This document shows, piece after piece, positions 1 to 64,000 of a stretch of DNA of 64,000 nt. The notes beneath the pieces were generated by a model. That model searched no databases. It saw only the letters and a program-made list of their open reading frames with translations, and was not told where the DNA came from. The position numbers and the translations under genes are program-made. Source of the stretch: Nocardioides luteus (GTDB lineage Bacteria; Actinomycetota; Actinomycetes; Propionibacteriales; Nocardioidaceae). Within the stretch, counting starts at the first letter, position 1; each line of letters opens with the position of its first letter. The stretch is from the NCBI RefSeq assembly GCF_015752315.1, contig NZ_JADOVJ010000001.1, positions 3,340,501 through 3,404,500 of the forward strand, in the 5' to 3' direction.

Positions 1-745
1 CGAAGCCGCCGAGCATCTGGGCCTCCTCCCAAAGCAGGCCGTGCACCCCGAGCTTCGGCTTCCAGTGGAACTTGGCCAGGCTCGTCCTCCCCGCCGCGTT
101 GACCAGCCGGAAGGTGTGCACGCCGAAGCCCTCCATCATCCGGTAGGAGCGGGAGATGCCGCGGTCGGACATGTTCCACAGCGTGTGGTGCTGGGCCTCG
201 GTGTGCAGGGAGACGAAGTCCCAGAAGGTGTCGTGCGCGGACTGCGCCTGCGGGATCTCGCGGTCGGGATGCGGCTTGCCGGCGTGGATCACGTCGGGGA
301 ACTTGATGCCGTCCTGGATGAAGAAGACCGGGATGTTGTTGCCGACGAGGTCGAAGGTGCCCTCCTCGGTGTAGAACTTCGTCGCGAACCCGCGGGTGTC
401 GCGCACCGTGTCCGCGCTGCCCCGCGAGCCCAGCACCGTGGAGAACCGCACGAAGACCGGCGTCTCCCGGCCCTCGGCGAGGAAGCCGGCGCTGGTGACG
501 GTCTCGGCGGTTCCGTACGCCGTGAAGGTGCCGTGCGCCCCGGCACCGCGGGCGTGGACCACGCGTTCGGGGATCCGCTCGTGGTCGAAGTGGGTGATCT
601 TCTCGCGAAGATGGTGGTCCTGGAGCAGGGTCGGGCCGCGTTCGCCCGCCTTGAGGGACTTGTCGGTCTCGCGGAGGCGCACACCGCCTGAGGTGGTCAG
701 CCACTCGGTCTGGTCGGGGGTGCCAGGGCTCGGCGTGTCGGTCAT
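1..745 (-). CDS. Catalase, N-terminal part (gene continues beyond the window)
   Basis: Heme catalase that dismutates hydrogen peroxide in the cytoplasm. About 248 N-terminal residues are visible. They carry the typical opening ([22 protein letters not shown], here quoted only as [20 protein letters not shown]), then [29 protein letters not shown] and [17 protein letters not shown]. The segment [10 protein letters not shown] plus VVHARG contains the distal catalytic histidine, and the GNNIPVFF stretch the distal asparagine. The ATG at 743-745 is preceded by GAAGGA. A GNNT-N16-GGGTAC stress-type promoter lies about 37 nt upstream. The 3' end and the proximal heme tyrosine are outside the window, so the clade (small or large subunit) cannot be decided. 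Confidence 0.95.
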
Positions 746-781
746 GGCGGTCCTTCGGTCGGGGAACGGGCTTTACCTCCC

Positions 782-807
782 GTACCCGCCCCCGCGCCCC
801 GCGATGC
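782..807 (-). promoter_or_regulatory. Candidate SigB/SigF-type promoter of catalase
   Basis: On the minus strand GCAT (807-804) is followed after 16 nt by GGGTAC (787-782). This fits the loose sigma-B consensus GNNT-N14-16-GGGTAC/T recalled for Streptomyces coelicolor. The -10 box is 37 nt upstream of the catalase ATG. The extended string GGGTACGGGA recurs at 1871 and 12908. Confidence 0.6.
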
Positions 808-822
808 CCGAACGCGCCCGTC

Positions 823-1785
823 TCAGCTGGCGCTGCTGCTGGCCACCCAGCGGAGCACGTCGTCCCACTCGTCGAGGAACCGGTCCAGGCCGTAGCGCCG
901 TCTGGCATGCCGGCGCCCGATGAGGCCGGCCTCCTCGGCGACGTCGGGATCCTTCATCAGGTGACGTACGGCCGGGACGATCTCGTCGCGGCGGGTGGTG
1001 ACGAAGCCGGCCTCGTGCGGCACCGCGAGCGGGGTCTCGGTCGTGGCCAGGGCGACGACCGGCATGCCGAGGTGCATCGCCTCGATCAGGGAGAGCCCCA
1101 GCGAGGTCCAGCGGTTGAGGTGCACGTACACACGACGCCGCGCGAGGTGGTCGTGCAGATCCTGCTGCGAGTAGTTCTCGTACGTCCGCAGCCCCTGGTA
1201 GTCGGGCAGCCGCTCCACGCGCATGCCGAAGACGTCGGCGCCGACGCCCTCGGCCAGCGCCGGGATGAGGTCGGCGCCGACCGAGCGGCCGCGGCGTACC
1301 GGATCGTTGACGACCACCCCGGCGCGCTCGATGTCGCCGGTGTAGCGACGGCCCGGGTCGACGATGCCGTGCTCGATCACCGTGGTCGGGGTGCCGCTGC
1401 AGTCCCAGACGAGGTCGTTGAAGCCGGTGACGTGCACGATCGGGATGCCGCCGCCGGCCATCGGGTGACGGGTGTCGGGCACGGCACCGGCCGGGGTGTT
1501 GTGCTCCAGATAGATCGCCGGTACGTCGCGGCCAGGCCGCCGTCCGCCGAGCCACCGCTCGGCCAGGTCGACCTCGTGCGGGCGCTGCAGGACGACGACG
1601 TCGACCTCCTCCTGCGCGAGGGCGTCGCTGCTCACCTCGCGAGCCGACGACGGCCAGTCCCAGGTGCGGGCCCGGCCGAGGCCGTCGGGGCCGCGGTCGG
1701 GGGTGGTCGGCAGCAGGTAGTCGTGGCGGCCGTGCACGAACGCCGTCGTCCAGGAGCCGTGCACGTGCCAGATCAGGATTCTCAT
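823..1785 (-). CDS. Glycosyltransferase, GT4-like (GT-B fold)
   Basis: A 320-residue glycosyltransferase, probably cytoplasmic. It begins MRILIWHVHGSWTTAF with an HGxxD-type N-terminal Rossmann segment. The C-terminal half has YVHLNRWTSLGLSLIEAMHLGMPVVALATTE, matching the conserved E-x7-E region of family 4 enzymes (here a T-S-LGLSLIEAM version). Nucleotide-sugar donor and acceptor are unknown. The ATG at 1783-1785 has GAAGGGG just upstream. It is divergent from the carbamoyltransferase/heptose operon, with 134 bp between the two starts, so it probably works on the same glycan or glycoside. Confidence 0.8.
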   Translation of the reverse strand: MRILIWHVHGSWTTAFVHGRHDYLLPTTPDRGPDGLGRARTWDWPSSAREVSSDALAQEEVDVVVLQRPHEVDLAERWLGGRRPGRDVPAIYLEHNTPAGAVPDTRHPMAGGGIPIVHVTGFNDLVWDCSGTPTTVIEHGIVDPGRRYTGDIERAGVVVNDPVRRGRSVGADLIPALAEGVGADVFGMRVERLPDYQGLRTYENYSQQDLHDHLARRRVYVHLNRWTSLGLSLIEAMHLGMPVVALATTETPLAVPHEAGFVTTRRDEIVPAVRHLMKDPDVAEEAGLIGRRHARRRYGLDRFLDEWDDVLRWVASSSAS

Positions 1786-1850
1786 TCCCCTTCAGTGCCC
1801 GGGAGCACCTTCGGTGATGCGGCGGTGCGAGACAAGTTCCGCGGTGAGGC

Positions 1851-1876
1851 GACTCAAAGCGCTTCGCCCCGGGTAC
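1851..1876 (+). promoter_or_regulatory. Candidate SigB/SigF-type promoter of the heptose operon
   Basis: GACT (1851-1854), 16 nt, GGGTAC (1871-1876). The -10 box is 43 nt before the ATG at 1920. It has the same GNNT-N16-GGGTAC layout as sites at 782, 12888, 14134, 15588 and 40331. Confidence 0.55.
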
Positions 1877-1919
1877 GGGAAGCACTTCGCATCCCTATCC
1901 GGTCCGGAAGGCAGCACAG

Positions 1920-3584
1920 ATGAAGGTCCTTGGCGTCAACGCCCTCTTCCACGACCCCAGCGCAGCACTCGTCATCGACGGCAGGACGGTCGCGGCGGCC
2001 GAGGAGGAGCGCTTCTCGCGCCGCAAGCACGGCCACCGCCCGGTGCCGTTCGCGGCGTGGGAGCTCCCCGACCACGCGATCCGATGGTGCCTGGAGGAGG
2101 CCGGGCTCGAGCCCGGCGACCTGGACGCCGTCGCCTACTCCTACGACTTCTCCCTGGCCCGGCCGGCGGACGAGATGGGGCTGCACGACCCGTGGGACGG
2201 CCTGCGCCAGGCGTACGCCGCCCACGCACCGGACTTCCTGACCAACATCCTGCCCGGCCTGGACCGGGCCGACGTACGCTTCGTCCCCCACCACGTCGCC
2301 CACGCCGCCTCCGCGGCGCTGGCCTCGCCCTACGTCGCCGAAGGCAGCGACGTGCTGGTCCTCGACGGCCGCGGTGAGTGCCACAGCCATCTCGCCGGGC
2401 GCTACGACGCCGACGGGTCGCTGACGACCCTGCGCAGCCAGGAGCTGCCGCACTCGCTCGGACTGGTCTTCGAGGAGCTCACCGAGCATCTGGGGTTCCT
2501 GCGCGCCAACGACGAGTACAAGGTGATGGCGCTCGCCTCCTACGGCAAGCCGTTCGCGTCCAGCGGCCACCGGATGGACGAGCTCACCGAGCGGATCCGG
2601 CTCACCGGGGACGGCGGATTCATCACCGAGCCGATCGACTGGTCCGCCCTCGCGCCACGGCTGCGGCCCGGCGAGGCCTGGACCGTCGACCATGCCGACC
2701 TGGCCGCGAGCGTGCAGCTGCGCTTCGAGGAGGTGCTGGTCGAGCTCGCCCGGTGGCTGCGTGGGCGGACCGGCGGCAGCCACCTGACCCTCGCCGGCGG
2801 GGTGGCGCTCAACTGCGTCGCCAACACCCGGCTGGTCGAGCGCAGCGGCTACGAGAACATCTGGGTGCAGCCGGCCGCGGGCGACGCCGGGACGGCGCTC
2901 GGCGCCGCGCTGCAGATCGCCGCCGACAACGGCGACCGCCTGGAGCCCATGCCCGGCGCCGACCTGGGACGCGGATGGCCGGAGGAGGAGATCGAGGCGA
3001 CGCTGCGTACGGCCCGGGTGGCCTACGAGCGTCCCGCCGACCTCGCCGCGACCGTGGCCGAGTGCCTGGCCGACAACGGGATCGTCGCGTGGTTCCAGGG
3101 ACGCAGCGAGTTCGGCCCGCGCGCCCTCGGGCACCGCTCGCTGCTCGCCCACCCTGGCCGCCAGGAGAACCTCGAGCGGATCAACGACGTCAAGGGCCGC
3201 GAGCAGTTCCGGCCGGTGGCGCCGATGGTGCTCGCCGAGCGCGCGGCCGACATCTTCGAGCGCGGACCGCTGCCCTCCCCCTACATGCTGTTCGTCCACG
3301 ACGTCACCGCGGAGTGGCACCCGCTGATCCCGGCGGTGACCCACGTCGACGGCACCGCCCGGGTGCAGACGGTCGATCCGCAGCACGAGCCGCTGGTGGC
3401 GCGGATGCTCGCCGAGTTCGAGGCCCGGACCGGGCTCCCCGTCGTCGTCAACACCAGCCTGAACACCGCGGGCCGGCCGATGGTCGACTCGCCCCGGGAC
3501 GCGCTGGAGTGCTTCGGGTCGGCGCCGATCGACCTGCTCGCCATCGGCCCGTTCGTCGTACGCCGCGCAAGGACGAGCTCATGA
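1920..3584 (+). CDS. NodU/CmcH-family carbamoyltransferase
   Basis: O-carbamoyltransferase (554 aa) of the NodU/CmcH/TobZ family. These use carbamoyl phosphate and ATP to carbamoylate a hydroxyl on a sugar or natural product. The N-terminal Kae1-like domain opens with GVNALFHDPSAALVIDG and contains EEERFSRRKHG and the HHVAHAASA metal-binding type motif. The C-terminal YrdC-like part carries GRSEFGPRALGHRS and the ending VVNTSLNTAGRPMVDSP. Length is normal for the family. It is the first gene of an operon (3584 overlaps the next ATG as ATGA) with heptose genes, so a carbamoylated heptosyl glycan or glycoside is a reasonable inference. It reads from a candidate stress promoter at 1851. Confidence 0.92.
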   Translation: MKVLGVNALFHDPSAALVIDGRTVAAAEEERFSRRKHGHRPVPFAAWELPDHAIRWCLEEAGLEPGDLDAVAYSYDFSLARPADEMGLHDPWDGLRQAYAAHAPDFLTNILPGLDRADVRFVPHHVAHAASAALASPYVAEGSDVLVLDGRGECHSHLAGRYDADGSLTTLRSQELPHSLGLVFEELTEHLGFLRANDEYKVMALASYGKPFASSGHRMDELTERIRLTGDGGFITEPIDWSALAPRLRPGEAWTVDHADLAASVQLRFEEVLVELARWLRGRTGGSHLTLAGGVALNCVANTRLVERSGYENIWVQPAAGDAGTALGAALQIAADNGDRLEPMPGADLGRGWPEEEIEATLRTARVAYERPADLAATVAECLADNGIVAWFQGRSEFGPRALGHRSLLAHPGRQENLERINDVKGREQFRPVAPMVLAERAADIFERGPLPSPYMLFVHDVTAEWHPLIPAVTHVDGTARVQTVDPQHEPLVARMLAEFEARTGLPVVVNTSLNTAGRPMVDSPRDALECFGSAPIDLLAIGPFVVRRARTSS

Positions 3585-5083
3585 CCATCGAGACCACCAT
3601 CGTCATCCCGACCGTCGGCCGGCCGAGCCTGCGGGTGCTGCTGGACGCGCTGGCGAACCAGACCGTGCCGCTGCACCGTCCGGTGATCGTGGCCGACGAC
3701 CGCCCCGACGGGGACGACCTGGTCCTCGACGACCTCTCGATCGACGTCGAGGTCGTCCGGACCGGAGGCGGCGGCCCCGCCCGCGCGCGCAACATCGGCT
3801 GGCGGCACACCCGCACGCCGTGGGTCTCCTTCCTCGACGACGACGTGGTGCCGGACGCGTCCTGGTATCGCGACCTGATCGCCGACCTGCGCCTGCTCGA
3901 GGACTACCCCGAGCAGGAGATCATCGGCAGCCAGGGCCGGCTCACCGTCCCGCTTCCCGAGGATCGTCGCCCCACCGACTGGGAGCGCGGCACCGCGAGC
4001 CTGGAGACCTCGGCGTGGATCACCGCCGACATGAGCTACCGCCGCGACCGGCTGGCCGAGGCGGGCGGCTTCGACGAGCGCTTCCAGCGGGCCTTCCGCG
4101 AGGACGCCGACCTGGCCCTACGCCTCGGCGCCGACCGTGGCCGGATCGTCGTCGGCAGCCGGCACGTGACCCATCCGGTGCGGCCCTCCGACGACTGGGC
4201 CAGCGTGCGCGCCCAGGCGGGCAACGCCGACGACATCCTGATGCGTGCGCTCCACGGACCCGGGTGGCACGAGCGGGCGAACGCGCCCGAGGGCCGTCGC
4301 AAGTCCCACCTGGCCACCACCGCCGCCGGAGCGCTCGCCGTCGCCGGACTGCTGTCCCGACGCCGCCGGCTCGCCAGGGCCGGTGCCCTCGGCTGGCTCG
4401 CGGGCACCGCCGCGCTCGCCCGGCATCGCATCGCCCCCGGCCCGAGGACCCCTGCCGAGATCCGGCGGATGGTGCTGACCAGCGCCGCGATCCCTGCGGC
4501 GGCGACGTGGCATCTGCTCCGGGGCGTACGCCGCCACCACGGCGCGACGCCGTGGCGGGGCATCCCGGAACTGGTCCTGCTCGACCGGGACGGGACCCTG
4601 ATCGAGGATGTGCCCTACAACGGCGACCCCGACCTGGTGCGCCCGCTCCCCGGTGTCCGCGAGGCCCTCGACCGGCTCCGCGCGGAGGGCGTGCGGCTCA
4701 TGATCGTGACCAACCAGTCCGGCATCGGCCGCGGCGTCATCAGCGAGGAGCAGGTCGACGCCGTCGACCAGCGGGTCATCGAGCTGCTGGGCCCGTTCGA
4801 GGCGGTGCTCCGCTGCCCGCACTCCCCCGACGACCGCTGCGGGTGTCGCAAGCCCGGCCCCGACCTGATCAAGCGTGCCCTCGCCAGCACCGGCGTACAT
4901 CCCGACCGCGCGATCATGGTCGGCGACATCGGCAGCGACATGGAGGCCGCCAAGCACGCCGGTGTGAGCGGCTGCCTGGTTCCGACGCTGCGCACCCGCC
5001 GCGATGAGATCGACGCCGCCGCCCCGCGCACCGCCGCCGGCCTCGTCCAGGCCGTCGACCTGATGCTGGGAGGCGTGTGGTGA
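3581..5083 (+). CDS. Fusion: family 2 glycosyltransferase + GmhB-type heptose bisphosphate phosphatase
   Basis: A two-domain protein of 500 aa. Residues about 1-225 are a GT-A family 2 glycosyltransferase: TIVIPTVGRPSLRVLLDAL opening, GGGGPARARNIGWR, and the metal-binding FLDDD at residues 84-88. Residues about 230-320 are a basic linker with two hydrophobic stretches. Residues about 328-500 are a HAD phosphatase of the GmhB type: LLDRDGTL with D335 and D337, TNQSGIGRG, the zinc-loop cysteines CPHSPDDRCGCRKP, and GDIGSDMEAA. GmhB removes the 7-phosphate from D-glycero-D-manno-heptose 1,7-bisphosphate. The start overlaps the preceding stop (ATGA), and the end overlaps the next gene. Fusion of precursor synthesis with a transferase is unusual. 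Confidence 0.88.
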   Translation: MTIETTIVIPTVGRPSLRVLLDALANQTVPLHRPVIVADDRPDGDDLVLDDLSIDVEVVRTGGGGPARARNIGWRHTRTPWVSFLDDDVVPDASWYRDLIADLRLLEDYPEQEIIGSQGRLTVPLPEDRRPTDWERGTASLETSAWITADMSYRRDRLAEAGGFDERFQRAFREDADLALRLGADRGRIVVGSRHVTHPVRPSDDWASVRAQAGNADDILMRALHGPGWHERANAPEGRRKSHLATTAAGALAVAGLLSRRRRLARAGALGWLAGTAALARHRIAPGPRTPAEIRRMVLTSAAIPAAATWHLLRGVRRHHGATPWRGIPELVLLDRDGTLIEDVPYNGDPDLVRPLPGVREALDRLRAEGVRLMIVTNQSGIGRGVISEEQVDAVDQRVIELLGPFEAVLRCPHSPDDRCGCRKPGPDLIKRALASTGVHPDRAIMVGDIGSDMEAAKHAGVSGCLVPTLRTRRDEIDAAAPRTAAGLVQAVDLMLGGVW

Positions 5084-6114
5084 GGACCCTCGTCGTACGC
5101 CTGGACTCGATGGGCGACGTGCTTCTCGCCGGGCCGGCGGTCCGCGCGATGGCCGCGACCAGCGACCACCTGACGATGCTGTGCGGCCCGCTGGGCCGCG
5201 AGGCGGCCGAGCTGCTGCCCGGCGTCGACGAGGTGCTGTGCTGGGAGGCGCCGTGGATCGTCGCGGACCCGCCACCGGTCGATGCCGACGAGGTCGACCT
5301 GCTGCGCAAGCGGCTCGAGGCCGGGCTGTTCGACCGGGCCGTGGTCCTGACCAGCTTCCACCAGTCGCCGCTGCCGACCGCGCTCGTCCTCAGGCTTGCC
5401 GGGATCGGCCGGGTGGCCGCGGTGAGCACCGACTACCCCGGCTCGCTGCTCGACCACCGGGTGCGCGTCGAGGAGGACATCCCCGAGCCCGAACGGGCGC
5501 TCGCCGTCGCCACCGCCTGCGGCGGCCGGCTGCCCGACGGCGACGACGGCCGGCTCGCGGTCAGTGTCGGCCTCAGGGTCCACCGCGTCACAGACGACCT
5601 TCCGGTGCCCTACGTCGCCCTCCATCCCGGCACCTCGGCACCTGCTCGCGCCTGGCCGCCGGACCGTTTCCGGGAGCTGGCCGAGCAGCTGAGCGGCCTC
5701 GGGCTCGGTGTCGTCGTCACCGGCGGCCCCGAGGAGCGCCGGCTCACCGCGTACGTCGCCGGCGGACGCGGCACCGACCTGGGCGGGACGCTCGGCCTGA
5801 ACGAGCTCGCCGGCGTCCTCGAGCAGGCCGAGGCGGTGGTGGTCGGCAACACCGGCCCCGCCCACTTGGCCGCCGCCGTCGGCACCCCGGTGGTCTCGCT
5901 CTACGCCCCGACGATCAGCGCCGAGCGCTGGGCACCCTACGGCGTCGACCGGGTGCTCCTCGGCGACCAGCACGCTCCCTGCCGCGACACCCGCGCTCGC
6001 GAGTGCCCCGTTCCCGGGCACCCGTGCCTGACCAGCGTCACGCCGGACGATGTCGTCACCGCGCTCGGCACCCTCGGCGTACGTCCATCCGAAACCGTGG
6101 GAAGGGGCCGCTGA
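5080..6114 (+). CDS. GT9-family (heptosyltransferase-like) glycosyltransferase
   Basis: A 344-aa protein of the WaaC/WaaF (GT9) family, whose members transfer ADP-heptose. It starts MRTLVVRLDSMGDVLLAGPA, the standard GT9 opening. It has LHPGTSAPARAWPPDRFREL, VVTGGPEERRLT and VGNTGPAHLAAAVGTPVV, the nucleotide-binding C-terminal motif. The GTG at 5080 overlaps the previous stop (GTGA); a GTG one codon earlier (5077) is also possible. It sits between the GT2-GmhB fusion and a GT4, so heptosyl transfer onto the glycan is the likely role. The acceptor is unknown because Gram-positives lack lipid A. Confidence 0.88.
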   Translation: MRTLVVRLDSMGDVLLAGPAVRAMAATSDHLTMLCGPLGREAAELLPGVDEVLCWEAPWIVADPPPVDADEVDLLRKRLEAGLFDRAVVLTSFHQSPLPTALVLRLAGIGRVAAVSTDYPGSLLDHRVRVEEDIPEPERALAVATACGGRLPDGDDGRLAVSVGLRVHRVTDDLPVPYVALHPGTSAPARAWPPDRFRELAEQLSGLGLGVVVTGGPEERRLTAYVAGGRGTDLGGTLGLNELAGVLEQAEAVVVGNTGPAHLAAAVGTPVVSLYAPTISAERWAPYGVDRVLLGDQHAPCRDTRARECPVPGHPCLTSVTPDDVVTALGTLGVRPSETVGRGR

Positions 6115-7346
6115 TGCGCGTCGCACTCGTCTCTGAACATGCCAACCCGCTCGCCGCTCTCGGCCGTGAGGACGCCGGTGGGCAGAACGTCCACGTCGCC
6201 GCGCTGGCCGCCGGCCTGGCGCAGAACGGCCACGAGGTGACCGTCTACACCAGGCGCGACGACCTCGCTACACCGGCACGTGTCCGGACCGACGGCTACG
6301 TGGTCGAGCACGTCCCGGCCGGGCCGCCGGCCGAGGTCGCCAAGGACGACCTTCTCCCCTACATCCCGGAGCTGGCCAGGCGACTGCAGGAGGCATGGCT
6401 CATCGAGCCGCCCGACCTGGTCCACACGCACTTCTGGATGAGCGGGCTGGCCTCGCTCCCCGGCGTCCGGGAGCAGGGGGTTCCGCTGGTGCAGTCCTTC
6501 CATGCCCTCGGGTCGGTCAAGCGCCGCCAGCAGGGTGACGCCGACACCAGCCCGCCCGAGCGGATCGAGCACGAGCGGCGGCTGTGCGTCGAGGCCGACA
6601 CCGTCATCGCGACCTGCACCGACGAGGTCCGCGAGCTCCGCCGGCTCGGCCTGCCCGACGGCCGCGCCACGATCATCCCGTGCGGTGTCGACACCGATCT
6701 GTTCCGGCCCGGACCGGGCCGGCTCGCCGACCGGCTGCGGCTGCTCGTCCTGGGCAGGATGGTGCCCCGCAAGGGGATCGGCAACGCGATCGAGGCGCTC
6801 GCCCACCTGGTCCACGACGAGGGGCTCGACGTCGAGCTGATGATCGCCGGCGGCCCGTCGCGCAGGGACCTCGACTCCGACCCCGAGACGCTGCGGCTGC
6901 GGCAGATCGCCGATCACCACGGCGTCGCCGGCCGCACGATCTTCCTCGGCAGCGTCGACCGCGACGGCGTCCCTGGCCTGATCCGCAGCAGCGACGCCGT
7001 GGTGGCGGTGCCCTGGTACGAACCGTTCGGCATCGTGCCCGTCGAGGCGATGGCCTGCGGCCGCCCCGTGGTCGGCACGGCCGTCGGTGGGCTTCTCGAC
7101 ACCGTGGTGCCCGGGGTCACCGGCGACCTGGTACGACCGCGGCACCCCGTCGAGCTGGCCCGCGTCCTGGCCACCCTGCTGCGCGACCCCGAGCGCCGAC
7201 GGCGCTACGGCGAAGCCGGGCGGCGGCGCGCGGTCGAGCGCTACGACTGGCGCCACGTCCTGGCTGCCACCGAGCACCTCTACGAGCGGGTCACCCGACC
7301 CGCCAGATCCACCCGTTCCATCGATGCGAAGGAGGCAGTCCGATGA
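6114..7346 (+). CDS. Glycosyltransferase family 4
   Basis: A 410-aa GT-B enzyme. The N-terminus RVALVSEHANPLAALGREDAGGQNVHVA has the GGQxVHV loop of the sucrose-phosphate-synthase/MshA branch. The C-terminus contains LVLGRMVPRKGIGNAIEAL and PWYEPFGIVPVEAMACGRPVVG with the E-x7-E donor-binding motif. The start overlaps the upstream stop (TGATG) and the end overlaps gmhA (ATGA), so it is co-transcribed. Donor and acceptor are unknown. Domain length and motifs look intact. Confidence 0.9.
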   Translation: MRVALVSEHANPLAALGREDAGGQNVHVAALAAGLAQNGHEVTVYTRRDDLATPARVRTDGYVVEHVPAGPPAEVAKDDLLPYIPELARRLQEAWLIEPPDLVHTHFWMSGLASLPGVREQGVPLVQSFHALGSVKRRQQGDADTSPPERIEHERRLCVEADTVIATCTDEVRELRRLGLPDGRATIIPCGVDTDLFRPGPGRLADRLRLLVLGRMVPRKGIGNAIEALAHLVHDEGLDVELMIAGGPSRRDLDSDPETLRLRQIADHHGVAGRTIFLGSVDRDGVPGLIRSSDAVVAVPWYEPFGIVPVEAMACGRPVVGTAVGGLLDTVVPGVTGDLVRPRHPVELARVLATLLRDPERRRRYGEAGRRRAVERYDWRHVLAATEHLYERVTRPARSTRSIDAKEAVR

Positions 7347-7960
7347 CCACGACCCCATGCGCCCACGAGCACCTCGCCGAGCTCAGCCAGACTCTGCGGA
7401 GGTTCGACGGCTGTGTCGACATCGCCGACCAGTGGGGTGTACGTCTCGTGCCCGTGCTCGAGTCCGGCGGGCGACTTCTCGCGGCCGGCAACGGTGGCAG
7501 CGCCGCCCAGGCCCAGCACCTGACCGCCGAGCTGGTCGGCCGCTATCGCGAGGACCGCGCCCCGTTCTCGGCGATCTGCCTCTCCGCGGAGACCTCCAGC
7601 CTGACCGCCATCGGCAACGACTACCCGCCCGAGGAGCTCTTCGCCCGTCAGGTCGAGGCGCACGGGCGGCCCGGCGACGTCCTCGTGCTGATGTCCACCA
7701 GCGGCCGCAGCGGCAACCTGCTCGCGGCCGCCCGGCGCGGACGGCGGGCCGGGATGCAGGTCTGGTCGATGACCGGCCCGCTCCCCAACCCGCTGGCCGA
7801 CCTCTCCGACGAGCACTGCTCCGTCGAGGCGCGCTACACCGCCACCGTGCAGGAGATGCACCTGGTCGCGCTGCACATCATGTGCGCCGCCTTCGACCGC
7901 GAGCTCGGCGTCGGCGTGCCCGCGCAGGTCTCGACCGAGGACCTGGAGGTGCTGCGATGA
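7343..7960 (+). CDS. gmhA: Sedoheptulose 7-phosphate isomerase
   Basis: A SIS-domain isomerase (205 aa) that converts D-sedoheptulose 7-phosphate to D-glycero-D-manno-heptose 7-phosphate, the first step of the heptose pathway. Family motifs are present: LLAAGNGGSAAQAQHLTAEL, the ETSSLTAIGNDY loop, MSTSGRSGNLLAAA (phosphate site) and the late VQEMHLVALHIMCAAFD helix with the catalytic-type histidine. Length matches GmhA (about 190-200 aa). The ATG at 7343 follows GGAGG and overlaps the upstream stop. It is followed by hldE through an ATGA overlap. Confidence 0.95.
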   Translation: MTTTPCAHEHLAELSQTLRRFDGCVDIADQWGVRLVPVLESGGRLLAAGNGGSAAQAQHLTAELVGRYREDRAPFSAICLSAETSSLTAIGNDYPPEELFARQVEAHGRPGDVLVLMSTSGRSGNLLAAARRGRRAGMQVWSMTGPLPNPLADLSDEHCSVEARYTATVQEMHLVALHIMCAAFDRELGVGVPAQVSTEDLEVLR

Positions 7961-9270
7961 GGGTCGTCGTGGTCGGTGACGTCCTGCTGGACGTGGACGT
8001 CACCGGAGACGTACGCCGCCGGCTGCCGGAGGCGAACGCGCCGGTCATCGACGACCCGCGAGAGCGGCTCCGTCCCGGTGGCGCCGGCCTGGCGGCGGCA
8101 CTGGCCGCCGCCGACGGCCACGAGGTGGTCCTGGTGACCGCGCTGGCGGCCGATCCGGCGGGCTCGCGGATCCACGAGCTGTGCAGCGGCGCCGGGATCA
8201 CGGTCCTCGCGGTCCCGCAGCACGGCACCACTCCGGTCAAGCGCCGGATCATCGCCGAGCAGCAGCCGGTCGCGCGCCTGGACGAAGGCTCCTGCGGCCC
8301 GATCGAGCCCGTCCCGGCCGATGCGCTCGACGCGATCGGTGCGGCGGACGCGATCCTCGTCTCCGACTACGGCCAGGGGCTGACGAGCGTCGCCAACCTC
8401 CGCCACGCGCTGAGCAGCATCGCCGCGACGACGTCGACGCCGATCGTGTGGGACCCGCACCCGCGCGGGGAGGCACCGGTCCCCGGCGTACGTCTGGCCA
8501 CGCCCAACCGGGCCGAGGCCGCCGCCTTCGCCGGCCAGGCCGCCGGCACGGGTGCGAGCGAGCATGCGGCCGCTCTGCGCGAGGCCTGGCGGGCCCGGGC
8601 CGTCTGCGTCACCCTCGGCGCGGACGGCGCCGTGGTGGCCGAGGGCGACGGGGCGCCTCGGGAGATCCCGGCCCACCGTGTCGGCTTCCAGGACACCTGC
8701 GGCGCCGGCGACCGGTTCGCGGCCACCGTGACGGCAAGCCTCACCGGCACCGCATCGACGGAGACCGCCGTGAAGACCGCGGTCGAGGCGGCCGGCGACT
8801 TCGTGGCCGCGGGCGGAGCCGGCTCGTTCACCCCCGCCGACCGGCGGACCGGGGGCCGCACGCTCGTCGCCACCGGCGGGTGCTTCGACCTCCTCCACGC
8901 CGGGCACGTCGCCACCCTCCAGGCGGCACGGCGGCTCGGCGACCGCCTGGTCGTCTGCCTCAACTCCGACGCCTCCGTCCGCCGCCTCAAGGGCGAGGAC
9001 CGTCCGGTCGTACCCGAGCGGGACCGCGCCCGGCTGCTCGCCGCCCTCGACTGCGTCGACGACGTGGTCGTCTTCGACGAGGACACCCCGGTGCACGTGC
9101 TCGCCCAGCTCCGCCCCGACATCTGGGTCAAGGGCGGCGACTACGCCGAGGACGACCTCCCCGAGAGCGACCTGCTGGCGACCTGGGGCGGACGCACCGT
9201 CGTGGTGCCGTTCCACGACGGCCACTCCACCACCTCGCTGATCGAGACCGCGAGGGCGATGCCGGTCTGA
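7957..9270 (+). CDS. hldE: Bifunctional D-glycero-beta-D-manno-heptose 7-phosphate kinase / 1-phosphate adenylyltransferase
   Basis: A 437-aa two-domain enzyme. Residues 1 to about 295 are a PfkB/ribokinase-type kinase with DTCGAGDRFAATV, giving the catalytic base D252. Residues about 303-437 are a nucleotidyltransferase with GGCFDLLHAGH, including the H-x-G-H pair H314/H317, and a late KGGDYAEDDLPES segment. The first domain phosphorylates heptose 7-phosphate at C1. The second makes ADP-heptose after GmhB has acted. It is somewhat shorter than E. coli HldE (477 aa), but all key motifs are seen. With GmhA and the GmhB domain it completes ADP-D-glycero-beta-D-manno-heptose synthesis. No HldD-type 6-epimerase is recognisable in the operon. 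Confidence 0.95.
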   Translation: MRVVVVGDVLLDVDVTGDVRRRLPEANAPVIDDPRERLRPGGAGLAAALAAADGHEVVLVTALAADPAGSRIHELCSGAGITVLAVPQHGTTPVKRRIIAEQQPVARLDEGSCGPIEPVPADALDAIGAADAILVSDYGQGLTSVANLRHALSSIAATTSTPIVWDPHPRGEAPVPGVRLATPNRAEAAAFAGQAAGTGASEHAAALREAWRARAVCVTLGADGAVVAEGDGAPREIPAHRVGFQDTCGAGDRFAATVTASLTGTASTETAVKTAVEAAGDFVAAGGAGSFTPADRRTGGRTLVATGGCFDLLHAGHVATLQAARRLGDRLVVCLNSDASVRRLKGEDRPVVPERDRARLLAALDCVDDVVVFDEDTPVHVLAQLRPDIWVKGGDYAEDDLPESDLLATWGGRTVVVPFHDGHSTTSLIETARAMPV

Positions 9271-10226
9271 TGCCGACGGCGCTCGTCTATCGTGCGCTGG
9301 GCCTCGGCGACCTGCTCGCCGGGGTGCCGGCGCTCCGCATGCTCCGCCGGGCGCTGCCGCAGCACCGCATCGTGCTCGCTGCCCCCGCGGCCCAGACCCG
9401 GCTGATCGCGCTCGCCGCCGTCGTCGACGAGGTCATCGCCACCGAGGAGCTCGAGCCGGTCGCCTGGACGGGTCCGCCGCCGGATCTCGCCATCGACCTG
9501 CACGGCAACGGACCCGCCTCCCGCGACCTGCTCCGCGTGCTCGGTCCCGGCCGTCTGATCGGCTTCGGCGAGCCCGGCGGGCCCGCCTGGGACCCCGAGG
9601 AGCACGAGCGCCACCGCTGGTGCCGGCTGCTCGCCGAGACCCTCGACACCGACGTCGCCGCCGATCCCGACGACGTGCTCCTGCCACCTCCCGGGCTGGA
9701 GCCGCCTCCCGAGCCGGACGCGGTCCTGATCCATCCCGGCGCCGCCTCCGCGAGCCGCCGCTGGCCGACGGACCGGTTCGCCGCCGTCGCCACCAGGATG
9801 ACTCTCACCGGCGCCCGCGTCCTGGTCACCGGCTCCCCCGCCGAGCGCGACCTGGCCGAGGACGTACGCTCCCGGGCCGGTCTCCCGCCCGAGGCGAACG
9901 TCGCGGGCAGCACCGATCTGATGGCGCTGGCCTCCCTGGTCGGCTCGGCCCGACTGCTCATCAGCGGCGACACCGGCATCGCCCACCTGGCATCGGCCCT
10001 GGGTACGCCGTCGGTGATCCTGTTCGGACCGACCCCGCCCTCCCGCTGGGGCCCGCCTCCGGGCCCTCACATCGCGCTCTGGCGCGGTGACGGCCCCGGC
10101 GACCCGCACGCCTCGGTCACCGACCCGGCGCTGCTGCGCCTGCGCGTCGACGAGGTCAACGACGCGGCGCTGCGGCTGCTGTCGGGTCGGAGTCGACGTC
10201 CTCGCGCCAGCGCGCCGTCCGCTTGA
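9270..10226 (+). CDS. GT9-family (heptosyltransferase-like) glycosyltransferase, second copy
   Basis: A 318-aa GT9 protein. The opening TALVYRALGLGDLLAGVPAL is the family's N-terminal motif. LIHPGAASASRRWPTDRFAAV and ISGDTGIAHLASALGTPSVI form the donor site, including the DTGxAHLA variant. The start overlaps the hldE stop (TGATG). This is the last gene of the operon. Its 3' end overlaps the 3' end of the convergent UXS-like gene by 71 nt. Two GT9 enzymes imply at least two heptosyl (or related) linkages. Confidence 0.87.
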   Translation: MPTALVYRALGLGDLLAGVPALRMLRRALPQHRIVLAAPAAQTRLIALAAVVDEVIATEELEPVAWTGPPPDLAIDLHGNGPASRDLLRVLGPGRLIGFGEPGGPAWDPEEHERHRWCRLLAETLDTDVAADPDDVLLPPPGLEPPPEPDAVLIHPGAASASRRWPTDRFAAVATRMTLTGARVLVTGSPAERDLAEDVRSRAGLPPEANVAGSTDLMALASLVGSARLLISGDTGIAHLASALGTPSVILFGPTPPSRWGPPPGPHIALWRGDGPGDPHASVTDPALLRLRVDEVNDAALRLLSGRSRRPRASAPSA

Positions 10227-11148
10227 GCCCCTCCTCGAGGGACATCTGCGGCTCCCAGCCGAGCAGCAGCCGGGCGCGGGTGAGATCGGGGCGGCGTACG
10301 TGCGGGTCGTCGGCCGGCAGCGCCACATGATGGATCCGGGACTCGGAGCCGGTCAGCTCGATGATCATCCGGGCCAGCTCGAGCATGGTGATCTCGCGGT
10401 CGTTGCCGATGTTGACCGGTCCTGCCACGTCGGCGCAGGCGAGCCGCAGCAGGCCCTCGACGGTGTCCTCGACCCAGCACAGCGACCGCGTCTGCGAGCC
10501 GTCGCCGGCAACGGTCAGCGGCTCCCCGCTCAGCGCCTGGCCCAGGAAGGCCGGCACGACCCGGCCGTCGTCCAGGCTCATCCGAGGGCCGTAGGTGTTG
10601 AACAGCCGCGCCACCGCGACATCGACGCCGCGCTCGCGGGCGTAGGCCATCGTGGTCGCCTCGGCGAACCGCTTGCCCTCGTCGTAGACGCTGCGTAGGC
10701 CGATCGGGTTGACGTGGCCCCAGTACTCCTCGCGCTGCGGGTGCACCTCGGGCTCGCCGTACACCTCGGAGGTGGAGGTGAGCACGAACCGGGCATGGTG
10801 ACGATCAGCCAGCTCGAGGGCGTTGACCGTGCCCTCGCTCGCCACCCGCAGCGTCTCCAGGGGCAGCCGCTGGTAGTGGACCGGCGAGGCCGGACAGGCC
10901 AGGTGCATCACCAGGTCGACCCCGCCGGGGTCGGGGATCGCATGGCTGGCGTCGGCGATCGTGATCGCGAAGCCCGGCCGGCCGAAGAGGTGCTCGATCT
11001 TGTCGGCCGAGCCGGTGAGCAGGTTGTCGACGATCCACACCTCCGCCCCGGCGTCCAGCAGGCGCTCGCTCACCCACGACCCGACGAACCCGGCTCCGCC
11101 GGTGACCACCACCCGGGCTCCGCGCAACGACTCTTCCCAGTCGTTCAT
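10156..11148 (-). CDS. NAD-dependent epimerase/dehydratase, UDP-glucuronate decarboxylase (UXS)-like
   Basis: An extended SDR of 330 aa. The nucleotide-binding site is TGGAGFVGS at residues 16-24. The catalytic pair is Y155 and K159 in LRSVYDEGKRFAE. The phrase HLACPASPVHYQ followed by YDEGKR is typical of UDP-xylose synthases (UDP-glucuronate decarboxylases), so UDP-xylose supply is the best guess. A dTDP-glucose dehydratase-like function cannot be excluded. The ATG at 11148 overlaps the stop of the upstream SDR gene (ATGA), so the two form an operon reading against the heptose operon. The 3' end lies inside the GT9 gene. Confidence 0.85.
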   Translation of the reverse strand: MNDWEESLRGARVVVTGGAGFVGSWVSERLLDAGAEVWIVDNLLTGSADKIEHLFGRPGFAITIADASHAIPDPGGVDLVMHLACPASPVHYQRLPLETLRVASEGTVNALELADRHHARFVLTSTSEVYGEPEVHPQREEYWGHVNPIGLRSVYDEGKRFAEATTMAYARERGVDVAVARLFNTYGPRMSLDDGRVVPAFLGQALSGEPLTVAGDGSQTRSLCWVEDTVEGLLRLACADVAGPVNIGNDREITMLELARMIIELTGSESRIHHVALPADDPHVRRPDLTRARLLLGWEPQMSLEEGLKRTARWREDVDSDPTAAAAPRR

Positions 11149-11915
11149 CGCGGATAGCCCTCGTTCCGCAGCATCACGACGGCGCTCTGCAGGCACGCCT
11201 CCTCCGGAAGCGTCACCGCGAACCGGATCAGCTCCGCCACGATCGTCGGGTCCATCATCCGCTCCGGCGGCAGCCCCCACTGGTCCATCATCGGCGTGGC
11301 CATCGCCGCGGGGTTGATCGCGCTGACCCGGACGGGCCACTCCCGCTCGCGCGCCTCGGTCTGCATCACCTCGGTGAGCTTGAGCAGCGCCGCCTTGGAG
11401 GAGTTGTACGCAGCAGCACCCGCCCCCACCGTCAGCGCGCTGATCGAGGCGATGCTGACGATGTCGGCCACCGGCTGGGTCGGCGCGTCCTCGAGCGCCA
11501 GGCGGTGACGTACGAATGCACGGGAGAGCCGCATCGGGCCGTCGACGTTCACGCCGAAGACGTCGTGCCACTGGTCGTCGTCGATGTCGACCAGGTCCGA
11601 GCCGCGGTCGGTGCCCGCGTTGTTGATCAGGAGGTCGAACCGGGCCCCGAACCGCTCGGAGAGGTCGGCGACCGTCTTCTCGACCGCCGAGGGCGAGGTG
11701 ACGTCGAGGTCGACGACCTCGGTCTCCCCCCGCCGGGGTTCACCACGGATCAGGTCGACGGTCTCCTGGGCCGCCTCGGGGTCCCGGTCGCTGACCGCGA
11801 CGTACGCTCCGGAGACACTGAGCACCCGACTCGTCGCCCGCCCCAGGCCGCTCCCGGCACCGGTCACCAGCGCGACCCTGCCGTCGAGACTGTTCGTGCC
11901 GTTGGTTCCGTTCAT
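11145..11915 (-). CDS. Short-chain dehydrogenase/reductase
   Basis: A classical SDR of 256 aa. It has TGAGSGLGRA at residues 18-27, the LINNAG motif, the catalytic serine in SIASISAL and the YNSSK tetrad. It oxidises or reduces a hydroxyl/keto group with NAD(P); the substrate is not known. The ATG at 11915 follows GAGAGGAAC. It is the first gene of a two-gene operon with the UXS-like gene and has a candidate stress promoter about 43 nt upstream. A role in the same glycan is inferred from location only. Confidence 0.88.
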   Translation of the reverse strand: MNGTNGTNSLDGRVALVTGAGSGLGRATSRVLSVSGAYVAVSDRDPEAAQETVDLIRGEPRRGETEVVDLDVTSPSAVEKTVADLSERFGARFDLLINNAGTDRGSDLVDIDDDQWHDVFGVNVDGPMRLSRAFVRHRLALEDAPTQPVADIVSIASISALTVGAGAAAYNSSKAALLKLTEVMQTEAREREWPVRVSAINPAAMATPMMDQWGLPPERMMDPTIVAELIRFAVTLPEEACLQSAVVMLRNEGYPR

Positions 11916-11957
11916 GGTGTTCCTCTCAGAGGGCGTCTGGTCCGTATGACCGAACCG

Positions 11958-11982
11958 GTACCCGTGCTCACCCCTCACAGCC
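11958..11982 (-). promoter_or_regulatory. Candidate SigB/SigF-type promoter of the SDR-UXS operon
   Basis: Minus strand: GGCT (11982-11979), 15 nt, GGGTAC (11963-11958). The -10 box is 43 nt before the SDR ATG. The spacer is one base shorter than in the other six sites of this type in the window. Confidence 0.5.
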
Positions 11983-11998
11983 CGCCCGGCCGACTTCC

Positions 11999-12046
11999 CA
12001 CCCGAAAGGGTGATTGCGACTCGCGAGGCGCACACCCGACGGGGTG
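11999..12046. repeat. Two CACCC-GNNN-GGGTG hairpins
   Basis: CACCCGAAAGGGTG (11999-12012) and CACCCGACGGGGTG (12033-12046) are two 5-bp stems with 4-nt loops, starting 34 bp apart. They lie in the 183-bp gap between the SDR gene and the sigma-factor gene at 12099. They could be tandem operator or RNA hairpins. The function is unknown. Confidence 0.4.
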
Positions 12047-12098
12047 AACTTGGCCTCCTGAGCCGTTGGGACGGGCTCATTTCGGGCACTACCCAAAT

Positions 12099-12893
12099 AT
12101 GACGACGACAACTTTCGAGACAGACCTTCCCCGAGCCGAGCGCCAGCGTCTGACCTCAGAGCTGTTGGCGGCAGCACACGAGGCGGAAGGTGAGGAGCAG
12201 GACCGGCTCATCGAAGAGGTGATCCTGCTCAACGCGGCGGTCGCCCGCTCGATCGCCCACCGCTACACCGGCCGTGGCATCCCCCGCGCCGATCTGGAGC
12301 AGGTCGCGTACATCGCCCTGGTGCGGGCCGCGAAGAGCTTCCACCCGGACCGTGCCGACGATTTCCTCACCTACGCCGTGCCCACCATCCGGGGTGAGGT
12401 GAAGCGCTGGTTCCGTGACCACGGCTGGACCGTGCGCCCGCCGCGTCCCATCCAGGAGCTGCAGAGCACGCTGCTGCGGATCGGCTCCGAGCGCGGCAAC
12501 CTGCCCACCTCCGAGCTGGCCGAGATCGCCGAGGTCCCCGAGCAGAAGGTACGCGAGGCGCTCGATGCCCGTGGCTGCTTCACCCCCTCCTCGCTGGACG
12601 CCCCGTTGCGCTCCGGCGACTCCCAGTCCTCGGGCGAAGCGACCATCGGCGACATGCTGCCGGGCATCGACGGCGGGCTCTCCGACTGCGAGACCCGGCT
12701 CGCGCTCGAGCAGGCGATCCACGCGCTGTGTCCGCGCGACCAGCTCGTGGTGCGGCTGCGCTTCCTGGAGGACCGCAGCCAGGCAGAGATCGGCGAGGCC
12801 ATCGGCGTCACCCAGACGCAGGTCTCCCGCATCCTCACCCGCATCATCGACGAGCTCCGCGCCCAGCTCGAGGGCATGGAGATGGCCGCATGA
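12099..12893 (+). CDS. SigB/SigF/SigG-type RNA polymerase sigma factor
   Basis: A group 3 sigma-70 factor of 264 aa with all of regions 2, 3 and 4. Region 2 (about residues 40-110) includes GRGIPRADLEQVAYIALVRA and FLTYAVPTIRGEVKRWFRDH. Region 3 starts with PPRPIQELQ. The region 4 helix-turn-helix is RSQAEIGEAIGVTQTQVSRI. These are the hallmarks of the SigB/SigF/SigG family that drives GGGTAC-type promoters, several of which lie nearby. The ATG at 12099 is chosen because the protein family opening follows it. No RsbW-like anti-sigma gene is adjacent, which is unusual. A weak GTTG-N15-GGGCAC match at 12065-12089 may be its own promoter. Confidence 0.9.
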   Translation: MTTTTFETDLPRAERQRLTSELLAAAHEAEGEEQDRLIEEVILLNAAVARSIAHRYTGRGIPRADLEQVAYIALVRAAKSFHPDRADDFLTYAVPTIRGEVKRWFRDHGWTVRPPRPIQELQSTLLRIGSERGNLPTSELAEIAEVPEQKVREALDARGCFTPSSLDAPLRSGDSQSSGEATIGDMLPGIDGGLSDCETRLALEQAIHALCPRDQLVVRLRFLEDRSQAEIGEAIGVTQTQVSRILTRIIDELRAQLEGMEMAA

Positions 12894-12913
12894 CCCGCAC
12901 CCACCCCGGGTAC
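12888..12913 (+). promoter_or_regulatory. Candidate SigB/SigF-type promoter inside the end of the sigma gene
   Basis: GCAT (12888-12891), 16 nt, GGGTAC (12908-12913). The -10 box is 40 nt before the ATG of the small membrane protein at 12953. It overlaps the sigma-factor stop codon region, so the downstream pair may have its own stress-dependent transcript. Confidence 0.55.
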
Positions 12914-12952
12914 GGGACCACGAAAGCCGACCCCGACACAAGGAGACCTGGC

Positions 12953-13174
12953 ATGACGTACTCGACGATCACCGGTGAGCGCGACGACACCGCCCAGCGC
13001 TCGCTGTGGAATGGCACGCCCAAGACCAAGTGGCAGGAGTCGTCCTGGGGCAAGCGGATCGCGGCTGTCGCCGCCTTCCTGGTCCCCGCCGTGATGGCGG
13101 TCGCCACCACCGTCATCCGCAAGAAGGGAACCGACGCGCTGCTGCGGAGGTTCAAGGGAGGTCGGAAGACGTGA
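12953..13174 (+). CDS. Small single-pass membrane protein
   Basis: A 73-aa protein not assigned to a known function. A polar N-terminus (about 33 residues) is followed by one hydrophobic segment (IAAVAAFLVPAVMAVATTVI) and a basic tail ending FKGGRKT. This predicts one membrane helix with a positively charged end. The ATG has AAGGAGA eight nt upstream. The stop overlaps the GTG of the next gene. It lies directly behind the stress sigma gene and behind a GGGTAC promoter, so a stress-induced envelope protein is likely. Confidence 0.75.
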   Translation: MTYSTITGERDDTAQRSLWNGTPKTKWQESSWGKRIAAVAAFLVPAVMAVATTVIRKKGTDALLRRFKGGRKT

Positions 13175-13434
13175 GGACGAAACGGAACATCTTCACCTTC
13201 GCGCTGGGTGGCGTCGCCGGCTACATCGTCGGCCGCTACCCTGCCGCGACCTACGAGACGCTGCGCGACGGAGCCGGCGTCACCGTCGGCATGGCACGTG
13301 AGCGGATCGGCACGATGAACCTTCCGTTCGGTCATGCGGGTGACCACCGGGCTCGCGCCACCCAGCCGGCGGAGGCCGGTGACGACGTCATCGAGCGCAC
13401 CTCGACGGCGTACGTGTCGCGACCGCACCCGTAG
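13171..13434 (+). CDS. Small membrane-associated protein
   Basis: An 87-aa protein, not recognised. A glycine-rich hydrophobic stretch (FTFALGGVAGYIVGRY, residues about 8-23) is followed by a hydrophilic tail. The GTG start at 13171 overlaps the preceding stop (GTGA) and has GGGAGGTCGG upstream. It is translationally coupled to the preceding small membrane protein. The pair resembles the YtxH-like or DUF-type small membrane proteins common in actinobacterial stress regulons, but I cannot name the family. Confidence 0.65.
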   Translation: MRTKRNIFTFALGGVAGYIVGRYPAATYETLRDGAGVTVGMARERIGTMNLPFGHAGDHRARATQPAEAGDDVIERTSTAYVSRPHP

Positions 13435-13454
13435 CCCGTACGTCGGCTGTCTTC

Positions 13455-13487
13455 GGCGGCTGTCGGCTCCTCGAGCCGGCAGCCGCC
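13455..13487 (+). terminator. Hairpin terminator candidate after the small membrane genes
   Basis: GGCGGCTG-t-CGGCTC (13455-13469) pairs with GAGCCG-g-CAGCCGCC (13473-13487). This is a 14-bp stem with one mismatch and no T-tract, 20 bp after the stop of the upstream gene. Confidence 0.55.
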
Positions 13488-13535
13488 GATCTGTCTGGGC
13501 TCCAATGAACCATCGGGGCTCCGTCTGGGCGGCAG

Positions 13536-13549
13536 GTTGTGATCACAAC
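13536..13549. promoter_or_regulatory. Perfect 14-bp palindrome
   Basis: GTTGTGATCACAAC reads the same on both strands. It lies in the 200-bp gap between convergent genes and immediately before another hairpin. It could be a dimeric regulator site. No promoter is evident next to it. Confidence 0.3.
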
Positions 13550-13591
13550 GACTCCGCCGCGCCACCCGGTGTGGGCGACGCGGCGGAGTCG
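13549..13591. terminator. Hairpin between convergent genes
   Basis: CGACTCCGCCGCG (13549-13561) and CGCGGCGGAGTCG (13579-13591) form a perfect 13-bp stem with a 17-nt loop. It could end transcription from both directions. The rest of the 200-bp gap holds only this, the hairpin at 13455 and the palindrome at 13536. Confidence 0.55.
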
Positions 13592-13634
13592 ATGGCCTCC
13601 AGGACGCCAGGCGGAGCCTGGCGGGAGTCCGCTC

Positions 13635-13961
13635 CTAGCGACCGACGGCCTTCTCGAGCTCGGCCTTGTTCATCTTCGAGCGGCCCTTGACGTTCTTGTC
13701 CTTGGCCTCTTCGTAGAGCTGGGCCTTGGTACGCCCACCGGGACCGCGGTGACTGCGCAGACCGCCACGGCGACCGGAGGAGATGTCCTCGGTCGAGGTG
13801 CGGCTGCTTTCGCGGGACTCGCCCTCGCGGGCACGTTCCTTGTTCACCGTGCGGGCGGCGATCTCCTCGGCGGTGTCCTCGTTCTCGCCGCGGTCGAGTA
13901 GGCCCTTCTTGATGTGCTCGTACTGGCGTTCGCGTTTCTTGCTCCAGGCACGTTGCGGCAT
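13635..13961 (-). CDS. Small basic protein of the 'plasmid stabilization' (DUF7218/Rho-N-like) family
   Basis: A 108-aa charged protein. It starts MPQRAWSKKRERQYEHIKKG, with an EEIAARTVNKERAR segment, DISSGRRGGLRSHRGPGGRT in the middle and a C-terminal KGRSKMNKAELEKAV resembling a Rho N-terminal or SAP-like fold. Databases often name it plasmid stabilization protein, but nothing here is plasmid-like. The biochemical role is unknown; nucleic-acid binding is likely from the charge pattern. The ATG at 13961 follows AGGAGGAGC, which overlaps the end of the upstream small gene, so the two are coupled. Confidence 0.8.
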   Translation of the reverse strand: MPQRAWSKKRERQYEHIKKGLLDRGENEDTAEEIAARTVNKERAREGESRESSRTSTEDISSGRRGGLRSHRGPGGRTKAQLYEEAKDKNVKGRSKMNKAELEKAVGR

Positions 13962-13962
13962 C

Positions 13963-14124
13963 TCAGCTCCTCCTTCGCGTTCTCGGCGTCGTTCTCGGCT
14001 GATCGAAGCGCTCTTCGTCATCGGCGACGCGCTTGTTGCGGCGGGCGTCGTAGAGCCAGGCCGCGATGCCGACCAGGACGACGATCACCCCGATCACGGT
14101 GAAGATGACGGCTGGAGTACTCAT
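13963..14124 (-). CDS. Very small membrane protein (53 aa)
   Basis: A short gene read as MSTPAVIFTVIGVIVVLVGI then AAWLYDARRNKRVADDEERF and a basic tail. One clear N-terminal transmembrane helix (residues about 5-24) is followed by an Arg/Lys/Glu-rich cytoplasmic tail. It begins 10 nt after a GGGTAC box, suggesting a nearly leaderless stress transcript. The stop lies 1 nt before the ATG of the downstream basic protein and its coding end supplies that gene's ribosome binding site. Confidence 0.7.
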   Translation of the reverse strand: MSTPAVIFTVIGVIVVLVGIAAWLYDARRNKRVADDEERFDQPRTTPRTRRRS

Positions 14125-14133
14125 GGAGAACCG

Positions 14134-14159
14134 GTACCCAGAACGGATGCCTCTTACGC
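14134..14159 (-). promoter_or_regulatory. Candidate SigB/SigF-type promoter
   Basis: Minus strand: GCGT (14159-14156), 16 nt, GGGTAC (14139-14134), 10 nt before the ATG at 14124. It serves the 53-aa membrane protein and the basic protein at 13635. It overlaps the end of the sigma gene at 14154. Confidence 0.5.
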
Positions 14160-14684
14160 GGCGACCGCGACCCGCATCCGGCGAAGGATCCGCGCGAGCG
14201 TTCGCGAGACCTGCGCCTGCGTCGCACCGATCCGCTCACCGATCTCGGCCTGGGTCAGGCCTTCGGCGTAGCGCAGCCGCAGGACCATCAGGTCGGTCTC
14301 GTCGAGCCCCTCCAGCGCCTCCCCCACCAGCACCCGTGCCTCGGCGCGGTCGAAGCCGGGATCGACCTCTCCCACCTGCTCCACGAGCGAGCCGGACTCG
14401 TCGTCCCCCTGCTGAGCGCGTACGCAGCGGGCCTGATCCCGGAAGCAGCGGCGCATCTCGCCCTTGGCCATCGGCACGGCATAGCTCAGGAACGCACCCT
14501 GCTCGGGGTCGTAGCGGCGGGCGGCCTTCACCAGCCCCATCCGCGCGGCCTGGCGCAGGTCCTCGACCTCGATGCCACGGCCCGAGTAGCGGGCAGCCAG
14601 TGAGCGTGCTACCGGGAGGTGGCGTACGACCAGATCTTCCTGCTGAGGGGCGAGAAGCGAGGGGCCCTGCTGGTTCCTGTCCAT
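14154..14684 (-). CDS. Compact sigma-70 family factor without region 3
   Basis: A 176-aa sigma-70 protein. Region 2 (residues about 15-85) contains LPVARSLAARYSGRGIEVED and AFLSYAVPMAKGEMRRCFRD. A short acidic linker (QQGDDESGSLVEQVGEVDPG) replaces region 3. Region 4 has GLTQAEIGERIGATQAQVSR. Region 2 resembles the SigB/SigF group, but the lack of region 3 makes it unusually short, close to ECF size. No anti-sigma is adjacent. It probably belongs to the same stress circuit as the sigma at 12099. Confidence 0.85.
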   Translation of the reverse strand: MDRNQQGPSLLAPQQEDLVVRHLPVARSLAARYSGRGIEVEDLRQAARMGLVKAARRYDPEQGAFLSYAVPMAKGEMRRCFRDQARCVRAQQGDDESGSLVEQVGEVDPGFDRAEARVLVGEALEGLDETDLMVLRLRYAEGLTQAEIGERIGATQAQVSRTLARILRRMRVAVAA

Positions 14685-14874
14685 GGCTCGAGTCTGTCGC
14701 GCAGACCACCCGATGCCACGGGTTCGCGAGGTATTTGGCCCCCAGGGGTGAGCTCAACCCCCACAGCGCACTCACCCCTGAGGGTTAGAACCGCGGTCCC
14801 GGGTCCGTTGCCGAGACCGCGGCACCGACAGTGCGATCGTGGTGTCAGTCCCCGATCCCGAAGGCAGGGGAAAG
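14685..14874. other. 190-bp gap with CTCACCCC/GGGGTGAG inverted repeat
   Basis: Holds the upstream region of the compact sigma gene and the downstream side of the LuxR gene. CAGGGGTGAG (from about 14743) and CTCACCCCTG (to about 14781) form a 10-bp inverted repeat with about 20 nt between arms, followed by GAGGGTTAG. No gene is seen. It may be an operator or a terminator for the LuxR gene. Confidence 0.4.
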
Positions 14875-15549
14875 TCACCCAGACTGCTCTGTCGATACGC
14901 TATCGGTAACCATCCTTGCCCCCACGGATGCACCCGATTCCACAGAATTCTCATCGGGGGGCGCGAACCCGTGGGTGATCGCCCAGCTGACCGCCTGGCT
15001 TCGGGTGGTGACCTGAATCTTTCGGTAGGCCTGACGGATGTGGCTCTTGAGCGTGTTCACGCTCACGACGAGCTTCTCGGCGATGTCCGCGTTGGACAGC
15101 CCCTGGGTGATCAGCGCGAGCACCTCGACCTCGCGGGTGGTGAGCCCGGCGACCGTGCCGAGCCGGTCCTCGCGCTCCCCGATCGGCTCACCGCTGGCCG
15201 TCATCTCGATCGCGCGAACGAGCTCACCGGCGTGCACGCTCATCGACACCCAGGCCTTGGCACCGAGCGAGTAGGCCTTGACGCGCAGGTCCGGCCGCAT
15301 GTCGCGGCTGAAGATCAGCACGTTGGCGTCGGTCTCCTGCAGCAGGTGCACCAGATCGGAGCCGTCGGACAGGTGCAGACCGAGCGTGTCGTACAGGATC
15401 ACGTCGACACCCGGAGCCTTGCTGCGAACCGACGGGAGGGCCGTCACGACCAGCCTGTCGGGATAGTCCGCAAGCATGGTGGTGAGCCCCCGCATGACAA
15501 CCTCCTGCGGGCTGACCACGGCCACCCGCAACACCCCCTGCCTCATCAC
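14875..15549 (-). CDS. LuxR-family response regulator with atypical receiver
   Basis: A 224-aa regulator. Residues about 7-125 resemble a receiver domain: RVAVVSPQEVVMRGLTTML, the phospho-acceptor position VILYDT (D54) and GAKAWVS with the lysine. The usual pair of acidic residues after the first strand (DD or DE) is replaced by SPQ, so normal magnesium-dependent phosphorylation is doubtful. Residues about 138-205 are a LuxR helix-turn-helix: LTTREVEVLALITQGLSNAD, VVSVNTLKSHIRQAYRKI. No histidine kinase is adjacent. The ATG at 15549 or the ATG one codon later are both possible. Confidence 0.85.
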   Translation of the reverse strand: MMRQGVLRVAVVSPQEVVMRGLTTMLADYPDRLVVTALPSVRSKAPGVDVILYDTLGLHLSDGSDLVHLLQETDANVLIFSRDMRPDLRVKAYSLGAKAWVSMSVHAGELVRAIEMTASGEPIGEREDRLGTVAGLTTREVEVLALITQGLSNADIAEKLVVSVNTLKSHIRQAYRKIQVTTRSQAVSWAITHGFAPPDENSVESGASVGARMVTDSVSTEQSG

Positions 15550-15587
15550 ACCTGAACCTTCTCAGATCGATGGTCGGTTGGACAGGT

Positions 15588-15613
15588 GTATGGGCAGAAC
15601 ACGCCGTGGGTAC
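15588..15613 (+). promoter_or_regulatory. Candidate SigB/SigF-type promoter of the hemerythrin gene
   Basis: GTAT (15588-15591), 16 nt, GGGTAC (15608-15613). The -10 box is 43 nt before the hemerythrin ATG. Confidence 0.55.
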
Positions 15614-15656
15614 CTGGGAAGACGTCCATCCAGATGCCCTGAGACAGGAGCAACCC

Positions 15657-16232
15657 ATGTCCCACGTGACCGAAGACCTCAAGAAGGCCTCCGAGCTACC
15701 CGAGGGCGACGTGGTCAGGATCCTGCTGCAGCAGCACGCCGGCATCCGTCAGCTCTGCTCGACGGTCGGAAACTCCGAGGGCCCGGCCAAGCGCCAGGCG
15801 TTCGACGACCTCCGGGTCCTGCTCGCCGTGCACGAGACCGCCGAGGAGCTCGTCGTCCACCCGTTCGTCTCTGCCCACGGCGGCGAGACGCTCACCAAGG
15901 CGCTCAACGCCGACGAGAAGGAGGCCAGCGAGATGCTGGCCCGGCTCGAGGAGGTCGGCGTCGAGAGCCCCGAGTTCGACGAGAGCTTCCCCATCTTCCA
16001 GATCGTGGTCGAGCAGCATGCCGAGGAGGAGGAGCGCGTCGAGTTCCCGCTGCTGCTCAGCACCCTCGACGAGGCCGACCGCCGCACGATGGGCAAGCGG
16101 CTGACGGCGGCCGAGACGGTCGCACCGACCCATCCCCATCCCGGCGCCACGGGCTCGGTGCCGAAGCAGCTCGCCACGATGCCGTTCCACTCGATCGTGG
16201 ACCGCGTCAAGGACGCGCTGAGCCGTTCCTGA
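15657..16232 (+). CDS. Hemerythrin (HHE cation-binding) domain protein
   Basis: A 191-aa cytoplasmic protein with an HHE domain that binds a di-iron centre and often senses or handles oxygen, NO or oxidative stress. Likely ligands are H27 (LLQQHAGIRQ), H59 and E63/E64 (VHETAEELVVHPF, with H68), and H121 plus E125 (EQHAEEEERVEFPLLL). The ATG follows GAGACAGGAGC at good spacing. It is preceded by a GGGTAC-type stress promoter, consistent with membership of the local stress regulon. Confidence 0.88.
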   Translation: MSHVTEDLKKASELPEGDVVRILLQQHAGIRQLCSTVGNSEGPAKRQAFDDLRVLLAVHETAEELVVHPFVSAHGGETLTKALNADEKEASEMLARLEEVGVESPEFDESFPIFQIVVEQHAEEEERVEFPLLLSTLDEADRRTMGKRLTAAETVAPTHPHPGATGSVPKQLATMPFHSIVDRVKDALSRS

Positions 16233-16312
16233 CGTCGCCCGTTCACGACGTGGCACAGTGGGTGCTGAACGGCATCGACGACAACATCGAAGTCCTCAGA
16301 TGGGAGCAGAAC

Positions 16313-16510
16313 ATGGTCGAGAAGGAAACCCGGGACCCCGAGACCGGCGCCGACGAGAGCACCGAGGCCCCGATCCCCTTCCCCACCCCGGAGCGGGTCG
16401 AGGAGGAAGGCGAGGAGCGCGATCTTCAGGACGAGACCGAGGAAGAGACGTTCCCCGCCAGCGACCCCCAGTCCAGCTGGGCAGGCCCGGCGGATCCTCG
16501 GGACCGCTGA
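16313..16510 (+). CDS. Small acidic hypothetical protein
   Basis: A 65-aa, strongly acidic protein rich in Glu, Asp, Pro and Thr with no hydrophobic segment and probably disordered: TPERVEEEGEERDLQDETEE, then FPASDPQSSWAGPADPRDR. The C-terminal ETFPASDPQSSW motif recurs in small actinobacterial proteins, but I cannot assign a function. The ATG has GGGAGC upstream. It stands alone between the hemerythrin and the convergent M3 peptidase. Confidence 0.6.
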   Translation: MVEKETRDPETGADESTEAPIPFPTPERVEEEGEERDLQDETEEETFPASDPQSSWAGPADPRDR

Positions 16511-16513
16511 CCC

Positions 16514-18556
16514 TCAGGCCAGGCCCCGGCGCTCCAGCAACGGAGCGATCGGGGCCGGACGGCCGCGCCACTCGGCATAGGACTGCAGCGGGTCGCGGGT
16601 GCCACCGATGCCGATCACATAGCGGACGTACGCCTCGCCGTTCTCCCTGGTCAGGCCGCCGTTCTCCTTGAACCACGCGACCGTGTCGGCGTCGAGCACC
16701 TCGGACCAGATGTAGGAGTAGTAGGCCGAGGCATAGCCGCCGAAGATGTGCTTGAAGTACGCCGTGTAGTAGCGCGGTCGCACCGCCGGGTTGTCCAGGC
16801 CGACCGCCGCCAGCGCGGCAGCCTCGAACTCCCCCACCGCCTCGGGTGACGTCGGTACGTCAGCAGGCCCGAGCTCGTGCCAGGCCAGGTCGATGAGCGC
16901 GGCGGCCAGGTATTCGGAGGTCGCGAACCCCTCGTTGAACGTGGCGGAGGCCTCCAGCTTGCCGAGCACGTCGGCCGGGATCGGCTCCCCGGTCTCGTAG
17001 TGCACCGCGTAGTTGGCGAGCACCTCGGGCCAGAGCATCCACATCTCGTTGACCTGCGACGGGTACTCGACGAAGTCGCGGTAGACCGAGGTCGCCGCGA
17101 ACCGGGGGTAGGTGGCCCGCGCCAGCAGCCCGTGGAGCGCGTGCCCGAACTCGTGGAAGAGCGTGTTGACCTCGTCGAACGTCAGCAGCGTCGGCTCCCC
17201 CGGCGCCGGCTTGGGCACGTTGAGGTTGTTGGTCACGATCGCCGACGGCTCACCCAGCAGCGTGTTGGCGGTGACGTAGGAGTTCATCCACGCCCCGCCC
17301 TTCTTCGAGTCGCGGGTGTAGAGGTCGAGCAGGTAGAGCCCGATCGGCTCGCCATCGCGGAAGACCTCGAAGACGCGTACCTCGGGGTGGTAGCCCTGCA
17401 GGTCGGGCCGCTCCTCGAAGGTCAGCCCGTAGAGCTCGCGGGCGGCGAAGAAGACGCCGTCGCGCAGCACCCGGTCGGCCTCGAACCACGGCCGCAGGAC
17501 GGCCAGGTCGACGTCGTACTCCGAGGCCCGGACCTTCTCCGCGTAGTAGGGCCAGTCCCAGGCCTCGATCGGCCCACCCGCGGACGCCTCGAGCGCGGCC
17601 TGCTCGGCCCGGGCGTTGCGGGCCGCCGGCGCGGCCAGCCGCTCCAGCATGTCGCGGACCGCCTTGGGCGTGCCGGCCGTGTTGTCGGCGGTGACCAGCC
17701 CCGCGTAGCTGTCGAAGCCGAGCAGCTGCGCCTTCTCGGCCCGCAGGCGCAGCACGTCGAGCGCGATGGAGCGGGTGTCGTGGTCGTTGCCCCGCGAGCC
17801 GCGCGCGAGCTCCGCCTCGAACAGCCGCCGGCGGAGGTCCCGGTTCTCCAGCACGGACAGGTAGGGGTGGGCGGTGAACAGCGTCAGCGTGATCAGGAAC
17901 TTGCCCGCCAGCCCCCGTCCCTCGGCCGCGGCGGCGGCCGCCGAGATCTCGCCCGGGGTCAGCCCGGCGAGCTCCTCGACGGTGTCGACGACCACCGCGA
18001 GGTCGTTGGAGTCTGCCTGGGAGGCCTGCGCGAAGGCCGCCTCCAGCCCGGAGATCTCCTGGTTGAGCAGGCGCAGCCGGTCCTTCTCCGAAGGACCGAG
18101 CGCAGCACCCGCGAGCACGAAGTCGCGGTGGTAGCGCTCGACCAGGTAGCGGTCCTCGCCCTCCAGCTCGTCCCGCTTCTCGTAGACCGCGTTCACCCGG
18201 GCGAAGAGCGCGTCGTCGAGGAGCAGCGCGTCGTGGTGGGCCGCCAGCCGAGGAGCGTACGCAGCGTTGAGCTCGTCCAGGGCGTCGGAGGAGTCCGCGG
18301 AGAGCAGCGAGAAGAAGACTCGCAGGACCCGGTCCAGCGTCTCCCCCGACCGCTCCAGGGCGACCAGGGTGTTCTCGAAGGTCGGCTCCTCGGTGGAGGA
18401 GGTGATCGTGGTGAGCGCCGCCAGCTGCTCGGCCATCCCGTGCTCGATCGCCGGGCCGTAGTCGTCGATCGAGATGTCCTCGAATCGGGGCAGTCGGTGG
18501 GGCAGGTCGCTGGGCTCGAGTAGGGCGTCGATCACATCGCGCACGCTATCTGACAC
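16514..18556 (-). CDS. M3 family zinc metallopeptidase (peptidyl-dipeptidase/oligopeptidase A-like)
   Basis: A 680-aa cytoplasmic thimet-type peptidase. The zinc site is HEFGH with H468, E469 and H472, followed downstream by NEMWML, whose E supplies the third ligand. The conserved tail YYSYIWSEVLDADTVAWFKE and the glycine-rich GGTRDPLQSYAEWRGRPA match DCP/OpdA enzymes, and the length is typical. The start is GTG at 18556, with another GTG four codons later. It is divergent from the carbonic anhydrase, with only 41 bp between starts. It degrades short peptides. Confidence 0.93.
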   Translation of the reverse strand: MSDSVRDVIDALLEPSDLPHRLPRFEDISIDDYGPAIEHGMAEQLAALTTITSSTEEPTFENTLVALERSGETLDRVLRVFFSLLSADSSDALDELNAAYAPRLAAHHDALLLDDALFARVNAVYEKRDELEGEDRYLVERYHRDFVLAGAALGPSEKDRLRLLNQEISGLEAAFAQASQADSNDLAVVVDTVEELAGLTPGEISAAAAAAEGRGLAGKFLITLTLFTAHPYLSVLENRDLRRRLFEAELARGSRGNDHDTRSIALDVLRLRAEKAQLLGFDSYAGLVTADNTAGTPKAVRDMLERLAAPAARNARAEQAALEASAGGPIEAWDWPYYAEKVRASEYDVDLAVLRPWFEADRVLRDGVFFAARELYGLTFEERPDLQGYHPEVRVFEVFRDGEPIGLYLLDLYTRDSKKGGAWMNSYVTANTLLGEPSAIVTNNLNVPKPAPGEPTLLTFDEVNTLFHEFGHALHGLLARATYPRFAATSVYRDFVEYPSQVNEMWMLWPEVLANYAVHYETGEPIPADVLGKLEASATFNEGFATSEYLAAALIDLAWHELGPADVPTSPEAVGEFEAAALAAVGLDNPAVRPRYYTAYFKHIFGGYASAYYSYIWSEVLDADTVAWFKENGGLTRENGEAYVRYVIGIGGTRDPLQSYAEWRGRPAPIAPLLERRGLA

Positions 18557-18597
18557 AGGCCGAGGGCGTCGCCGCGATATCGGCTACCTTGGGCCCC

Positions 18598-19092
18598 ATG
18601 GCCGATTTCGATGACCTGCTTGCCGCGAACCGTGACTATGCCGAGAAGTTCGACAACGGAGGGTTCGACGGTGTCGCCCACGCCGGCGTCGCCATCGTGA
18701 CCTGCATGGACTCCCGCATCGAGCCGCTCGCCATGCTGGGCCTGGGCCTGGGTGACGCCAAGATCTTCCGCAACCCCGGTGGCCGGGTGACCCCGCAGGC
18801 GATGGAGGCGCTGGTGCTCGGCGTGCACCTCCTCAACGTCAAGCGCATCCTCATCGTGCCCCACACCCGCTGCGCGGTCGCGTCCAACACCGAGGCCGAG
18901 CTGCGCGCCAAGCTCGCCGAGTCCGCCGGCCAGGACGCCTCCTGGCTCCATCTGCACGTCGTCGACGACCAGGTCCGCGCCCTCGCCGAGGACGTCGCCA
19001 AGGTCCGCTCGCACCCGTTCGTCCCCGAGGACGTCAAGGTCGGCGGGTTCATCTACGACGTCGACACCGGTCTGCTCAACCAGAAGGTCTGA
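18598..19092 (+). CDS. Beta-carbonic anhydrase (type II-like)
   Basis: A 164-aa zinc enzyme interconverting carbon dioxide and bicarbonate. Zinc ligands are C36 in TCMDSR (with D38 and R40 as the catalytic dyad), H89 and C92 in PHTRC. The short size and HTRC motif match the compact actinobacterial beta-class. The ATG at 18598 has no ribosome binding site, but TACCTT lies 7 nt upstream, which suggests a leaderless mRNA starting at the ATG. Confidence 0.9.
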   Translation: MADFDDLLAANRDYAEKFDNGGFDGVAHAGVAIVTCMDSRIEPLAMLGLGLGDAKIFRNPGGRVTPQAMEALVLGVHLLNVKRILIVPHTRCAVASNTEAELRAKLAESAGQDASWLHLHVVDDQVRALAEDVAKVRSHPFVPEDVKVGGFIYDVDTGLLNQKV

Positions 19093-19100
19093 GTCGGCGA

Positions 19101-19115
19101 ACCCGCGAAGCGGGT
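19101..19115 (+). terminator. Short hairpin after carbonic anhydrase
   Basis: ACCCGC and GCGGGT (about 19101-19115) pair around a GAA loop, 9 nt after the stop. A second hairpin, GCTCACC-ACG-GGTGAGC (about 19149-19165), follows in front of the ABC genes and may be an operator. Confidence 0.4.
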
Positions 19116-19180
19116 CGAGATCTGCGATATCGGTGCAAACCCCGATGCGCGCTCACCACGGGTGAGCCAGAGTTGGGGTC

Positions 19181-19960
19181 GTGACCGACGCAGACCGACT
19201 CGAGATCGCCGCCCAGGCGATCGACCTGCACAAGACCTACGGGAAGGGCGCTGCGGAGGTTCGCGCGCTCGACGGCGTGAGCCTGGACCTCTACGCGGGA
19301 CAGTTCACCGCCATCATGGGCCCCTCGGGCTCCGGCAAGTCGACGCTGATGCACTGCCTGGCCGCGCTCGACAAGCCCACCACCGGCGAGGTGATCGTCG
19401 GCGGCCGCAAGCTCGGCAGGATGCGCGACCGCCGGCTCACCGCGCTGCGTCGCGACAAGATCGGGTTCGTCTTCCAGGCGTTCAACCTGGTGCCGACGCT
19501 GACCGCGCAGGAGAACATCCTGCTGCCGCTCTCCCTGGCCCGGAAGAAGCCCGAGAAGGAGTGGTTCGACCAGGTCATCGACACGGTCGACCTGAGGCCA
19601 CGGCTCAAGCACAAGCCGAGCGAGCTCTCCGGCGGGCAGCAGCAGCGGGTCGCCTGCGCCCGGGCGCTGGTGTCCAGGCCCGACATCGTCTTCGCCGACG
19701 AGCCGACCGGCAACCTCGACTCCACCTCGGCCGCCCAGGTGCTCGACTTCCTGCGCCGCAGCGTCGACGACCTCGGCCAGACCATCGTCATGGTCTCCCA
19801 CGACCCGGTCGCCGCCTCCTACTGCGACCGGGTGGTCTTCCTGGCCGACGGCCGGATCGTCGACGAGCTGGCCAAGCCGAGCCGCGAGGAGATCCTGGCG
19901 CACATGTCCGACCTGCAGTCCCGGGCGATGGGTCTGGCCCCGATCAGCGAAGGCGCCTGA
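19181..19960 (+). CDS. ABC transporter ATP-binding protein, MacB/LolD type
   Basis: A 259-aa ATPase. Walker A is GPSGSGKST (residues 47-55), the Q-loop is FVFQAFNLVPTLTA, the signature is LSGGQQQRVACARAL, Walker B is IVFADEPTGNLDS and the H-loop is MVSHD. The NLDS ending of Walker B and the FNLVPTLTAQENI segment place it in the LolD/MacB/FtsE group, which energises FtsX-type permeases acting mechanically on envelope substrates. The GTG start at 19181 is followed one base after the stop by the permease gene, so the two are an operon. Confidence 0.93.
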   Translation: MTDADRLEIAAQAIDLHKTYGKGAAEVRALDGVSLDLYAGQFTAIMGPSGSGKSTLMHCLAALDKPTTGEVIVGGRKLGRMRDRRLTALRRDKIGFVFQAFNLVPTLTAQENILLPLSLARKKPEKEWFDQVIDTVDLRPRLKHKPSELSGGQQQRVACARALVSRPDIVFADEPTGNLDSTSAAQVLDFLRRSVDDLGQTIVMVSHDPVAASYCDRVVFLADGRIVDELAKPSREEILAHMSDLQSRAMGLAPISEGA

Positions 19961-19961
19961 G

Positions 19962-22571
19962 GTGCTCCGGCTGACGCTGCGCAACCTCGCCGCGCACAAG
20001 GTGCGCCTGATCATGTCGACGCTCGCCATCGTCCTGGGCGTGGCGTTCCTGGCCGGTGTGCTCACGTTCTCGCACGGGCTCGACCGCACCTTCTCCGGCA
20101 TCATCAACGGCTCCACCCCCGACGGCCAGGTGCGTCCGGTCAACAGCGCCAGCTCGGCCGAGGCCAGCCGCCCCGGCGGTGGCGGCGCGGCGATGCTGGA
20201 ACCGGCGACCATCGAGAGGCTGCGTACGCTGCCGGAGGTCGCCCGCGCCGACGGGGTCGTCCAGGGCTTCGGTCTCTACGTCCTCGACACCGACGACAAG
20301 CTGGTCAGCAGCTCGGGCGCGCCGACGCTGGCCTTCAACCACACCGGCACCCCCAACCTGCTCGGCGAGCCGTCGCTCGAGCTCACCCGGGGAAGCTGGC
20401 CGACCGGGGAGAAGGAGCTCGTCCTCGACGAGGCGACCGCGAAGAAGGCCGGCTACCAGGTGGGTGACTCGGTCACGCTGATCGCGCCCCAGGGCGAGAC
20501 CCGCCGCAAGGTCACCCTCACCGGCATCGCCGCCTTCAACGGCGGTGGCACCGCCGGCGCACAGCTGCTGATCTTCAGCACGCCCGGCGCACAGAGCCTG
20601 TTCACCGACGGCAAGGACGTCTACTCCGGGATCTCGCTGACCGCCGCCCCCGGGGTCAGCCAGAAGGAGCTCGCGAAGGCCGCGAGCACGGTGGTCCCGA
20701 AGGGCTTCGAGGCCGTCACCGGCGACACGGTGGTCGCCGAGTCCGAGGACGCCATCGGCGAGTTCCTCGACGTGATCTCGGTCTTCCTCATCGTCTTCGC
20801 GGTGATCGCGGTGATCGTCGGCGCCTTCATCATCGTCAACACCTTCTCGATCCTGATCGCGCAGCGCTCCCGTCAGCTGGCGCTGCTGCGCGCCCTGGGA
20901 GCCTCACGCCGCCAGGTCACCACCTCGGTGCTCTTCGAGGCGCTGGTGATGGCGCTGGTCGCGGCCACGCTCGGCATCCTCGCGGGCTGGGGACTCGCCC
21001 ACGGGCTGGCCGCCGCCTTCCGCCAGGCCGGGCTCGAGATCGCCTCCGACGTCCTCGTCCTCACCCCGCGCACCATCTGGATCTCCTACGCCGTGGGCGT
21101 CTGCGTCACGCTCGCCGCCGCCCTGCTCCCGTCGCGACGGGCCGCCAAGGTGCCGCCGGTGGCGGCGATGCGCGAGGACACCCAGCCGCCGGCCAGATCC
21201 ACCATCCTGCGTACGTCGGTGGGGCTCGTCCTGCTGGCCGCCGGCCTCGTGCTCGCGGCGATGCCGCGGATCGGGATCCCCGAGATCAGCCTGCCGGGCG
21301 GGTTCGACGTGCCCACCAGCCCGGCCCTGTGGGTGGGCGTCGGCGCCGGGGTCTCGATCCTCTCGGTCGCCTGGATCAGCGCGTTCCTGGGCCGCCCGGT
21401 GCTCGCGGCGCTGCGTACGGTCTCGGGGGCGGTCTTCGGGATGACCGGCAAGCTGGCCGGGCAGAACGCGATGCGCGACCCTCGGCGCACCGGCGCCACC
21501 GCCTCGGCGCTGATGATCGGGCTGGCGCTGGTCTCGCTGATCGGGGTGCTCGCCGCTTCGATGAACGCCTCGATCACCGATGTGGTCGAGGACCAGTTCA
21601 AGCCCGACCTGGTCGTGCAGAGCCCGACGTTCACCCCGTTCCCGACCTCGATCGGCGACGAGATGGAGAAGGTCGAGGGCGTGGCCACCGTCTCCCGGTC
21701 GCAGATCGCCCAGGCGGTCGTGGGCAAGGTCGATCTGCGCAACCCGAAGAACAACGAGGCCACGTTCCTCTTCGGCGTCGACGAGCACCTGTCCCGGGTC
21801 TACGACCTCGACGTGCTCGAGGGCAGCGACGACGTCAAGCCGGGTCAGGTGCTCGTCACCGACGAGGCCGCGAAGAAGCACAAGTGGCGGCTCGGTGACC
21901 GCATCGATCTCACCTTCGTCAGCGGCCGCCAGGCGCACCCGCAGATCAGCGGGATCATCGCGGAGAGCCAGGTGACCGGGGACATCACGGTGCGCATCGA
22001 GGACCTGGTGGCGGCCAAGGTGCCGCGGGAGGACGCCTCGCTCAGCATCCTGCTCGCGCGCGGAGCCGATCCGGCCGTCGTCCACGACCGCCTCGACAAG
22101 CTCGTCGAGGACCGTCCCGTGGTCGCGGTGCAGGACAAGGACGAGTTCGCCGAGTCGATCAAGGGGCAGGTCAACCAGCTGCTCTACATGATCTACGGCC
22201 TGCTCGCGCTGGCGATCGTGATCGCGGTGATCGGCATCGTCAACACCCTCGGCCTCAGCGTCATCGAGCGCACCCGCGAGATCGGCCTGCTGCGCGCCAT
22301 CGGGCTCTCCCGCGGCCAGCTGCGCCGGATGATCACCCTGGAGTCGGTGACGATCGCGGTCCTCGGGGCGGTGCTCGGGCTCGGCCTGGGCGTGCTCTTC
22401 GGGGTGCTGCTGCGCGATGCCCTGCGCGATGACCTGACCAGCCTGTGGGTGCCGCTCGACCAGCTGGCCGTCTTCCTGGGGATCGCGGTGGTCGTCGGTG
22501 TCCTGGCCGCCCTCCTGCCCGCCGTGCGCGCCGGGAGGGAAGACGTCCTCAAGGCGATCGCCACGGAGTAG
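19962..22571 (+). CDS. ABC transporter permease with two FtsX domains
   Basis: An 869-aa membrane protein. The N-terminal helix LRNLAAHKVRLIMSTLAIVL is followed by an extracytoplasmic MacB-like domain (residues about 45-250), three helices with RQLALLRALGASRRQV, and a linker. A second unit has another extracytoplasmic domain (residues about 535-740) and a final FtsX block with TREIGLLRAIGLSRGQLRRM. The duplicated arrangement is typical of single-polypeptide permeases working with one LolD-type ATPase. The substrate is unknown; peptide-antibiotic or lipoprotein handling are options. GTG start directly follows the ATPase gene. Confidence 0.92.
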   Translation: MLRLTLRNLAAHKVRLIMSTLAIVLGVAFLAGVLTFSHGLDRTFSGIINGSTPDGQVRPVNSASSAEASRPGGGGAAMLEPATIERLRTLPEVARADGVVQGFGLYVLDTDDKLVSSSGAPTLAFNHTGTPNLLGEPSLELTRGSWPTGEKELVLDEATAKKAGYQVGDSVTLIAPQGETRRKVTLTGIAAFNGGGTAGAQLLIFSTPGAQSLFTDGKDVYSGISLTAAPGVSQKELAKAASTVVPKGFEAVTGDTVVAESEDAIGEFLDVISVFLIVFAVIAVIVGAFIIVNTFSILIAQRSRQLALLRALGASRRQVTTSVLFEALVMALVAATLGILAGWGLAHGLAAAFRQAGLEIASDVLVLTPRTIWISYAVGVCVTLAAALLPSRRAAKVPPVAAMREDTQPPARSTILRTSVGLVLLAAGLVLAAMPRIGIPEISLPGGFDVPTSPALWVGVGAGVSILSVAWISAFLGRPVLAALRTVSGAVFGMTGKLAGQNAMRDPRRTGATASALMIGLALVSLIGVLAASMNASITDVVEDQFKPDLVVQSPTFTPFPTSIGDEMEKVEGVATVSRSQIAQAVVGKVDLRNPKNNEATFLFGVDEHLSRVYDLDVLEGSDDVKPGQVLVTDEAAKKHKWRLGDRIDLTFVSGRQAHPQISGIIAESQVTGDITVRIEDLVAAKVPREDASLSILLARGADPAVVHDRLDKLVEDRPVVAVQDKDEFAESIKGQVNQLLYMIYGLLALAIVIAVIGIVNTLGLSVIERTREIGLLRAIGLSRGQLRRMITLESVTIAVLGAVLGLGLGVLFGVLLRDALRDDLTSLWVPLDQLAVFLGIAVVVGVLAALLPAVRAGREDVLKAIATE

Positions 22572-22580
22572 CCTGCGGGG

Positions 22581-24845
22581 GTGAGCAACGAGCGTCGCGC
22601 AGACCTGCCCGAACCCACCCTCCGCGTCAGCGAGCCGGAGACGGCCGCGGTGGGGATCCCCGGGGTGGCGCACTCGATGGAGTACGCGCTGCGTGAGATG
22701 GGACCCGTGCGCAGCCTGCAGACGCTGCTCAAGGTCAACCAGGTCGGCGGCTTCGACTGCCCCTCCTGCGCGTGGCCGGACCCCGACCACCGCAAGGCGG
22801 CCGAGTTCTGCGAGAACGGCGCCAAGGCGGTGGCGTGGGAGGCGACCCGCAAGCGGGTCGACCGTGCCTTCTTCGCGGCCAACTCGGTCGCCTCCCTCGA
22901 CGAGCGCGACGACCACTGGCTGGAGGCGCAGGGCCGGCTGACCGAGCCGATGTACATCGGCCCCGACGACACCCACTACTCCCCGATCTCGTGGTCGGAC
23001 GCGATCTCGCTGATCGCGGACCGCATGCGCGCCACCGCCCCTGACCGTTCCGTCTTCTACACCTCGGGCCGGGCGTCCAACGAGGCCGCGTTCGCCTACC
23101 AGCTGCTCGCCCGCCAGCTCGGCACCAACAACCTGCCCGACTGCTCCAACATGTGCCACGAGTCCAGCGGCACCGCTCTCGGCGAGGTCATCGGCATCGG
23201 CAAGGGCACCGTCACCTACGACGACCTGGCCGAACACTCCGACCTCATCTTCGTCGTCGGCCAGAACCCCGGCACCAACCACCCGCGGATGCTGACCGCG
23301 CTCGAGTCCGCCAAGGAGCACGGCGCCAAGGTGGTGTCGGTCAACCCGCTCCGCGAGGCCGGTCTGGGGCGGTTCCGCAACCCCCAGACCGTACGCGGCG
23401 TCAGCGGTGTCGGCACCAAGCTGGCCGACATGCACGTACCTGTGCAGGTCAACGGCGACCTCGCGCTGTTCGCCGGGATCAACAAGGTCCTCGTCGAGCG
23501 CGACGCCGTCGACCACGCGTTCCTGGAGGCGCACACCGACGGCTTCGAGGTCGCGGCGCAGGCCTGGGCCGCGATGGAGTGGGACGAGATCACCCGGCTC
23601 AGCGGCATCTCGCGCGAGGTGATCGAGTCGCTCGCCGACCTCGTCGAGACCCGGGACCGCATCATCGTGTGCTGGGCGATGGGCCTGACCCAGCACAAGA
23701 ACTCGGTCGCCACGATCCGCGAGATCGCCTCGTTCCTGCTGCTGCGCGGCAACATCGGCAAGCCCGGTGCGGGTGCGTGCCCGGTCCGTGGCCACTCCAA
23801 CGTGCAGGGCGACCGCACGATGGGCATCTGGGAGAAGCCGCCGGCCTGGTTCCTCGACGCGGTCCGTGACGAGTTCGGCATCACGCCGCCGCGCGAGGAG
23901 GGCTACGACGTGGTCGCCGCGATCGAGGCGATGCGCGACGGCGCCGTCGACGTCTTCCTCGCTCTCGGCGGCAACTTCGCCGCCGCGACGCCCGACACCG
24001 CGGTCACCACCGCGGCGCTCGCCGACGTCGGTCTCACCGTCCAGATCTCGACCAAGCTCAACCGCAGCCACCTCCACCACGGCCGCGAGGGCCTGATCCT
24101 GCCGTGCCTGGGCCGCACCGAGCGCGACGAGACCGGCGGCCGGGAGCAGTACGTCACCGTCGAGGACTCGATGGGCATGGTCCACGCCTCCCACGGCCGC
24201 CTGCTCCCGGGCTCGAAGGAGCTGCGCAGCGAGGTCGGCATCATCTGCGCGATCGGCGAGGCGCTCTTCGGCTCGGACCAGGGCATCGACTGGGCCACGA
24301 TGGGCGTCGACTACTCCCGGATCCGTTGGCACATCTCGGCCGTCATCCCCGGGTTCGAGGACTTCGAGGCCCGCCTGAAGGCGCCCGGCGGCTTCGCCCT
24401 GCCCAACGGCCCCCGCGACTCCCGCACCTTCAACACCGCGACCGGGCGCGCCCGGGTCACCGCCAACCCGCTGACCGCGGTCACCGCTCCCCCCGGACAC
24501 CTGCTGCTCCAGACGCTGCGCTCCCACGACCAGTTCAACACCACGGTCTACGGCTACGACGACCGCTACCGCGGCATCAAGGGCGGGCGCCGCGTCGTCT
24601 TCGTCAACCCCGAGGACCTCCTCGAGCTCGGCGTCGCCGACGGCGACACCGTCGACATCGTCTCGGTCTGGACCGACGGCGAGCGTCGCGCCGCGGGCTT
24701 CCGTGTCGTCGCCTACTCGACCCCGCGCGGCTCCGCCGCGGCGTACTTCCCGGAGACGAACGTCCTCATCCCGCTCGACTCCTACGCCGACGGCAGCCGC
24801 ACCCCGACCTCGAAGTCGGTCGTCGTGCGCCTGGAGGCGCGCTAG
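22581..24845 (+). CDS. FdhF/YdeP-family molybdopterin oxidoreductase
   Basis: A 754-aa protein of the molybdopterin oxidoreductase superfamily, YdeP-like branch. The N-terminal GGFDCPSCAWPDP with FCENGAKA is characteristic of this branch. NMCHESSGTALGE, GQNPGTNHPRM, GAGACPVRGHSNVQGDRTM and the C-terminal molydopterin-dinucleotide-binding domain (FNTTVYGYDDRYRG) follow. E. coli YdeP is linked to acid resistance, but the reaction is not known. It is called formate dehydrogenase in some annotations, without support. GTG start with TAGCCT 6 nt upstream (probably leaderless). No electron-transfer subunit or cofactor gene is adjacent. Confidence 0.87.
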   Translation: MSNERRADLPEPTLRVSEPETAAVGIPGVAHSMEYALREMGPVRSLQTLLKVNQVGGFDCPSCAWPDPDHRKAAEFCENGAKAVAWEATRKRVDRAFFAANSVASLDERDDHWLEAQGRLTEPMYIGPDDTHYSPISWSDAISLIADRMRATAPDRSVFYTSGRASNEAAFAYQLLARQLGTNNLPDCSNMCHESSGTALGEVIGIGKGTVTYDDLAEHSDLIFVVGQNPGTNHPRMLTALESAKEHGAKVVSVNPLREAGLGRFRNPQTVRGVSGVGTKLADMHVPVQVNGDLALFAGINKVLVERDAVDHAFLEAHTDGFEVAAQAWAAMEWDEITRLSGISREVIESLADLVETRDRIIVCWAMGLTQHKNSVATIREIASFLLLRGNIGKPGAGACPVRGHSNVQGDRTMGIWEKPPAWFLDAVRDEFGITPPREEGYDVVAAIEAMRDGAVDVFLALGGNFAAATPDTAVTTAALADVGLTVQISTKLNRSHLHHGREGLILPCLGRTERDETGGREQYVTVEDSMGMVHASHGRLLPGSKELRSEVGIICAIGEALFGSDQGIDWATMGVDYSRIRWHISAVIPGFEDFEARLKAPGGFALPNGPRDSRTFNTATGRARVTANPLTAVTAPPGHLLLQTLRSHDQFNTTVYGYDDRYRGIKGGRRVVFVNPEDLLELGVADGDTVDIVSVWTDGERRAAGFRVVAYSTPRGSAAAYFPETNVLIPLDSYADGSRTPTSKSVVVRLEAR

Positions 24846-24857
24846 CCGGGAATTACA

Positions 24858-24886
24858 TTGCGGGTGTCTGTGTTGGCACCTAACGT
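24858..24886 (+). promoter_or_regulatory. Probable housekeeping promoter of the EF-Tu leader
   Basis: TTGCGG (24858-24863), 17 nt, TAACGT (24881-24886). Initiation 7-8 nt after the -10 box would place +1 at or next to the ATG at 24894, making the leader ORF leaderless. Confidence 0.55.
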
Positions 24887-24887
24887 G

Positions 24888-24992
24888 ATGCGCATGTTCC
24901 GCGTGGTTTCCGAGTTCGACCTGTCAGGCAAGAGCCTGACGGGCGCTCCCACGTGGGCTCCGTCAGTCGATTGCACCGGCGCTCGAAGCTGA
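24888..24992 (+). CDS. Candidate leader peptide (uORF) of the EF-Tu gene
   Basis: Short reading frame of 34 codons from ATG 24888, or 32 codons from ATG 24894. It reads MRMFRVVSEFDLSGKSLTGA then PTWAPSVDCTGARS and stop (24990-24992). The second ATG fits a leaderless start behind TAACGT. The frame spans three of the segments that can pair alternatively in the RNA, and its stop codon lies in the fourth. This is the architecture of leader-peptide control of transcription or translation. No known family is recognised. Confidence 0.55.
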   Translation: MRMFRVVSEFDLSGKSLTGAPTWAPSVDCTGARS

Positions 24993-25126
24993 CCCTCCTC
25001 CTGCCTCGCAGGACCCGCGGAGGAGGGTGGCCCGCACCGGCCCCCTCATCGCGGTGACAGCGCTGTGAGGGCTTGCCGGAGGGTCCTGGCTCACCCCGAA
25101 ATCTTCTGACGGACAAAGGAACTCTC
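24923..25126 (+). promoter_or_regulatory. Leader RNA with mutually exclusive hairpins (putative attenuator) upstream of EF-Tu
   Basis: Segments alternate GTCAG (24923-24927), CTGAC (24936-24940), GTCAG (24962-24966) and CTGAC (24989-24993). Pair 1:2 extends to GTCAGGC-aaga-GCCTGAC. Pair 2:3 extends to CTGACGG/CCGTCAG (24936-24942 with 24960-24966). Pair 3:4 is 5 bp. A strong stem ACCCTCCTCC/GGAGGAGGGT (24992-25001 with 25019-25028) follows the uORF stop. Its loop sequence CAGGACCC (25009-25016) can pair with GGGTCCTG (25081-25088). CTGACGG recurs at 25106-25112, just before the ribosome binding site AAAGGA (25115-25120), so segment 3 could also pair there. No T-tract is present. All pairings were read by eye. 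Confidence 0.6.
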
Positions 25127-26314
25127 ATGGCCAAGAGCCAGTTCGTGCGGACCAAGCCGCACCTCAACATCGGGACGATGGGTCACGTCGACCACGGCAA
25201 GACGACGCTGACCGCCGCGATCACCAAGGTGCTCGCGGAGCGCGACCCGAGCGTGAACCGCTTCATCGCCTTCGACGGCATCGACCGTGCGCCGGAGGAG
25301 CTGCAGCGCGGGATCACGATCAACATCTCGCACGTCGAGTACGAGACCGCGACCCGGCACTACGCGCACGTCGACATGCCCGGGCACGCCGACTACGTGA
25401 AGAACATGATCACCGGCGCCGCCCAGGTGGACGCCGCCATCCTCGTCGTCTCCGCTCAGGACGGCGCCATGCCGCAGACGCGGGAGCACGTGCTGCTCGC
25501 GCGCCGGGTGGGGGTGCCCTACCTGGTGGTGGCGCTCAACAAGGCCGACACCGTCGACGACCCGGAGCTGCTCGACCTGGTCGAGCTGGAGGTCCGTGAC
25601 CTCCTCTCCGAGTACGGGTTCCCCGGTGACGACGTGCCGGTGGTCCGGGTGTCCGGGCTGAAGGCGCTGGAGGGCGAGCCGGAGTGGACCGCCGCGATCG
25701 GCGACCTGCTGGACGCGATCGACGACTACGTGCCGGTGCCGGAGCGTGAGCTCGGCGAGCCGTTCCTGATGCCGATCGAGAACGTCGTCACCATCACCGG
25801 CCGCGGCACCGTGGTCACCGGTGCCGTCGAGCGCGGCTCGCTGAAGGTCGGCGACGCGGTCGAGGTCGTGGGCCTCGGCTCGACGATCACCAGCACGGCG
25901 ATCGGTCTGGAGACGTTCGGCAAGTCGCTGGAGTCCGCCGAGGCGGGCGACAACGCGGCCGTGCTGCTGCGTGGCGTCAAGCGCGACGAGGTCCGTCGCG
26001 GCCAGGTGGTGGCACTGCCGGGCAGCGTACGGCCGCACCGGAGGTTCCGGGCGAACCTGCACGCGCTGTCCACCTCCGAGGGCGGCCGGCACACGCCGTT
26101 CGCCGCGGACTACCGGCCGCAGTTCTACTTCCGGACCACGGACGTGCCCGGCGGGATCGACCTGGGTGACATCGCCCTGGTGATGCCCGGCGACACGATC
26201 GAGCTCGGGGTGGAGCTGGAGAAGCCGATCGCGATGGACGTCGGACTCGGCTTCGCGGTCCGTGAGGGTGGTCGCACCGTGGCCGCAGGCACCGTGACCG
26301 AGCTGCTCGACTGA
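25127..26314 (+). CDS. tuf: Divergent elongation factor Tu (second EF-Tu)
   Basis: A 395-aa EF-Tu that delivers aminoacyl-tRNA to the ribosome. Domain I has the P-loop GHVDHGKT (residues 19-26), [13 protein letters not shown] (switch I), DMPGH (82-86, where most EF-Tu have DAPGH or DCPGH) and NKAD. Domains II and III are complete and end [17 protein letters not shown]. Many otherwise conserved positions differ from housekeeping actinobacterial EF-Tu, and R128 sits where E. coli has Gln124. It stands alone, away from rpsL-rpsG-fusA, like the extra tuf3 genes of Streptomyces. Control through the structured leader is likely. ATG 25127 follows AAAGGA. Confidence 0.93.
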
Positions 26315-26328
26315 CCCAGCCGACGAGG

Positions 26329-26357
26329 AACGGCCCCCAACCTGTTGGGGGCCGTTT
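26329..26357 (+). terminator. Strong intrinsic terminator after EF-Tu
   Basis: AACGGCCCCCAA (26329-26340), loop CCTG, TTGGGGGCCG followed by TTT. This is a perfect 12-bp stem with a short T run, 14 nt after the EF-Tu stop. It faces the end of the convergent thioesterase gene and may work in both directions. Confidence 0.85.
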
Positions 26358-26369
26358 CTGCTGCTCCGG

Positions 26370-26828
26370 CTAGCTCCGCGGGCGCCACCGCTTCCACAGC
26401 GCCTCGCCCTCGGCGCGGACCTTCCCGTCCCACTCCAGCCGCACCAGCGAGGTGATCTCGTCCTCGCTGGCGTCCTTGGTCGAGGCGATCAGCGTGACCG
26501 GCTCCCGGAGCGGAGCCGGCCGGCGGTAACGTACGTCGATCCCGGCCGTCACGTAGGCCAGCGACTCCCCCTCGGCGGGCATCCAGCCGTTGAGGAAGGC
26601 CTCCTGGTGCACCGCGGCGGCGCTGTGACAGTCGAGCAGGGTCGCGATGATCCCGCCGTTGAGGAACCCGCCGCCGTTGTCGTGCTGCGGCCACGGCTGG
26701 AAGGTCGCGGTCACGCTCCCGTCCAGCTGCGGATAGCTCTTCAGCTGGAGCCCCTCCGCGTTGGCCGGCCCGCACCCGAAGCAGGTCATCGCCGGCCACC
26801 ACTCGTCCTGCAACGCGATCATCTTCAC
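26370..26828 (-). CDS. PaaI-like hotdog-fold thioesterase
   Basis: A 152-aa hotdog protein, probably an acyl-CoA thioesterase. It opens with CFGCGPANAEGLQL, the metal-site-like FGCG motif seen in one subgroup. The core NGGIIATLLDCHSAAAVHQ aligns with the HGGxxxxLxD catalytic segment of PaaI-type enzymes, with N in place of H and D as the likely catalytic acid. TAGIDVRYRRPAPLREPVTL is the conserved second strand. The substrate is unknown. The ATG at 26828 is 19 bp from the downstream end of the epimerase gene, so it may be co-transcribed with it. Confidence 0.82.
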   Translation of the reverse strand: MKMIALQDEWWPAMTCFGCGPANAEGLQLKSYPQLDGSVTATFQPWPQHDNGGGFLNGGIIATLLDCHSAAAVHQEAFLNGWMPAEGESLAYVTAGIDVRYRRPAPLREPVTLIASTKDASEDEITSLVRLEWDGKVRAEGEALWKRWRPRS

Positions 26829-26847
26829 CGCGCCACCATAACCAGCA

Positions 26848-27813
26848 TCAGCCGATCCCGGTCCGGAAGCCCTCGCGCCAGGTCGGATAGGACGGGGTCC
26901 AGCCGAGCTCGCGCTTGGCCTTGGCGTTGGACGACCCGCGCACCGAGGTCATCAGGGCGACCCCGAACTCGCCGATCAGCGGCCGCGCCAGCCAGGCCGG
27001 CAGCCGCATCGGGTTGCGGCCACCGACCTGTTCGGCCAGGTACGGCATCCACTGGTTCACCGGCGCGGGCTCGTCGTCGACGATGTTGTAGATGCCCGGC
27101 GCGCCCCGGTCGATGGCCGCGACGGTCGCGGCGGCCACGTCGTCGATGTGGACGAACGACCACACCCCCGTGCCGCCGCCGACCACCGGCATCTTCCCCT
27201 TGCGCAGCAGCTCACCGATGGCGCCGTCACGGGACGCGGCGTTGCCGGGGCCGTAGAAGTTGCCGTAGCGCAGCACGACGCCTTCGAGGTCGGATCCATC
27301 GGAGGTCGAGCCTGTCGAGACCACCGCGTCCTCCAGGTGGCGGATCGCCGCCAGGGTGCCGCGCGCCTCCTTGCCGGGGTCGGCGATGAGCGGGGCGGTC
27401 TCGTCCTTGACCCACCCGCCGGTGCGCTCGAGGGTCCAGCCGCCCCCGAAGCTCTGCGCCACGAACCGCCGCACGCCGCCCGCCCGAGCCGCCGCCAGCA
27501 GGTGGTCGGTGCCCTCGGTACGCAGCCGGTTGGTCATGGCGAACTCACGGTCGAACTTCTTCAGGTTCCCGCTGAGCCCGCCCAGCGCGGTGAGCTGGTG
27601 GACGATCACCTCGGGCGAGGCCTTGGCGACGGCGTCCTGGACGCTCTGCGCGTTCAGCGGGTCCATCACGATCCCGGTCGCGCCCAGGCCCGCCAGCATC
27701 TCGCACCCCGCCTCGTGGCGGGTCGAGCCGTACACCTCGTGTCCGGCGGCCACCAGCAGCGGCACCATCCTGATGCCGACCGCGCCGGTTCCGCCTGCGA
27801 TGAAGATGCGCAT
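26848..27813 (-). CDS. NAD-dependent epimerase/dehydratase, probable ECF41 target
   Basis: A 321-aa atypical or extended SDR. The N-terminal nucleotide site is IAGGTGAVGIRMVPLL (residues 4-19). There is no clear YxxxK in the usual form; the LRYGNFYGPGNAASRDG and VWSFVHIDDVAAATVAAID segments match the NAD-epimerase family. The substrate is unknown. It is divergent from an ECF41 sigma gene (83 bp between starts). ECF41 genes are typically next to carboxymuconolactone decarboxylase, oxidoreductase or epimerase genes, which they control. An exact ECF41-type promoter precedes it (27873-27847). The ATG follows GAAAGGAAC. Confidence 0.9.
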   Translation of the reverse strand: MRIFIAGGTGAVGIRMVPLLVAAGHEVYGSTRHEAGCEMLAGLGATGIVMDPLNAQSVQDAVAKASPEVIVHQLTALGGLSGNLKKFDREFAMTNRLRTEGTDHLLAAARAGGVRRFVAQSFGGGWTLERTGGWVKDETAPLIADPGKEARGTLAAIRHLEDAVVSTGSTSDGSDLEGVVLRYGNFYGPGNAASRDGAIGELLRKGKMPVVGGGTGVWSFVHIDDVAAATVAAIDRGAPGIYNIVDDEPAPVNQWMPYLAEQVGGRNPMRLPAWLARPLIGEFGVALMTSVRGSSNAKAKRELGWTPSYPTWREGFRTGIG

Positions 27814-27846
27814 TGCATGTTCCTTTCGTCGATGTCTGATCCCACC

Positions 27847-27873
27847 GACGAAACGACCTGCGCTCCTGTGACA
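27847..27873 (-). promoter_or_regulatory. ECF41-type promoter of the epimerase gene
   Basis: Minus strand: TGTCACA (27873-27867), 16 nt, CGTC (27850-27847). This matches the published ECF41 target motif as I recall it (TGTCACA at -35, CGTC at -10). The predicted start is near 27840, about 27 nt before the epimerase ATG. Confidence 0.8.
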
Positions 27874-27895
27874 GCTGGCGTAAGGTCCTGCACTC

Positions 27896-28801
27896 GTGGA
27901 CCTCGCAAGCGCCCATGACGGGCTCCGCCCGCTGATGTTCTCGATCGCCTACCGGATGCTCGGCAGCGTCGCCGAGGCGGAGGACATCGTGCAGGAGGCG
28001 TTCCTGCGGATGCACCGCAGCACGCAGGAGTCGGGCGAGGTCGAGAACCTGGATGCGTACGCCACCACGGTCACCACCCGGATCGCCATCGACACCCTGC
28101 GCTCGGCCCGCCACCGACGCGAGCAGTACGTCGGGCCGTGGCTGCCCGAGCCGATCCTGGTCTCCGACGAGGACCCCGCGCACCGTCTCGAGCTCGACGA
28201 GACCGTGAGCACCGCGTTCCTGGTCCTGCTGGAGTCGCTCACGCCCGTCGAGCGCGCGGTCTTCGTGCTGCGCGAGGTGATGGGCTACGACTACGACGAC
28301 ATCGCCCCGATCGTCGACAAGAGCGCGACCAACTGCCGCCAGATCTTCACCCGCGCCCGCAAGCGGATCGCCGACGGCACGCCACGCTTCGAGCCCTCGG
28401 CCGAGCGCCGCGACCAGCTCGCCGCCCAGTTCGTCGCCGCGCTGTCCGCGAGCGACGTCAGCGGCCTGGAGCGGCTGCTCGCCGACGACGTCGTGTTCGT
28501 CGCCGACGGCGGCGGGCGGGCTCCGGCCATCCAGAAGCCGATGCTCGGCGCCGTCGCGGTCGCCCGCTTCCTGCTCGGGCTCATGCGCCAGGGCGAGCGC
28601 CTCGGCGTACGCCTCGAGCTGTCCTACGCCAACGGCCAGCCGGCGATGCTCACCCGTGGCGCCGACGGCGCCCTGCTCGGCGTCATCGCGCTCGACGTCG
28701 ACGGCGGGCGGATCGTCCGCATGCACAACGTCCTCAACCCCGACAAGCTCGGCCACCTGGGCGAGGTCGGCGACCTCTTCGCGCTGCTGGCGGAGCGCTG
28801 A
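27896..28801 (+). CDS. ECF41-family RNA polymerase sigma factor with SnoaL-like C-terminal domain
   Basis: A 301-aa extracytoplasmic-function sigma factor. Region 2 (residues about 8-75) has MFSIAYRMLGSVAEAEDIVQEAFLRMH. Region 4 (about 105-160) has LTPVERAVFVLREVMGYDYD and NCRQIFTRARKRI. The C-terminal third (about 175-295) is a SnoaL/NTF2-like domain with the ECF41 signatures DGGGR (usually DGGGK) and NPDKL. In this group the fused domain replaces a separate anti-sigma factor. GTG start with TAAGGT 9 nt upstream. It is divergent from its probable target. Confidence 0.93.
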   Translation: MDLASAHDGLRPLMFSIAYRMLGSVAEAEDIVQEAFLRMHRSTQESGEVENLDAYATTVTTRIAIDTLRSARHRREQYVGPWLPEPILVSDEDPAHRLELDETVSTAFLVLLESLTPVERAVFVLREVMGYDYDDIAPIVDKSATNCRQIFTRARKRIADGTPRFEPSAERRDQLAAQFVAALSASDVSGLERLLADDVVFVADGGGRAPAIQKPMLGAVAVARFLLGLMRQGERLGVRLELSYANGQPAMLTRGADGALLGVIALDVDGGRIVRMHNVLNPDKLGHLGEVGDLFALLAER

Positions 28802-28822
28802 GGATCCACCCGCTCCGGGGCG

Positions 28823-29233
28823 CTACCCGTCCAGAAACGTACGCAGCGACTGGTCGACCAACGGCCGCCCCAGCGCTCCGTCGGCCAGTGCCTCGCGCAG
28901 CGCCGCGACCGAGTCGAGGTCGCCGACGAGGGTGACCAGGTCACCGACCTCCTCGCCGATCTCGGCCGGGCTGGTCGCCGCGACGGGCCGGTCCAGCAGG
29001 AGCGGACAGTCGACCGGGCCACCCTCGGGCTCGGGATGGCCCAGCGCCGCGACCCAGCAGCCGATCTCGAAGCGCAGCGGCGCAGTCGGTCCGGCGCCCT
29101 GGGCGCGCAGGTCGATGTACCAGACGATGTCGTCGCTCTTGGGGTCACCGAGCCGGTGGTGGCCCTTGCGCAGCGGCATGCCGCCAGCCTTGAACGCCTT
29201 GGTCGCTGCCGTCCGTGCTGCCTTCTGATCCAC
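28823..29233 (-). CDS. Hypothetical protein (136 aa)
   Basis: Not recognised. A soluble, mixed-charge protein: FKAGGMPLRKGHHRLGDPKS, then DDIVWYIDLRAQGAGPTAPLRFEIGCWVAAL, then a helical acidic region and LRTFLDG end. The pattern of a predicted strand after strand with Trp and Gly-Cys-Trp resembles DUF4304-type proteins, but this is only an impression. The GTG start at 29233 is 8 bp from the end of parE on the same strand, so it follows parE transcription. Confidence 0.6.
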   Translation of the reverse strand: MDQKAARTAATKAFKAGGMPLRKGHHRLGDPKSDDIVWYIDLRAQGAGPTAPLRFEIGCWVAALGHPEPEGGPVDCPLLLDRPVAATSPAEIGEEVGDLVTLVGDLDSVAALREALADGALGRPLVDQSLRTFLDG

Positions 29234-29241
29234 CGTGGCGC

Positions 29242-31434
29242 CTAGAAGTCGAGGTCGGTCTCGGAGAGCTGACCGCCTCCGGCGACGATGAACTCCTTGC
29301 GCGGAGCGACCTCGGAGCCCATCAGCAGGTCGAAGACCGCCGCGGCCGCGTCGGCGTCGTCCAGCGTCAGCCGGCGAAGCGTGCGGTGGCGCGGGTCCAT
29401 CGTGGTCTCGGCCAGCTGGTCGGCGTCCATCTCACCCAGACCCTTGTAGCGCTGCACCGGGTCCTTCCAGCTGACGTTCTTCTTCTTCAGCTCGGCCAGC
29501 TTCCGCTGCAGCTCGGGGTCGGAGTAGGTGTAGATGTACTTCTCCATCCCCTTCTTCGGGTTGGAGATCTCGATCCGGTGCAGCGGCGGGACCGCGGTGT
29601 AGACCTTGCCGGCGGCGATCAGCTCGGGCATGTACTTGAAGAACAGGGTCGCCAGCAGCGTACGGATGTGGGCGCCGTCGGAGTCGGCGTCGGCCATGAA
29701 GATGATCTTGCCGTAGCGCGCCGCGTCCAGGTCGAAGCTGCGCCCGGTGCCCGTGCCGACGACCTGGATGATCGAGGAGCACTCGGCGTTCTTCAGCATG
29801 TCGCCGACCGAGGCCTTCTGGACGTTGAGGATCTTGCCGCGGATCGGCAGCAGCGCCTGGAACTCCGAGTTGCGCGCCACCTTGGCGGTGCCGAGCGCGG
29901 AGTCACCCTCGACGATGAAGAGCTCGGCGCGGTCGTCGGTGGTGCGGCAGTCGGCGAGCTTGGAGGGCAGCGCGGAGGACTCCAGCGCGTTCTTGCGCCG
30001 CTGGTTCTCCTTCTGCTGACGCAGCGAGAGGCGGGTCTTGGAGGCGGCGTACACCTTCTCCATCACCAGCTTGGCCTGCTGCTTCTGCGCGCCGCGCGAC
30101 TCGGTGAGGAAGGTCTTCATCTCGGCGGCGACGACCTTGCGTACCACGCTGCGAGCCGCCGGGGTGCCGAGAATCTCCTTGGTCTGGCCCTCGAACTGGG
30201 GCTCGGCCAGACGCACCGTCACGACGGCGGTGAGGCCCTCGAGGACGTCCTCCTTGACGATGTCCTTGTCGTTGACCTTGAGCACCTTGGCCGCGCGCAT
30301 CGCGTCGTTGAAGGTCTTGGTCAGCGCGTTCTCGAAGCCGCTGACGTGGGTGCCACCCTTCGGGGTGGCGATCACGTTGACGAAGGAACGGATCTCGGTG
30401 TCGTAGCCGCTCCCCCACCGCACCGCGATGTCGACGCCGAGCTCGCGCTCGACGTCCTGCGGGGTCATGTGGCCGGCGTCGTCGAGCATCGGCACGGTCT
30501 CGGTGAAGGTGTCCGACCCCTGCAGACGGAGTACGCCGCTGACCGGCTCGTCCTTGGCCAGGAAGTCGACGAACTCGGCGATGCCGCCGTCGTGGCGGAA
30601 CTTCTCCTCGACCGGGTCCGCACCGGACAGGTCGCGGATGACCAGCTCGAGCCCGGGGACGATGAAGCTGGTCTGGCGGGCGCGGCCGAGCAGCCCCTCG
30701 AGCTCGAAGCGGGCGTCCTTGGTGAAGATCTGCCGGTCGGGCCAGAACCTGACCCGGGTGCCGGTCTTGCCCTTGGCGACCCGCTTGCCCTTGCGGCTCA
30801 GGCCGCTCTGCGGCGTGAAGCCGGCCGTCGGGCCGTCGCCGTCGAACACGCCCGGGACCCCACGACGGAACGACATCCCCTGCTGGGCCGGCGAGCGGTC
30901 CACGTCGATGTCCATCCGGCTCGAGAGCGCGTTGACGACCGAGAGACCGACACCGTGCAGACCACCGGTCGCGTTGTAGGAGCCACCGCCGAACTTGCCG
31001 CCCGCGTGCAGCTTGGTCGCGACCACCTCGACGCCCGGGAGCCCGGTGCGGGGCTCCTTGTCGGTCGGGATGCCGCGGCCGTCGTCGTAGACCTCCACCG
31101 AGCCGTCGGGGTGCATCGTGACCTCGACGTGGCCGGCGACTCCGGCCAGCGCCTCGTCGACGCCGTTGTCGATGATCTCCCACAGGCAGTGCATGAGACC
31201 CCGGGTGTCGGTCGAGCCGATGTACATACCGGGACGCTTGCGAACCGCCTCCAGGCCCTCGAGGACGAGGAGGTGCGCGGCGTTGTAGGTGTTGTCAGAG
31301 ATGATCGGCTCCTGGCTGTACTGCGTTGCTGCGATGGTGCTCGGGGGATTGCGGCGGGGTGCTGCTCGGATGAAATCTACCGTGCGACACGCCCGGGTCT
31401 CACGCAGGCACGCGGCAACCGGCCCCCGCACCAT
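29242..31434 (-). CDS. parE: DNA topoisomerase IV subunit B (ATPase subunit)
   Basis: Type IIA topoisomerase ATPase subunit (730 aa from this start). The N-terminal part has the GHKL ATPase: EAVRKRPGMYIGSTD, EIIDNGVDEALAG, DGRGIP and GGLHGVGLSVVNALS. The TOPRIM domain has FIVEGDSALGTA, LLPIRGKILNV and DADSDGAHIRTL. The C-terminal WKDPVQRYKGLGEMDADQL is conserved. The location beside a DUF7455 gene and the primary sigma gene matches Streptomyces parE rather than gyrB. The start is uncertain: no ATG, GTG or TTG lies between ATG 31434 and the conserved DNTYNAAHLL, leaving a 48-residue extension of unusual composition. No parC is in the window. Confidence 0.93.
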   Translation of the reverse strand: MVRGPVAACLRETRACRTVDFIRAAPRRNPPSTIAATQYSQEPIISDNTYNAAHLLVLEGLEAVRKRPGMYIGSTDTRGLMHCLWEIIDNGVDEALAGVAGHVEVTMHPDGSVEVYDDGRGIPTDKEPRTGLPGVEVVATKLHAGGKFGGGSYNATGGLHGVGLSVVNALSSRMDIDVDRSPAQQGMSFRRGVPGVFDGDGPTAGFTPQSGLSRKGKRVAKGKTGTRVRFWPDRQIFTKDARFELEGLLGRARQTSFIVPGLELVIRDLSGADPVEEKFRHDGGIAEFVDFLAKDEPVSGVLRLQGSDTFTETVPMLDDAGHMTPQDVERELGVDIAVRWGSGYDTEIRSFVNVIATPKGGTHVSGFENALTKTFNDAMRAAKVLKVNDKDIVKEDVLEGLTAVVTVRLAEPQFEGQTKEILGTPAARSVVRKVVAAEMKTFLTESRGAQKQQAKLVMEKVYAASKTRLSLRQQKENQRRKNALESSALPSKLADCRTTDDRAELFIVEGDSALGTAKVARNSEFQALLPIRGKILNVQKASVGDMLKNAECSSIIQVVGTGTGRSFDLDAARYGKIIFMADADSDGAHIRTLLATLFFKYMPELIAAGKVYTAVPPLHRIEISNPKKGMEKYIYTYSDPELQRKLAELKKKNVSWKDPVQRYKGLGEMDADQLAETTMDPRHRTLRRLTLDDADAAAAVFDLLMGSEVAPRKEFIVAGGGQLSETDLDF

Positions 31435-31704
31435 CCGGCGGCACACGTACGTCGTGATCGGTCCGTTACGCGGAACTTGCGGGTTTCGATGCACGAAATG
31501 GTCGACTGACAGGTAAGAATGTCTGTCACGGACAGCGATGTCCCGTGGGTAGGTCCGACCCGGATCCCCAACCCGGAGCGACAACTGCAAGGATTAGAGG
31601 TGCGACGGAGGTAAGAGTCCGCGAGGAAACGCTAGCGATCTAGGGAATCTTCTACGACTCACGTACGTTATCCCGGCGCAATCATGATCAGAAATGAGGC
31701 CGAT
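31435..31704. other. Divergent promoter region between parE and the DUF7455 gene
   Basis: 270 bp between the starts of parE and the small zinc-ribbon gene. No further gene is convincing. GGAGG near 31615 and the short T/A-richer stretch around 31650-31685 suggest the promoter of the rightward gene is there. No hairpin stands out. Confidence 0.35.
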
Positions 31705-31911
31705 GTGACCACTGCCGTTGCCACCAGCTCGCCGCTCACGTCCGAGGACCGTTGCGACCGGTGCGGAGCGCAGGCCTACGTCCGCGCGGAGCTCCACTCC
31801 GGCGGCGAACTGCTGTTCTGCGCCCACCACGCCCGCGAGCACGGTGAGAAGCTCAAGGAGATCGCCAGCTCGATCACCGACGAGACGCACAAGCTCACCG
31901 AGAAGAACTGA
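31705..31911 (+). CDS. DUF7455 small zinc-ribbon-like protein
   Basis: A 68-aa protein conserved in actinobacteria between the primary sigma gene and parE (Streptomyces SCO5821 type). Likely metal ligands are the two Cys of DRCDRCGAQAY and the Cys-x2-His of FCAHHAREH. The rest is a helical tail, ITDETHKLTEKN. The function is unknown. GTG 31705 is preferred over ATG 31684 because GAGG precedes it and the family opening (MTT...SPLTxxDRCDRCGAQAY) then fits. Confidence 0.85.
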   Translation: MTTAVATSSPLTSEDRCDRCGAQAYVRAELHSGGELLFCAHHAREHGEKLKEIASSITDETHKLTEKN

Positions 31912-31929
31912 CCCCACCCACCAACTCCC

Positions 31930-31964
31930 CCGGAGGCCCGGACCACGACGGTCCGGGCCTCCGG
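31930..31964 (+). terminator. Hairpin terminator after the DUF7455 gene
   Basis: CCGGAGGCCCGGACC (31930-31944) and GGTCCGGGCCTCCGG (31950-31964) form a perfect 15-bp stem with a 5-nt loop, 18 nt after the stop. No T-tract. Confidence 0.75.
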
Positions 31965-32000
31965 CGCATCTCGGCCCGCCGCAAGGGCTAGGGTCACCCC

Positions 32001-32486
32001 GTGAGTCTCGTCGAAGTTCTCGTCGCGCTGGTCATCGCCTTCGGCATCGCCGGCATCATCGTCCCCGTCCTCCCCGGTGGAGCGCTGCTCGTCGCCGCCG
32101 CGATCCTCGGCTGGGCCATCTGGCTGGGCGAGTCCACCGGGTGGGTGATCTTCGGCATCTCCGCCGCCTTCATCGCCATCGGGCTGATCACCAAGTACGC
32201 CATCCCCGGCAAGCGCCTCAAGGACTCCGGGATGCCGCTGTCCACCCAGATCGTCGGCGCGATCCTGGCCATCATCGGCTTCTTCGTGATCCCGGTCGTC
32301 GGCGTCTTCGTCGGGTTCCCCCTCGGCGTCTTCCTCGCCGAGCTGCGCCGTCACGGCGGCGACGCCGGCGACGCCTGGGCCTCGACCTGGACCGCCCTGA
32401 AGGCGATCGGTCTCTTCATCCTGATCGACGCCACCGCCGCCACCCTCGCCACCATCACCTGGGTCGTCGGGCTGTTCCTCACCTGA
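32001..32486 (+). CDS. DUF456 membrane protein
   Basis: A 161-aa integral membrane protein with four or five hydrophobic segments and two glycine-rich repeats, LPGGALLVAAAILGWAIW and GVFVGFPLGVFLAELRR, characteristic of the DUF456 family. The function is unknown. GTG start at 32001 with TAGGGT 6 nt upstream, which predicts a leaderless mRNA. It is convergent with sigA. A 29-bp perfect palindrome lies between the two. Confidence 0.85.
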   Translation: MSLVEVLVALVIAFGIAGIIVPVLPGGALLVAAAILGWAIWLGESTGWVIFGISAAFIAIGLITKYAIPGKRLKDSGMPLSTQIVGAILAIIGFFVIPVVGVFVGFPLGVFLAELRRHGGDAGDAWASTWTALKAIGLFILIDATAATLATITWVVGLFLT

Positions 32487-32514
32487 CCCTCCCCCGCCGA
32501 GTCGGTCGTTCTGG

Positions 32515-32582
32515 CGTGCCGAGTAGGTAGTTGTGGGCGACGAAACCACAGTTTCGTCGCCCACAACTACCTACTCGGCGCG
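32515..32582. repeat. 29-bp perfect palindrome (REP-like/bidirectional terminator), copy 1
   Basis: The arm 32518-32546 (GCCGAGTAGGTAGTTGTGGG... ) is perfectly complementary to 32551-32579 around a CACA loop. Two to three more pairs extend it on each side. It sits between the convergent ends of the DUF456 gene and sigA. A related, less perfect copy lies at 41540-41614, again between convergent genes. A possible half-unit is near 61109. Confidence 0.85.
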
Positions 32583-32601
32583 GCTTCTCGGTGGAAATGG
32601 C

Positions 32602-32633
32602 GAACGCCCTCCCAGATGTCCGGGAAGGCGTTC
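32602..32633 (-). terminator. Terminator hairpin of sigA
   Basis: GAACGCC (32602-32608) and GGCGTTC (32627-32633) pair, with a CCC/GGG inner extension and a small bulge. It lies 19 nt beyond the sigA stop codon on the minus strand. Confidence 0.6.
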
Positions 32634-32651
32634 GGGGTGATCTTAGCCAGA

Positions 32652-34238
<1,587 letters not shown>

Positions 34239-34383
34239 GAACACCTCTCCGTCGAACTTGGTCGAGACTTATCAAAAACTCAGTTTGGGCGCGGCAGGGC
34301 CCGGGGTCGTCAAGAGCCGCAGATTCATTCTGCCACGGTGGTGGTGAACATTCCCCATCCGGGGCGTCGTATCACCCGCCAAC

Positions 34384-34962
34384 TCATCCGGCTGCTTTGG
34401 CTGCGGCCTTCTTCTGCTGTTTGTAGTCACGCACCTTCTGCAACGACGCAACGTCGACGACGTCAGCCACAGAACGGTAACCATCGAGCGCGTAGTCCCC
34501 GACGGCCTCTTCCCAGCCCTCGGGCCGCACCCCCAGCTGCTTGGCCAGCAGCGAGACGAAGATCTGCGCCTTCTGCTTCCCGAACCCCGGGAGCGCCTGG
34601 ACCCGCTTGAGCAGATCCTTGCCGCTGGAGGCCTCGGTCCAGAGCCGGGTGACGTCACCACCGTACTCGCTGGTGACGATGGCGGCGATCCCCTGCACCT
34701 TCGCCGACATCGAACCGGGGAACCGGTGGATCGCCGGCGGGGTCGAGGCGATCGCCTTGAACTCCTCAGGGTCCATCTCGGCGATGCGGGCGGGATCCAG
34801 ATGTCCGAGTCGGGCCACCAGCTTGTGGCCTCCCTTGAACGCATCCTCCATCCGGTACTGCTGGTCCAGGGCCATGCCCAGCAACAGCGCGAACGGGTCT
34901 TCGGAGAGCAGCTTGTCGGCGGCCTCGTCGCCGGTGATGTGGAGCGAAGGCATAAGGGACAT
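34384..34962 (-). CDS. HhH-GPD-type base-excision DNA repair protein
   Basis: A 192-aa DNA glycosylase-like protein. The helix-hairpin-helix part is VQALPGFGKQKAQIFVSLLA, followed by WEEAVGDYAL where the family's catalytic Asp is expected (GVRPEGWEEAVGDYA). The N-terminal part FALLLGMALDQQYRMEDAF aligns with the opening of the glycosylase domain. The lesion substrate is unknown. The protein ends in a Lys/Ala-rich tail. Start at ATG 34962 or at ATG 34953, three codons later; AGGA spacing slightly favours the second. Confidence 0.85.
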   Translation of the reverse strand: MSLMPSLHITGDEAADKLLSEDPFALLLGMALDQQYRMEDAFKGGHKLVARLGHLDPARIAEMDPEEFKAIASTPPAIHRFPGSMSAKVQGIAAIVTSEYGGDVTRLWTEASSGKDLLKRVQALPGFGKQKAQIFVSLLAKQLGVRPEGWEEAVGDYALDGYRSVADVVDVASLQKVRDYKQQKKAAAKAAG

Positions 34963-35046
34963 CCTGCCTCATCTCGCGGTGAAGCACCTGCTCATGCCTG
35001 TGGATAGCGGGTCGCGCCGTTCCGGGATCCGTTGCACGCTTGCCCC

Positions 35047-35511
35047 ATGGCCTCCATGTCCACCCTGTCCGCCCTGTCCGAGACGTCCGTCGAAGGGCTG
35101 CACGAGCCGCTCTCCCCCGTGCTGGAGAAGCGGCTCAGACGGGCCGTGCTCGACCACACCGCCACCGAGCACCGGCGGTCGTTCCTGGCGCTCGTCCACC
35201 TCGGTATCCCCGGCGGCAAGGAGGTCGTCCACGCCCATCGCGAGGACGAGCCCACCGACCAGTGGCTGCGGGCCGACATCATCCACAGCATGCGGCGCCG
35301 CGTCGGCGTGCCGGACCCGGTCGTGTGGCTGACTCGGGCCGGCGGCCTGGAGCTCGAGGACGTCGACCTCCGCTGGCTCGCCGCCGCGCGCCAGGCGTTC
35401 CGGGAGATCGGAGCGCCGCTGACGTACGTCGTGGTGACCCGCAACGCCTGGGTCGACCCGCGCTCGGGGCTGAGCCGCCGGTGGAAGCGGCTGCGCTACC
35501 GCAACGACTAG
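35047..35511 (+). CDS. Hypothetical protein (154 aa)
   Basis: Not recognised. A soluble, Arg-rich protein with a helical N-terminus (EPLSPVLEKRLRRAVLDHTA), a middle segment with EHRRSFLALVHLGIPGG, and strand-like LTYVVVTRNAWVDPRSGLSRRWKRLRYRND at the end. It has no signal peptide or membrane helix. ATG 35047 gives the shortest plausible form. Its stop overlaps the stop of the convergent DUF4192 gene by 4 bp. Confidence 0.6.
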   Translation: MASMSTLSALSETSVEGLHEPLSPVLEKRLRRAVLDHTATEHRRSFLALVHLGIPGGKEVVHAHREDEPTDQWLRADIIHSMRRRVGVPDPVVWLTRAGGLELEDVDLRWLAAARQAFREIGAPLTYVVVTRNAWVDPRSGLSRRWKRLRYRND

Positions 35512-36434
35512 ACCGAAAGGTCAGCCCGGCTCAGCGCCTCCTCCCAGGCGGTGGGAGGGACCGCGCCCTCGAGCATCTGCGCGACCAGCAGCCCGAGGCC
35601 GTGGTGGCGCTCGCTCGCGAAGCAGCGGTCGAGTGCGCACCAGGCGAGCGCACCGTCTCCGCCCAGCCAGGCGGCGAGGGCCAGCACCGCGGCCGGGTGG
35701 GCGACGTGGTCGTCGGGGCTGCGGCGTACGACATCGGTCCACAGGCGGACGTGGGCTCTCGCCTCCTCCCGGGTCATCCCACCCCAGGCGGCGTCGCGCC
35801 GCTGCGGGTCACCCAGCGCCAGCAGCAGGGAGGCGACCTGACCAGCCGACAGGACCGACCCGGCGACGGCGTCGTCGACGAGGCGGCCGACCTCGTAGAT
35901 CTTCATCGAGGAGGCCTTCTCCAGCGCCGCCTCGGTCTCGGCGACGGCCGCGGGGACCGCGGCGATCGAGGCGGCCAGCTCGGTGCGGGAGCGGCGCACC
36001 AGGTGACCGTCGTAGACCGCCTGGGCGCGGAACGGGTGGGCGCCGACGTCGAACGGCACCCCATCGTCAGGGACGCCGTGGAACCCGAGCGGGTCGAACC
36101 ACCGGCCGTCCTGCACCCGCAGGCAGCCGATCAGATCGATGTCGCACTCGGCGAGCCTCTCGGCCAGGCGTCGGGCGATCTTCAGCCCGAAGCGCGGACC
36201 GCTGTCGTAGAGGACGAGCAGGACGCCGCGCACCTGATGACGGACGGCGGGCAGGAGGAGACTGTCGAGGCAGCCCTCGACCTCACCCGGGGGCGGGAGG
36301 TCGATCCGGCCGTGCACCTGATGCGCACCGCCGAACGTCAGCATGACGATCGACTTCTCGGGCTGGAAACCCAACAGGATGGGCACGGCGGCCAGGACGT
36401 CCTCGGGACGGGCGATGGAGAGTTTCGTGGTCAT
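35508..36434 (-). CDS. DUF4192 domain protein
   Basis: A 308-aa cytoplasmic protein of the DUF4192 family. The conserved opening is RPEDVLAAVPILLGFQPEKSIVMLTF, followed by VRGVLLVLYDSGPRFGLKIA and a C-terminal TPR-like helical part ending LALAAWLGGDGALAWCALDR. The family is widespread in actinobacteria with no assigned function. ATG 36434 is chosen because the family opening follows directly. It is divergent from dinB. Confidence 0.88.
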   Translation of the reverse strand: MTTKLSIARPEDVLAAVPILLGFQPEKSIVMLTFGGAHQVHGRIDLPPPGEVEGCLDSLLLPAVRHQVRGVLLVLYDSGPRFGLKIARRLAERLAECDIDLIGCLRVQDGRWFDPLGFHGVPDDGVPFDVGAHPFRAQAVYDGHLVRRSRTELAASIAAVPAAVAETEAALEKASSMKIYEVGRLVDDAVAGSVLSAGQVASLLLALGDPQRRDAAWGGMTREEARAHVRLWTDVVRRSPDDHVAHPAAVLALAAWLGGDGALAWCALDRCFASERHHGLGLLVAQMLEGAVPPTAWEEALSRADLSV

Positions 36435-36571
36435 GCGGACCACACTCCCCGTGACCCACCGACAGTTTCCGGGCCAAAACGGGCGCCTGTGGACAACTCC
36501 GTCCCCAACCGGCCCTGTGGACGACAACCGGCCCAGGACAGACTGTCCCCGCTGCCCGATAGGTTGCCACC

Positions 36572-37882
36572 ATGAGACCGCACGCGTCGGTGATGCACCT
36601 CGACCTCGACGCGTTCTTCGCCTCCGTCGAGCAGCGCGACAAGCCCTCCCTGCGCGGCAAGCCGGTGGTCGTGGGCGGCATCGGCGGCCGCGGCGTGGTC
36701 AGCACCGCCTCTTACGAGGCCAGGACCTTCGGCGTCCGCTCGGCGATGTCGACCCGCGAGGCCCGCGCGCTGTGCGGACACGCCGCCTTCCTCTACCCGC
36801 GCTTCCACGCCTACAAGAAAGTGAGCGAGCAGGTATTCGGCATCCTGCGCGACCTGTCCCCGCTGGTCGAGCCGCTCTCCCTCGACGAGGCCTTCGTCGA
36901 TCTCGCCACGGCCGACCTGCCCGACCTCGAGGTCGAGACCGTGACCGAGACCGCTGCCCGGGTCCGCGCCGAGGTCGCCGAGGTCACCGGCGGGCTGAGC
37001 GCGAGCGTCGGCCTCGCCAGCTCAAAGTTCATCGCCAAGATCGCCAGCGACCTGGACAAGCCCGACGGCCTGGTCGTGGTGGCGCCCGGCACCGAGCTCG
37101 ACCTGCTCCGGCCGATGAACGTCAAGGTGATCCCGGGCGTCGGCCCCGCCACCGCCGAGCGGCTGCGCCGGGCCGGCATCCACACCGTGGCCGATCTGGA
37201 GCAGGTCAGCGTCGAGGAGCTCGTACGCCTCGTGGGCAAGTCCCACGGCACCAACCTCTACAAGCTGGCCCGCGCCCAGGACGACCGGCGCGTCGAGCCC
37301 GAGCGCGAGACCAAGTCGGTCAGCGTGGAGGGCACCTACGACACCGACCTGACCGACCGGCCGCTCATGGAGCAGATCCTCACCCGGCAGGCCGGCGAGG
37401 TCGCCGCCCGGCTGAAGAAGAACGGACTCTCGGGCCGCACGATCACGATCAAGGTCAGGCTCTACGACTTCACCACGATCAACCGCTCCGCGACGCTGCC
37501 GGCGCCCACCGACCAGGCCGGCACCATCGCCCGCCTGGCCAGGTCCCTGCTCGGCGAGCTGTTCACCGCGGGCGACACGGCCGGCGGCGTACGCCTTCTC
37601 GGGGTCGGTGTCTCCGGCCTCGCCGACTGGATCCAGGAGGACCTCTTCGGCGACGACGGCGAGGACGACACCGAGCCCGACCTCCCGCTGCCCGAGCCCG
37701 TGCGGCGGCCCACCTGGGCGGCCGGCATGGACGTCGTCCACGCGGAGATGGGCCGCGGCTGGGTCTGGGGGTCGGGGCGAGGCGTGGTGACCGTGCGCTT
37801 CGAGACCGCCGAGACCCCCGCCGGCCCGGTGCGGTCCTACGCCGCCGACGACCCCGACCTTCAGCCCTACGCCGAGTCCTGA
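36572..37882 (+). CDS. dinB: Y-family DNA polymerase IV
   Basis: A 436-aa translesion polymerase. Palm residues are D11 and D13 in HLDLDAFFASVEQ, with F16 as the aromatic steric gate, and D-E in PLSLDEAFVDL. HhH DNA-binding motifs include VIPGVGPATAERLRRAGIHT. The little-finger domain follows. The C-terminal tail (about 60 residues) contains EDLFGDDGEDDTEPDLPLPE; the short IQEDLFGDD piece could be a beta-clamp-binding motif (Q-x-x-LF). Leaderless start: TAGGTT ends 6 nt before the ATG. Confidence 0.95.
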   Translation: MRPHASVMHLDLDAFFASVEQRDKPSLRGKPVVVGGIGGRGVVSTASYEARTFGVRSAMSTREARALCGHAAFLYPRFHAYKKVSEQVFGILRDLSPLVEPLSLDEAFVDLATADLPDLEVETVTETAARVRAEVAEVTGGLSASVGLASSKFIAKIASDLDKPDGLVVVAPGTELDLLRPMNVKVIPGVGPATAERLRRAGIHTVADLEQVSVEELVRLVGKSHGTNLYKLARAQDDRRVEPERETKSVSVEGTYDTDLTDRPLMEQILTRQAGEVAARLKKNGLSGRTITIKVRLYDFTTINRSATLPAPTDQAGTIARLARSLLGELFTAGDTAGGVRLLGVGVSGLADWIQEDLFGDDGEDDTEPDLPLPEPVRRPTWAAGMDVVHAEMGRGWVWGSGRGVVTVRFETAETPAGPVRSYAADDPDLQPYAES

Positions 37883-38033
37883 GGCCCTCTCCCCCGGCCC
37901 GGATTCCGCCGTCGCGGCCGGTGGGTGCGGTATCGCGCCAGGCGACCCGGGTGTGCGATAGCGCGATGCGATGCCTCAAGCGCACCGGTGCTGCGGTCGG
38001 GCGTTCGAGGGTCGCGAGGATAGGGTCTCGTTC

Positions 38034-40169
38034 ATGTCTGCAGACCGCTCCTCGATGCCCTGGCCGATCGCTCCCAAGAAGCCCTCGTCGAAGCAGTTCC
38101 ACGGCCTGACCCGGACCGACGACTACGAGTGGCTCCGTGAGAAGGAGAACCCCGAGGTCATCTCCTACATCGAGGCCGAGAACGCCTACACCAAGGAGCA
38201 GACCGACCACCTGGCCGATCTGCGCTCGCAGATCTTCGAGGAGATCAAGGCGCGCACCCTGGAGACCGACCTGAGCGTCCCGACGCGCTCGCGCGGCTAC
38301 TGGTACTACGGCCGCAGCTTCGAGGGCAAGCAGTACGGCGCGAGCTGCCGCGTCAAGGTGGCCGACCCCGACGACTGGACTCCCCCGACCCCGGCCGACG
38401 TCACCCACGACCAGCCCGCGCTGCCCGGTGAGGAGGTGCTGCTCGACCTGGACGGGCTCGCCGAGGGCCACGACTTCTTCAGCCTCGGCGGGTCCTCGGT
38501 CAGCCCGTCGACCACCCTGCTCGCCTACGCGACCGACGTGACCGGCGACGAGCGCTACACCGTACGCGTCAAGGACCTCACCACCGGCGAGCTGCTGACC
38601 GACGAGCTCACTAACGTCCACGGCGGCGCCACCTGGGACCGCGACTCCGCCAACCTCTACTACACGACCGCCGACGAGTCCTGGCGCGCCGACAAGATCT
38701 GGCGCCACCGCCTCGGCACCAGCCAGGACGAGGACGAGCTGGTCTTCCACGAGACCGATGACCGGTTCTGGGTCGGCGTGGGACGCACCAAGTCCGACCG
38801 GTTCATGTTCATCGGGACGGCCGCGAAGATCACCGCCGAATACCGCTTCCTCGACCTCGACGACCCCGACGCCGGCTGGCAGGTCTTCGCCGCCCGCGAG
38901 GAGGGCGTCGAATACTCGGTGGAGCACGCCACCATCGCCGGCGAGGACGTCTTCCTGGTCACCCACAACGCCTCCGGACCCGACTTCGAGATCGCCACCG
39001 CGCCGATCGCGCCGACCCCGGGGTCCGAGTGGCGGCCGCTGATCCCGCACACCCCCGGCGTACGCCTGGAGGACGTCGACGCCTTCGCCGGCCACCTGGT
39101 CGTGCACCAGCGCAGCGAGGGCCTGACCCAGCTGCGCATCCTGGAGCTCGGCGAGGACGGCGTGGCCGACGACTACCTGGTGAAGTTCGACGACGAGCTC
39201 TACACCATCGGCTCCGGCTCCAACCCGACCTTCGAGACGCCGGTCGTGCGGCTCGGCTACACCACGATGCGCACCCCGGCCTCCGTCTACGACTACGACG
39301 TACGCAGCCGCGAGCTCACCCTGCGCAAGCAGGCCCCGGTGCTCGGTGGCTACGACCGGGACGACTACGAGGAGCACCGGCTGTGGGCGACGGCCGAGGA
39401 CGGCGTCCGGGTGCCGATCTCGATCGTGGCGAAGAAGGGGCTGCACGAGCAGGGTCCGATCCCGGTGCTGCTCTACGCCTACGGCTCCTACGAGGCCAGC
39501 ATGGACCCCTACTTCTCGATCGCCCGGCTGAGCCTGCTGGACCGTGGGATCGGCTTCGCCATCGCCCACATCCGCGGCGGCGGCGAGATGGGCCGGGCGT
39601 GGTACGACGACGGGAAGATGCTGAAGAAGCAGAACACCTTCTCCGACTACATCGCCTGTGCGCGCCACCTCGCCGAGTCGGGCTGGTCCACGCCCAGCAA
39701 GATCATCGCCGAGGGCGGCAGCGCCGGCGGGCTGCTGATGGGTGCGGTCGCCAACCAGGCACCCGACGCCGTGGGCGCCATCGTCGCCGCTGTGCCTTTC
39801 GTGGACGCGCTGACGACAATGCTCGACGCGACGCTGCCGCTGACCGTCACCGAGTACGACGAGTGGGGCAACCCGGAGGCCGACAAGGAGACCTACGACT
39901 ACATGTCCTCCTACGACCCCTACACGAACGTCACCGCCCAGCACTACCCGCCGATCCTGGCCGAGACCAGCATCAACGACACCCGGGTGCTCTACGTCGA
40001 GCCCGCGAAATGGGTCGCCAAGCTGCGCGCAACGGCCGAGAATCCTGGCGACGTACTGCTGAAGACGGAGATGGCCGCCGGGCACGGCGGGGTCTCGGGG
40101 CGCTACAAGGCGTGGGAGGACCGGGCGTTCAGCCTCGCCTGGATGATCGACCAGGTGACCTCTGCGTAG
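38034..40169 (+). CDS. Oligopeptidase B / prolyl oligopeptidase family (S9)
   Basis: A 711-aa cytoplasmic serine peptidase. A beta-propeller N-terminal half (FHGLTRTDDYEWLREKENPE opening) precedes the alpha/beta-hydrolase domain. The catalytic serine is in GGSAGGLLMGAVANQ, the aspartate region is ETSINDTRVLYVEPAKW and the histidine is in GHGGVSGRYKAWED. HIRGGGEMGRAWYDDGK is typical of oligopeptidase B, which cuts after Arg/Lys in small peptides. TAGGGT ends 7 nt before the ATG, suggesting leaderless translation. Its TAG stop is part of the 161-bp palindromic element downstream. Confidence 0.93.
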   Translation: MSADRSSMPWPIAPKKPSSKQFHGLTRTDDYEWLREKENPEVISYIEAENAYTKEQTDHLADLRSQIFEEIKARTLETDLSVPTRSRGYWYYGRSFEGKQYGASCRVKVADPDDWTPPTPADVTHDQPALPGEEVLLDLDGLAEGHDFFSLGGSSVSPSTTLLAYATDVTGDERYTVRVKDLTTGELLTDELTNVHGGATWDRDSANLYYTTADESWRADKIWRHRLGTSQDEDELVFHETDDRFWVGVGRTKSDRFMFIGTAAKITAEYRFLDLDDPDAGWQVFAAREEGVEYSVEHATIAGEDVFLVTHNASGPDFEIATAPIAPTPGSEWRPLIPHTPGVRLEDVDAFAGHLVVHQRSEGLTQLRILELGEDGVADDYLVKFDDELYTIGSGSNPTFETPVVRLGYTTMRTPASVYDYDVRSRELTLRKQAPVLGGYDRDDYEEHRLWATAEDGVRVPISIVAKKGLHEQGPIPVLLYAYGSYEASMDPYFSIARLSLLDRGIGFAIAHIRGGGEMGRAWYDDGKMLKKQNTFSDYIACARHLAESGWSTPSKIIAEGGSAGGLLMGAVANQAPDAVGAIVAAVPFVDALTTMLDATLPLTVTEYDEWGNPEADKETYDYMSSYDPYTNVTAQHYPPILAETSINDTRVLYVEPAKWVAKLRATAENPGDVLLKTEMAAGHGGVSGRYKAWEDRAFSLAWMIDQVTSA

Positions 40170-40328
40170 GCCGTGTCTCTCGAAGACACGGCGGCCGCGA
40201 GCGGCGTTTCGGGCCGATCTGGCAAGGCGGCGCTGCGAAGGCAGCCTGGAGGCTTTCGAGCGGCGCCAACGCAGCCAGATCGGATGCGAAACGTCGCGTA
40301 GCGGGCGTGGATTCGGGAGACACGGCCT
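40168..40328. repeat. 161-bp imperfect palindromic element with 12-bp terminal inverted repeats
   Basis: Ends AGGCCGTGTCTC (40168-40179) and GAGACACGGCCT (40317-40328) are perfect inverted repeats. Inside, GCGGCGTTTCG pairs with CGAAACGTCGC and CCGATCTGGC with GCCAGATCGG, so the whole element can fold into one long interrupted hairpin. A short hairpin CCGTGTC/GACACGG is nested at the left end. It carries no reading frame of its own. It looks like a MITE/REP-type element and may also terminate the peptidase transcript. Confidence 0.75.
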
Positions 40329-40330
40329 GG

Positions 40331-40356
40331 GCATATCTGCGGGCGTCTCGGGGTAC
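40331..40356 (+). promoter_or_regulatory. Candidate SigB/SigF-type promoter upstream of sigB
   Basis: GCAT (40331-40334), 16 nt, GGGTAC (40351-40356), about 178 nt before the sigB ATG. It starts 3 bp after the palindromic element. Confidence 0.45.
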
Positions 40357-40464
40357 TCCATGAGAAACCCCTGAGATTCACCTCGCGATGCAACTTATCG
40401 CCTGCCGCGTACGTCGAACCGGACAAGAGATCGAAGACGGATTCGATGACAAGGCGCTCTACCA

Positions 40465-40491
40465 GGGAACACCTGGGAGGGGCGAAGCGTT
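40465..40491 (+). promoter_or_regulatory. SigR/SigH/SigE-type promoter of sigB
   Basis: GGGAACA (40465-40471), 16 nt, CGTT (40488-40491), about 44 nt before the sigB ATG. It matches the mycobacterial SigH/SigE and streptomycete SigR consensus. Mycobacterial sigB has the same arrangement. Confidence 0.75.
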
Positions 40492-40500
40492 GAAACCACC

Positions 40501-40529
40501 GTGAGGCCACAAACCTCACCGTGAGGAGG
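40501..40529 (+). promoter_or_regulatory. Hairpin next to the sigB ribosome binding site
   Basis: GTGAGG (40501-40506) can pair with CCTCAC (40514-40519). An identical GTGAGG (40521-40526) is part of the ribosome binding site GAGGAGG (40523-40529), 5 nt before the ATG. Pairing of the first copy would keep CCTCAC from masking the second. Confidence 0.35.
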
Positions 40530-40534
40530 TTCCC

Positions 40535-41482
40535 ATGGCGACACGCACCGCAACCGCCACCCGAGAGATCGAGGGGCGTGACAGCGTCGGGCTGTATCTC
40601 GACGAGATCGCCCGCAACGAGCTCCTGGATGCCGCCAAAGAGGTTGAGCTGTCCAAGGCGATCGAGGCCGGCCTGATGGCCGAGCACCTCTTGGCCGAGG
40701 GCCGCGTCGGCCGGAAGAAGGCACCCGGTGGAGCCACCCGAGCGGAGCTGGAGTGGCTGGCCGAAGAGGGTCACCGCGCCACCCGCGAGTTCATCAACGC
40801 CAACCTGCGTCTGGTGGTGTCCATCGCGCGGAAGTACGGCCGCGCCCAGATGCCGATGCTGGACCTGATCCAGGAAGGTAATACCGGCCTGATCCGGGCC
40901 GTTGAGAAGTTCGACTACACCAAGGGCTACAAGTTCTCGACGTACGCGACGTGGTGGGTGCGCCAGGCGATCACCCGCGGCATCGCCCAGCAGGCGCGCG
41001 TGGTCCGGCTCCCGGTCCACGTCGTCGAGGAGCTCAACCAGGTCGGCGGCGCTCGCCGCACCCTGGAGCGTCAGCTCGGCCGTGACCCGGAGCCGGAGGA
41101 GATCGCCGCCGAGCTCGGTATGGACATCGACCGCGTCCTCGACCTGCTCTCCTGGGGTCGTGACCACGTCTCGCTCGACACCCCGATCGACGAGGACGGC
41201 GACACCTCCCTGGGTGACCTGATGGCCCAGGAGTCGGCGCCGTCGCCGGACATGGACGTCATCGACGTCGAGTCGCGCGAGCGGCTCAACTCGCTCGTCG
41301 GCCAGCTCGACGAGCGTTCCGCCGACATCGTCCGCTCCCGCTACGGCCTCACCGACGGCCGTCAGCACAAGCTCGCCGACATCGGCGTCAAGCACGGCAT
41401 CTCCGCCGAGCGCGTACGCCAGCTCGAGCGTGAGGCTCTGCAGAAGCTCCGCCGCTTCGCAGACCCCGACCTGGCTGCCTGA
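40535..41482 (+). CDS. sigB: Group 2 sigma factor (SigB, primary-like)
   Basis: A 315-aa SigA paralogue without the long N-terminal domain. Region 1.2 is [20 protein letters not shown]. Region 2 includes [20 protein letters not shown] and [20 protein letters not shown]. Regions 3 and 4 are complete, ending [20 protein letters not shown]. In mycobacteria SigB is a stress-induced non-essential primary-like sigma. Here two stress promoters lie upstream (40331 and 40465), and a strong terminator follows at 41498. Ribosome binding site GAGGAGG. Confidence 0.94.
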
Positions 41483-41497
41483 CCTGTAGAAAACCCA

Positions 41498-41533
41498 AGA
41501 TTCGGCGCTCCTCGCACGAGGGGCGCCGAATCT
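41498..41533 (+). terminator. Terminator of sigB
   Basis: AGATTCGGCGC (41498-41508) and GCGCCGAATCT (41523-41533), with CCTC/GAGG inside, form a stem of about 15 bp, 16 nt after the stop. Confidence 0.8.
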
Positions 41534-41539
41534 GTACTT

Positions 41540-41614
41540 GTGGCGGGCGAGCATGCGGTTGTGGGCGACGAAAGTGCAGTCTCGTCCCCCACAACTACCG
41601 ACTCGGCCCGCCAC
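41540..41614. repeat. Palindromic repeat, copy 2 (imperfect)
   Basis: GTGGCGGGC (41540-41548) pairs with GCCCGCCAC (41606-41614). Inside, the GGTTGTGGGCGACGAAA and TCGTCCCCCACAACTACC segments pair with a few mismatches. The right arm, read on the minus strand, is nearly identical to the arm of the perfect copy at 32515 (GCCGAGTCGGTAGTTGTGGG against GCCGAGTAGGTAGTTGTGGG). It again lies between convergent genes. Confidence 0.75.
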
Positions 41615-41631
41615 GACGACTGTTTCGGCGG

Positions 41632-42795
41632 TCAGTAGCCTTCGGGCGGCGGGGCCATCTCGAGGCGTACACCGATCAGGCGGATCGGGCGGTCCTTCTC
41701 GACGCGGTCCAACAGCGCCACCGCCTCGTCGGCGAGGCGACCACCGTCGAGGGTGGGCTCGGGGAGCTTGTGGCCGCGGGTGACGGTGAAGAACGGCTTG
41801 AACCGCACCTTGATCTCGACCCTGGTCACCGGACGGCCCTCCTTGACCACGTCCGCGAGGCACTCGGCGCACAGCCGGCGGGTGGCGGCGACGATGTCGG
41901 GCCACTCGACGAGGTCCTGCTGGAAGGTCTCCTCGTGGCCGTGGCCGCGGGCGACCCAGGGCGAGGGGTCCACCGGGCTGGTGTCGGCGCCACGGCCGAG
42001 GCGGCGCAGCCAGGGACCGGTGGTGGGGCCGATCGCGGCGGCCAGTCCCTCGGCCGAGGCGGCGCCCAGGTCGGCGACCGTCTCGATCCCGAGCCCGGCG
42101 AGCCGCTTCGCGGTCTTGGCCCCGATCCCCCACAGCGCGTCGGTGGGGCGGTGGCCCATCTCGGCGTCCCAGGTCTCGTGGGTGATCCGGTAGACACCGG
42201 TCCCCCGCAGCTGCCCGTCCGGGCCGGGCTCGTGGCCGCCCGCGCCGGCCTCGCGCGCGAGCGCACCGTCGACGCGCTGCTTGGCGAACCCCGTCGCGAG
42301 CTTCGCCTGCAGCTTGTTGTCACCGACGCCGACCCCGCTGCGCAGCCGGGTGCATTCGAGCACGAGGTCGCGTACGTCCTGGGCGAAGGCCACCGGATCG
42401 CCGAGGTCGCCGTGGCCGGGACCGGGCCCGAGGAAGGCCTCGTCCCAGCCGAGGACCTCGACCAGGACGGGTACGCCGCCCCACTCCAGCGACCGCAGGG
42501 TGTCCATGACGCCCGCGGAGGCCTTGTCGTAGGCAGCCTGGTCGACCGGCAGCAGCACCGCGTCGGGACACTTCCGCACCGCCAGGCGCAGCGGCATCCC
42601 GGAGCCGACCCCGTGCGCCCGCGCCTCGTAGGAGGCCGTCGAGACCACGGCCCGCTCGGTGGGGTCCCCACGACCGCCCACGATCACCGGCTTCCCGGCG
42701 AGCTCGGGCCGCCGTAGCACCTCCACCGCAGCGATGAACTGGTCCAGGTCGACGTGGAGCACCACGTCGGTGGTCGCTCGCCGGCGCTCGCTCAT
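41632..42795 (-). CDS. Y-family DNA polymerase, mycobacterial DinB2 type
   Basis: A 387-aa DNA polymerase IV-like protein. The palm motif is HVDLDQFIAAVE with D16 and D18. I21 occupies the steric-gate position, where most Y-family polymerases have Phe or Tyr. Further motifs: VVSTASYEARAHGVGSGMPL, EVLGWDEAFLG and ALWGIGAKTAKRLAGLGIET. It resembles M. smegmatis DinB2, whose gate is Leu14 and which readily uses ribonucleotides. No clamp-binding tail is evident. It is convergent with sigB and lies directly behind a GH3 gene. Confidence 0.9.
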   Translation of the reverse strand: MSERRRATTDVVLHVDLDQFIAAVEVLRRPELAGKPVIVGGRGDPTERAVVSTASYEARAHGVGSGMPLRLAVRKCPDAVLLPVDQAAYDKASAGVMDTLRSLEWGGVPVLVEVLGWDEAFLGPGPGHGDLGDPVAFAQDVRDLVLECTRLRSGVGVGDNKLQAKLATGFAKQRVDGALAREAGAGGHEPGPDGQLRGTGVYRITHETWDAEMGHRPTDALWGIGAKTAKRLAGLGIETVADLGAASAEGLAAAIGPTTGPWLRRLGRGADTSPVDPSPWVARGHGHEETFQQDLVEWPDIVAATRRLCAECLADVVKEGRPVTRVEIKVRFKPFFTVTRGHKLPEPTLDGGRLADEAVALLDRVEKDRPIRLIGVRLEMAPPPEGY

Positions 42796-42831
42796 GCCAC
42801 CGATGGTGCCACGAACCGGCTGGCGAGGGCG

Positions 42832-44181
42832 TCAGCCTTCGGAGGCCACCTCGGAGAGGGCCGCAGAGGCCTTCTCCGCCTGCTCGCGTACGTCACCGGG
42901 CACCGGCACCGCTGCGGCGGTGCGCTGCTGCCACAGCTGCATGGCGACGACCTTCGCGGCCGCCTCCTCGACGCGAGCGCGGTCGAGGCGGCCCGAACGC
43001 ATGGCCTTGACGACGCTGCGGTGGGCGGCCTTGGAGTCGGCGGGCATCAGCAGGAGGTCGGCGCCGGCCTTCAGGGCGGCGACCGAGGGCTTCTTGGTGG
43101 TGGTCGTGACCGCCCCCATCCCGAGCGAGTCGGTGACCGCGATACCGGTGAAGCCGAGATCGTCGCGGAGCAGGTCGTAGATCGGGGCCGCCATGCTGGC
43201 CGGCTTCCCGGGGGCCACCGCCTTCACGTCGACGTGGCTGATCATGACGGCCGGGGCCCCGGCGTCGACCGCGGCGTCGAAAGGAACGAGGTCGCGGCGC
43301 TTGAGCTTCTTCATCCCGAAGTCGAGCTCCTGGAGCCCGAGGTGGGTGTCGCCGGTGACGGCGCCGTGGCCCGGGAAGTGCTTGGTCGTGGAGACCAGAC
43401 CGGCCTCGTTGTAGCCCTGCACCGCGGCGGAGACCGCCGTGGCCGCCACCCGGGGCTTCTCGCTCGGCGAGCGCGACCCGATCGTCGGGTCGGCCGCACC
43501 GACGGTCACGTCGGCGACCGGCGCGAAGACCCAGGTGAAGCCGAGGTCGCGCAGCTCGAGCGCCGTCGTACGCGCCGCCTCGGTCGTCGCCGCGATGCCC
43601 TTGCGCGGCTTCGTCTCGATGGCGTCTCCGGTGCGCGCGAACTCCGGGAACTCGGTGGCCACGCCGCGCAGGTGGGAGACGACGCCACCCTCCTGATCGA
43701 CGCCGATCACCGCGGGGAACGAGCGCCCGTCGGCCGCCACCGCACGGGAGACCGCGGCGGTCGTCTCGCGCACCTGCGCCTCGTCGACGACGTTCTCGCC
43801 GGTCACGCTGACGCCGGCGAGGTGGAGCTTGCGCACCATCTTCGCGGCCTTGGCCGGGTCGGTGCCGTGGTAGCGGCCGACGATCACCTGCCCGGCCAGC
43901 TGCTTCTCGTCCCAGCCGGCGACCAGCTCACGGGCGGTCGCCAGCTCTCCGCTCGTCGGACCCCAGCCCAGGGGCGTGGTGTCCTTCTTCGGGTCGGTCT
44001 TCGTGGTCGCAGCCGCCGGCCTGTTCGGCTCCTCCTCGGCCCGCGTCGGCATCCCGACTGTCACCGCTGCGGCGCCCGCGCCGACTGCCAGCGTCAGCAC
44101 GACACCGGCGATCACCGGCCTCATCCAGCGGCTCGAACGGCGCGGACGGTCCTCTGATTCGGTGTGCTTGCCCCCAGTCAC
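42832..44181 (-). CDS. Membrane-anchored GH3 family protein (beta-N-acetylhexosaminidase NagZ-like)
   Basis: A 449-aa protein. An Arg-rich cytoplasmic start and one helix (PVIAGVVLTLAVGAGAAAVT, residues about 22-41) suggest a membrane-anchored or secreted form. The rest is a single GH3 N-terminal domain: GVDQEGGVVSHLRG, STTKHFPGHGAVTGDTHLGL and the nucleophile region GIAVTDSLGMGAV. NagZ-type enzymes of this domain layout remove N-acetylglucosamine from muropeptides, so cell-wall turnover is likely. GTG start at 44181. It lies between dinB2 and coaE. Confidence 0.88.
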   Translation of the reverse strand: MTGGKHTESEDRPRRSSRWMRPVIAGVVLTLAVGAGAAAVTVGMPTRAEEEPNRPAAATTKTDPKKDTTPLGWGPTSGELATARELVAGWDEKQLAGQVIVGRYHGTDPAKAAKMVRKLHLAGVSVTGENVVDEAQVRETTAAVSRAVAADGRSFPAVIGVDQEGGVVSHLRGVATEFPEFARTGDAIETKPRKGIAATTEAARTTALELRDLGFTWVFAPVADVTVGAADPTIGSRSPSEKPRVAATAVSAAVQGYNEAGLVSTTKHFPGHGAVTGDTHLGLQELDFGMKKLKRRDLVPFDAAVDAGAPAVMISHVDVKAVAPGKPASMAAPIYDLLRDDLGFTGIAVTDSLGMGAVTTTTKKPSVAALKAGADLLLMPADSKAAHRSVVKAMRSGRLDRARVEEAAAKVVAMQLWQQRTAAAVPVPGDVREQAEKASAALSEVASEG

Positions 44182-44211
44182 GCGGCCGAGTATGTCAGCA
44201 ACACCCGCCCA

Positions 44212-44802
44212 TCACCGCGTTGCCGCGAGTGCGTCGTAGATCTCCTCCACCCGCTTGCGCAGATCCTCGAGAGTGCCGGTGTTGTCGATGACGTACGTCG
44301 CCACCGCGAGCCGATCCTCACGACTGGCCTGGGCGGAGATGCGGGCGCGGGCGTCGGCCTCGGTCATCCCGCGCGCGACCGCGCGCTCGACCTGGGTCTC
44401 GACCGGCACGTCGACGACGATCACCTCGTCGAAGAACGGCGCGTATCCCACCTCGACCAGCAACGGGATGTCGTTGACGACCAGCCGTCCCGCCGCCCGC
44501 GCGGTCTCCTCGAGCTCCGCGGAGCGCGCCCCGACCAGCGGGTGCACGATCGCGTTGAGCCGCTCCCGGGCGCTCTCGTCGGCGAAGACGATCTCGCCCA
44601 CCTTGGCCCGGTCCAGCTCCCCGGACTCGGTCAGCACCGACGGCCCGAACTCCTCGACGACGGCCGCGAGCCCGGGCGTGCCCGGCTCGACGACCTCGCG
44701 GGCGATCTTGTCCGAGTCGACGATCACCGCCCCGAACCCGGCCAGCAGCTCCGACACCGTGCTCTTCCCCGAGGCGATCCCGCCGGTGAGTCCTACGCGC
44801 AT
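44212..44802 (-). CDS. coaE: Dephospho-CoA kinase
   Basis: A 196-aa P-loop kinase catalysing the last step of coenzyme A synthesis. Walker A is GGIASGKST (residues 7-15). [35 protein letters not shown] and the lid [12 protein letters not shown] are family motifs. Length is typical for a single-domain CoaE. ATG 44802 has no clear ribosome binding site, but TAGGGT ends 7 nt upstream, suggesting leaderless initiation inside the tail of the upstream GlxA gene. Confidence 0.95.
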
Positions 44803-44812
44803 GGGCGCAACC

Positions 44813-45790
44813 CTAGGCCGTGTCCTCCAAGGACGCGGCGGGGGCACACGCGAACCGGCGACGGTAAGCCTGGGGCGAGAGGCCCCGCACCCGGGTGAAG
44901 TGGTGGCGCAGGGCCGCGGCGTTGCCGAAGCCGACCTCGCCCGCGATCCACTCCACCGACCGCTCGGTGCGCTCCAGCAGCTCCTCGGCCCGGCGGACCC
45001 GCTGTGCGGTGATCCAGGCATAGGGCGTGGCCCCGGTCTCGGCGCGGAACCTCCGGGCGAACGTACGCGGCGACATCAGCACCTGCCGGGCCAGCGAGTC
45101 GACGTCGAGCTCCTCGTGGAGATGGGACGAGATCCAGGCCAGCAGGGGCCCCAGGGTCTCCGCGTCGGGCTCGGGGACGGGGTGGGAGATGAACTGCGCC
45201 TGTCCCCCGTCACGCTGCGGCGGGACGACCATCCGGCGGGCGACGGCGGAGGCGACCGCGGCGCCGTACTCCTGGCGCCAGATGTGCAGCGCGGCGTCGA
45301 GCACGGAGGCGGTGCCGGCGCTGGTAACGATCTGGCCGGTGTCGACATAGAGCACCTCGGGGACGACCCTCGACTCCGGGAACCGCCGCTGCAGCTCGGT
45401 GGCGTACTTCCAGTGGGTGGTGCACTCGATCCCGTCCAGCAGGCCCGCCTCCCCCAGCGCGAAGGCGCCGGAGCAGGCGGTGAGGAATCGGGCCCCACGG
45501 GCGTGCGCGCGCAGCAGCGCGTCCTTCACCTCCACGGGAAGGGTGCCGCTGGGACCGCCGAACGCGGGGATGGCGATCAGGTCGGCCTCCTCGAGGCGCT
45601 CCAGGCCGTTGGGTGCCTCGACCTTGAACCCGAGGTTGGTGCGCACCATCCCGGCCGTCGGCGCGCACACGGCGAAGTCGAGGTAGGGCACCCCGTCGTC
45701 ACGGCGGTCGATGGCGAAAGCCTCGCAGACCGCACCGAACTCGAAGGGGGCGACACCGTCCCAGATCACCGCAGCGACGTTCCTAAGCAC
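44813..45790 (-). CDS. GlxA-family transcriptional regulator (DJ-1/PfpI + AraC HTH)
   Basis: A 325-aa regulator. Residues about 1-175 are a DJ-1/PfpI-like domain with the nucleophile-elbow cysteine in [19 protein letters not shown]. Residues about 210-315 are an AraC-type DNA-binding domain ([36 protein letters not shown]). The ligand is unknown. GTG start at 45790. It is divergent from a 52-aa membrane-protein gene with two TGCCA/TGGCA palindromes in the 89-bp gap, which are probable operators. Confidence 0.9.
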
Positions 45791-45800
45791 CTCAGAAGGG

Positions 45801-45850
45801 TGCCAGTTGGCAGGAAATCGCGCAACTTAGGCATTTCTGCCAATGTGGCA
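45801..45850. promoter_or_regulatory. Paired TGCCA-TGGCA palindromes, probable GlxA-type operator
   Basis: TGCCA-gt-TGGCA (45801-45812) and TGCCA-atg-TGGCA (45838-45850) are each followed by GGAA. Their centres are about 38 bp apart, close to three and a half helical turns. They lie between the divergent regulator and the 52-aa gene. Confidence 0.55.
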
Positions 45851-45879
45851 GGAATACCTGGTAGCGAAGAATTACTGCC

Positions 45880-46038
45880 ATGACCACCGCACTGATCCTC
45901 ATCGCCCTGTTCGCCCTCGCCACCTACGCCACCTTCGCCGTCGTGCACGGCGATCGCCCCAAGGCCGCGCCTCGGTCCCACGCCATCGACCCGGCCTTCG
46001 AACCCCGCAGCAGCCTGCCGGCGACCAGGTGGCCCTAG
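45880..46038 (+). CDS. Small membrane protein (52 aa), divergent from the GlxA regulator
   Basis: Read as MTTALILIALFALATYATFA, then a polar tail VVHGDRPKAAPRSHAID... ending LPATRWP. One N-terminal transmembrane helix (residues about 3-22) and a basic, Pro-rich cytoplasmic or external tail. The function is unknown. Control by the divergent AraC-type regulator is inferred from the shared operator region. A strong terminator with a UUCG loop follows at 46045. Confidence 0.65.
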   Translation: MTTALILIALFALATYATFAVVHGDRPKAAPRSHAIDPAFEPRSSLPATRWP

Positions 46039-46044
46039 AAAGCC

Positions 46045-46077
46045 GAATGCCCGGCCCCTTCGAGGGGCCGGGCATTC
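46045..46077 (+). terminator. Strong terminator with UUCG-type loop
   Basis: GAATGCCCGGCCCC and GGGGCCGGGCATTC form a 14-bp perfect stem around a TTCGA loop, 6 nt after the 52-aa gene. CTTTTC follows shortly after. It faces the end of rpsA and may act in both directions. Confidence 0.85.
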
Positions 46078-46104
46078 ATGCTTTTCAGAGCACTAGCTCA
46101 GGAG

Positions 46105-47586
46105 TCACTGACCGCCGGTCAGCTTCTCGCGAAGCGCCTGGAGCGCCTCGTCGGAGGCGAGCGAGCCGCCCTCGTCCTCGGAGACGGTCTCGTCGACCGA
46201 GCCACCCGAGGAGTAGGAGGTGGCCTCGCCGGCCTCGGCAGCCTTCTCGGCGGCCTCCTGCTGCTGCTTGATGTGGGCCTCCCAGCGAGCGTGGGCCTGA
46301 GCGTACTGCTCCTCCCACTTCGCGCGCTGCTCGTCGTAGCCCTCGAGCCACTCGCCCGTCTCCGGGTCGAAGCCCTCGGGGTAGATGTAGTTGCCCTGGT
46401 CGTCGTAGGTCGCCGGCATGCCGTAGAGGGTCGGGTCGAACTCCTCGACGTCGGTCGAGGTGACCGTCTCGTTGGCCTGCTTGAGCGACAGCGAGATCCG
46501 GCGACGCTCGAGGTCGATGTCGATGATCTTGACCATGACGTCGTCGTTGACCTGGACGACCTGCTCCGGGATCTCCACGTGGCGCTCGGCCAGCTCGGAG
46601 ATGTGCACGAGGCCCTCGATGCCCTCCTCGACGCGGACGAACGAACCGAACGGCACCAGCTTGGTGACCTTACCCGGGACGATCTGGCCGATCTGGTGGG
46701 TGCGGGCGAAGTGCTGCCACGGGTCCTCCTGGGTCGCCTTCAGCGACAGGGAGACACGCTCGCGGTCCATGTCCACGTCGAGAACCTCGACGGTGACCTC
46801 GTCACCGACGGTGACGACCTCGGACGGGTGGTCGATGTGCTTCCAGGACAGCTCGGAGACGTGGACGAGACCGTCGACGCCGCCCAGGTCCACGAACGCA
46901 CCGAAGTTGACGATCGAGGAGACGACACCCTTGCGGATCTGACCCTTCTGGAGCTGGGTCAGGAAGCCGTGGCGAACCTCGGACTGGGTCTGCTCGAGCC
47001 AGGCACGGCGCGACAGGACCACGTTGTTGCGGTTCTTGTCGAGCTCGATGATCTTGGCCTCGAGGGTCTGGCCGACGTACGGCTGCAGGTCGCGGACGCG
47101 ACGCATCTCGACGAGGGAGGCCGGGAGGAAGCCACGCAGGCCGATGTCCAGGATGAGACCACCCTTGACGACCTCGATGACCGCGCCCTCGACGACGCCG
47201 TCCTCCTCCTTGACCTGCTCGATCGTGCCCCAGGCGCGCTCGTACTGCGCACGCTTCTTGGACAGGATCAGGCGGCCTTCCTTGTCCTCCTTCTGGAGCA
47301 CCAGGGCCTCGACCTTGTCGCCGACCTCGACAACCTCGGACGGGTCGACGTCGTGCTTGATCGAGAGCTCGCGCGACGGGATGACACCTTCGGTCTTGTA
47401 ACCGATGTCGAGCAGGACCTCGTCCCGGTCGACCTTGACGATGACACCGTCCACGATGTCGCCGTCGTTGAAGTACTTGATGGTCTCGTCGATCGCGGCG
47501 AGGAAGTCCTCTTCCGACCCGATGTCGTTGATCGCGACCTGAGGCGCGTCGTAGTCAGGAAGAGGAATGTTGAGCGTGCTCGTCAT
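46105..47586 (-). CDS. rpsA: 30S ribosomal protein S1
   Basis: A 493-aa RNA-binding ribosomal protein. Four S1 domains are readable, starting near residues 42 (GDIVDGVIVKVDRDEVLLDI), 125 (VVEGAVIEVVKGGLILDIGL), 213 (IRKGVVSSIVNFGAFVDLGG) and 298 (IVPGKVTKLVPFGSFVRVEE). The acidic C-terminal tail contains YPEGFDPETGEWLEGYDEQR, typical of actinobacterial S1. ATG 47586 has AAGGGAGG upstream. It is transcribed divergently from a methyltransferase gene across 252 bp. Confidence 0.96.
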   Translation of the reverse strand: MTSTLNIPLPDYDAPQVAINDIGSEEDFLAAIDETIKYFNDGDIVDGVIVKVDRDEVLLDIGYKTEGVIPSRELSIKHDVDPSEVVEVGDKVEALVLQKEDKEGRLILSKKRAQYERAWGTIEQVKEEDGVVEGAVIEVVKGGLILDIGLRGFLPASLVEMRRVRDLQPYVGQTLEAKIIELDKNRNNVVLSRRAWLEQTQSEVRHGFLTQLQKGQIRKGVVSSIVNFGAFVDLGGVDGLVHVSELSWKHIDHPSEVVTVGDEVTVEVLDVDMDRERVSLSLKATQEDPWQHFARTHQIGQIVPGKVTKLVPFGSFVRVEEGIEGLVHISELAERHVEIPEQVVQVNDDVMVKIIDIDLERRRISLSLKQANETVTSTDVEEFDPTLYGMPATYDDQGNYIYPEGFDPETGEWLEGYDEQRAKWEEQYAQAHARWEAHIKQQQEAAEKAAEAGEATSYSSGGSVDETVSEDEGGSLASDEALQALREKLTGGQ

Positions 47587-47838
47587 AAGGGAGGTGGTTT
47601 CCTTGGGTGGACAGATATCGTCGGGTCACACACATCTGAAGTCTCGGATCGGCAGCCCCTCGCCGGCACCAGCACAAACAGGCTTCGTCGCCCGGTGTGA
47701 ACCGGCTGTCGAGGTAGCAGGCCAAGGTCCACTAGGTCCGGGACCCGGGCAGACTTCAGACGCAGTTTCCAAGCCTACGCTCCAGTCACAGGCCCCGTCC
47801 AACTGTCGGCGTCACCCCGCGGGGCCTACGCTGTAGAG
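47587..47838. other. 252-bp divergent region between rpsA and the methyltransferase gene
   Basis: Contains the rpsA 5' leader and promoter region. On the right side TACGCT (47827-47832) ends 6 nt before the GTG of the methyltransferase. Another TACGCT is near 47775. No gene is seen; no strong hairpin was found by eye. Confidence 0.4.
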
Positions 47839-48726
47839 GTGGACCAAGCCATCAGCCCGGTCGTCCGACCGGAGGCGCCCATCGATCCCTTCGGCGCGAT
47901 CGAGACCATCGAGACGACCGGCCCGATCGTCAGAGCCGAGCGGCGTACGGTCGGTGAGGCCGAGTCACGCCGCGCCAACGGCCCCGACTGGGACCGCTAC
48001 GCCGACGAGTACCAGGCGACCCACGGACCGTTCCTCGGCGAGGCCGGGTTCGTCTGGGGACCCGAGGGACTGACCGAGGCCGATCTCGGCATCCTCGGCG
48101 ACGTCGGCGGCAAGGACGTGCTCGAGCTCGGCTCCGGCGCCTGTCAGTGCTCCCGATGGGTGAACACCCAGGGCGGGCGCGCGATCGGCCTGGACCTGTC
48201 GGGCCGCCAGCTCCAGCACTCGCGGCGCCTCGACGAGCAGACCGGCGTCGTCGTGCCGGCGGTGCAGGCCACCGCGACCGACCTGCCCTTCGCCGATGAC
48301 TCCTTCGACATCGTCTTCTGCTCCTTCGGAGCGCTGCAGTTCGTCAGCGACATCGCCCACGCGATCGCCGAGACCACCCGCGTGCTGCGGCCCGGCGGCC
48401 GCTTCGCCTTCTCGATCACCCACCCGACGCGGTGGATGTTCCCCGACGACCCCGGCCCCGAGGGACTCATCGCCGCCCAGTCCTACTGGGACCGCACCCC
48501 CTACGTCGAGGTCGACGACGAGACCGGCGAGGTGTCGTACGTCGAGCACCACCGCACCCTCGGCGACTGGGTCTCGCTCCTGGCCGGTGCCGGGTTCCGG
48601 ATCACCGACCTGGTCGAGCCGGAGTGGCCCGAGGACCACGAGCGGATCTGGGGCGGCTGGTCGCGGACCCGGGGACTGCTGACCCCGGGCACCGCGATCT
48701 TCGGTGCTGATCTGGCGAGCAGCTAG
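47839..48726 (+). CDS. Class I SAM-dependent methyltransferase
   Basis: A 295-aa methyltransferase with an N-terminal extension of about 45 residues. Motif I is VLELGSGACQCSRW (residues about 92-105), followed by GLDLSGRQLQHSR, ATDLPFADDSFDIVFCSFGA and LRPGGRFAFSITHP. The TGPDWDRYADEYQATHGPFL region is conserved in the actinobacterial proteins encoded next to rpsA. The substrate is unknown. GTG start, probably leaderless (TACGCT 6 nt upstream). Confidence 0.87.
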   Translation: MDQAISPVVRPEAPIDPFGAIETIETTGPIVRAERRTVGEAESRRANGPDWDRYADEYQATHGPFLGEAGFVWGPEGLTEADLGILGDVGGKDVLELGSGACQCSRWVNTQGGRAIGLDLSGRQLQHSRRLDEQTGVVVPAVQATATDLPFADDSFDIVFCSFGALQFVSDIAHAIAETTRVLRPGGRFAFSITHPTRWMFPDDPGPEGLIAAQSYWDRTPYVEVDDETGEVSYVEHHRTLGDWVSLLAGAGFRITDLVEPEWPEDHERIWGGWSRTRGLLTPGTAIFGADLASS

Positions 48727-48759
48727 GCAGAGGCGAGCGCGCCCGACGGGAAAACCGAG

Positions 48760-48794
48760 CGCGGGCTCGAAGGCCGTCGGCCTTCGAGCCCGCG
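48760..48794. terminator. Bidirectional terminator between methyltransferase and DUF3068 genes
   Basis: CGCGGGCTCGAAGGCC (48760-48775) and GGCCTTCGAGCCCGCG (48779-48794) form a perfect 16-bp stem with a 3-nt loop, between convergent genes. A-rich (AAAA) and GGTT flanks on either side. Confidence 0.85.
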
Positions 48795-48821
48795 AACGTC
48801 GGTTCCGGTGTGCGGTGAGCC

Positions 48822-49784
48822 TCAGGCATCCACCAGCGTGCGGTCGTCCGTGGCGGCGTGGGAGCCGCCGTTGGGCTTACGACCGCGCAGCGTCAGCCAC
48901 AGGCCGATCAGCAGGAGGATCAGGCCGACGACGACGCCGCCGACGGGGATCCAGGTGCCGATCAGGTTGAGCTGGGCGATGTTGTCCTTGGCGTCCTCGG
49001 CGTTGTTGGACACCGTCTCCTCGGAGTAGCTCAGGTCGGCGTCGATCAGCACCATGCCGCTGCTGGTGACCATCTTCTGGGTCGCGCTCTGGTCGATGTA
49101 GGAGCCGGTGGTCGGCTCGACGTAGATCGTCTGGGTGGCCTCGTAGGAGCCGCGGACGTCGTCGTCGGTGTCCGCCTCGCCGTCCTCGCCCTTGGACAGG
49201 ATCTCGTCGTCGGAGGAGGCGGAGACCTCGAACTGGTAGGTCTTCACACCCTTGATCTCGACGTCGTCGACGTAGGTGGCGATGACGGTCGTGCCGAGCG
49301 TGTCGTCCCAGTAGTTGTAGTCGTGACGCTGGGTGTCGAACGGGAACTTGCCGGCCAGGCCGGTCATGCCGTCGACGGCACGGTCCTCACCGACGTACTT
49401 GGCTTGGTCCTTGACGACCTCGGAGGTCTTGCGGTCCATGGCGTAGGCGCGCTCGGTCGTGATGACGACGCGGTCGTCGTCCTCGGCGCGGGCGCACGGA
49501 GGCGTGTCGCCCTCCTGGACCATGATGCAGCCGGCCTCGACGAACACGACGACGTCGTCGGTCGACTCCTTCGGGGCCGCCTCGGTGGTCCGGGTGTACT
49601 TCACCTCAACTGGGGAATCCGACTTGGCCAGCGCACCGCTGGCGGTGCCGTCCAGAACGGTCGTCGTGTTCACGTTGAGCGGCACGGTCGCCGCGGCGTC
49701 CCTGCCCCAGAAGCCGGCTACCGCGGCGGCGACCAGCGCGAACGCGCCGACCAGCAAGAAGACGTACCCAATCACTTTTCGCAT
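48822..49784 (-). CDS. DUF3068 (porin PorA-family-like) membrane protein
   Basis: A 320-aa protein with an N-terminal helix (VIGYVFLLVGAFALVAAAVA) and a C-terminal helix (IPVGGVVVGLILLLIGLWLT), and a large extracytoplasmic beta-rich domain between them. This is the DUF3068 layout, as in M. tuberculosis Rv0227c. The function is unknown. Here it lies near homologues of the other genes of the Rv0224c-Rv0236c region, which supports a role in envelope glycan assembly. ATG start at 49784. Confidence 0.87.
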   Translation of the reverse strand: MRKVIGYVFLLVGAFALVAAAVAGFWGRDAAATVPLNVNTTTVLDGTASGALAKSDSPVEVKYTRTTEAAPKESTDDVVVFVEAGCIMVQEGDTPPCARAEDDDRVVITTERAYAMDRKTSEVVKDQAKYVGEDRAVDGMTGLAGKFPFDTQRHDYNYWDDTLGTTVIATYVDDVEIKGVKTYQFEVSASSDDEILSKGEDGEADTDDDVRGSYEATQTIYVEPTTGSYIDQSATQKMVTSSGMVLIDADLSYSEETVSNNAEDAKDNIAQLNLIGTWIPVGGVVVGLILLLIGLWLTLRGRKPNGGSHAATDDRTLVDA

Positions 49785-49894
49785 GTTTCTGCCCCTCCCA
49801 AGGCCTCAGGTCCCCCCTCGATCCGCGAACCGTAGCAGCAATACCCGGATAGGTGTGCAACGGGTCACAAACTGCTGTGCGACACTTCCTGTTC

Positions 49895-51817
49895 GTGTCC
49901 TCCCCCAACCCCACGACCACCGCTGCCGGGCACACCGGCGGGCCTGCTGACGCGCCCGCTGCCGACGGCGTGCTGGCGACTCCCCGACAGGTCGTCACGG
50001 CCGCGCTCATCCTGATCGTGGCCCAGCTCGCCTTCCGCGCCTGGGCACTGAGCGGCTCGTGGTACCGCTTCGACGACGCCAACTTCATGTCGAAGCTGAT
50101 GTCGGACGGGCTCTCGGCCGACCTGCTCTTCCGCGGCTTCGCCGGTCACCTGATGCCGGGCGCGTTCGCGCTGACGGCCTGGAACTTCAGCCTCGATCCG
50201 TACGCCTGGGTCTATCCGGCCGTCGAGCTGCTGGTGCTGCAGGCGGTCGCCAGTCTCGGCGCGCTGGTGTTCCTCTGCTCGGCTTTCGGTCCGCGACGCG
50301 GGATCCTGCCGCCGCTGGCCCTGTTCCTGTTCTCCTCGATCAGCCTGCCGGCGTTCCTGTCCTGGGGTCCCGGCATCACCCAGCTGCCGTTCCTCGCCGC
50401 GATCTTCTGGGGGTCGTGGGCACACCTCAACTACCTGCGTACCCGGCGGTTCCGCTGGGCCCTGCTGACCATCCTCATCACGCTGGCCGCGATCGCGTTC
50501 GGCGAGAAGGCGATGCTGCTGTTCTGGCCGTACGCGGTGCTGGCGCTGGGCTGGTTCGCCACCGGTGACATCCTGACCCGGCTGCGCACGATCCTGACCC
50601 GCTACCTGCCCGGCGTGCTGCTCTACGGGGTCGTCTCGATCGGCTCCGTGGTCGCCTATCTCGCCCTCGGCGCCGGGTCGTCGAAGGCCTCGGGCAGCTC
50701 GGACGCCAACGGGTTCGCGCTGGTCGCGCAGCGGTTCCTGTTCGAGTCGTGGGCGCCGGGCGTGGTCGGCGGGCCGCTGCGCTGGACCTGGCTGGAGGGC
50801 AACTCGGCGGGCTGGGCCGAGCCCGGGGCGGTGGTCTCGGTGCTCGCCGTCGGCGTGCTGGCGCTGCTGACCTACGAGCTCGCCCGCACCCGCTCGATGG
50901 CGCTGCGCGCGTGGTGGCTCGTGGGCGGCATCCTCGTCGTCGACATCGCGCTGATCACCGCCATCCGGGCAGGCGCCGTCGGCGCCGACATCGCGCTCGC
51001 CTACCGCTACCTCACCGACACGATCGCGGTCACCGCGATAGCGCTCGCGCTGGCCACGCTGCCGCTGCGCGGGGCCGTGGAGACACTCACCCCGACGCGT
51101 ACGTCGCCGTTCCTGGACGTGCCCAAGCGGGTGGCGGTCGCCACCGCCGTCGTCGCGGCGCTGGGGCTCTTCTCGTCCTACTCCTACGCCCAGGGCTGGC
51201 ACGACGACGACAACACCCGGCGCTACATCGACACCGTCCGCGCCGACCTGGCCGAGGTCGACGAGCCGCTGCCGATGGCCGACGGGCCGGTGCCCGAATG
51301 GATGGTCTGGGGTGCGTCGTACCCCTACAACCAGGTGAGCCGGGTGCTCCGACCGCTCTCGGACAAGATGGCGTTTCCCCGGGCCAGCACCGACAATCTC
51401 TACCTGGTCGACAAGGACGGCCACATCCGGCCGGCGCTGGTCGAGCCCGAGCGACGCTCGGTCGGCGCTGTCGACCCGACGCCCAGCCTGGACCAGTGCC
51501 CGCTCCGGGTGCGGCAGACGCCGCTCCAGGTGGGCCTGGACGGTGGCGTCGACGGCGCCGGGTGGTGGGTCCGGGTCGCCTACGTGGCCGCCGACAAGGA
51601 CGCGGGCCGGATGCGGGTGACCGCCGGCGACCACTCCTACGACGTCGAGGTCGAGCCCGGCTTCCGCAGCCTCTACCTGCGTACCGGCGAGGGACGCTTC
51701 GACACCATCGGCTTCCAGAGCCTGACGCCGGGATCGAAGCCGTGCCTGGGCGGCATCGAGGTCGGCGAGGTGGTTCCGTTCGGCGACCCGATCTCGGGCC
51801 CCGAGGAGGATGACTGA
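49895..51817 (+). CDS. Polytopic membrane protein, possible GT-C glycosyltransferase
   Basis: A 640-aa integral membrane protein with about ten to eleven predicted helices (residues about 25-440) and a C-terminal extracytoplasmic domain (about 445-640). Near the first loop is SWYRFDDANFMSKLM; an acidic pair in the first external loop is typical of GT-C enzymes that use polyprenyl-phosphate sugars, but no specific family is recognised. GTG 49895 is preferred; GTG 49853 is also in frame. The stop overlaps the ATG of the acyltransferase (TGATG). Confidence 0.75.
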   Translation: MSSPNPTTTAAGHTGGPADAPAADGVLATPRQVVTAALILIVAQLAFRAWALSGSWYRFDDANFMSKLMSDGLSADLLFRGFAGHLMPGAFALTAWNFSLDPYAWVYPAVELLVLQAVASLGALVFLCSAFGPRRGILPPLALFLFSSISLPAFLSWGPGITQLPFLAAIFWGSWAHLNYLRTRRFRWALLTILITLAAIAFGEKAMLLFWPYAVLALGWFATGDILTRLRTILTRYLPGVLLYGVVSIGSVVAYLALGAGSSKASGSSDANGFALVAQRFLFESWAPGVVGGPLRWTWLEGNSAGWAEPGAVVSVLAVGVLALLTYELARTRSMALRAWWLVGGILVVDIALITAIRAGAVGADIALAYRYLTDTIAVTAIALALATLPLRGAVETLTPTRTSPFLDVPKRVAVATAVVAALGLFSSYSYAQGWHDDDNTRRYIDTVRADLAEVDEPLPMADGPVPEWMVWGASYPYNQVSRVLRPLSDKMAFPRASTDNLYLVDKDGHIRPALVEPERRSVGAVDPTPSLDQCPLRVRQTPLQVGLDGGVDGAGWWVRVAYVAADKDAGRMRVTAGDHSYDVEVEPGFRSLYLRTGEGRFDTIGFQSLTPGSKPCLGGIEVGEVVPFGDPISGPEEDD

Positions 51818-53019
51818 TGGACCGCCGGTTCCTCACCCTCGACGCGCTCCGCGCGGTCGGCGCGCTGATGGTCGTGCTCACCCACGTCGGGTTCCACACC
51901 GGCCGCTATCCGCGCGGCTGGACCGGGGCGATGCTCGCCCACTTCGACCTCGGCGTGGCGCTCTTCTTCGTGGTCTCCGGGTTCCTGCTGGCCAGGCCAT
52001 GGTTCGCGGCCAGCGCAGCCGGAACTCCCCCGCCGAGCACGGGCCGCTACCTGTGGAAGCGGGCGCTCCGGATCCTGCCGCTCTACTGGGTGGTGGTGAT
52101 CGTCTGCCTGCTCGCCGCACCGGCCAACTCCGACGTCGGCGTCGGCGGCTGGATCGCCAACCTGACCCTCACCCAGATCTACACCCAGGACTCCCACGCC
52201 TACGGCCTGGCGCACATGTGGAGCCTGTGCACCGAGGTCGCCTTCTACCTGGCGCTGCCCCTGGTGGTGCGGCTGCTCACGCCGCGCGACCGCCTGGACG
52301 TACGCCGCGTGCTGGTCGTCTCGCTCCTGCTCGCGGTCGGCGGCGTGGTGTTCGCGGCCGGCGCCCGGAGCTGGTTCGACCAGCCGTTCGCGGCCGAGTG
52401 GCTGCCGGCCTACCTGCCGTGGTTCCTGGCCGGCACCGCGCTCGCGGCGTGCTCGGTCGACCCGGGCATGCGGGCGCGGTTGGACCGCGCGGCCCGCGAC
52501 CTCGCCGGCTGGTGGCTGCTCGCCCTGGGGCTCTTCGTGGCCGCCTGCACGCCGATCACCGGCCCGACCGGGCTCGTGGACGCCCCCACGCCGGCCGAGT
52601 CGGCGCTCAAGTGTGTGCTCTACGGCGCGGTGGCGGTCTGCGTGATCTTCCCGCTGGTCTTCGGGCCCGAGCTCGAAGGCACCGTACGCCGCTGGCTGGC
52701 CGGTCCGGTGCCCAGCGCGCTGGGCGAGATCTCCTACGGCATCTTCTCGATGCACATGTTCGTGCTGCTCATGGGCATGGAGCTGCTCGGCTTCGGCACC
52801 TTCAACGACCGCTTCTGGACGGTCCTGGGGATGACGCTCGTCATCACCATCCCGGTCGCCGCCCTCTCCTACCTCTTCTTCGAGCGCAGGGTGATGCGGC
52901 TGCGCAGCTGGCGCCCCTCGGTGCTCAGGCCCTCGCGCAAGCCGGAGCCGGAACCCGAGCGTGGCCCCGCGGAGGCGGAGGCCGCCACGAGCACGACCGC
53001 GGCCAGCGAGAGCGCCTGA
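51817..53019 (+). CDS. Acyltransferase 3 family membrane protein
   Basis: A 400-aa integral membrane O-acyltransferase. The opening LTLDALRAVGALMVVLTHVG has the catalytic-type His, followed by LGVALFFVVSGFLLARPWFA and the RxxR-type ALRILPLYW. About ten helices. These enzymes O-acetylate or succinylate cell-surface glycans. The position matches Rv0228 in the mycobacterial aftD region. The hydrophilic C-terminal tail (about 45 residues) is encoded by the 151 nt that overlap antisense with the 3' end of aftD. Confidence 0.9.
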   Translation: MDRRFLTLDALRAVGALMVVLTHVGFHTGRYPRGWTGAMLAHFDLGVALFFVVSGFLLARPWFAASAAGTPPPSTGRYLWKRALRILPLYWVVVIVCLLAAPANSDVGVGGWIANLTLTQIYTQDSHAYGLAHMWSLCTEVAFYLALPLVVRLLTPRDRLDVRRVLVVSLLLAVGGVVFAAGARSWFDQPFAAEWLPAYLPWFLAGTALAACSVDPGMRARLDRAARDLAGWWLLALGLFVAACTPITGPTGLVDAPTPAESALKCVLYGAVAVCVIFPLVFGPELEGTVRRWLAGPVPSALGEISYGIFSMHMFVLLMGMELLGFGTFNDRFWTVLGMTLVITIPVAALSYLFFERRVMRLRSWRPSVLRPSRKPEPEPERGPAEAEAATSTTAASESA

Positions 53020-56000
53020 GCCGTCCAGGCGGGCGGGTCCCACGGCAGGTCCCAGGCGGTCGGGAGGATCTCGACGGCGAGGGCGCCGGCGAGCAGTGCG
53101 GCCCCGGAGCCGACGGCCAGGAGACGTACGACCGCCGCGCGGCGGCCGGTCACCCGGGGCAGCAGCCAGGCCACCACGGCGGCCAGCGCACCCCACCAGC
53201 CGGCGAGAAGACCGGCCACGAGGATCAGCAGCCCGCCGTCGTACCACCGCCACGGCGCAGCCACCGGGAACAGCTCGAGGCTGGGCGGGGTGCCGCGGCG
53301 GCGCCATGAGGTCACCAGCGCGAGCGCCAGGACCAGCGCCGCGCCGCCCGCACCGGCGAGCAGCCCGGCACGGTAGGTGCCCTCGGGGGCGAAGCCGAAA
53401 CGTACCTCTCCCGCTGCTCCGGCGGGGACGATCCAGCCCTGCTGCCAGCCGTCGACCCGCTGGGCGCGCAGGGCCTTGCCGTCCAGGGTCGCGGTGGCAC
53501 CGGTGTTGATGTTCTGCGGGAGCACGAGGACCCGGTCGTAGGTCTCCGCCGAGACGGTCGCCGAGACCGCGGCGTCGCGCTCGTCCCGCTCCACCTCGAC
53601 CGCGGCCGGGGGCTCGGCTTCCGCGATCACCTCGGCGCTGAGCTCGAGGCTGTCGAACCGAAGCGCACCACCTGCCGAAGAGGAGCCCGAGGCGATCGGG
53701 GCCGGGTCGGCGAGGAGCGTGTTCTCACCGGCGACCAGCGCGAGCGGTGTCGTGCCGCAGACCTTCAGGGACGCCTCACCGCCGCGCAGCAGGTCGGAGA
53801 GCGACCCGTCGACCGACGTACGCAGCAGCCGGTCGCCGACGCGGATGTGGGGCCCGTCGGCGCAGCCCGCCCGCAGCCGCCCGTCGCCGAGCGCACGACC
53901 GTTGACCTGCAGCTCGGAGATGCCGGCCGGCAGCTCGGTGGCGTCGGCCAGGCTCGAGGGCTGGTCGTAGGCGGGGTCGGTCTCGGTGATCCGGATCCGG
54001 AGCCGGTCGGTGCGCCAGCCCTTGGGCACGGCGACGTCGCCGTCCTCGCCGACCTCGCGGGTGACCGTGCGCTTGGGGCGGCGCAGGTCGGTGATCTCGA
54101 CCTCGGTGGGGATGCTGACCGGGGCGGCCTCGTTGACGACGAGCCGCAGCGACCGGATCCGCTGCCGTTCGGGCAGCCGGAGAGTCACCGCGGCCGGGTC
54201 GGTCGACGGAGCGCGCCAGGAGGTGCCGTCGTCGCCGTCGATCATCGCGAGCGCCGACTGGGCGATGTCGCCACTGCTCGGGGCGGTGATGTCGACACGG
54301 GTGAGGGCCGCGGCGGCCTCGGCGTAGGCGTGATCGCGGCGCAGCGACACCGTGCCGCTGACGTGGAAGGACTGGTCGCGGGTCAGGGTGACCAGCCGGT
54401 CGAGGTTGTCGCCGTCGTCTCCGGTGTCGGCCAGGAACGGCTCGCAGTAGAGCACGCCTTCCTGGTCGATGCAGCCGCTGCGGTCGGTGTCGCGGCCGAG
54501 CCGGATCTTGCGGATCGTGGTGTCGTCGGGGGGCGTGGGCAGCGCGACCAGGCGCTGCGCGTCGACGCCCTCGATGTCGAGCTCGCTGATCCCCCAGGGC
54601 CCGTAGGCGGTGGCGCCGCGGGCGGTGATGGTGAGGTTGCGCGCGCTGAACCCGGTCAGGTCGTACGTCGCCTCCGCCCCCGGCTGCGGGGCATAGACCT
54701 TGCGCATCTGGGCGCCGGCGACGAGCTCGAGCCGCTCGACCCCGACGACGTTGTCGGGCAGCCTGATGGTGACCCTGCCGAGGTCGGTCTCGTCCTCGAA
54801 GCGCACCCGGAGCCAGGCGCCCTCGGGGCTGTGTCCCCATCCGGTCTCGGTGCGCCATGCAGTGTCGGGGTCACCGTCGAGCGCGGCCGAGGGGGCCCGG
54901 CCCCGGTCGACCGGGAGATCGCTCGGGGTCGCCGCGGAGCTGGAGACCTCGACGGCCTCGACACCGCGCCAGACCATGGTGCTCTGCCACCGCTCCTGGT
55001 CCTCCAGGTAGCGGTGGAAGCTCTCGGGCTGATCGGAGTCGACGCCCTCCTCGGCGGTGCGGGTCGAGGAGGAGTTGGCGCGGACACCGGAGAAGATGGT
55101 CGTACGCCGCCGCTGCCCGTCGGTGAGGATGACGTCGGGCTTCTCCCCTGCCATGTCGTCGGCCGACCGGGTGTCGTCGGCGGTCAGCACCGCCTGGGCG
55201 CCGCTGGCGGGCTCGCCGGGGTCGCCCATCACGGTCGTGCGAGCGGGGATCAGGGTGGCTCCGGCCGACGCGTCGTCGACCCGGTAGATCTCGATCGGGG
55301 GGTACTCCCCCGCCAGTCCTCCGTCGACGAGCACCCGGGTGCCGTTCTCGCGGTGGTAGGTGGTGTTGCCGAAGTCGGAGCCGAACCGCGCCTCCCGGGT
55401 CAGGCCGGGCGACTGGTCCAGGGTCGCGTGCACCAGCGAGGGCGGCGGGGCTCCGGTGGTGCCCCAGTGCAGGTCGTTGCGGACCAGCAGGCGGGTGACG
55501 CCGGCCTTGGCCAGCATCGGCGCGAGATCCGCGCTCGCGGTGCCGCGCTCGAGCTCCTCGGTGACCCGGTCGAGCCAGACGACGTTGCCGGGCTCGGCCA
55601 GGGGCACCACGCCGCGTACGGCCCAGCGGGAGTCGGCGTAGGGCTGCAGCACCTCGTCGTGGGTGCTGCCCCACAGGTAGTCGCCGAACCGGGCCGCCGG
55701 GAGCACCAGGGTGACGCCGCCGTCGTCGGTCTCGGTGAGGTGGTCGGCCGCGTCGGTCCAGAAGCCCGGCACGTTCTCGATCGACCCCGGCGGCGGCACC
55801 TGGCCACGCACCCAGGGCACGGCCAGTCCGGCCAGCGAGGCGGCCACAGCGATGACGAACACGGTCCGCAGCCACTGCGCGGCCCTGGTGCTCGTCCCCG
55901 AGGCGCGCGCCAGGCCGGCACGGAAGAGGATGGTCTCGACGGCGAGCACGACCCCGGCCGCCAGCCCGAGGCGGAGCACGGCGTCGTACTTGTGGCTGTT

Positions 56001-57077
56001 GCGCACCGCGGCCAGGGCACCGTCGACGAGGTCCTGACGGGCCTCGGCGCCCCAGCCGGCCAGCGCGCCGGTGTAGCCGATCCCGACCAGGACGACGCCG
56101 GCCAGCACGCAGCCGATGAGGAACCGGCTCTCCGGGTGGCGGCGGCCGCGGCCCACGCCGGCGAGCCCCGCCAGCCCGATCGCGACGACGGCGGCGGCGT
56201 CGAGGACGAGGTAGGGCGTGGCGTGCAGGCTCTGTCCGGCCGGGTAGTAGATCGGGTCGGCGTAGGCGACCCAGTCGGAGGTGCCGAGCAGCGTCGGCAG
56301 CAGTCCGGTGGTCGAGGCGGTCACCGCCGCGGTCTCGATGTAGTCGAGGAACGGCGGGATGTAGCGGCCCTGGAGGACCAGGGGGATCGTCCACCACAGG
56401 GTGGCGAAGACGGTGAACACACCCCACAGGACGAGGGCGGCGAACCGCCGCAGGCCGGTGCGGGTCAGCAGGAAGATCACCCCGGGGACCAGCACCGCCG
56501 AGACCGCGGTCGCGTTGACCCCGCCCGCGCACGCGACCGCGAGAGCGGCCAGCGCGCACCAGCGCAGCAGGTCCTTCGTGGTGGTGGTCCCGCTGGCCCG
56601 GATGACCGCGAGCAGCACCCAGGGCGCCACCGCGGTCGGCCACAGCTCGACCGAGTTGGCACCGAGGATGGTCATCACGCGCGGCGTCAGGACGTACGCC
56701 GCGGCACCCGCGACCTGCGCCCACGGCCGCCCCAGCTGCAGCTCCCTTGCCACGGCCAGGACACCGAGGAACGCCAGGTTGAGCAGCAGCGCCCACCACA
56801 GCCGCTGGATCACCCACTCCGGCAGCTGGGCCAGCTGGCCCAGGCCGTAGAAGGGCCCCATCGGCCAGACGTAGCCGATCGCCTGGTTCTGCACCTGGCC
56901 GAAGGCGCCCTGGGCGTCCCACATGTGCAGCGCCCGGGCCAGGAAGGCCCACGGGTCGGCGCTGAGGTCGAACTTGGTGTCCGCGACGATCCGGCCCGGG
57001 GCCTGGGTGAACGTGATCGCGGTCAGGATCGCGACGTACGCCGAGATCCTCAGGGGGGAGGTGGCCGAAGGGGTCAC
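52869..57077 (-). CDS. aftD: Alpha-(1->3)-arabinofuranosyltransferase AftD-like (DUF3367)
   Basis: A 1402-aa membrane glycosyltransferase. The N-terminal GT-C part (residues about 1-450, about ten helices) has ADTKFDLSADPWAFLARALH with an acidic loop and GYVWPMGPFY. The long extracytoplasmic region carries two discoidin/CBM-like repeats (SAALDGDPDTAWRTETGWG; LAMIDGDDGTSWRAPSTDPA). Helices return near the C-terminus. In mycobacteria AftD adds arabinofuranose in arabinogalactan/LAM. Nocardioidaceae are not known to make those, so another sugar or acceptor is likely. GTG 57077 overlaps the upstream methyltransferase stop (GTGA). Confidence 0.88.
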   Translation of the reverse strand: MTPSATSPLRISAYVAILTAITFTQAPGRIVADTKFDLSADPWAFLARALHMWDAQGAFGQVQNQAIGYVWPMGPFYGLGQLAQLPEWVIQRLWWALLLNLAFLGVLAVARELQLGRPWAQVAGAAAYVLTPRVMTILGANSVELWPTAVAPWVLLAVIRASGTTTTKDLLRWCALAALAVACAGGVNATAVSAVLVPGVIFLLTRTGLRRFAALVLWGVFTVFATLWWTIPLVLQGRYIPPFLDYIETAAVTASTTGLLPTLLGTSDWVAYADPIYYPAGQSLHATPYLVLDAAAVVAIGLAGLAGVGRGRRHPESRFLIGCVLAGVVLVGIGYTGALAGWGAEARQDLVDGALAAVRNSHKYDAVLRLGLAAGVVLAVETILFRAGLARASGTSTRAAQWLRTVFVIAVAASLAGLAVPWVRGQVPPPGSIENVPGFWTDAADHLTETDDGGVTLVLPAARFGDYLWGSTHDEVLQPYADSRWAVRGVVPLAEPGNVVWLDRVTEELERGTASADLAPMLAKAGVTRLLVRNDLHWGTTGAPPPSLVHATLDQSPGLTREARFGSDFGNTTYHRENGTRVLVDGGLAGEYPPIEIYRVDDASAGATLIPARTTVMGDPGEPASGAQAVLTADDTRSADDMAGEKPDVILTDGQRRRTTIFSGVRANSSSTRTAEEGVDSDQPESFHRYLEDQERWQSTMVWRGVEAVEVSSSAATPSDLPVDRGRAPSAALDGDPDTAWRTETGWGHSPEGAWLRVRFEDETDLGRVTIRLPDNVVGVERLELVAGAQMRKVYAPQPGAEATYDLTGFSARNLTITARGATAYGPWGISELDIEGVDAQRLVALPTPPDDTTIRKIRLGRDTDRSGCIDQEGVLYCEPFLADTGDDGDNLDRLVTLTRDQSFHVSGTVSLRRDHAYAEAAAALTRVDITAPSSGDIAQSALAMIDGDDGTSWRAPSTDPAAVTLRLPERQRIRSLRLVVNEAAPVSIPTEVEITDLRRPKRTVTREVGEDGDVAVPKGWRTDRLRIRITETDPAYDQPSSLADATELPAGISELQVNGRALGDGRLRAGCADGPHIRVGDRLLRTSVDGSLSDLLRGGEASLKVCGTTPLALVAGENTLLADPAPIASGSSSAGGALRFDSLELSAEVIAEAEPPAAVEVERDERDAAVSATVSAETYDRVLVLPQNINTGATATLDGKALRAQRVDGWQQGWIVPAGAAGEVRFGFAPEGTYRAGLLAGAGGAALVLALALVTSWRRRGTPPSLELFPVAAPWRWYDGGLLILVAGLLAGWWGALAAVVAWLLPRVTGRRAAVVRLLAVGSGAALLAGALAVEILPTAWDLPWDPPAWTAQALSLAAVVLVAASASAGPRSGSGSGLREGLSTEGRQLRSRITLRSKKR

Positions 57078-57859
57078 GTCTTGCGCAGCACGAGCAGGAG
57101 GTTCCACGAGAGCACCTCCCTCACCACCGGGACCCGCATCAGCCACGCCGCCCACGCCGGGTGGTAGCGCGGAACCGCAGCCAGGATCTCGGCGTTGCCC
57201 GCCTTGCGCTGGGCGCGCGCCCAGCGCAGCCCGGCGGCGGCGGTCGCCGCGTACATCGACTCGCCGAACTTGTTCTTGGGCTCGTGGCCGTGCTCGCGCA
57301 GGTAGCGGCGGCGCGCGTAGCGGCCGCCGAGCAGGTGCCACGGGCTGGTCTCGTGGCCGCCCCAGGGGCCCCACCACAGCGTGTAGGAGCAGAAGACGAC
57401 ACCCCCGGGCTTGGTGACCCGGAGCATCTCGTCGAGCATCGCGGTCGGGGTCGGGACGTGCTCGAGCACGTTGGAGGAGTAGCAGGCGTCGACCGAGCCG
57501 GTGCGGACCGGCAGCCGCATCCCGTCGCCGAGCATGCTGCCCTCGGCGACGATCCCGGCACCCTGCATCTCGCCGGCGTCGGCGTCCAGCGCCAGGTAGG
57601 TCGCGCCGGCCTTCATGAAGGCGTCGCGGAAGTAGCCCGGACCGCCGCCGACGTCGAGCAGGACGGTGCCTTCGAGGGTCTCACCGTCGGTGTAGTGCGC
57701 GAGCTGGCCGACCGAGTCGGCCGCCAGCGCGGTGTAGAAGCGTGCCGGGTCGGTCTGCTCCACGCGGAAGTCGCTGAAGAGACGCACGGAGCGCCGCAGG
57801 GTCGCCTTCCAGCCGGTGCCGGCCGGGGCGTCGCGCTGGGGGTCCAGAAGGTTCGGCAC
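57074..57859 (-). CDS. Class I SAM-dependent methyltransferase (Rv0224c-like)
   Basis: A 261-aa methyltransferase. Motif I is LLDVGGGPGYFRDAF, followed by YLALDADAGEM and SSNVLEHVPTPTAMLDEMLR with LRVTKPGGVVFCSYTLWWGP. It matches the gene type found beside aftD in mycobacteria (Rv0224c). The target is probably a glycan or lipid-linked sugar. GTG 57859 with TAGGGT ending 7 nt upstream suggests a leaderless transcript that continues into aftD. Confidence 0.88.
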   Translation of the reverse strand: MPNLLDPQRDAPAGTGWKATLRRSVRLFSDFRVEQTDPARFYTALAADSVGQLAHYTDGETLEGTVLLDVGGGPGYFRDAFMKAGATYLALDADAGEMQGAGIVAEGSMLGDGMRLPVRTGSVDACYSSNVLEHVPTPTAMLDEMLRVTKPGGVVFCSYTLWWGPWGGHETSPWHLLGGRYARRRYLREHGHEPKNKFGESMYAATAAAGLRWARAQRKAGNAEILAAVPRYHPAWAAWLMRVPVVREVLSWNLLLVLRKT

Positions 57860-57994
57860 GGCGGGAACCCTAACCGATTACCCCAGAGGGTGTGCATTTG
57901 GTCACGAAATGTCCTACTCTCCAGTAACTGCGTGACCCCTGGGGAGGGAGCACTCAGCAGCGGGGAACTGCGAGATCCAGGGGAGCACTGTATT

Positions 57995-59152
57995 TTGCGC
58001 GCCAACGAGGGAGCGCAGCTGAACGGCGGCCATGTCGCTGTGTTCAGCTGGCGCGATTCTGACAACCCGGAAGCCGGTGGGGCCGAGCTCTACCTCCACC
58101 AGATCACCGCCGGCCTGGTCGGTGCCGGAGCGCGGGTGACCGTGTTCACCGCGGCCTATCCGGGCGCTCGTGCCCGCGAGGAGCGCGACGGTGTCCGCTA
58201 CGTACGCCGCGGCGGCAAGCTCAGCATCTATCTGTGGGGCGTGCTGCTGCTGGCGCTGGGCCGGCTGGGCCCGATCGGACGCGTCGACGCGGTCATCGAC
58301 GTGCAGAACGGGCTGCCGTTCTTCACGCCGCTCGGCACCCGGGCGCCGGTCACGGTGCTCGTCCACCACGTCCACCGCGAGCAGTGGCCGGTGGTCTACC
58401 CGGGGCTGTCCGGACGGGTCGGCTGGTGGATCGAGTCGTGGCTGGCGCCGCGGCTCTACCGCCGCAAGCAGTACGTCGCGGTCTCCCGCGCCACCCGCGC
58501 GGAGCTGGCCACGCTCGGCGTCGACCCCGCCCGGGTCGCCGTCGTGCACAACGGCGCCGCGCCCGCGCTGAGCGACCAGCCGGCCAAGACCGAGCACCCC
58601 TCCGTCTGCGTCGTCGGACGCCTGGTGCCGCACAAGCGGGTCGAGCTCGCGGTCGACGCGGTGGTCGCGCTGCGGGAGACCTACCCGGACCTGCGGCTCA
58701 GCATCGTCGGCGGTGGCTGGTGGGCCGACGAGCTGGCTGCGTACGTCTCCCGGGTAGGGGCCGGGGACTTCGTCGAGATGCTGGGGCACGTCTCGGAGGA
58801 GACGAAGGAAGCCGTCTACGAGCGGTCCTGGCTGATGGCGCTGCCGTCGCTGAAGGAGGGCTGGGGTCTGGTGGTCACCGAGGCCGCCCAGCACGGCACT
58901 CCGACGGTCGCCTTCCGCGACGCCGGCGGGACGACGGAGTCGATCGACGACGGCGAGTCCGGGGTGCTGGTCGACGACCAGGCCGGGTTCGTGGCCGCGC
59001 TCGACCACCTGCTCGGTGACGAGATCCGTCGCAAGGAGCTGGCCGAGGGTGCCCGCTGGCACGCCCGCAAGCACACCTGGGAGCAGAGCCAGCTCAACTT
59101 CAACGCCGTGCTCGCCTCGGCCCTGCAGGGGCGCGTGGTCGGCGCGGACTGA
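57995..59152 (+). CDS. Glycosyltransferase family 4 (Rv0225-like)
   Basis: A 385-aa GT-B enzyme. The core begins HVAVFSWRDSDNPEAGGAEL, where the GGAE loop is the family's acceptor/donor-binding N-terminal motif. The C-terminal half has VGRLVPHKRVELAVDAV and PSLKEGWGLVVTEAAQHGTP with E-x7-E. The start is inferred as TTG 57995, with GGGGAG 8-9 nt upstream; no ATG is available nearby. It lies divergently from the methyltransferase, as Rv0225 does from Rv0224c, and belongs to the envelope glycan locus. Confidence 0.87.
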   Translation: MRANEGAQLNGGHVAVFSWRDSDNPEAGGAELYLHQITAGLVGAGARVTVFTAAYPGARAREERDGVRYVRRGGKLSIYLWGVLLLALGRLGPIGRVDAVIDVQNGLPFFTPLGTRAPVTVLVHHVHREQWPVVYPGLSGRVGWWIESWLAPRLYRRKQYVAVSRATRAELATLGVDPARVAVVHNGAAPALSDQPAKTEHPSVCVVGRLVPHKRVELAVDAVVALRETYPDLRLSIVGGGWWADELAAYVSRVGAGDFVEMLGHVSEETKEAVYERSWLMALPSLKEGWGLVVTEAAQHGTPTVAFRDAGGTTESIDDGESGVLVDDQAGFVAALDHLLGDEIRRKELAEGARWHARKHTWEQSQLNFNAVLASALQGRVVGAD

Positions 59153-59176
59153 CGTCTCTCCGTCATCGAGACGGCG

Positions 59177-59206
59177 AAGGGGCCCGGCGGAAACCGCCGG
59201 GCCCCT
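59177..59206. terminator. Bidirectional terminator
   Basis: AAGGGGCCCGGCGG (59177-59190) and CCGCCGGGCCCCTT (59193-59206) form a near-perfect stem with an AAA-centred loop, between the convergent GT4 and DUF2613 genes. Confidence 0.8.
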
Positions 59207-59221
59207 TCTGCTTCGTCGTGC

Positions 59222-59377
59222 TCAGTCGTTGGTGCCGTACTGAACCGTCGACTCAGAGACGCTCGGAGGATTCTCGACGGTGTTGTCCGTGTTGCTGGTG
59301 ACGACTCCGACGATGGTCGCTGCGGCGACTCCGCCGCCCACAAGAATGCTGGCGACGATGGCAATGATGTTGCCCAT
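59222..59377 (-). CDS. DUF2613 small secreted/membrane protein (Rv0236A-like)
   Basis: A 51-aa protein read as MGNIIAIVASILVGGGVAAA then TIVGVVTSNTDNTVENPPSV and a short polar end. One N-terminal hydrophobic helix acts as an anchor or signal. The rest is a Ser/Thr/Asn-rich external tail. Size, helix and position beside aftD-region genes match DUF2613 (Rv0236A). ATG 59377 follows AGGGAGG at good spacing. The function is unknown; co-conservation suggests it helps AftD or its partners. Confidence 0.8.
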   Translation of the reverse strand: MGNIIAIVASILVGGGVAAATIVGVVTSNTDNTVENPPSVSESTVQYGTND

Positions 59378-59397
59378 GGATATGTGACCTCCCTCTC

Positions 59398-61074
59398 CTA
59401 GCCGCGAACCTTAGCAGCCGGCCGGCGACCCATACTGATCAGTAGCAAAACTGTTGATGTTGCGGCGGCGAGCCAGGCCAGGCCGTACGCCGCCCACGCT
59501 CCTGCCATGGCCGGGCCGACCTTCGTCTCGGGCATCCGGTGTTCGCGTTCGGGCAGCCGCTGGACGAGCATGCCACCGCCCTCGTAGACCGTCTCGCCGG
59601 CGATCTGTGGCGCATCGCCTGCGGACCGGTCGGTGACGACGTACCCGATCCCGAGCCGGCGCAGGTTGGTGACCTGTCCCGCGGCGTCGGTCCCGGTGAG
59701 CGCGTCGGCGACCTCCTCCGCCCGCCGGTCCTCCCCTCGGATCACCCTGCTGCCGATGACCAGGTCGCCGTTCACGACGCTCGCCCGGGTCAGCATCCGC
59801 GGCAGCGGGTCGAGCACGGGCCGGCCGTCGTTCCACGACGGCGCGCGGTAGGCGGACCAGGGCAGGACGAGTACGTCGCCCGGAGCCGTCTCCTCGGCGA
59901 GCGCCGCGCGCGCCTGGTGCCATTCGCGTGGGTAGTCGGCGGTCCCGACGCCACCCGCCAGGCCCCAGGCACCGTCGGGAAGGACTGCCACCGGGACGAG
60001 CACGACGACCGCGGCCGCCGCCCATCTCGGGGCTGATCCGCGCAGCCTCTCCCCCAGCGCCTCCACCCCGGCGGCCACCGTGAGGATCAGCAGCGGCAGG
60101 CACAGCGGGAGCAGCCGGCTGCTGTCGCGGAGGAGCGCGAGACCGGGGACGTCTCGAGCGAGGGCGTCGAGCGCCTCCGGTGCCGCCCAGCCGGCGACGG
60201 CGATCGCCAGACCCGTGGCCCACAGCGCCAGGATCGCGACCCGCCGACTCTCGGATCTCCACCACCGCCGACCTCCCATTGCGACCAGCGCGACCAGGAG
60301 CACCAGCGCCACCCAGGCGAGCCAGCCCTCCCGGCTCGCCGGGACGACCGAGGTGTTCCAGATCCCGCCGAGCGACAACGCGGCCAGCGGAGCTGGCAGG
60401 GCGTCGCCACGCAGCGCGAAGACGTCGAACCCGGTGGCAGACGCCGCCTGGGACGTGTGGGTCAGGCCGGCGACGATCCAGGGGGCGTTCACCGCCGCCA
60501 CCGCGGCCAGCAGCAGCGCCGGGCGCCGGCCCCGGCGCAGGCCGGTGGCGAGGAGGACCGCGCCCGAGACGATGCCGGCGCTCGCGCTCAGGCTTCCGGC
60601 GAGGAGGACGGGCAGCATCCACACCGGGCCCGGACTCCCCGCGGCCCACCGGCCGCCGGCGACCACGAGCCAGGGCACCGCGGCATAGGCCAGCAGCATC
60701 GGCCAGTGACCCATCCACAGGCGCTCGGCGACGTACGGACTCCATATGGTCAGGCTCACCACCGCCAGCCGCGCCACGAGCGAGCGGTCGCGCACCAGCT
60801 CCGCGGAGCCGGCCCCGGCCAGCACCAGCGCCCCCAGCAGGACGATCTTCTGCAGCACGAGACCCGGCACGACCTCGTCCAGCACCGCGACCACCGCGTC
60901 CGAGGGCACCGCCCGCGGCAGCGCCGACCCGAGGCCGAGTACGTCGCGGGTCAGCGCGAGGTCGGGCACCCACACCATGTCGTAGCTGAGCACGAACCCC
61001 GGCCCCAGCGTCGGCCCCAGCATCAGCACCGCGAGCACGCCCGCCCACAAGGTCGGCACCACCCGCTCGCTCAC
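59398..61074 (-). CDS. Polytopic membrane protein (Rv0226c-like)
   Basis: A 558-aa membrane protein with about ten to twelve helices, opening VVPTLWAGVLAVLMLGPTLG and PGFVLSYDMVWVPD. The YDMVWVPD loop has an acidic residue in the first external loop, as in GT-C enzymes and AftD-like proteins. An external C-terminal domain precedes a last helix. It resembles Rv0226c of the mycobacterial locus by size and position. The activity is unknown. GTG 61074 with TAGGGT 6 nt upstream (leaderless). Same strand and 20 bp upstream of the DUF2613 gene. Confidence 0.8.
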   Translation of the reverse strand: MSERVVPTLWAGVLAVLMLGPTLGPGFVLSYDMVWVPDLALTRDVLGLGSALPRAVPSDAVVAVLDEVVPGLVLQKIVLLGALVLAGAGSAELVRDRSLVARLAVVSLTIWSPYVAERLWMGHWPMLLAYAAVPWLVVAGGRWAAGSPGPVWMLPVLLAGSLSASAGIVSGAVLLATGLRRGRRPALLLAAVAAVNAPWIVAGLTHTSQAASATGFDVFALRGDALPAPLAALSLGGIWNTSVVPASREGWLAWVALVLLVALVAMGGRRWWRSESRRVAILALWATGLAIAVAGWAAPEALDALARDVPGLALLRDSSRLLPLCLPLLILTVAAGVEALGERLRGSAPRWAAAAVVVLVPVAVLPDGAWGLAGGVGTADYPREWHQARAALAEETAPGDVLVLPWSAYRAPSWNDGRPVLDPLPRMLTRASVVNGDLVIGSRVIRGEDRRAEEVADALTGTDAAGQVTNLRRLGIGYVVTDRSAGDAPQIAGETVYEGGGMLVQRLPEREHRMPETKVGPAMAGAWAAYGLAWLAAATSTVLLLISMGRRPAAKVRG

Positions 61075-61086
61075 GCCGCCACCCTA

Positions 61087-61135
61087 AGCCGAGACGTCAC
61101 TTCTGCAGGCCGAGACGTCAGTTGTGGCGAACGAG
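61087..61135. repeat. Possible half-unit of the palindromic repeat family, with a tandem GCCGAGACGTCA
   Basis: GCCGAGACGTCA occurs twice, about 20 bp apart, in the divergent gap. The second copy continues GTTGTGGCGAACGAG, similar to the arm GCCGAGTAGGTAGTTGTGGG of the palindrome at 32515. No second arm is present. Confidence 0.35.
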
Positions 61136-61195
61136 TTCCGGTCCTGGGCGGATGCCGGTGCCGGCATGTGACCTGACGCACCCTAGGCTTTCCAA

Positions 61196-62449
61196 GTGCC
61201 CACGATGACCGCCAGCCCGACCAGCGCCCGCCGGCGCCGGCTGTCTGCGCTCATCCGCAGCAGCGGCTTCCTCGCGGTCTGCATCATGGTCACCAACGTC
61301 GCGACCTACGGATTCCAGATCATCGCCGCCCGGATCCTCGGCCCCGGACAGTACGGTGGCGTCGCCTCGATGATGTCGCTGCTCCTCGTCGCCGGCGTGG
61401 TCCAGCTCGGCATGCAGGCAACGGCTTCGCGGCGGGTGACCGAGACCCCCGGCCAGGAGCGCGCCATCGAGCGGACGGTGCTGCGAGCGACCTACCGGGC
61501 GGCCGTCGTCGTCGGTGCGGTCATGCTCATCGCCTCACCGCTGGTGTGGCGGATGCTGCGCCTGGACTCGATCTACCCGGCGCTGCTGGTCGCGGTGTGC
61601 GCCGTGCCGCTGACGATCATGGGCGGCCAGGCCGGGGTGCTGCAGGGCGAGCGCCGCTGGCTCGGCCTGGCGATGATCTACCTGGCGCTCGGCATCCCCC
61701 GGGTCGTGGTCGCCACCGCCGCGATGTGGATCCGTCCGACCGAGGGCGCCGCGATGGCCGGTGTCGCGCTGGCCCAGTTCGCACCGGCGATCGTCGGCTG
61801 GTGGGTGCTGCGGCGGCGTACGTCCTCCGTGGAGGCGAAGCCCGGTCCGATCAAGCCCGTCGTGGTGGAGATGCTGCACGGGTCGTTCGCGCTGCTCGGC
61901 TTCTTCGCGCTCTCCAACGTCGACATCCTGATCGCGCGCAACGTGCTCTCCGACCACGTCTCCGGCCTGTACGCAGGTGGCCTGATCCTCACCAAGGCCG
62001 TGCTGTTCCTGCCCCAGTTCGTGGTGATCATCGCCTTCCCGTCGATGTCGGCCGAGGCGAGCCGCCGCTCCGCGTTGCTCAAGTCCCTGGCGCTGGTCGC
62101 CGGTCTCGGCGCGTGCGCGACCGCCGGCTCCTGGCTGCTGTCCTGGCTGGCGATGATCTTCATCGGCGGCCCCGACTACGCCGAGATCGAGGGGCTCCTG
62201 TGGGTCTTCGCGATCCTCGGCACGGTGCTGTCCGTGCTCCAGCTGCTCGTCTACTCCGTGCTGGCCCGGCGCAGCCGGCTCTCGGCGTACCTCCTGTGGA
62301 TCGCGGTCGCCGCCGTCCTCGGCCTCGGCGCCGTGCAGTCCACCGCGGAGGGCCTGGTCTGGGCGGTCCTCAGCATCGACGCCACCCTCGCCGCCGTACT
62401 GCTGGCGGCCACCTTCTGGCGGCTCAGCCAGACGCCTCACCGCGACTGA
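61196..62449 (+). CDS. Polysaccharide flippase-like membrane protein (Wzx/MVF-type)
   Basis: A 417-aa integral membrane protein with about twelve helices. The opening SGFLAVCIMVTNVATYGFQI followed by AARILGPGQYGGVASMMSLL is typical of oligosaccharide-lipid flippases (Wzx, RfbX, MVF superfamily). It probably moves lipid-linked sugars across the membrane for the glycan built by the neighbouring transferases. GTG 61196 is preferred over ATG 61205 because TAGGCT (61184-61189) ends 6 nt upstream, predicting leaderless initiation at the GTG. Confidence 0.88.
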   Translation: MPTMTASPTSARRRRLSALIRSSGFLAVCIMVTNVATYGFQIIAARILGPGQYGGVASMMSLLLVAGVVQLGMQATASRRVTETPGQERAIERTVLRATYRAAVVVGAVMLIASPLVWRMLRLDSIYPALLVAVCAVPLTIMGGQAGVLQGERRWLGLAMIYLALGIPRVVVATAAMWIRPTEGAAMAGVALAQFAPAIVGWWVLRRRTSSVEAKPGPIKPVVVEMLHGSFALLGFFALSNVDILIARNVLSDHVSGLYAGGLILTKAVLFLPQFVVIIAFPSMSAEASRRSALLKSLALVAGLGACATAGSWLLSWLAMIFIGGPDYAEIEGLLWVFAILGTVLSVLQLLVYSVLARRSRLSAYLLWIAVAAVLGLGAVQSTAEGLVWAVLSIDATLAAVLLAATFWRLSQTPHRD

Positions 62450-62498
62450 TCTGCGATTTCACCAAACTGTCGGCGGGGCAGGCTTAGATGTGCGCATC

Positions 62499-63827
62499 AT
62501 GCCTCGCTGGTCAATCGATGCCGTGGAGAAGGCCGCTCCCGACGCCGGGTCGCTCAACGCCGCCCGCAAGCTCGCCACGCCCGGACCCTGGTCGGAGACG
62601 GGTGCCACCGACGTGCTGGTCTGGGGCAAGTGCCAGGGCTCGGGCAAGAACCCCTACCAGGTGAGCGTCGACCTCACCGGCCCTGCCTACAAGTGCTCGT
62701 GCCCGTCGCGGAAGTTCCCCTGTAAGCACGCCATCGCGCTGCTGTTGCTGTGGGCCGGGGCGCAGGTGGGCGAGGTCGACCAGCCGGAGGCGTACGCCTC
62801 GGAGTGGGCCTCGCAGCGTGCGGCCCGTGCCGCGGGCGCGGCTGAGCGTGCCGCGGCACCGGCCAAGCCGGTGGACAAGGCCGCCCAGGCACGGCGGGCC
62901 GCGGAGCGCCGGGCGCTGATGGACGGCGGCGTCGAGGACCTGGTGCTGTGGCTGGAGGACCTGGTGCGAGGCGGGCTCGCCACCGCGAAGGCGCAGCCGT
63001 GGACCTGGTGGGACGCCGCCGCCTCCCGGCTGGTCGACGCGCAGCTGCCCGGGCTCGGCGAACGGGTCCGGGAGATGGCGGCGGCGATCAACCGGCGTGA
63101 GGACTGGGCCGAGCATCTGCTGATCGAGGTGGGCCGCTGGTGGACCGCCGCGCAGGCCTGGCGGTCCTGGGACTCGCTGGACACCGAGACCCAGGGCGAC
63201 CTGCGCGCGGTGATCGGCTGGGCGACACCGACCGCCCAGGTCCTGGAGGCCGGGGTGCACGCGGACGTGTGGACCGTGCTGGGGGCGCATCGCGACGAGC
63301 GCGGCAACCTGATCGAACAGCGCACCTGGCTGCGCTCGGACTCGGGTGAGACCGTGCTTCTCCTCGACTTCGCCGCGGGTGGCAACCCGCTGCCGATCGC
63401 CCGGCTGGCCGGGGCGCGGCTGGAGGCGTCGGTGGGCTTCTATCCGGGCCACGCGCCACGCCGGGTGGTGCTCGCCTCCGAGCCGGTGGCCCTTCCGGCC
63501 ACGTCCGACCTGGGGACGGCGACCGATCTGGCCGGCGCGCGAGCCGCGCTGGCGGCGCTCCGGGCCGGCAACCCGTGGGCCGACCGGGCTCCGGTCGTGG
63601 TCCGCGTCGCCGCGTCGGTGCCGGAGGGCGACGAGCCGCCGTTCGTGGTGGACGACGCCGGTCATCAGGTGCCGTTGCTCGGCGATCCGGGGACGTGGTG
63701 GCGCCTCCTCGCGCTGACCGGAGGCCATCCGGTGACCGCGTTCGGGGAGATCCAGGACGACGGGCTGAGGATGCTGACGGTCGTGAGCGCTGAGGACGGA
63801 TCCGACGGAGAGCTGGTGGCGCTGTGA
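62499..63827 (+). CDS. SWIM zinc-finger protein
   Basis: A 442-aa cytoplasmic protein with a SWIM zinc finger of the form C-x-C-x6-C-x-H: C66, C68, C75 and H77 in YKCSCPSRKFPCKHA. An Ala-rich linker and a large alpha/beta region follow. ATG 62499 fits the family opening MxRWxxxxVxxxAPDxxSL; GTG 62490 is an in-frame alternative. The stop overlaps the next GTG (GTGA), so the two are coupled. SWIM/DUF5691 pairs usually precede a MoxR-type ATPase, DUF5682 and a VWA protein, outside this window. The function is unknown. Confidence 0.87.
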   Translation: MPRWSIDAVEKAAPDAGSLNAARKLATPGPWSETGATDVLVWGKCQGSGKNPYQVSVDLTGPAYKCSCPSRKFPCKHAIALLLLWAGAQVGEVDQPEAYASEWASQRAARAAGAAERAAAPAKPVDKAAQARRAAERRALMDGGVEDLVLWLEDLVRGGLATAKAQPWTWWDAAASRLVDAQLPGLGERVREMAAAINRREDWAEHLLIEVGRWWTAAQAWRSWDSLDTETQGDLRAVIGWATPTAQVLEAGVHADVWTVLGAHRDERGNLIEQRTWLRSDSGETVLLLDFAAGGNPLPIARLAGARLEASVGFYPGHAPRRVVLASEPVALPATSDLGTATDLAGARAALAALRAGNPWADRAPVVVRVAASVPEGDEPPFVVDDAGHQVPLLGDPGTWWRLLALTGGHPVTAFGEIQDDGLRMLTVVSAEDGSDGELVAL

Positions 63828-64000
63828 GCACGACCGAGGAGTGGTGGGACGCGGTGACGGCGGCTGCGGTGCTGGGCACGGCCCGGCGCGGGCTGCCGTC
63901 GGCGCCCGAGACGCTGCCCATCCCGGAGCGGCGGGGCAGCTCGGCGCAGACCGCGCTGCTCGACGCCGCGGCCGTCGGCGGAGCGATGGTGCGCTCGGGC
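63824..64000 (+). CDS. DUF5691 protein, N-terminal part (gene continues beyond the window)
   Basis: 59 residues visible, beginning MSTTEEWWDAVTAAAVLGTA followed by RRGLPSAPETL and LLDAAAVGGAMVR. The AAxLGTxRR and LLDxAA phrases are the opening of DUF5691 proteins. GTG 63824 overlaps the SWIM gene's stop by 4 bp. The function is unknown. The rest lies outside the window. Confidence 0.8.
   Translation, partial: MSTTEEWWDAVTAAAVLGTARRGLPSAPETLPIPERRGSSAQTALLDAAAVGGAMVRSG

Follow-up and report, generated by a model that had tools for sequence, protein, structure and literature searches.

A conserved upstream reading frame and pseudoknot ahead of EF-Tu3-type genes in actinobacteria: a candidate ribosome-sensing leader

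Related leaders and the EF-Tu3 locus of Nocardioides luteus

Already described in the 1990s, EF-Tu3 is a dispensable EF-Tu that resists drugs and whose use has stayed unclear. In Streptomyces coelicolor and S. ramocissimus, tuf3 codes for a stress-expressed second EF-Tu that is drug-resistant and, in S. coelicolor, activated by WblC (excerpts of PMC7157823, PMC12309360 and PMC6804068). The excerpts and abstracts covered here, which take in a minority of the subscription journals, describe no leader, upstream open reading frame (uORF) or pseudoknot for tuf3; nor did we find in them any leader-peptide switch for an EF-Tu gene, in keeping with what a first-pass annotation of this DNA had supposed. 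The nearest architectures to the one reported below are the LEU element and the leaderless cysteine attenuators. The former, in actinobacterial leuA operons, likewise combines a conserved pseudoknot with a candidate leader peptide ahead of its gene; however, excerpts of PMC1262725 describe a run of Leu codons that pairs with the leuA ribosome-binding site, whereas the longest Leu run in the EF-Tu3 leader is of 3 codons and occurs in one of 111 uORFs. It is further unlike the LEU element in that the knot abuts the stop codon of the uORF and in that the gene it precedes is that for EF-Tu3. In the leaderless short-ORF Cys attenuators of mycobacteria (Canestrari 2020, as related in excerpts of PMC9031893), the speed of elongation on an ORF at the very 5′ end controls the downstream gene, a principle likewise proposed here; yet the EF-Tu3 leader has no poly-Cys run, features a conserved pseudoknot, serves a translation-factor gene and has a leaderless start that is predicted. 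A third precedent, the uORF attenuation of wblC/whiB7, is again actinobacterial, responds to translation-targeting antibiotics and belongs to a regulator whose regulon includes tuf3 (excerpts of PMC7157823). The EF-Tu3 leader differs from the wblC/whiB7 leader, there being no terminator-like site between positions 24780 and 25180 of the window. A terminator is carried by the whiB7 leaders.

The window analyzed is a stretch of 64,000 nucleotides from Nocardioides luteus, in which a leader (24894–25126) precedes a gene for an EF-Tu3-type protein that shares 63% identity with the genome's other full-length EF-Tu. The features of the locus are collected in Table 1.

Table 1. Features of the leader and gene in the window (positions are those of the whole stretch)
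Feature	Position	Strand	Details
AT-rich box GGAATT	24849..24854	+	5/6 positions of the WblC/WhiB7 box GAAAWY; 3 nt before the -35
-35 element TTGCGG	24858..24863	+	17-nt spacer to the -10; fits TKGMNN
-10 element TAACGT	24881..24886	+	7 nt ahead of the uORF ATG
uORF	24894..24992	+	32 codons, MFRVVSEFDLSGKSLTGAPTWAPSVDCTGARS; stop UGA 24990-24992
SL1, large hairpin in the uORF	24898..24957	+	limits approximate; contains the 1:2 stem 24920-24929 / 24934-24943
P1, possible long-range pairing	24960..25112	+	24960-24972 with 25100-25112, just 5′ of the tuf ribosome-binding site; weak
Rare Arg codon CGA	24984..24986	+	second codon before the stop; same place in 103/111 leaders
P2 stem	24992..25028	+	24992-25001 with 25019-25028; begins at the stop-codon A
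PKa	25009..25016	+	CAGGACCC; P2-loop segment that supplies the 5′ strand of the second knot helix
PKb	25081..25088	+	GGGTCCTG; 3′ strand of the second pseudoknot helix
EF-Tu3-type gene	25127..26314	+	395 aa; Arg124, Ala230, Ala275 (E. coli numbering)

Distribution of the leader and its link to EF-Tu3

Thirteen of the 58 related genomes searched at the outset, the window's own genome counted, encode an EF-Tu at least 84% identical to that of the window, and the same uORF and hairpin stand ahead of the same EF-Tu paralog in the 12 others; a DNA search with the leader matched all 13. It is mainly this conservation of the uORF and hairpin upstream of one and the same paralog that excludes a chance origin. 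R1, a covariance model built from 13 sequences and restricted to the core of the hairpin, gave 14 hits in 394 genomes of the class, all 14 of them just upstream of an EF-Tu gene. With a broader model (R2), scored with stricter filters in the large searches, hits were obtained in 12 of 396 genomes of the phylum, 50 of 61 Streptomyces genomes, all 38 Kribbella genomes and 17 of 80 genomes of the family of G431, which is called Pseudonocardiaceae-like here by resemblance only. An EF-Tu-like gene follows the hit at 11/12 of the phylum loci, 49/50 of the Streptomyces loci examined (51 matches, with that of G815 left out), 30/30 of the Kribbella loci examined (of 38 matches) and 16/17 of the loci from the Pseudonocardiaceae-like family. 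Three model hits without an EF-Tu (L061, L109, L154) were dropped, as was L144, where the leader is cut by the end of the contig. Upon removal of 8 duplicates, 122 loci yield 114 distinct leaders.

Another view of this link comes from a DNA-pattern scan that used only the end of the uORF and the stem and ignored the gene. The pattern matched at least 120 stretches; among the 120 matches listed, 118, including 79 of the first 80, have an EF-Tu gene no more than 400 nt downstream on the same strand, and the other two, both with typical leaders, lie on DNA that ends 191 and 67 nt after the match. The matches listed come mostly from Streptomyces, with others from Nocardioides luteus, Kribbella, Actinophytocola, Amycolatopsis, Plantactinospora, Dactylosporangium, Actinoallomurus, Catenulispora and Fodinicola. 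A full leader is also present at the locus L259 of S. violaceoruber, which we take to be a close relative of S. coelicolor. Conversely, in the 11 of 61 Streptomyces genomes without a model hit, 13 of the 15 EF-Tu loci are of the ordinary type (Gln124, Tyr160, Arg230, Gly275), and a regular expression for the leader found it at none of the 15. Thus, as far as the sequences can tell, the leader is tied to EF-Tu3. No covariance model of Rfam 15 matched the window, its leader or 6 relatives, and phage records gave no match.

Several outliers were seen in these searches. The DNA search gave weak extra matches in G007 and G031 and at a second place in G038. At L062, in a Streptomyces genome, a full leader stands ahead of an EF-Tu-like gene that has diverged strongly and whose P-loop is altered to HPGHGKTT, and the leaders of L105 and L108, whose EF-Tus are only about 48% identical to that of the window, feature a matching but differently spelled pseudoknot (GTGGGCCCC and GGCCCCG types). 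Among the genomes without a model hit, L275 and L288 code for very diverged EF-Tus (51–52%) with Ala275, and weaker EF-Tu-like matches were found in G839 (52%) and G822 (43%). Upstream of L288 there is a promoter of the leader type, judging from which more diverged leaders probably exist.

The proteins encoded downstream of the leader set themselves apart from ordinary EF-Tus at positions associated with drug action. We compared 109 leader-linked EF-Tus (of 114; proteins of 350 aa or less were excluded) with 17 ordinary ones from related genomes, using E. coli-style numbering. Residue 275 is Ala in 109/109 of the former versus Gly in 17/17 of the latter; residue 230 is Ala, Thr or Val in 109/109 versus Arg in 17/17; and residue 262 is Gly in 109/109 versus Arg in 17/17. 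Arg124 is found in 45/109 leader-linked EF-Tus, including 37/37 within the window's group, and residue 160 is His, Gln or Asn in 65/109, including 58/58 of the Streptomyces type; 124 or 160 is altered in 102/109, and the other 7 carry Val120. We take positions 124, 160 and 120 to be kirromycin-resistance sites, 230 to be a pulvomycin site and 275 a GE2270A site; by these sites, the leader-linked proteins are probably EF-Tu3-like, drug-resistant paralogs. A literature search on these resistance sites gave no match. As a separate observation, 4 of the 17 ordinary controls (L014, L025, L026, L027), all from genomes of the family f4, combine Gln160 with Ala257, at positions that are presumably drug-resistance sites. 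The EF-Tu3 of S. coelicolor is described as resistant to GE2270A and kirromycin (excerpts of PMC12309360 and PMC6804068).

The uORF, its promoter and the pseudoknot

The first-pass annotation had proposed that the additional EF-Tu gene is preceded by a regulatory element of the leader-peptide kind, with a uORF of 32–34 codons. The reading frame is indeed there, with a start at ATG 24894 (32 codons) or 24888 and an end in TGA at 24990-24992, and recurs in relatives with the same paralog. Since the start at 24888 (34 codons) lies 1 nt past the -10 box and is absent in the relatives L003, L005 and L006, that at 24894 is the likely one. Of the 114 distinct leaders, 111 yielded a uORF whose end falls at the stem or within it (the exceptions are L074, at a contig edge, L087 and L106). 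In a frame test on these 111, which favours the frame slightly as 3 of 114 are missing, the start was set by the promoter box and first codons without use of the frame, and 8 gave no start; all 103 testable leaders are in frame with a conserved (T/C)GA at the stem with no intervening stop, and this over 25 different lengths in a total range of 26 to 85 codons. In 93/111, the A of the stop UGA is also part of the first P2 base pair; the remaining 18 form a Kribbella-type subgroup with CGA in place of UGA, in which the stop is found 15 nt downstream, within the stem-loop. Hence, on comparative grounds, the uORF is a conserved reading frame with a stop that abuts or lies inside P2.

Rare codons are frequent ahead of this stop. 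The second-last codon is the rare Arg codon CGA in 85/93 of the uORFs with UGA at the stem, and the homologous position is CGA in 18/18 of the others. Among the Streptomyces-type leaders CGA is second-last in 58/58 uORFs, yet it accounts for 18 of the 1746 Arg codons that the linked EF-Tu genes contain; GCA likewise makes up 211/839 of the Ala codons in these uORFs versus 50/2373 in the linked genes. In one Pseudonocardiaceae-like group, GAG replaces CGA in 8/9 leaders, so CGA is not essential everywhere. The Streptomyces-type uORFs are 37% Ala with runs of up to 9 (runs of at least 4 in 17/58), and what is sensed there may be Ala decoding rather than CGA; those of the window's group are 15% Ala with no run of at least 4 in 37, another group has such a run in 1/7 uORFs, and the uORF of the window has no run of codons for any one amino acid. 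The third positions of the conserved codons vary little, which places part of the conservation of the uORF at the level of RNA, and an N-terminal MFRYAF and a C-terminal DGARS are kept within the Streptomyces type. Readthrough or frameshifting that would fuse the uORF to tuf was considered and rejected, as their relative frame is spread over all three possibilities (46, 36 and 29 of 111).

As to the promoter that had been annotated upstream of tuf, a scan for sigma-70 consensus promoters found no site, and it was by comparison with relatives that an AT-rich box, a -35 and a -10 element could be read. By eye, 26 leaders share the order of AT-rich box, 3 nt, -35, 17–18 nt and -10 ahead of the uORF ATG. 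We used as the criterion for a WblC/WhiB7 promoter the box GAAAWY placed 3 nt before the -35, a spacer of 16–19 nt and a -10 of TANNNT; the GAAAWY motif of the WblC regulon and its -35 TKGMNN are taken from excerpts of PMC7157823. The full box occurs in 43/58 Streptomyces-type leaders and in 5/7 and 4/9 of two Pseudonocardiaceae-like groups, with at least 5 of its 6 positions matched in 55/58, 7/7 and 8/9, respectively; all 37 leaders of the window's group match exactly 5, a level that shuffles reach in 18% of cases (6 positions in 1%). In 39/111 leaders an exact TANNNT stands 7 nt upstream of the uORF ATG, and in 4/111 the distance is 6 nt; in the other 68 the -10 is looser (e.g., GATGAT). 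A sigma-R promoter (GGGAAT-N18-GTT) was entertained for the window's group by eye, and was set aside with its spacing varying between 18 and 19; the WblC reading is preferred because the AT box, the 3 nt and the TTG are kept. The S. coelicolor tuf3 gene is activated by WblC, and ChIP-qPCR places both WblC and HrdB at the tuf3 promoter; within the regulon, transcription mostly starts 7–8 bp past the -10 (excerpts of PMC7157823). With the -10 placed 7 nt before the ATG, this would put the transcription start at or next to the A of the uORF ATG, and the uORF is thus probably leaderless. We infer that the promoter is WblC/WhiB7-like, the action of such a regulator here being a prediction from sequence; the window's genome encodes 8 Wbl proteins, 2 with RGRPR and 2 with GRPR beside the GVWGG motif.

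The 10-bp GC stem noted in the first-pass annotation is exact, and so are its four 5-mers, GTCAG at 24923, CTGAC at 24936, GTCAG at 24962 and CTGAC at 24989, which were thought to form alternating segments that pair as 1:2 plus 3:4 or else as 2:3. The window's leader folds better than 200/200 dinucleotide shuffles (z −3.97). In an alignment of 36 leaders of the window's Nocardioides/Kribbella-type group (A6; L012 excluded), the 1:2 hairpin is conserved, with 96% of its cells paired, three pairs changed on both sides and complete pairing in 25/36. The other two pairings fell away: 2:3 has 80% of cells paired and is complete in only 9/36, and 3:4 has 81% and is complete in 14/36, being weakened where the stop UGA became CGA. 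Hence, the mutually exclusive antiterminator and terminator of a trp-like alternation are not conserved. The 1:2 stem is part of a larger hairpin, SL1, predicted from about codon 3 to codon 22, with pair changes in alignments of 55 Streptomyces-type and 33 window-type leaders (L012, L013, L042 and L043 were excluded from one consensus fold and L062, L105 and L108 from another); on visual inspection, most single folds of the remaining leaders have a hairpin in much the same position. The element is thus real, and wider than first described, with the original pairings partly right.

What had been missed is a helix between 25009-25016 and 25081-25088, which has stronger support than any other pairing apart from the stem, and which makes the 10-bp stem (P2) the first stem of a covarying H-type pseudoknot, as seen in the alignments. 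P2 is paired at 9 positions with few exceptions across 112 leaders (L087 and L106, with a misplaced P2, were excluded by hand from this scoring), and its changes are kept as pairs: position 8 is C-G in 66, U-A in 44 and U-G in 2, and position 5 is U-A in 107, C-G in 4 and mismatched in 1. A segment of the P2 loop, ending 2–4 nt before the 3′ arm in 109/112, is complementary to a segment downstream. The Watson-Crick-weighted score of this second helix is at least 6 in 111/112 leaders, at least 7 in 101/112 and at least 8 in 63/112, while the corresponding shares for shuffled downstream DNA are 29%, 8% and 3%. Choosing the best-pairing position for P2 and PKb biases the result towards pairing; the shuffles share this placement for PKb, and P2 stands without a shuffle control. 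The two strands change together between groups (CAGGACCC/GGGTCCTG, GGACCCC/GGGGTCC, GAGAACC/GGTTCTC, GGTGACCCG/CGGGTCACC, CGGGACCG/CGGTCCCG, GAACCCC/GGGGTTC and others). When the loop of one group is combined with the downstream region of another, the mean score drops from 7.0–8.9 to 4.5–6.5, whereas swaps within a group keep it; 0 to 41% of the between-group swaps still reach 7, most of them between the window's group and one Pseudonocardiaceae-like group. Of the first 80 among the at least 120 pattern loci, many of them closely related to the main set, all 80 score 6 or more and 71 score 7 or more, with further variants such as GGGAACCCAC/GTGGGTTCCC in Actinophytocola. In A6, P2 has 100% and the knot 96% of cells paired, the latter being understated by the misaligned PKb of L013, L042 and L043; together they are 98.3% paired, as against 44–61% when the pairing is slid, with 2 pairs changed on both sides (reached by 23/500 shuffles). 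PKb starts 10–14 nt past P2 in 58/59 Streptomyces-type leaders versus 3/37 of the window's group, where the gap is longer. Going by the alignments, P2 and the second helix are conserved with compensatory changes, and, to judge from the loop lengths, both can be present together. The long-range pairing P1, with 69% of cells paired in A6, was rejected as a universal part: it scores at least 8 in 41% of the Nocardioides/Kribbella-type leaders versus 12% of shuffles, where alone it is clear, in 44% versus 28% in the Pseudonocardiaceae-like group and below shuffles in Streptomyces, and many leaders have inner mismatches.

Proposed ribosome sensing, output and competing explanations

We propose, with a probability of roughly 60%, that EF-Tu3 is controlled by an ancient and conserved leader that senses ribosomes, and that this paralog is one that would act when EF-Tu-targeting antibiotics block the housekeeping EF-Tu. 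Transcription from the WblC/WhiB7-type promoter would start at the uORF ATG, and a ribosome finishing the uORF would have to melt P2; indeed, by simple geometry, one whose A site holds CGA, or that terminates at UGA, would cover the start of P2, which makes it improbable that translation of the uORF and the knot are independent. The speed of the ribosome over the rare-codon-rich 3′ end, with its nearly invariant CGA before the stop, would then decide the folding of the knot. As a guess at the sign, falling EF-Tu activity might slow ribosomes at the rare codons, leaving the knot open and raising EF-Tu3 expression; the output could be at the step of transcription elongation, mRNA stability or translation, which again would be a guess. 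More tentatively, and with odds short of even, we suggest that it is a dedicated sensor of EF-Tu activity, in which a leaderless rare-codon uORF is read out by a stop-codon pseudoknot, such that a block of the housekeeping EF-Tu by drugs or stress turns on the resistant one. Were this so, it would to our knowledge be the first attenuator that both senses an elongation factor and controls one. Against the proposal, the tuf3 gene of S. ramocissimus is reportedly transcribed through exponential growth, uncorrelated with kirromycin. A further point against it is that the conditions published for tuf3 are tetracycline, erythromycin (by ChIP) and general stress, rather than EF-Tu drugs, in excerpts of PMC7157823 and PMC12309360. 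In its favour, theory holds that EF-Tu limitation has ultrasensitive effects where codon use and tRNA are out of balance (excerpts of PMC6692046), which fits a rare-codon uORF as a sensor of EF-Tu.

The same parts could be wired with the opposite sign, which we regard as rather unlikely while giving it real weight: the folded knot would be the on state, blocking Rho or nucleases or aiding initiation, and a ribosome terminating at the uORF stop would destroy it. Early stalling under EF-Tu inhibition would then leave P2 free to fold, and the models give no consistent sequestration of the Shine-Dalgarno (SD) sequence, both of which suit this version; the rare codon kept beside the stop, however, would go unexplained by it. 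A compact and conserved pseudoknot might also be the binding site of a protein, be it EF-Tu3, a ribosomal protein or some other factor, that controls tuf with the uORF secondary, just as the leuA LEU element, where codon changes were without effect, is explained in excerpts of PMC1262725. We hold this to be improbable, given a frame kept in 103/103 leaders over 25 lengths and a uORF that ends at or inside P2 in 111/114.

The reading of the first-pass annotation, a classical transcription attenuator in which the alternation of 1:2 and 3:4 with 2:3 sets a terminator at the 10-bp stem, has in its favour the conserved uORF and 1:2 hairpin and the presence of all its segments in the window. We now consider it very unlikely, with the 2:3 and 3:4 pairings incomplete in most leaders of the window's group, as counted above, and the lack of a terminator-like site in the window; moreover, a PKb conserved downstream of the stem would be pointless for a terminator there. 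Least probable of all is that the uORF encodes a small protein with a function of its own that is co-transcribed with tuf3. The MFRYAF and DGARS of the Streptomyces-type group would be in line with this, but the spread in length from 26 to 85 codons, the near-invariance of third codon positions, which is unlike selection on a protein, and the prediction that the uORF itself forms a hairpin in every group examined all speak against it.

If the proposed ribosome-sensing element is real, its retention from Nocardioides to Streptomyces, Catenulispora and Plantactinospora in association with a single gene would mean that EF-Tu3 is used through ribosome-coupled RNA control. The leader makes this use directly testable with reporters, and uORFs that terminate at the base of a pseudoknot deserve to be sought elsewhere.

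With regard to the output, the effect of ribosome position on the tuf ribosome-binding site, which is what an erm-type translational attenuator would act through, was modelled, and SD sequestration looks unlikely: under two ribosome masks, at the start or the stop codon, the group means for access to the tuf ribosome-binding site moved by no more than 0.04 across 111 leaders, in a nested-fold model that cannot include the effect of the knot. The distance of 24 to 211 nt from the knot to the start codon likewise makes direct SD sequestration unlikely. Exceptions in these models are the access to the start codon in one group, which rose from 0.35 to 0.56 with the early mask, that to the SD in another, from 0.24 to 0.44 with the knot forced, and that to the window's own SD, from 0.42 to 0.60 with the early mask.

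On either side of the locus, a gene for an FdhF/YdeP-family oxidoreductase (22581–24845) ends 48 nt before the uORF, and an inverted repeat followed by T residues (26330–26360) lies just 3′ of the EF-Tu3 gene and is, by eye, terminator-like.
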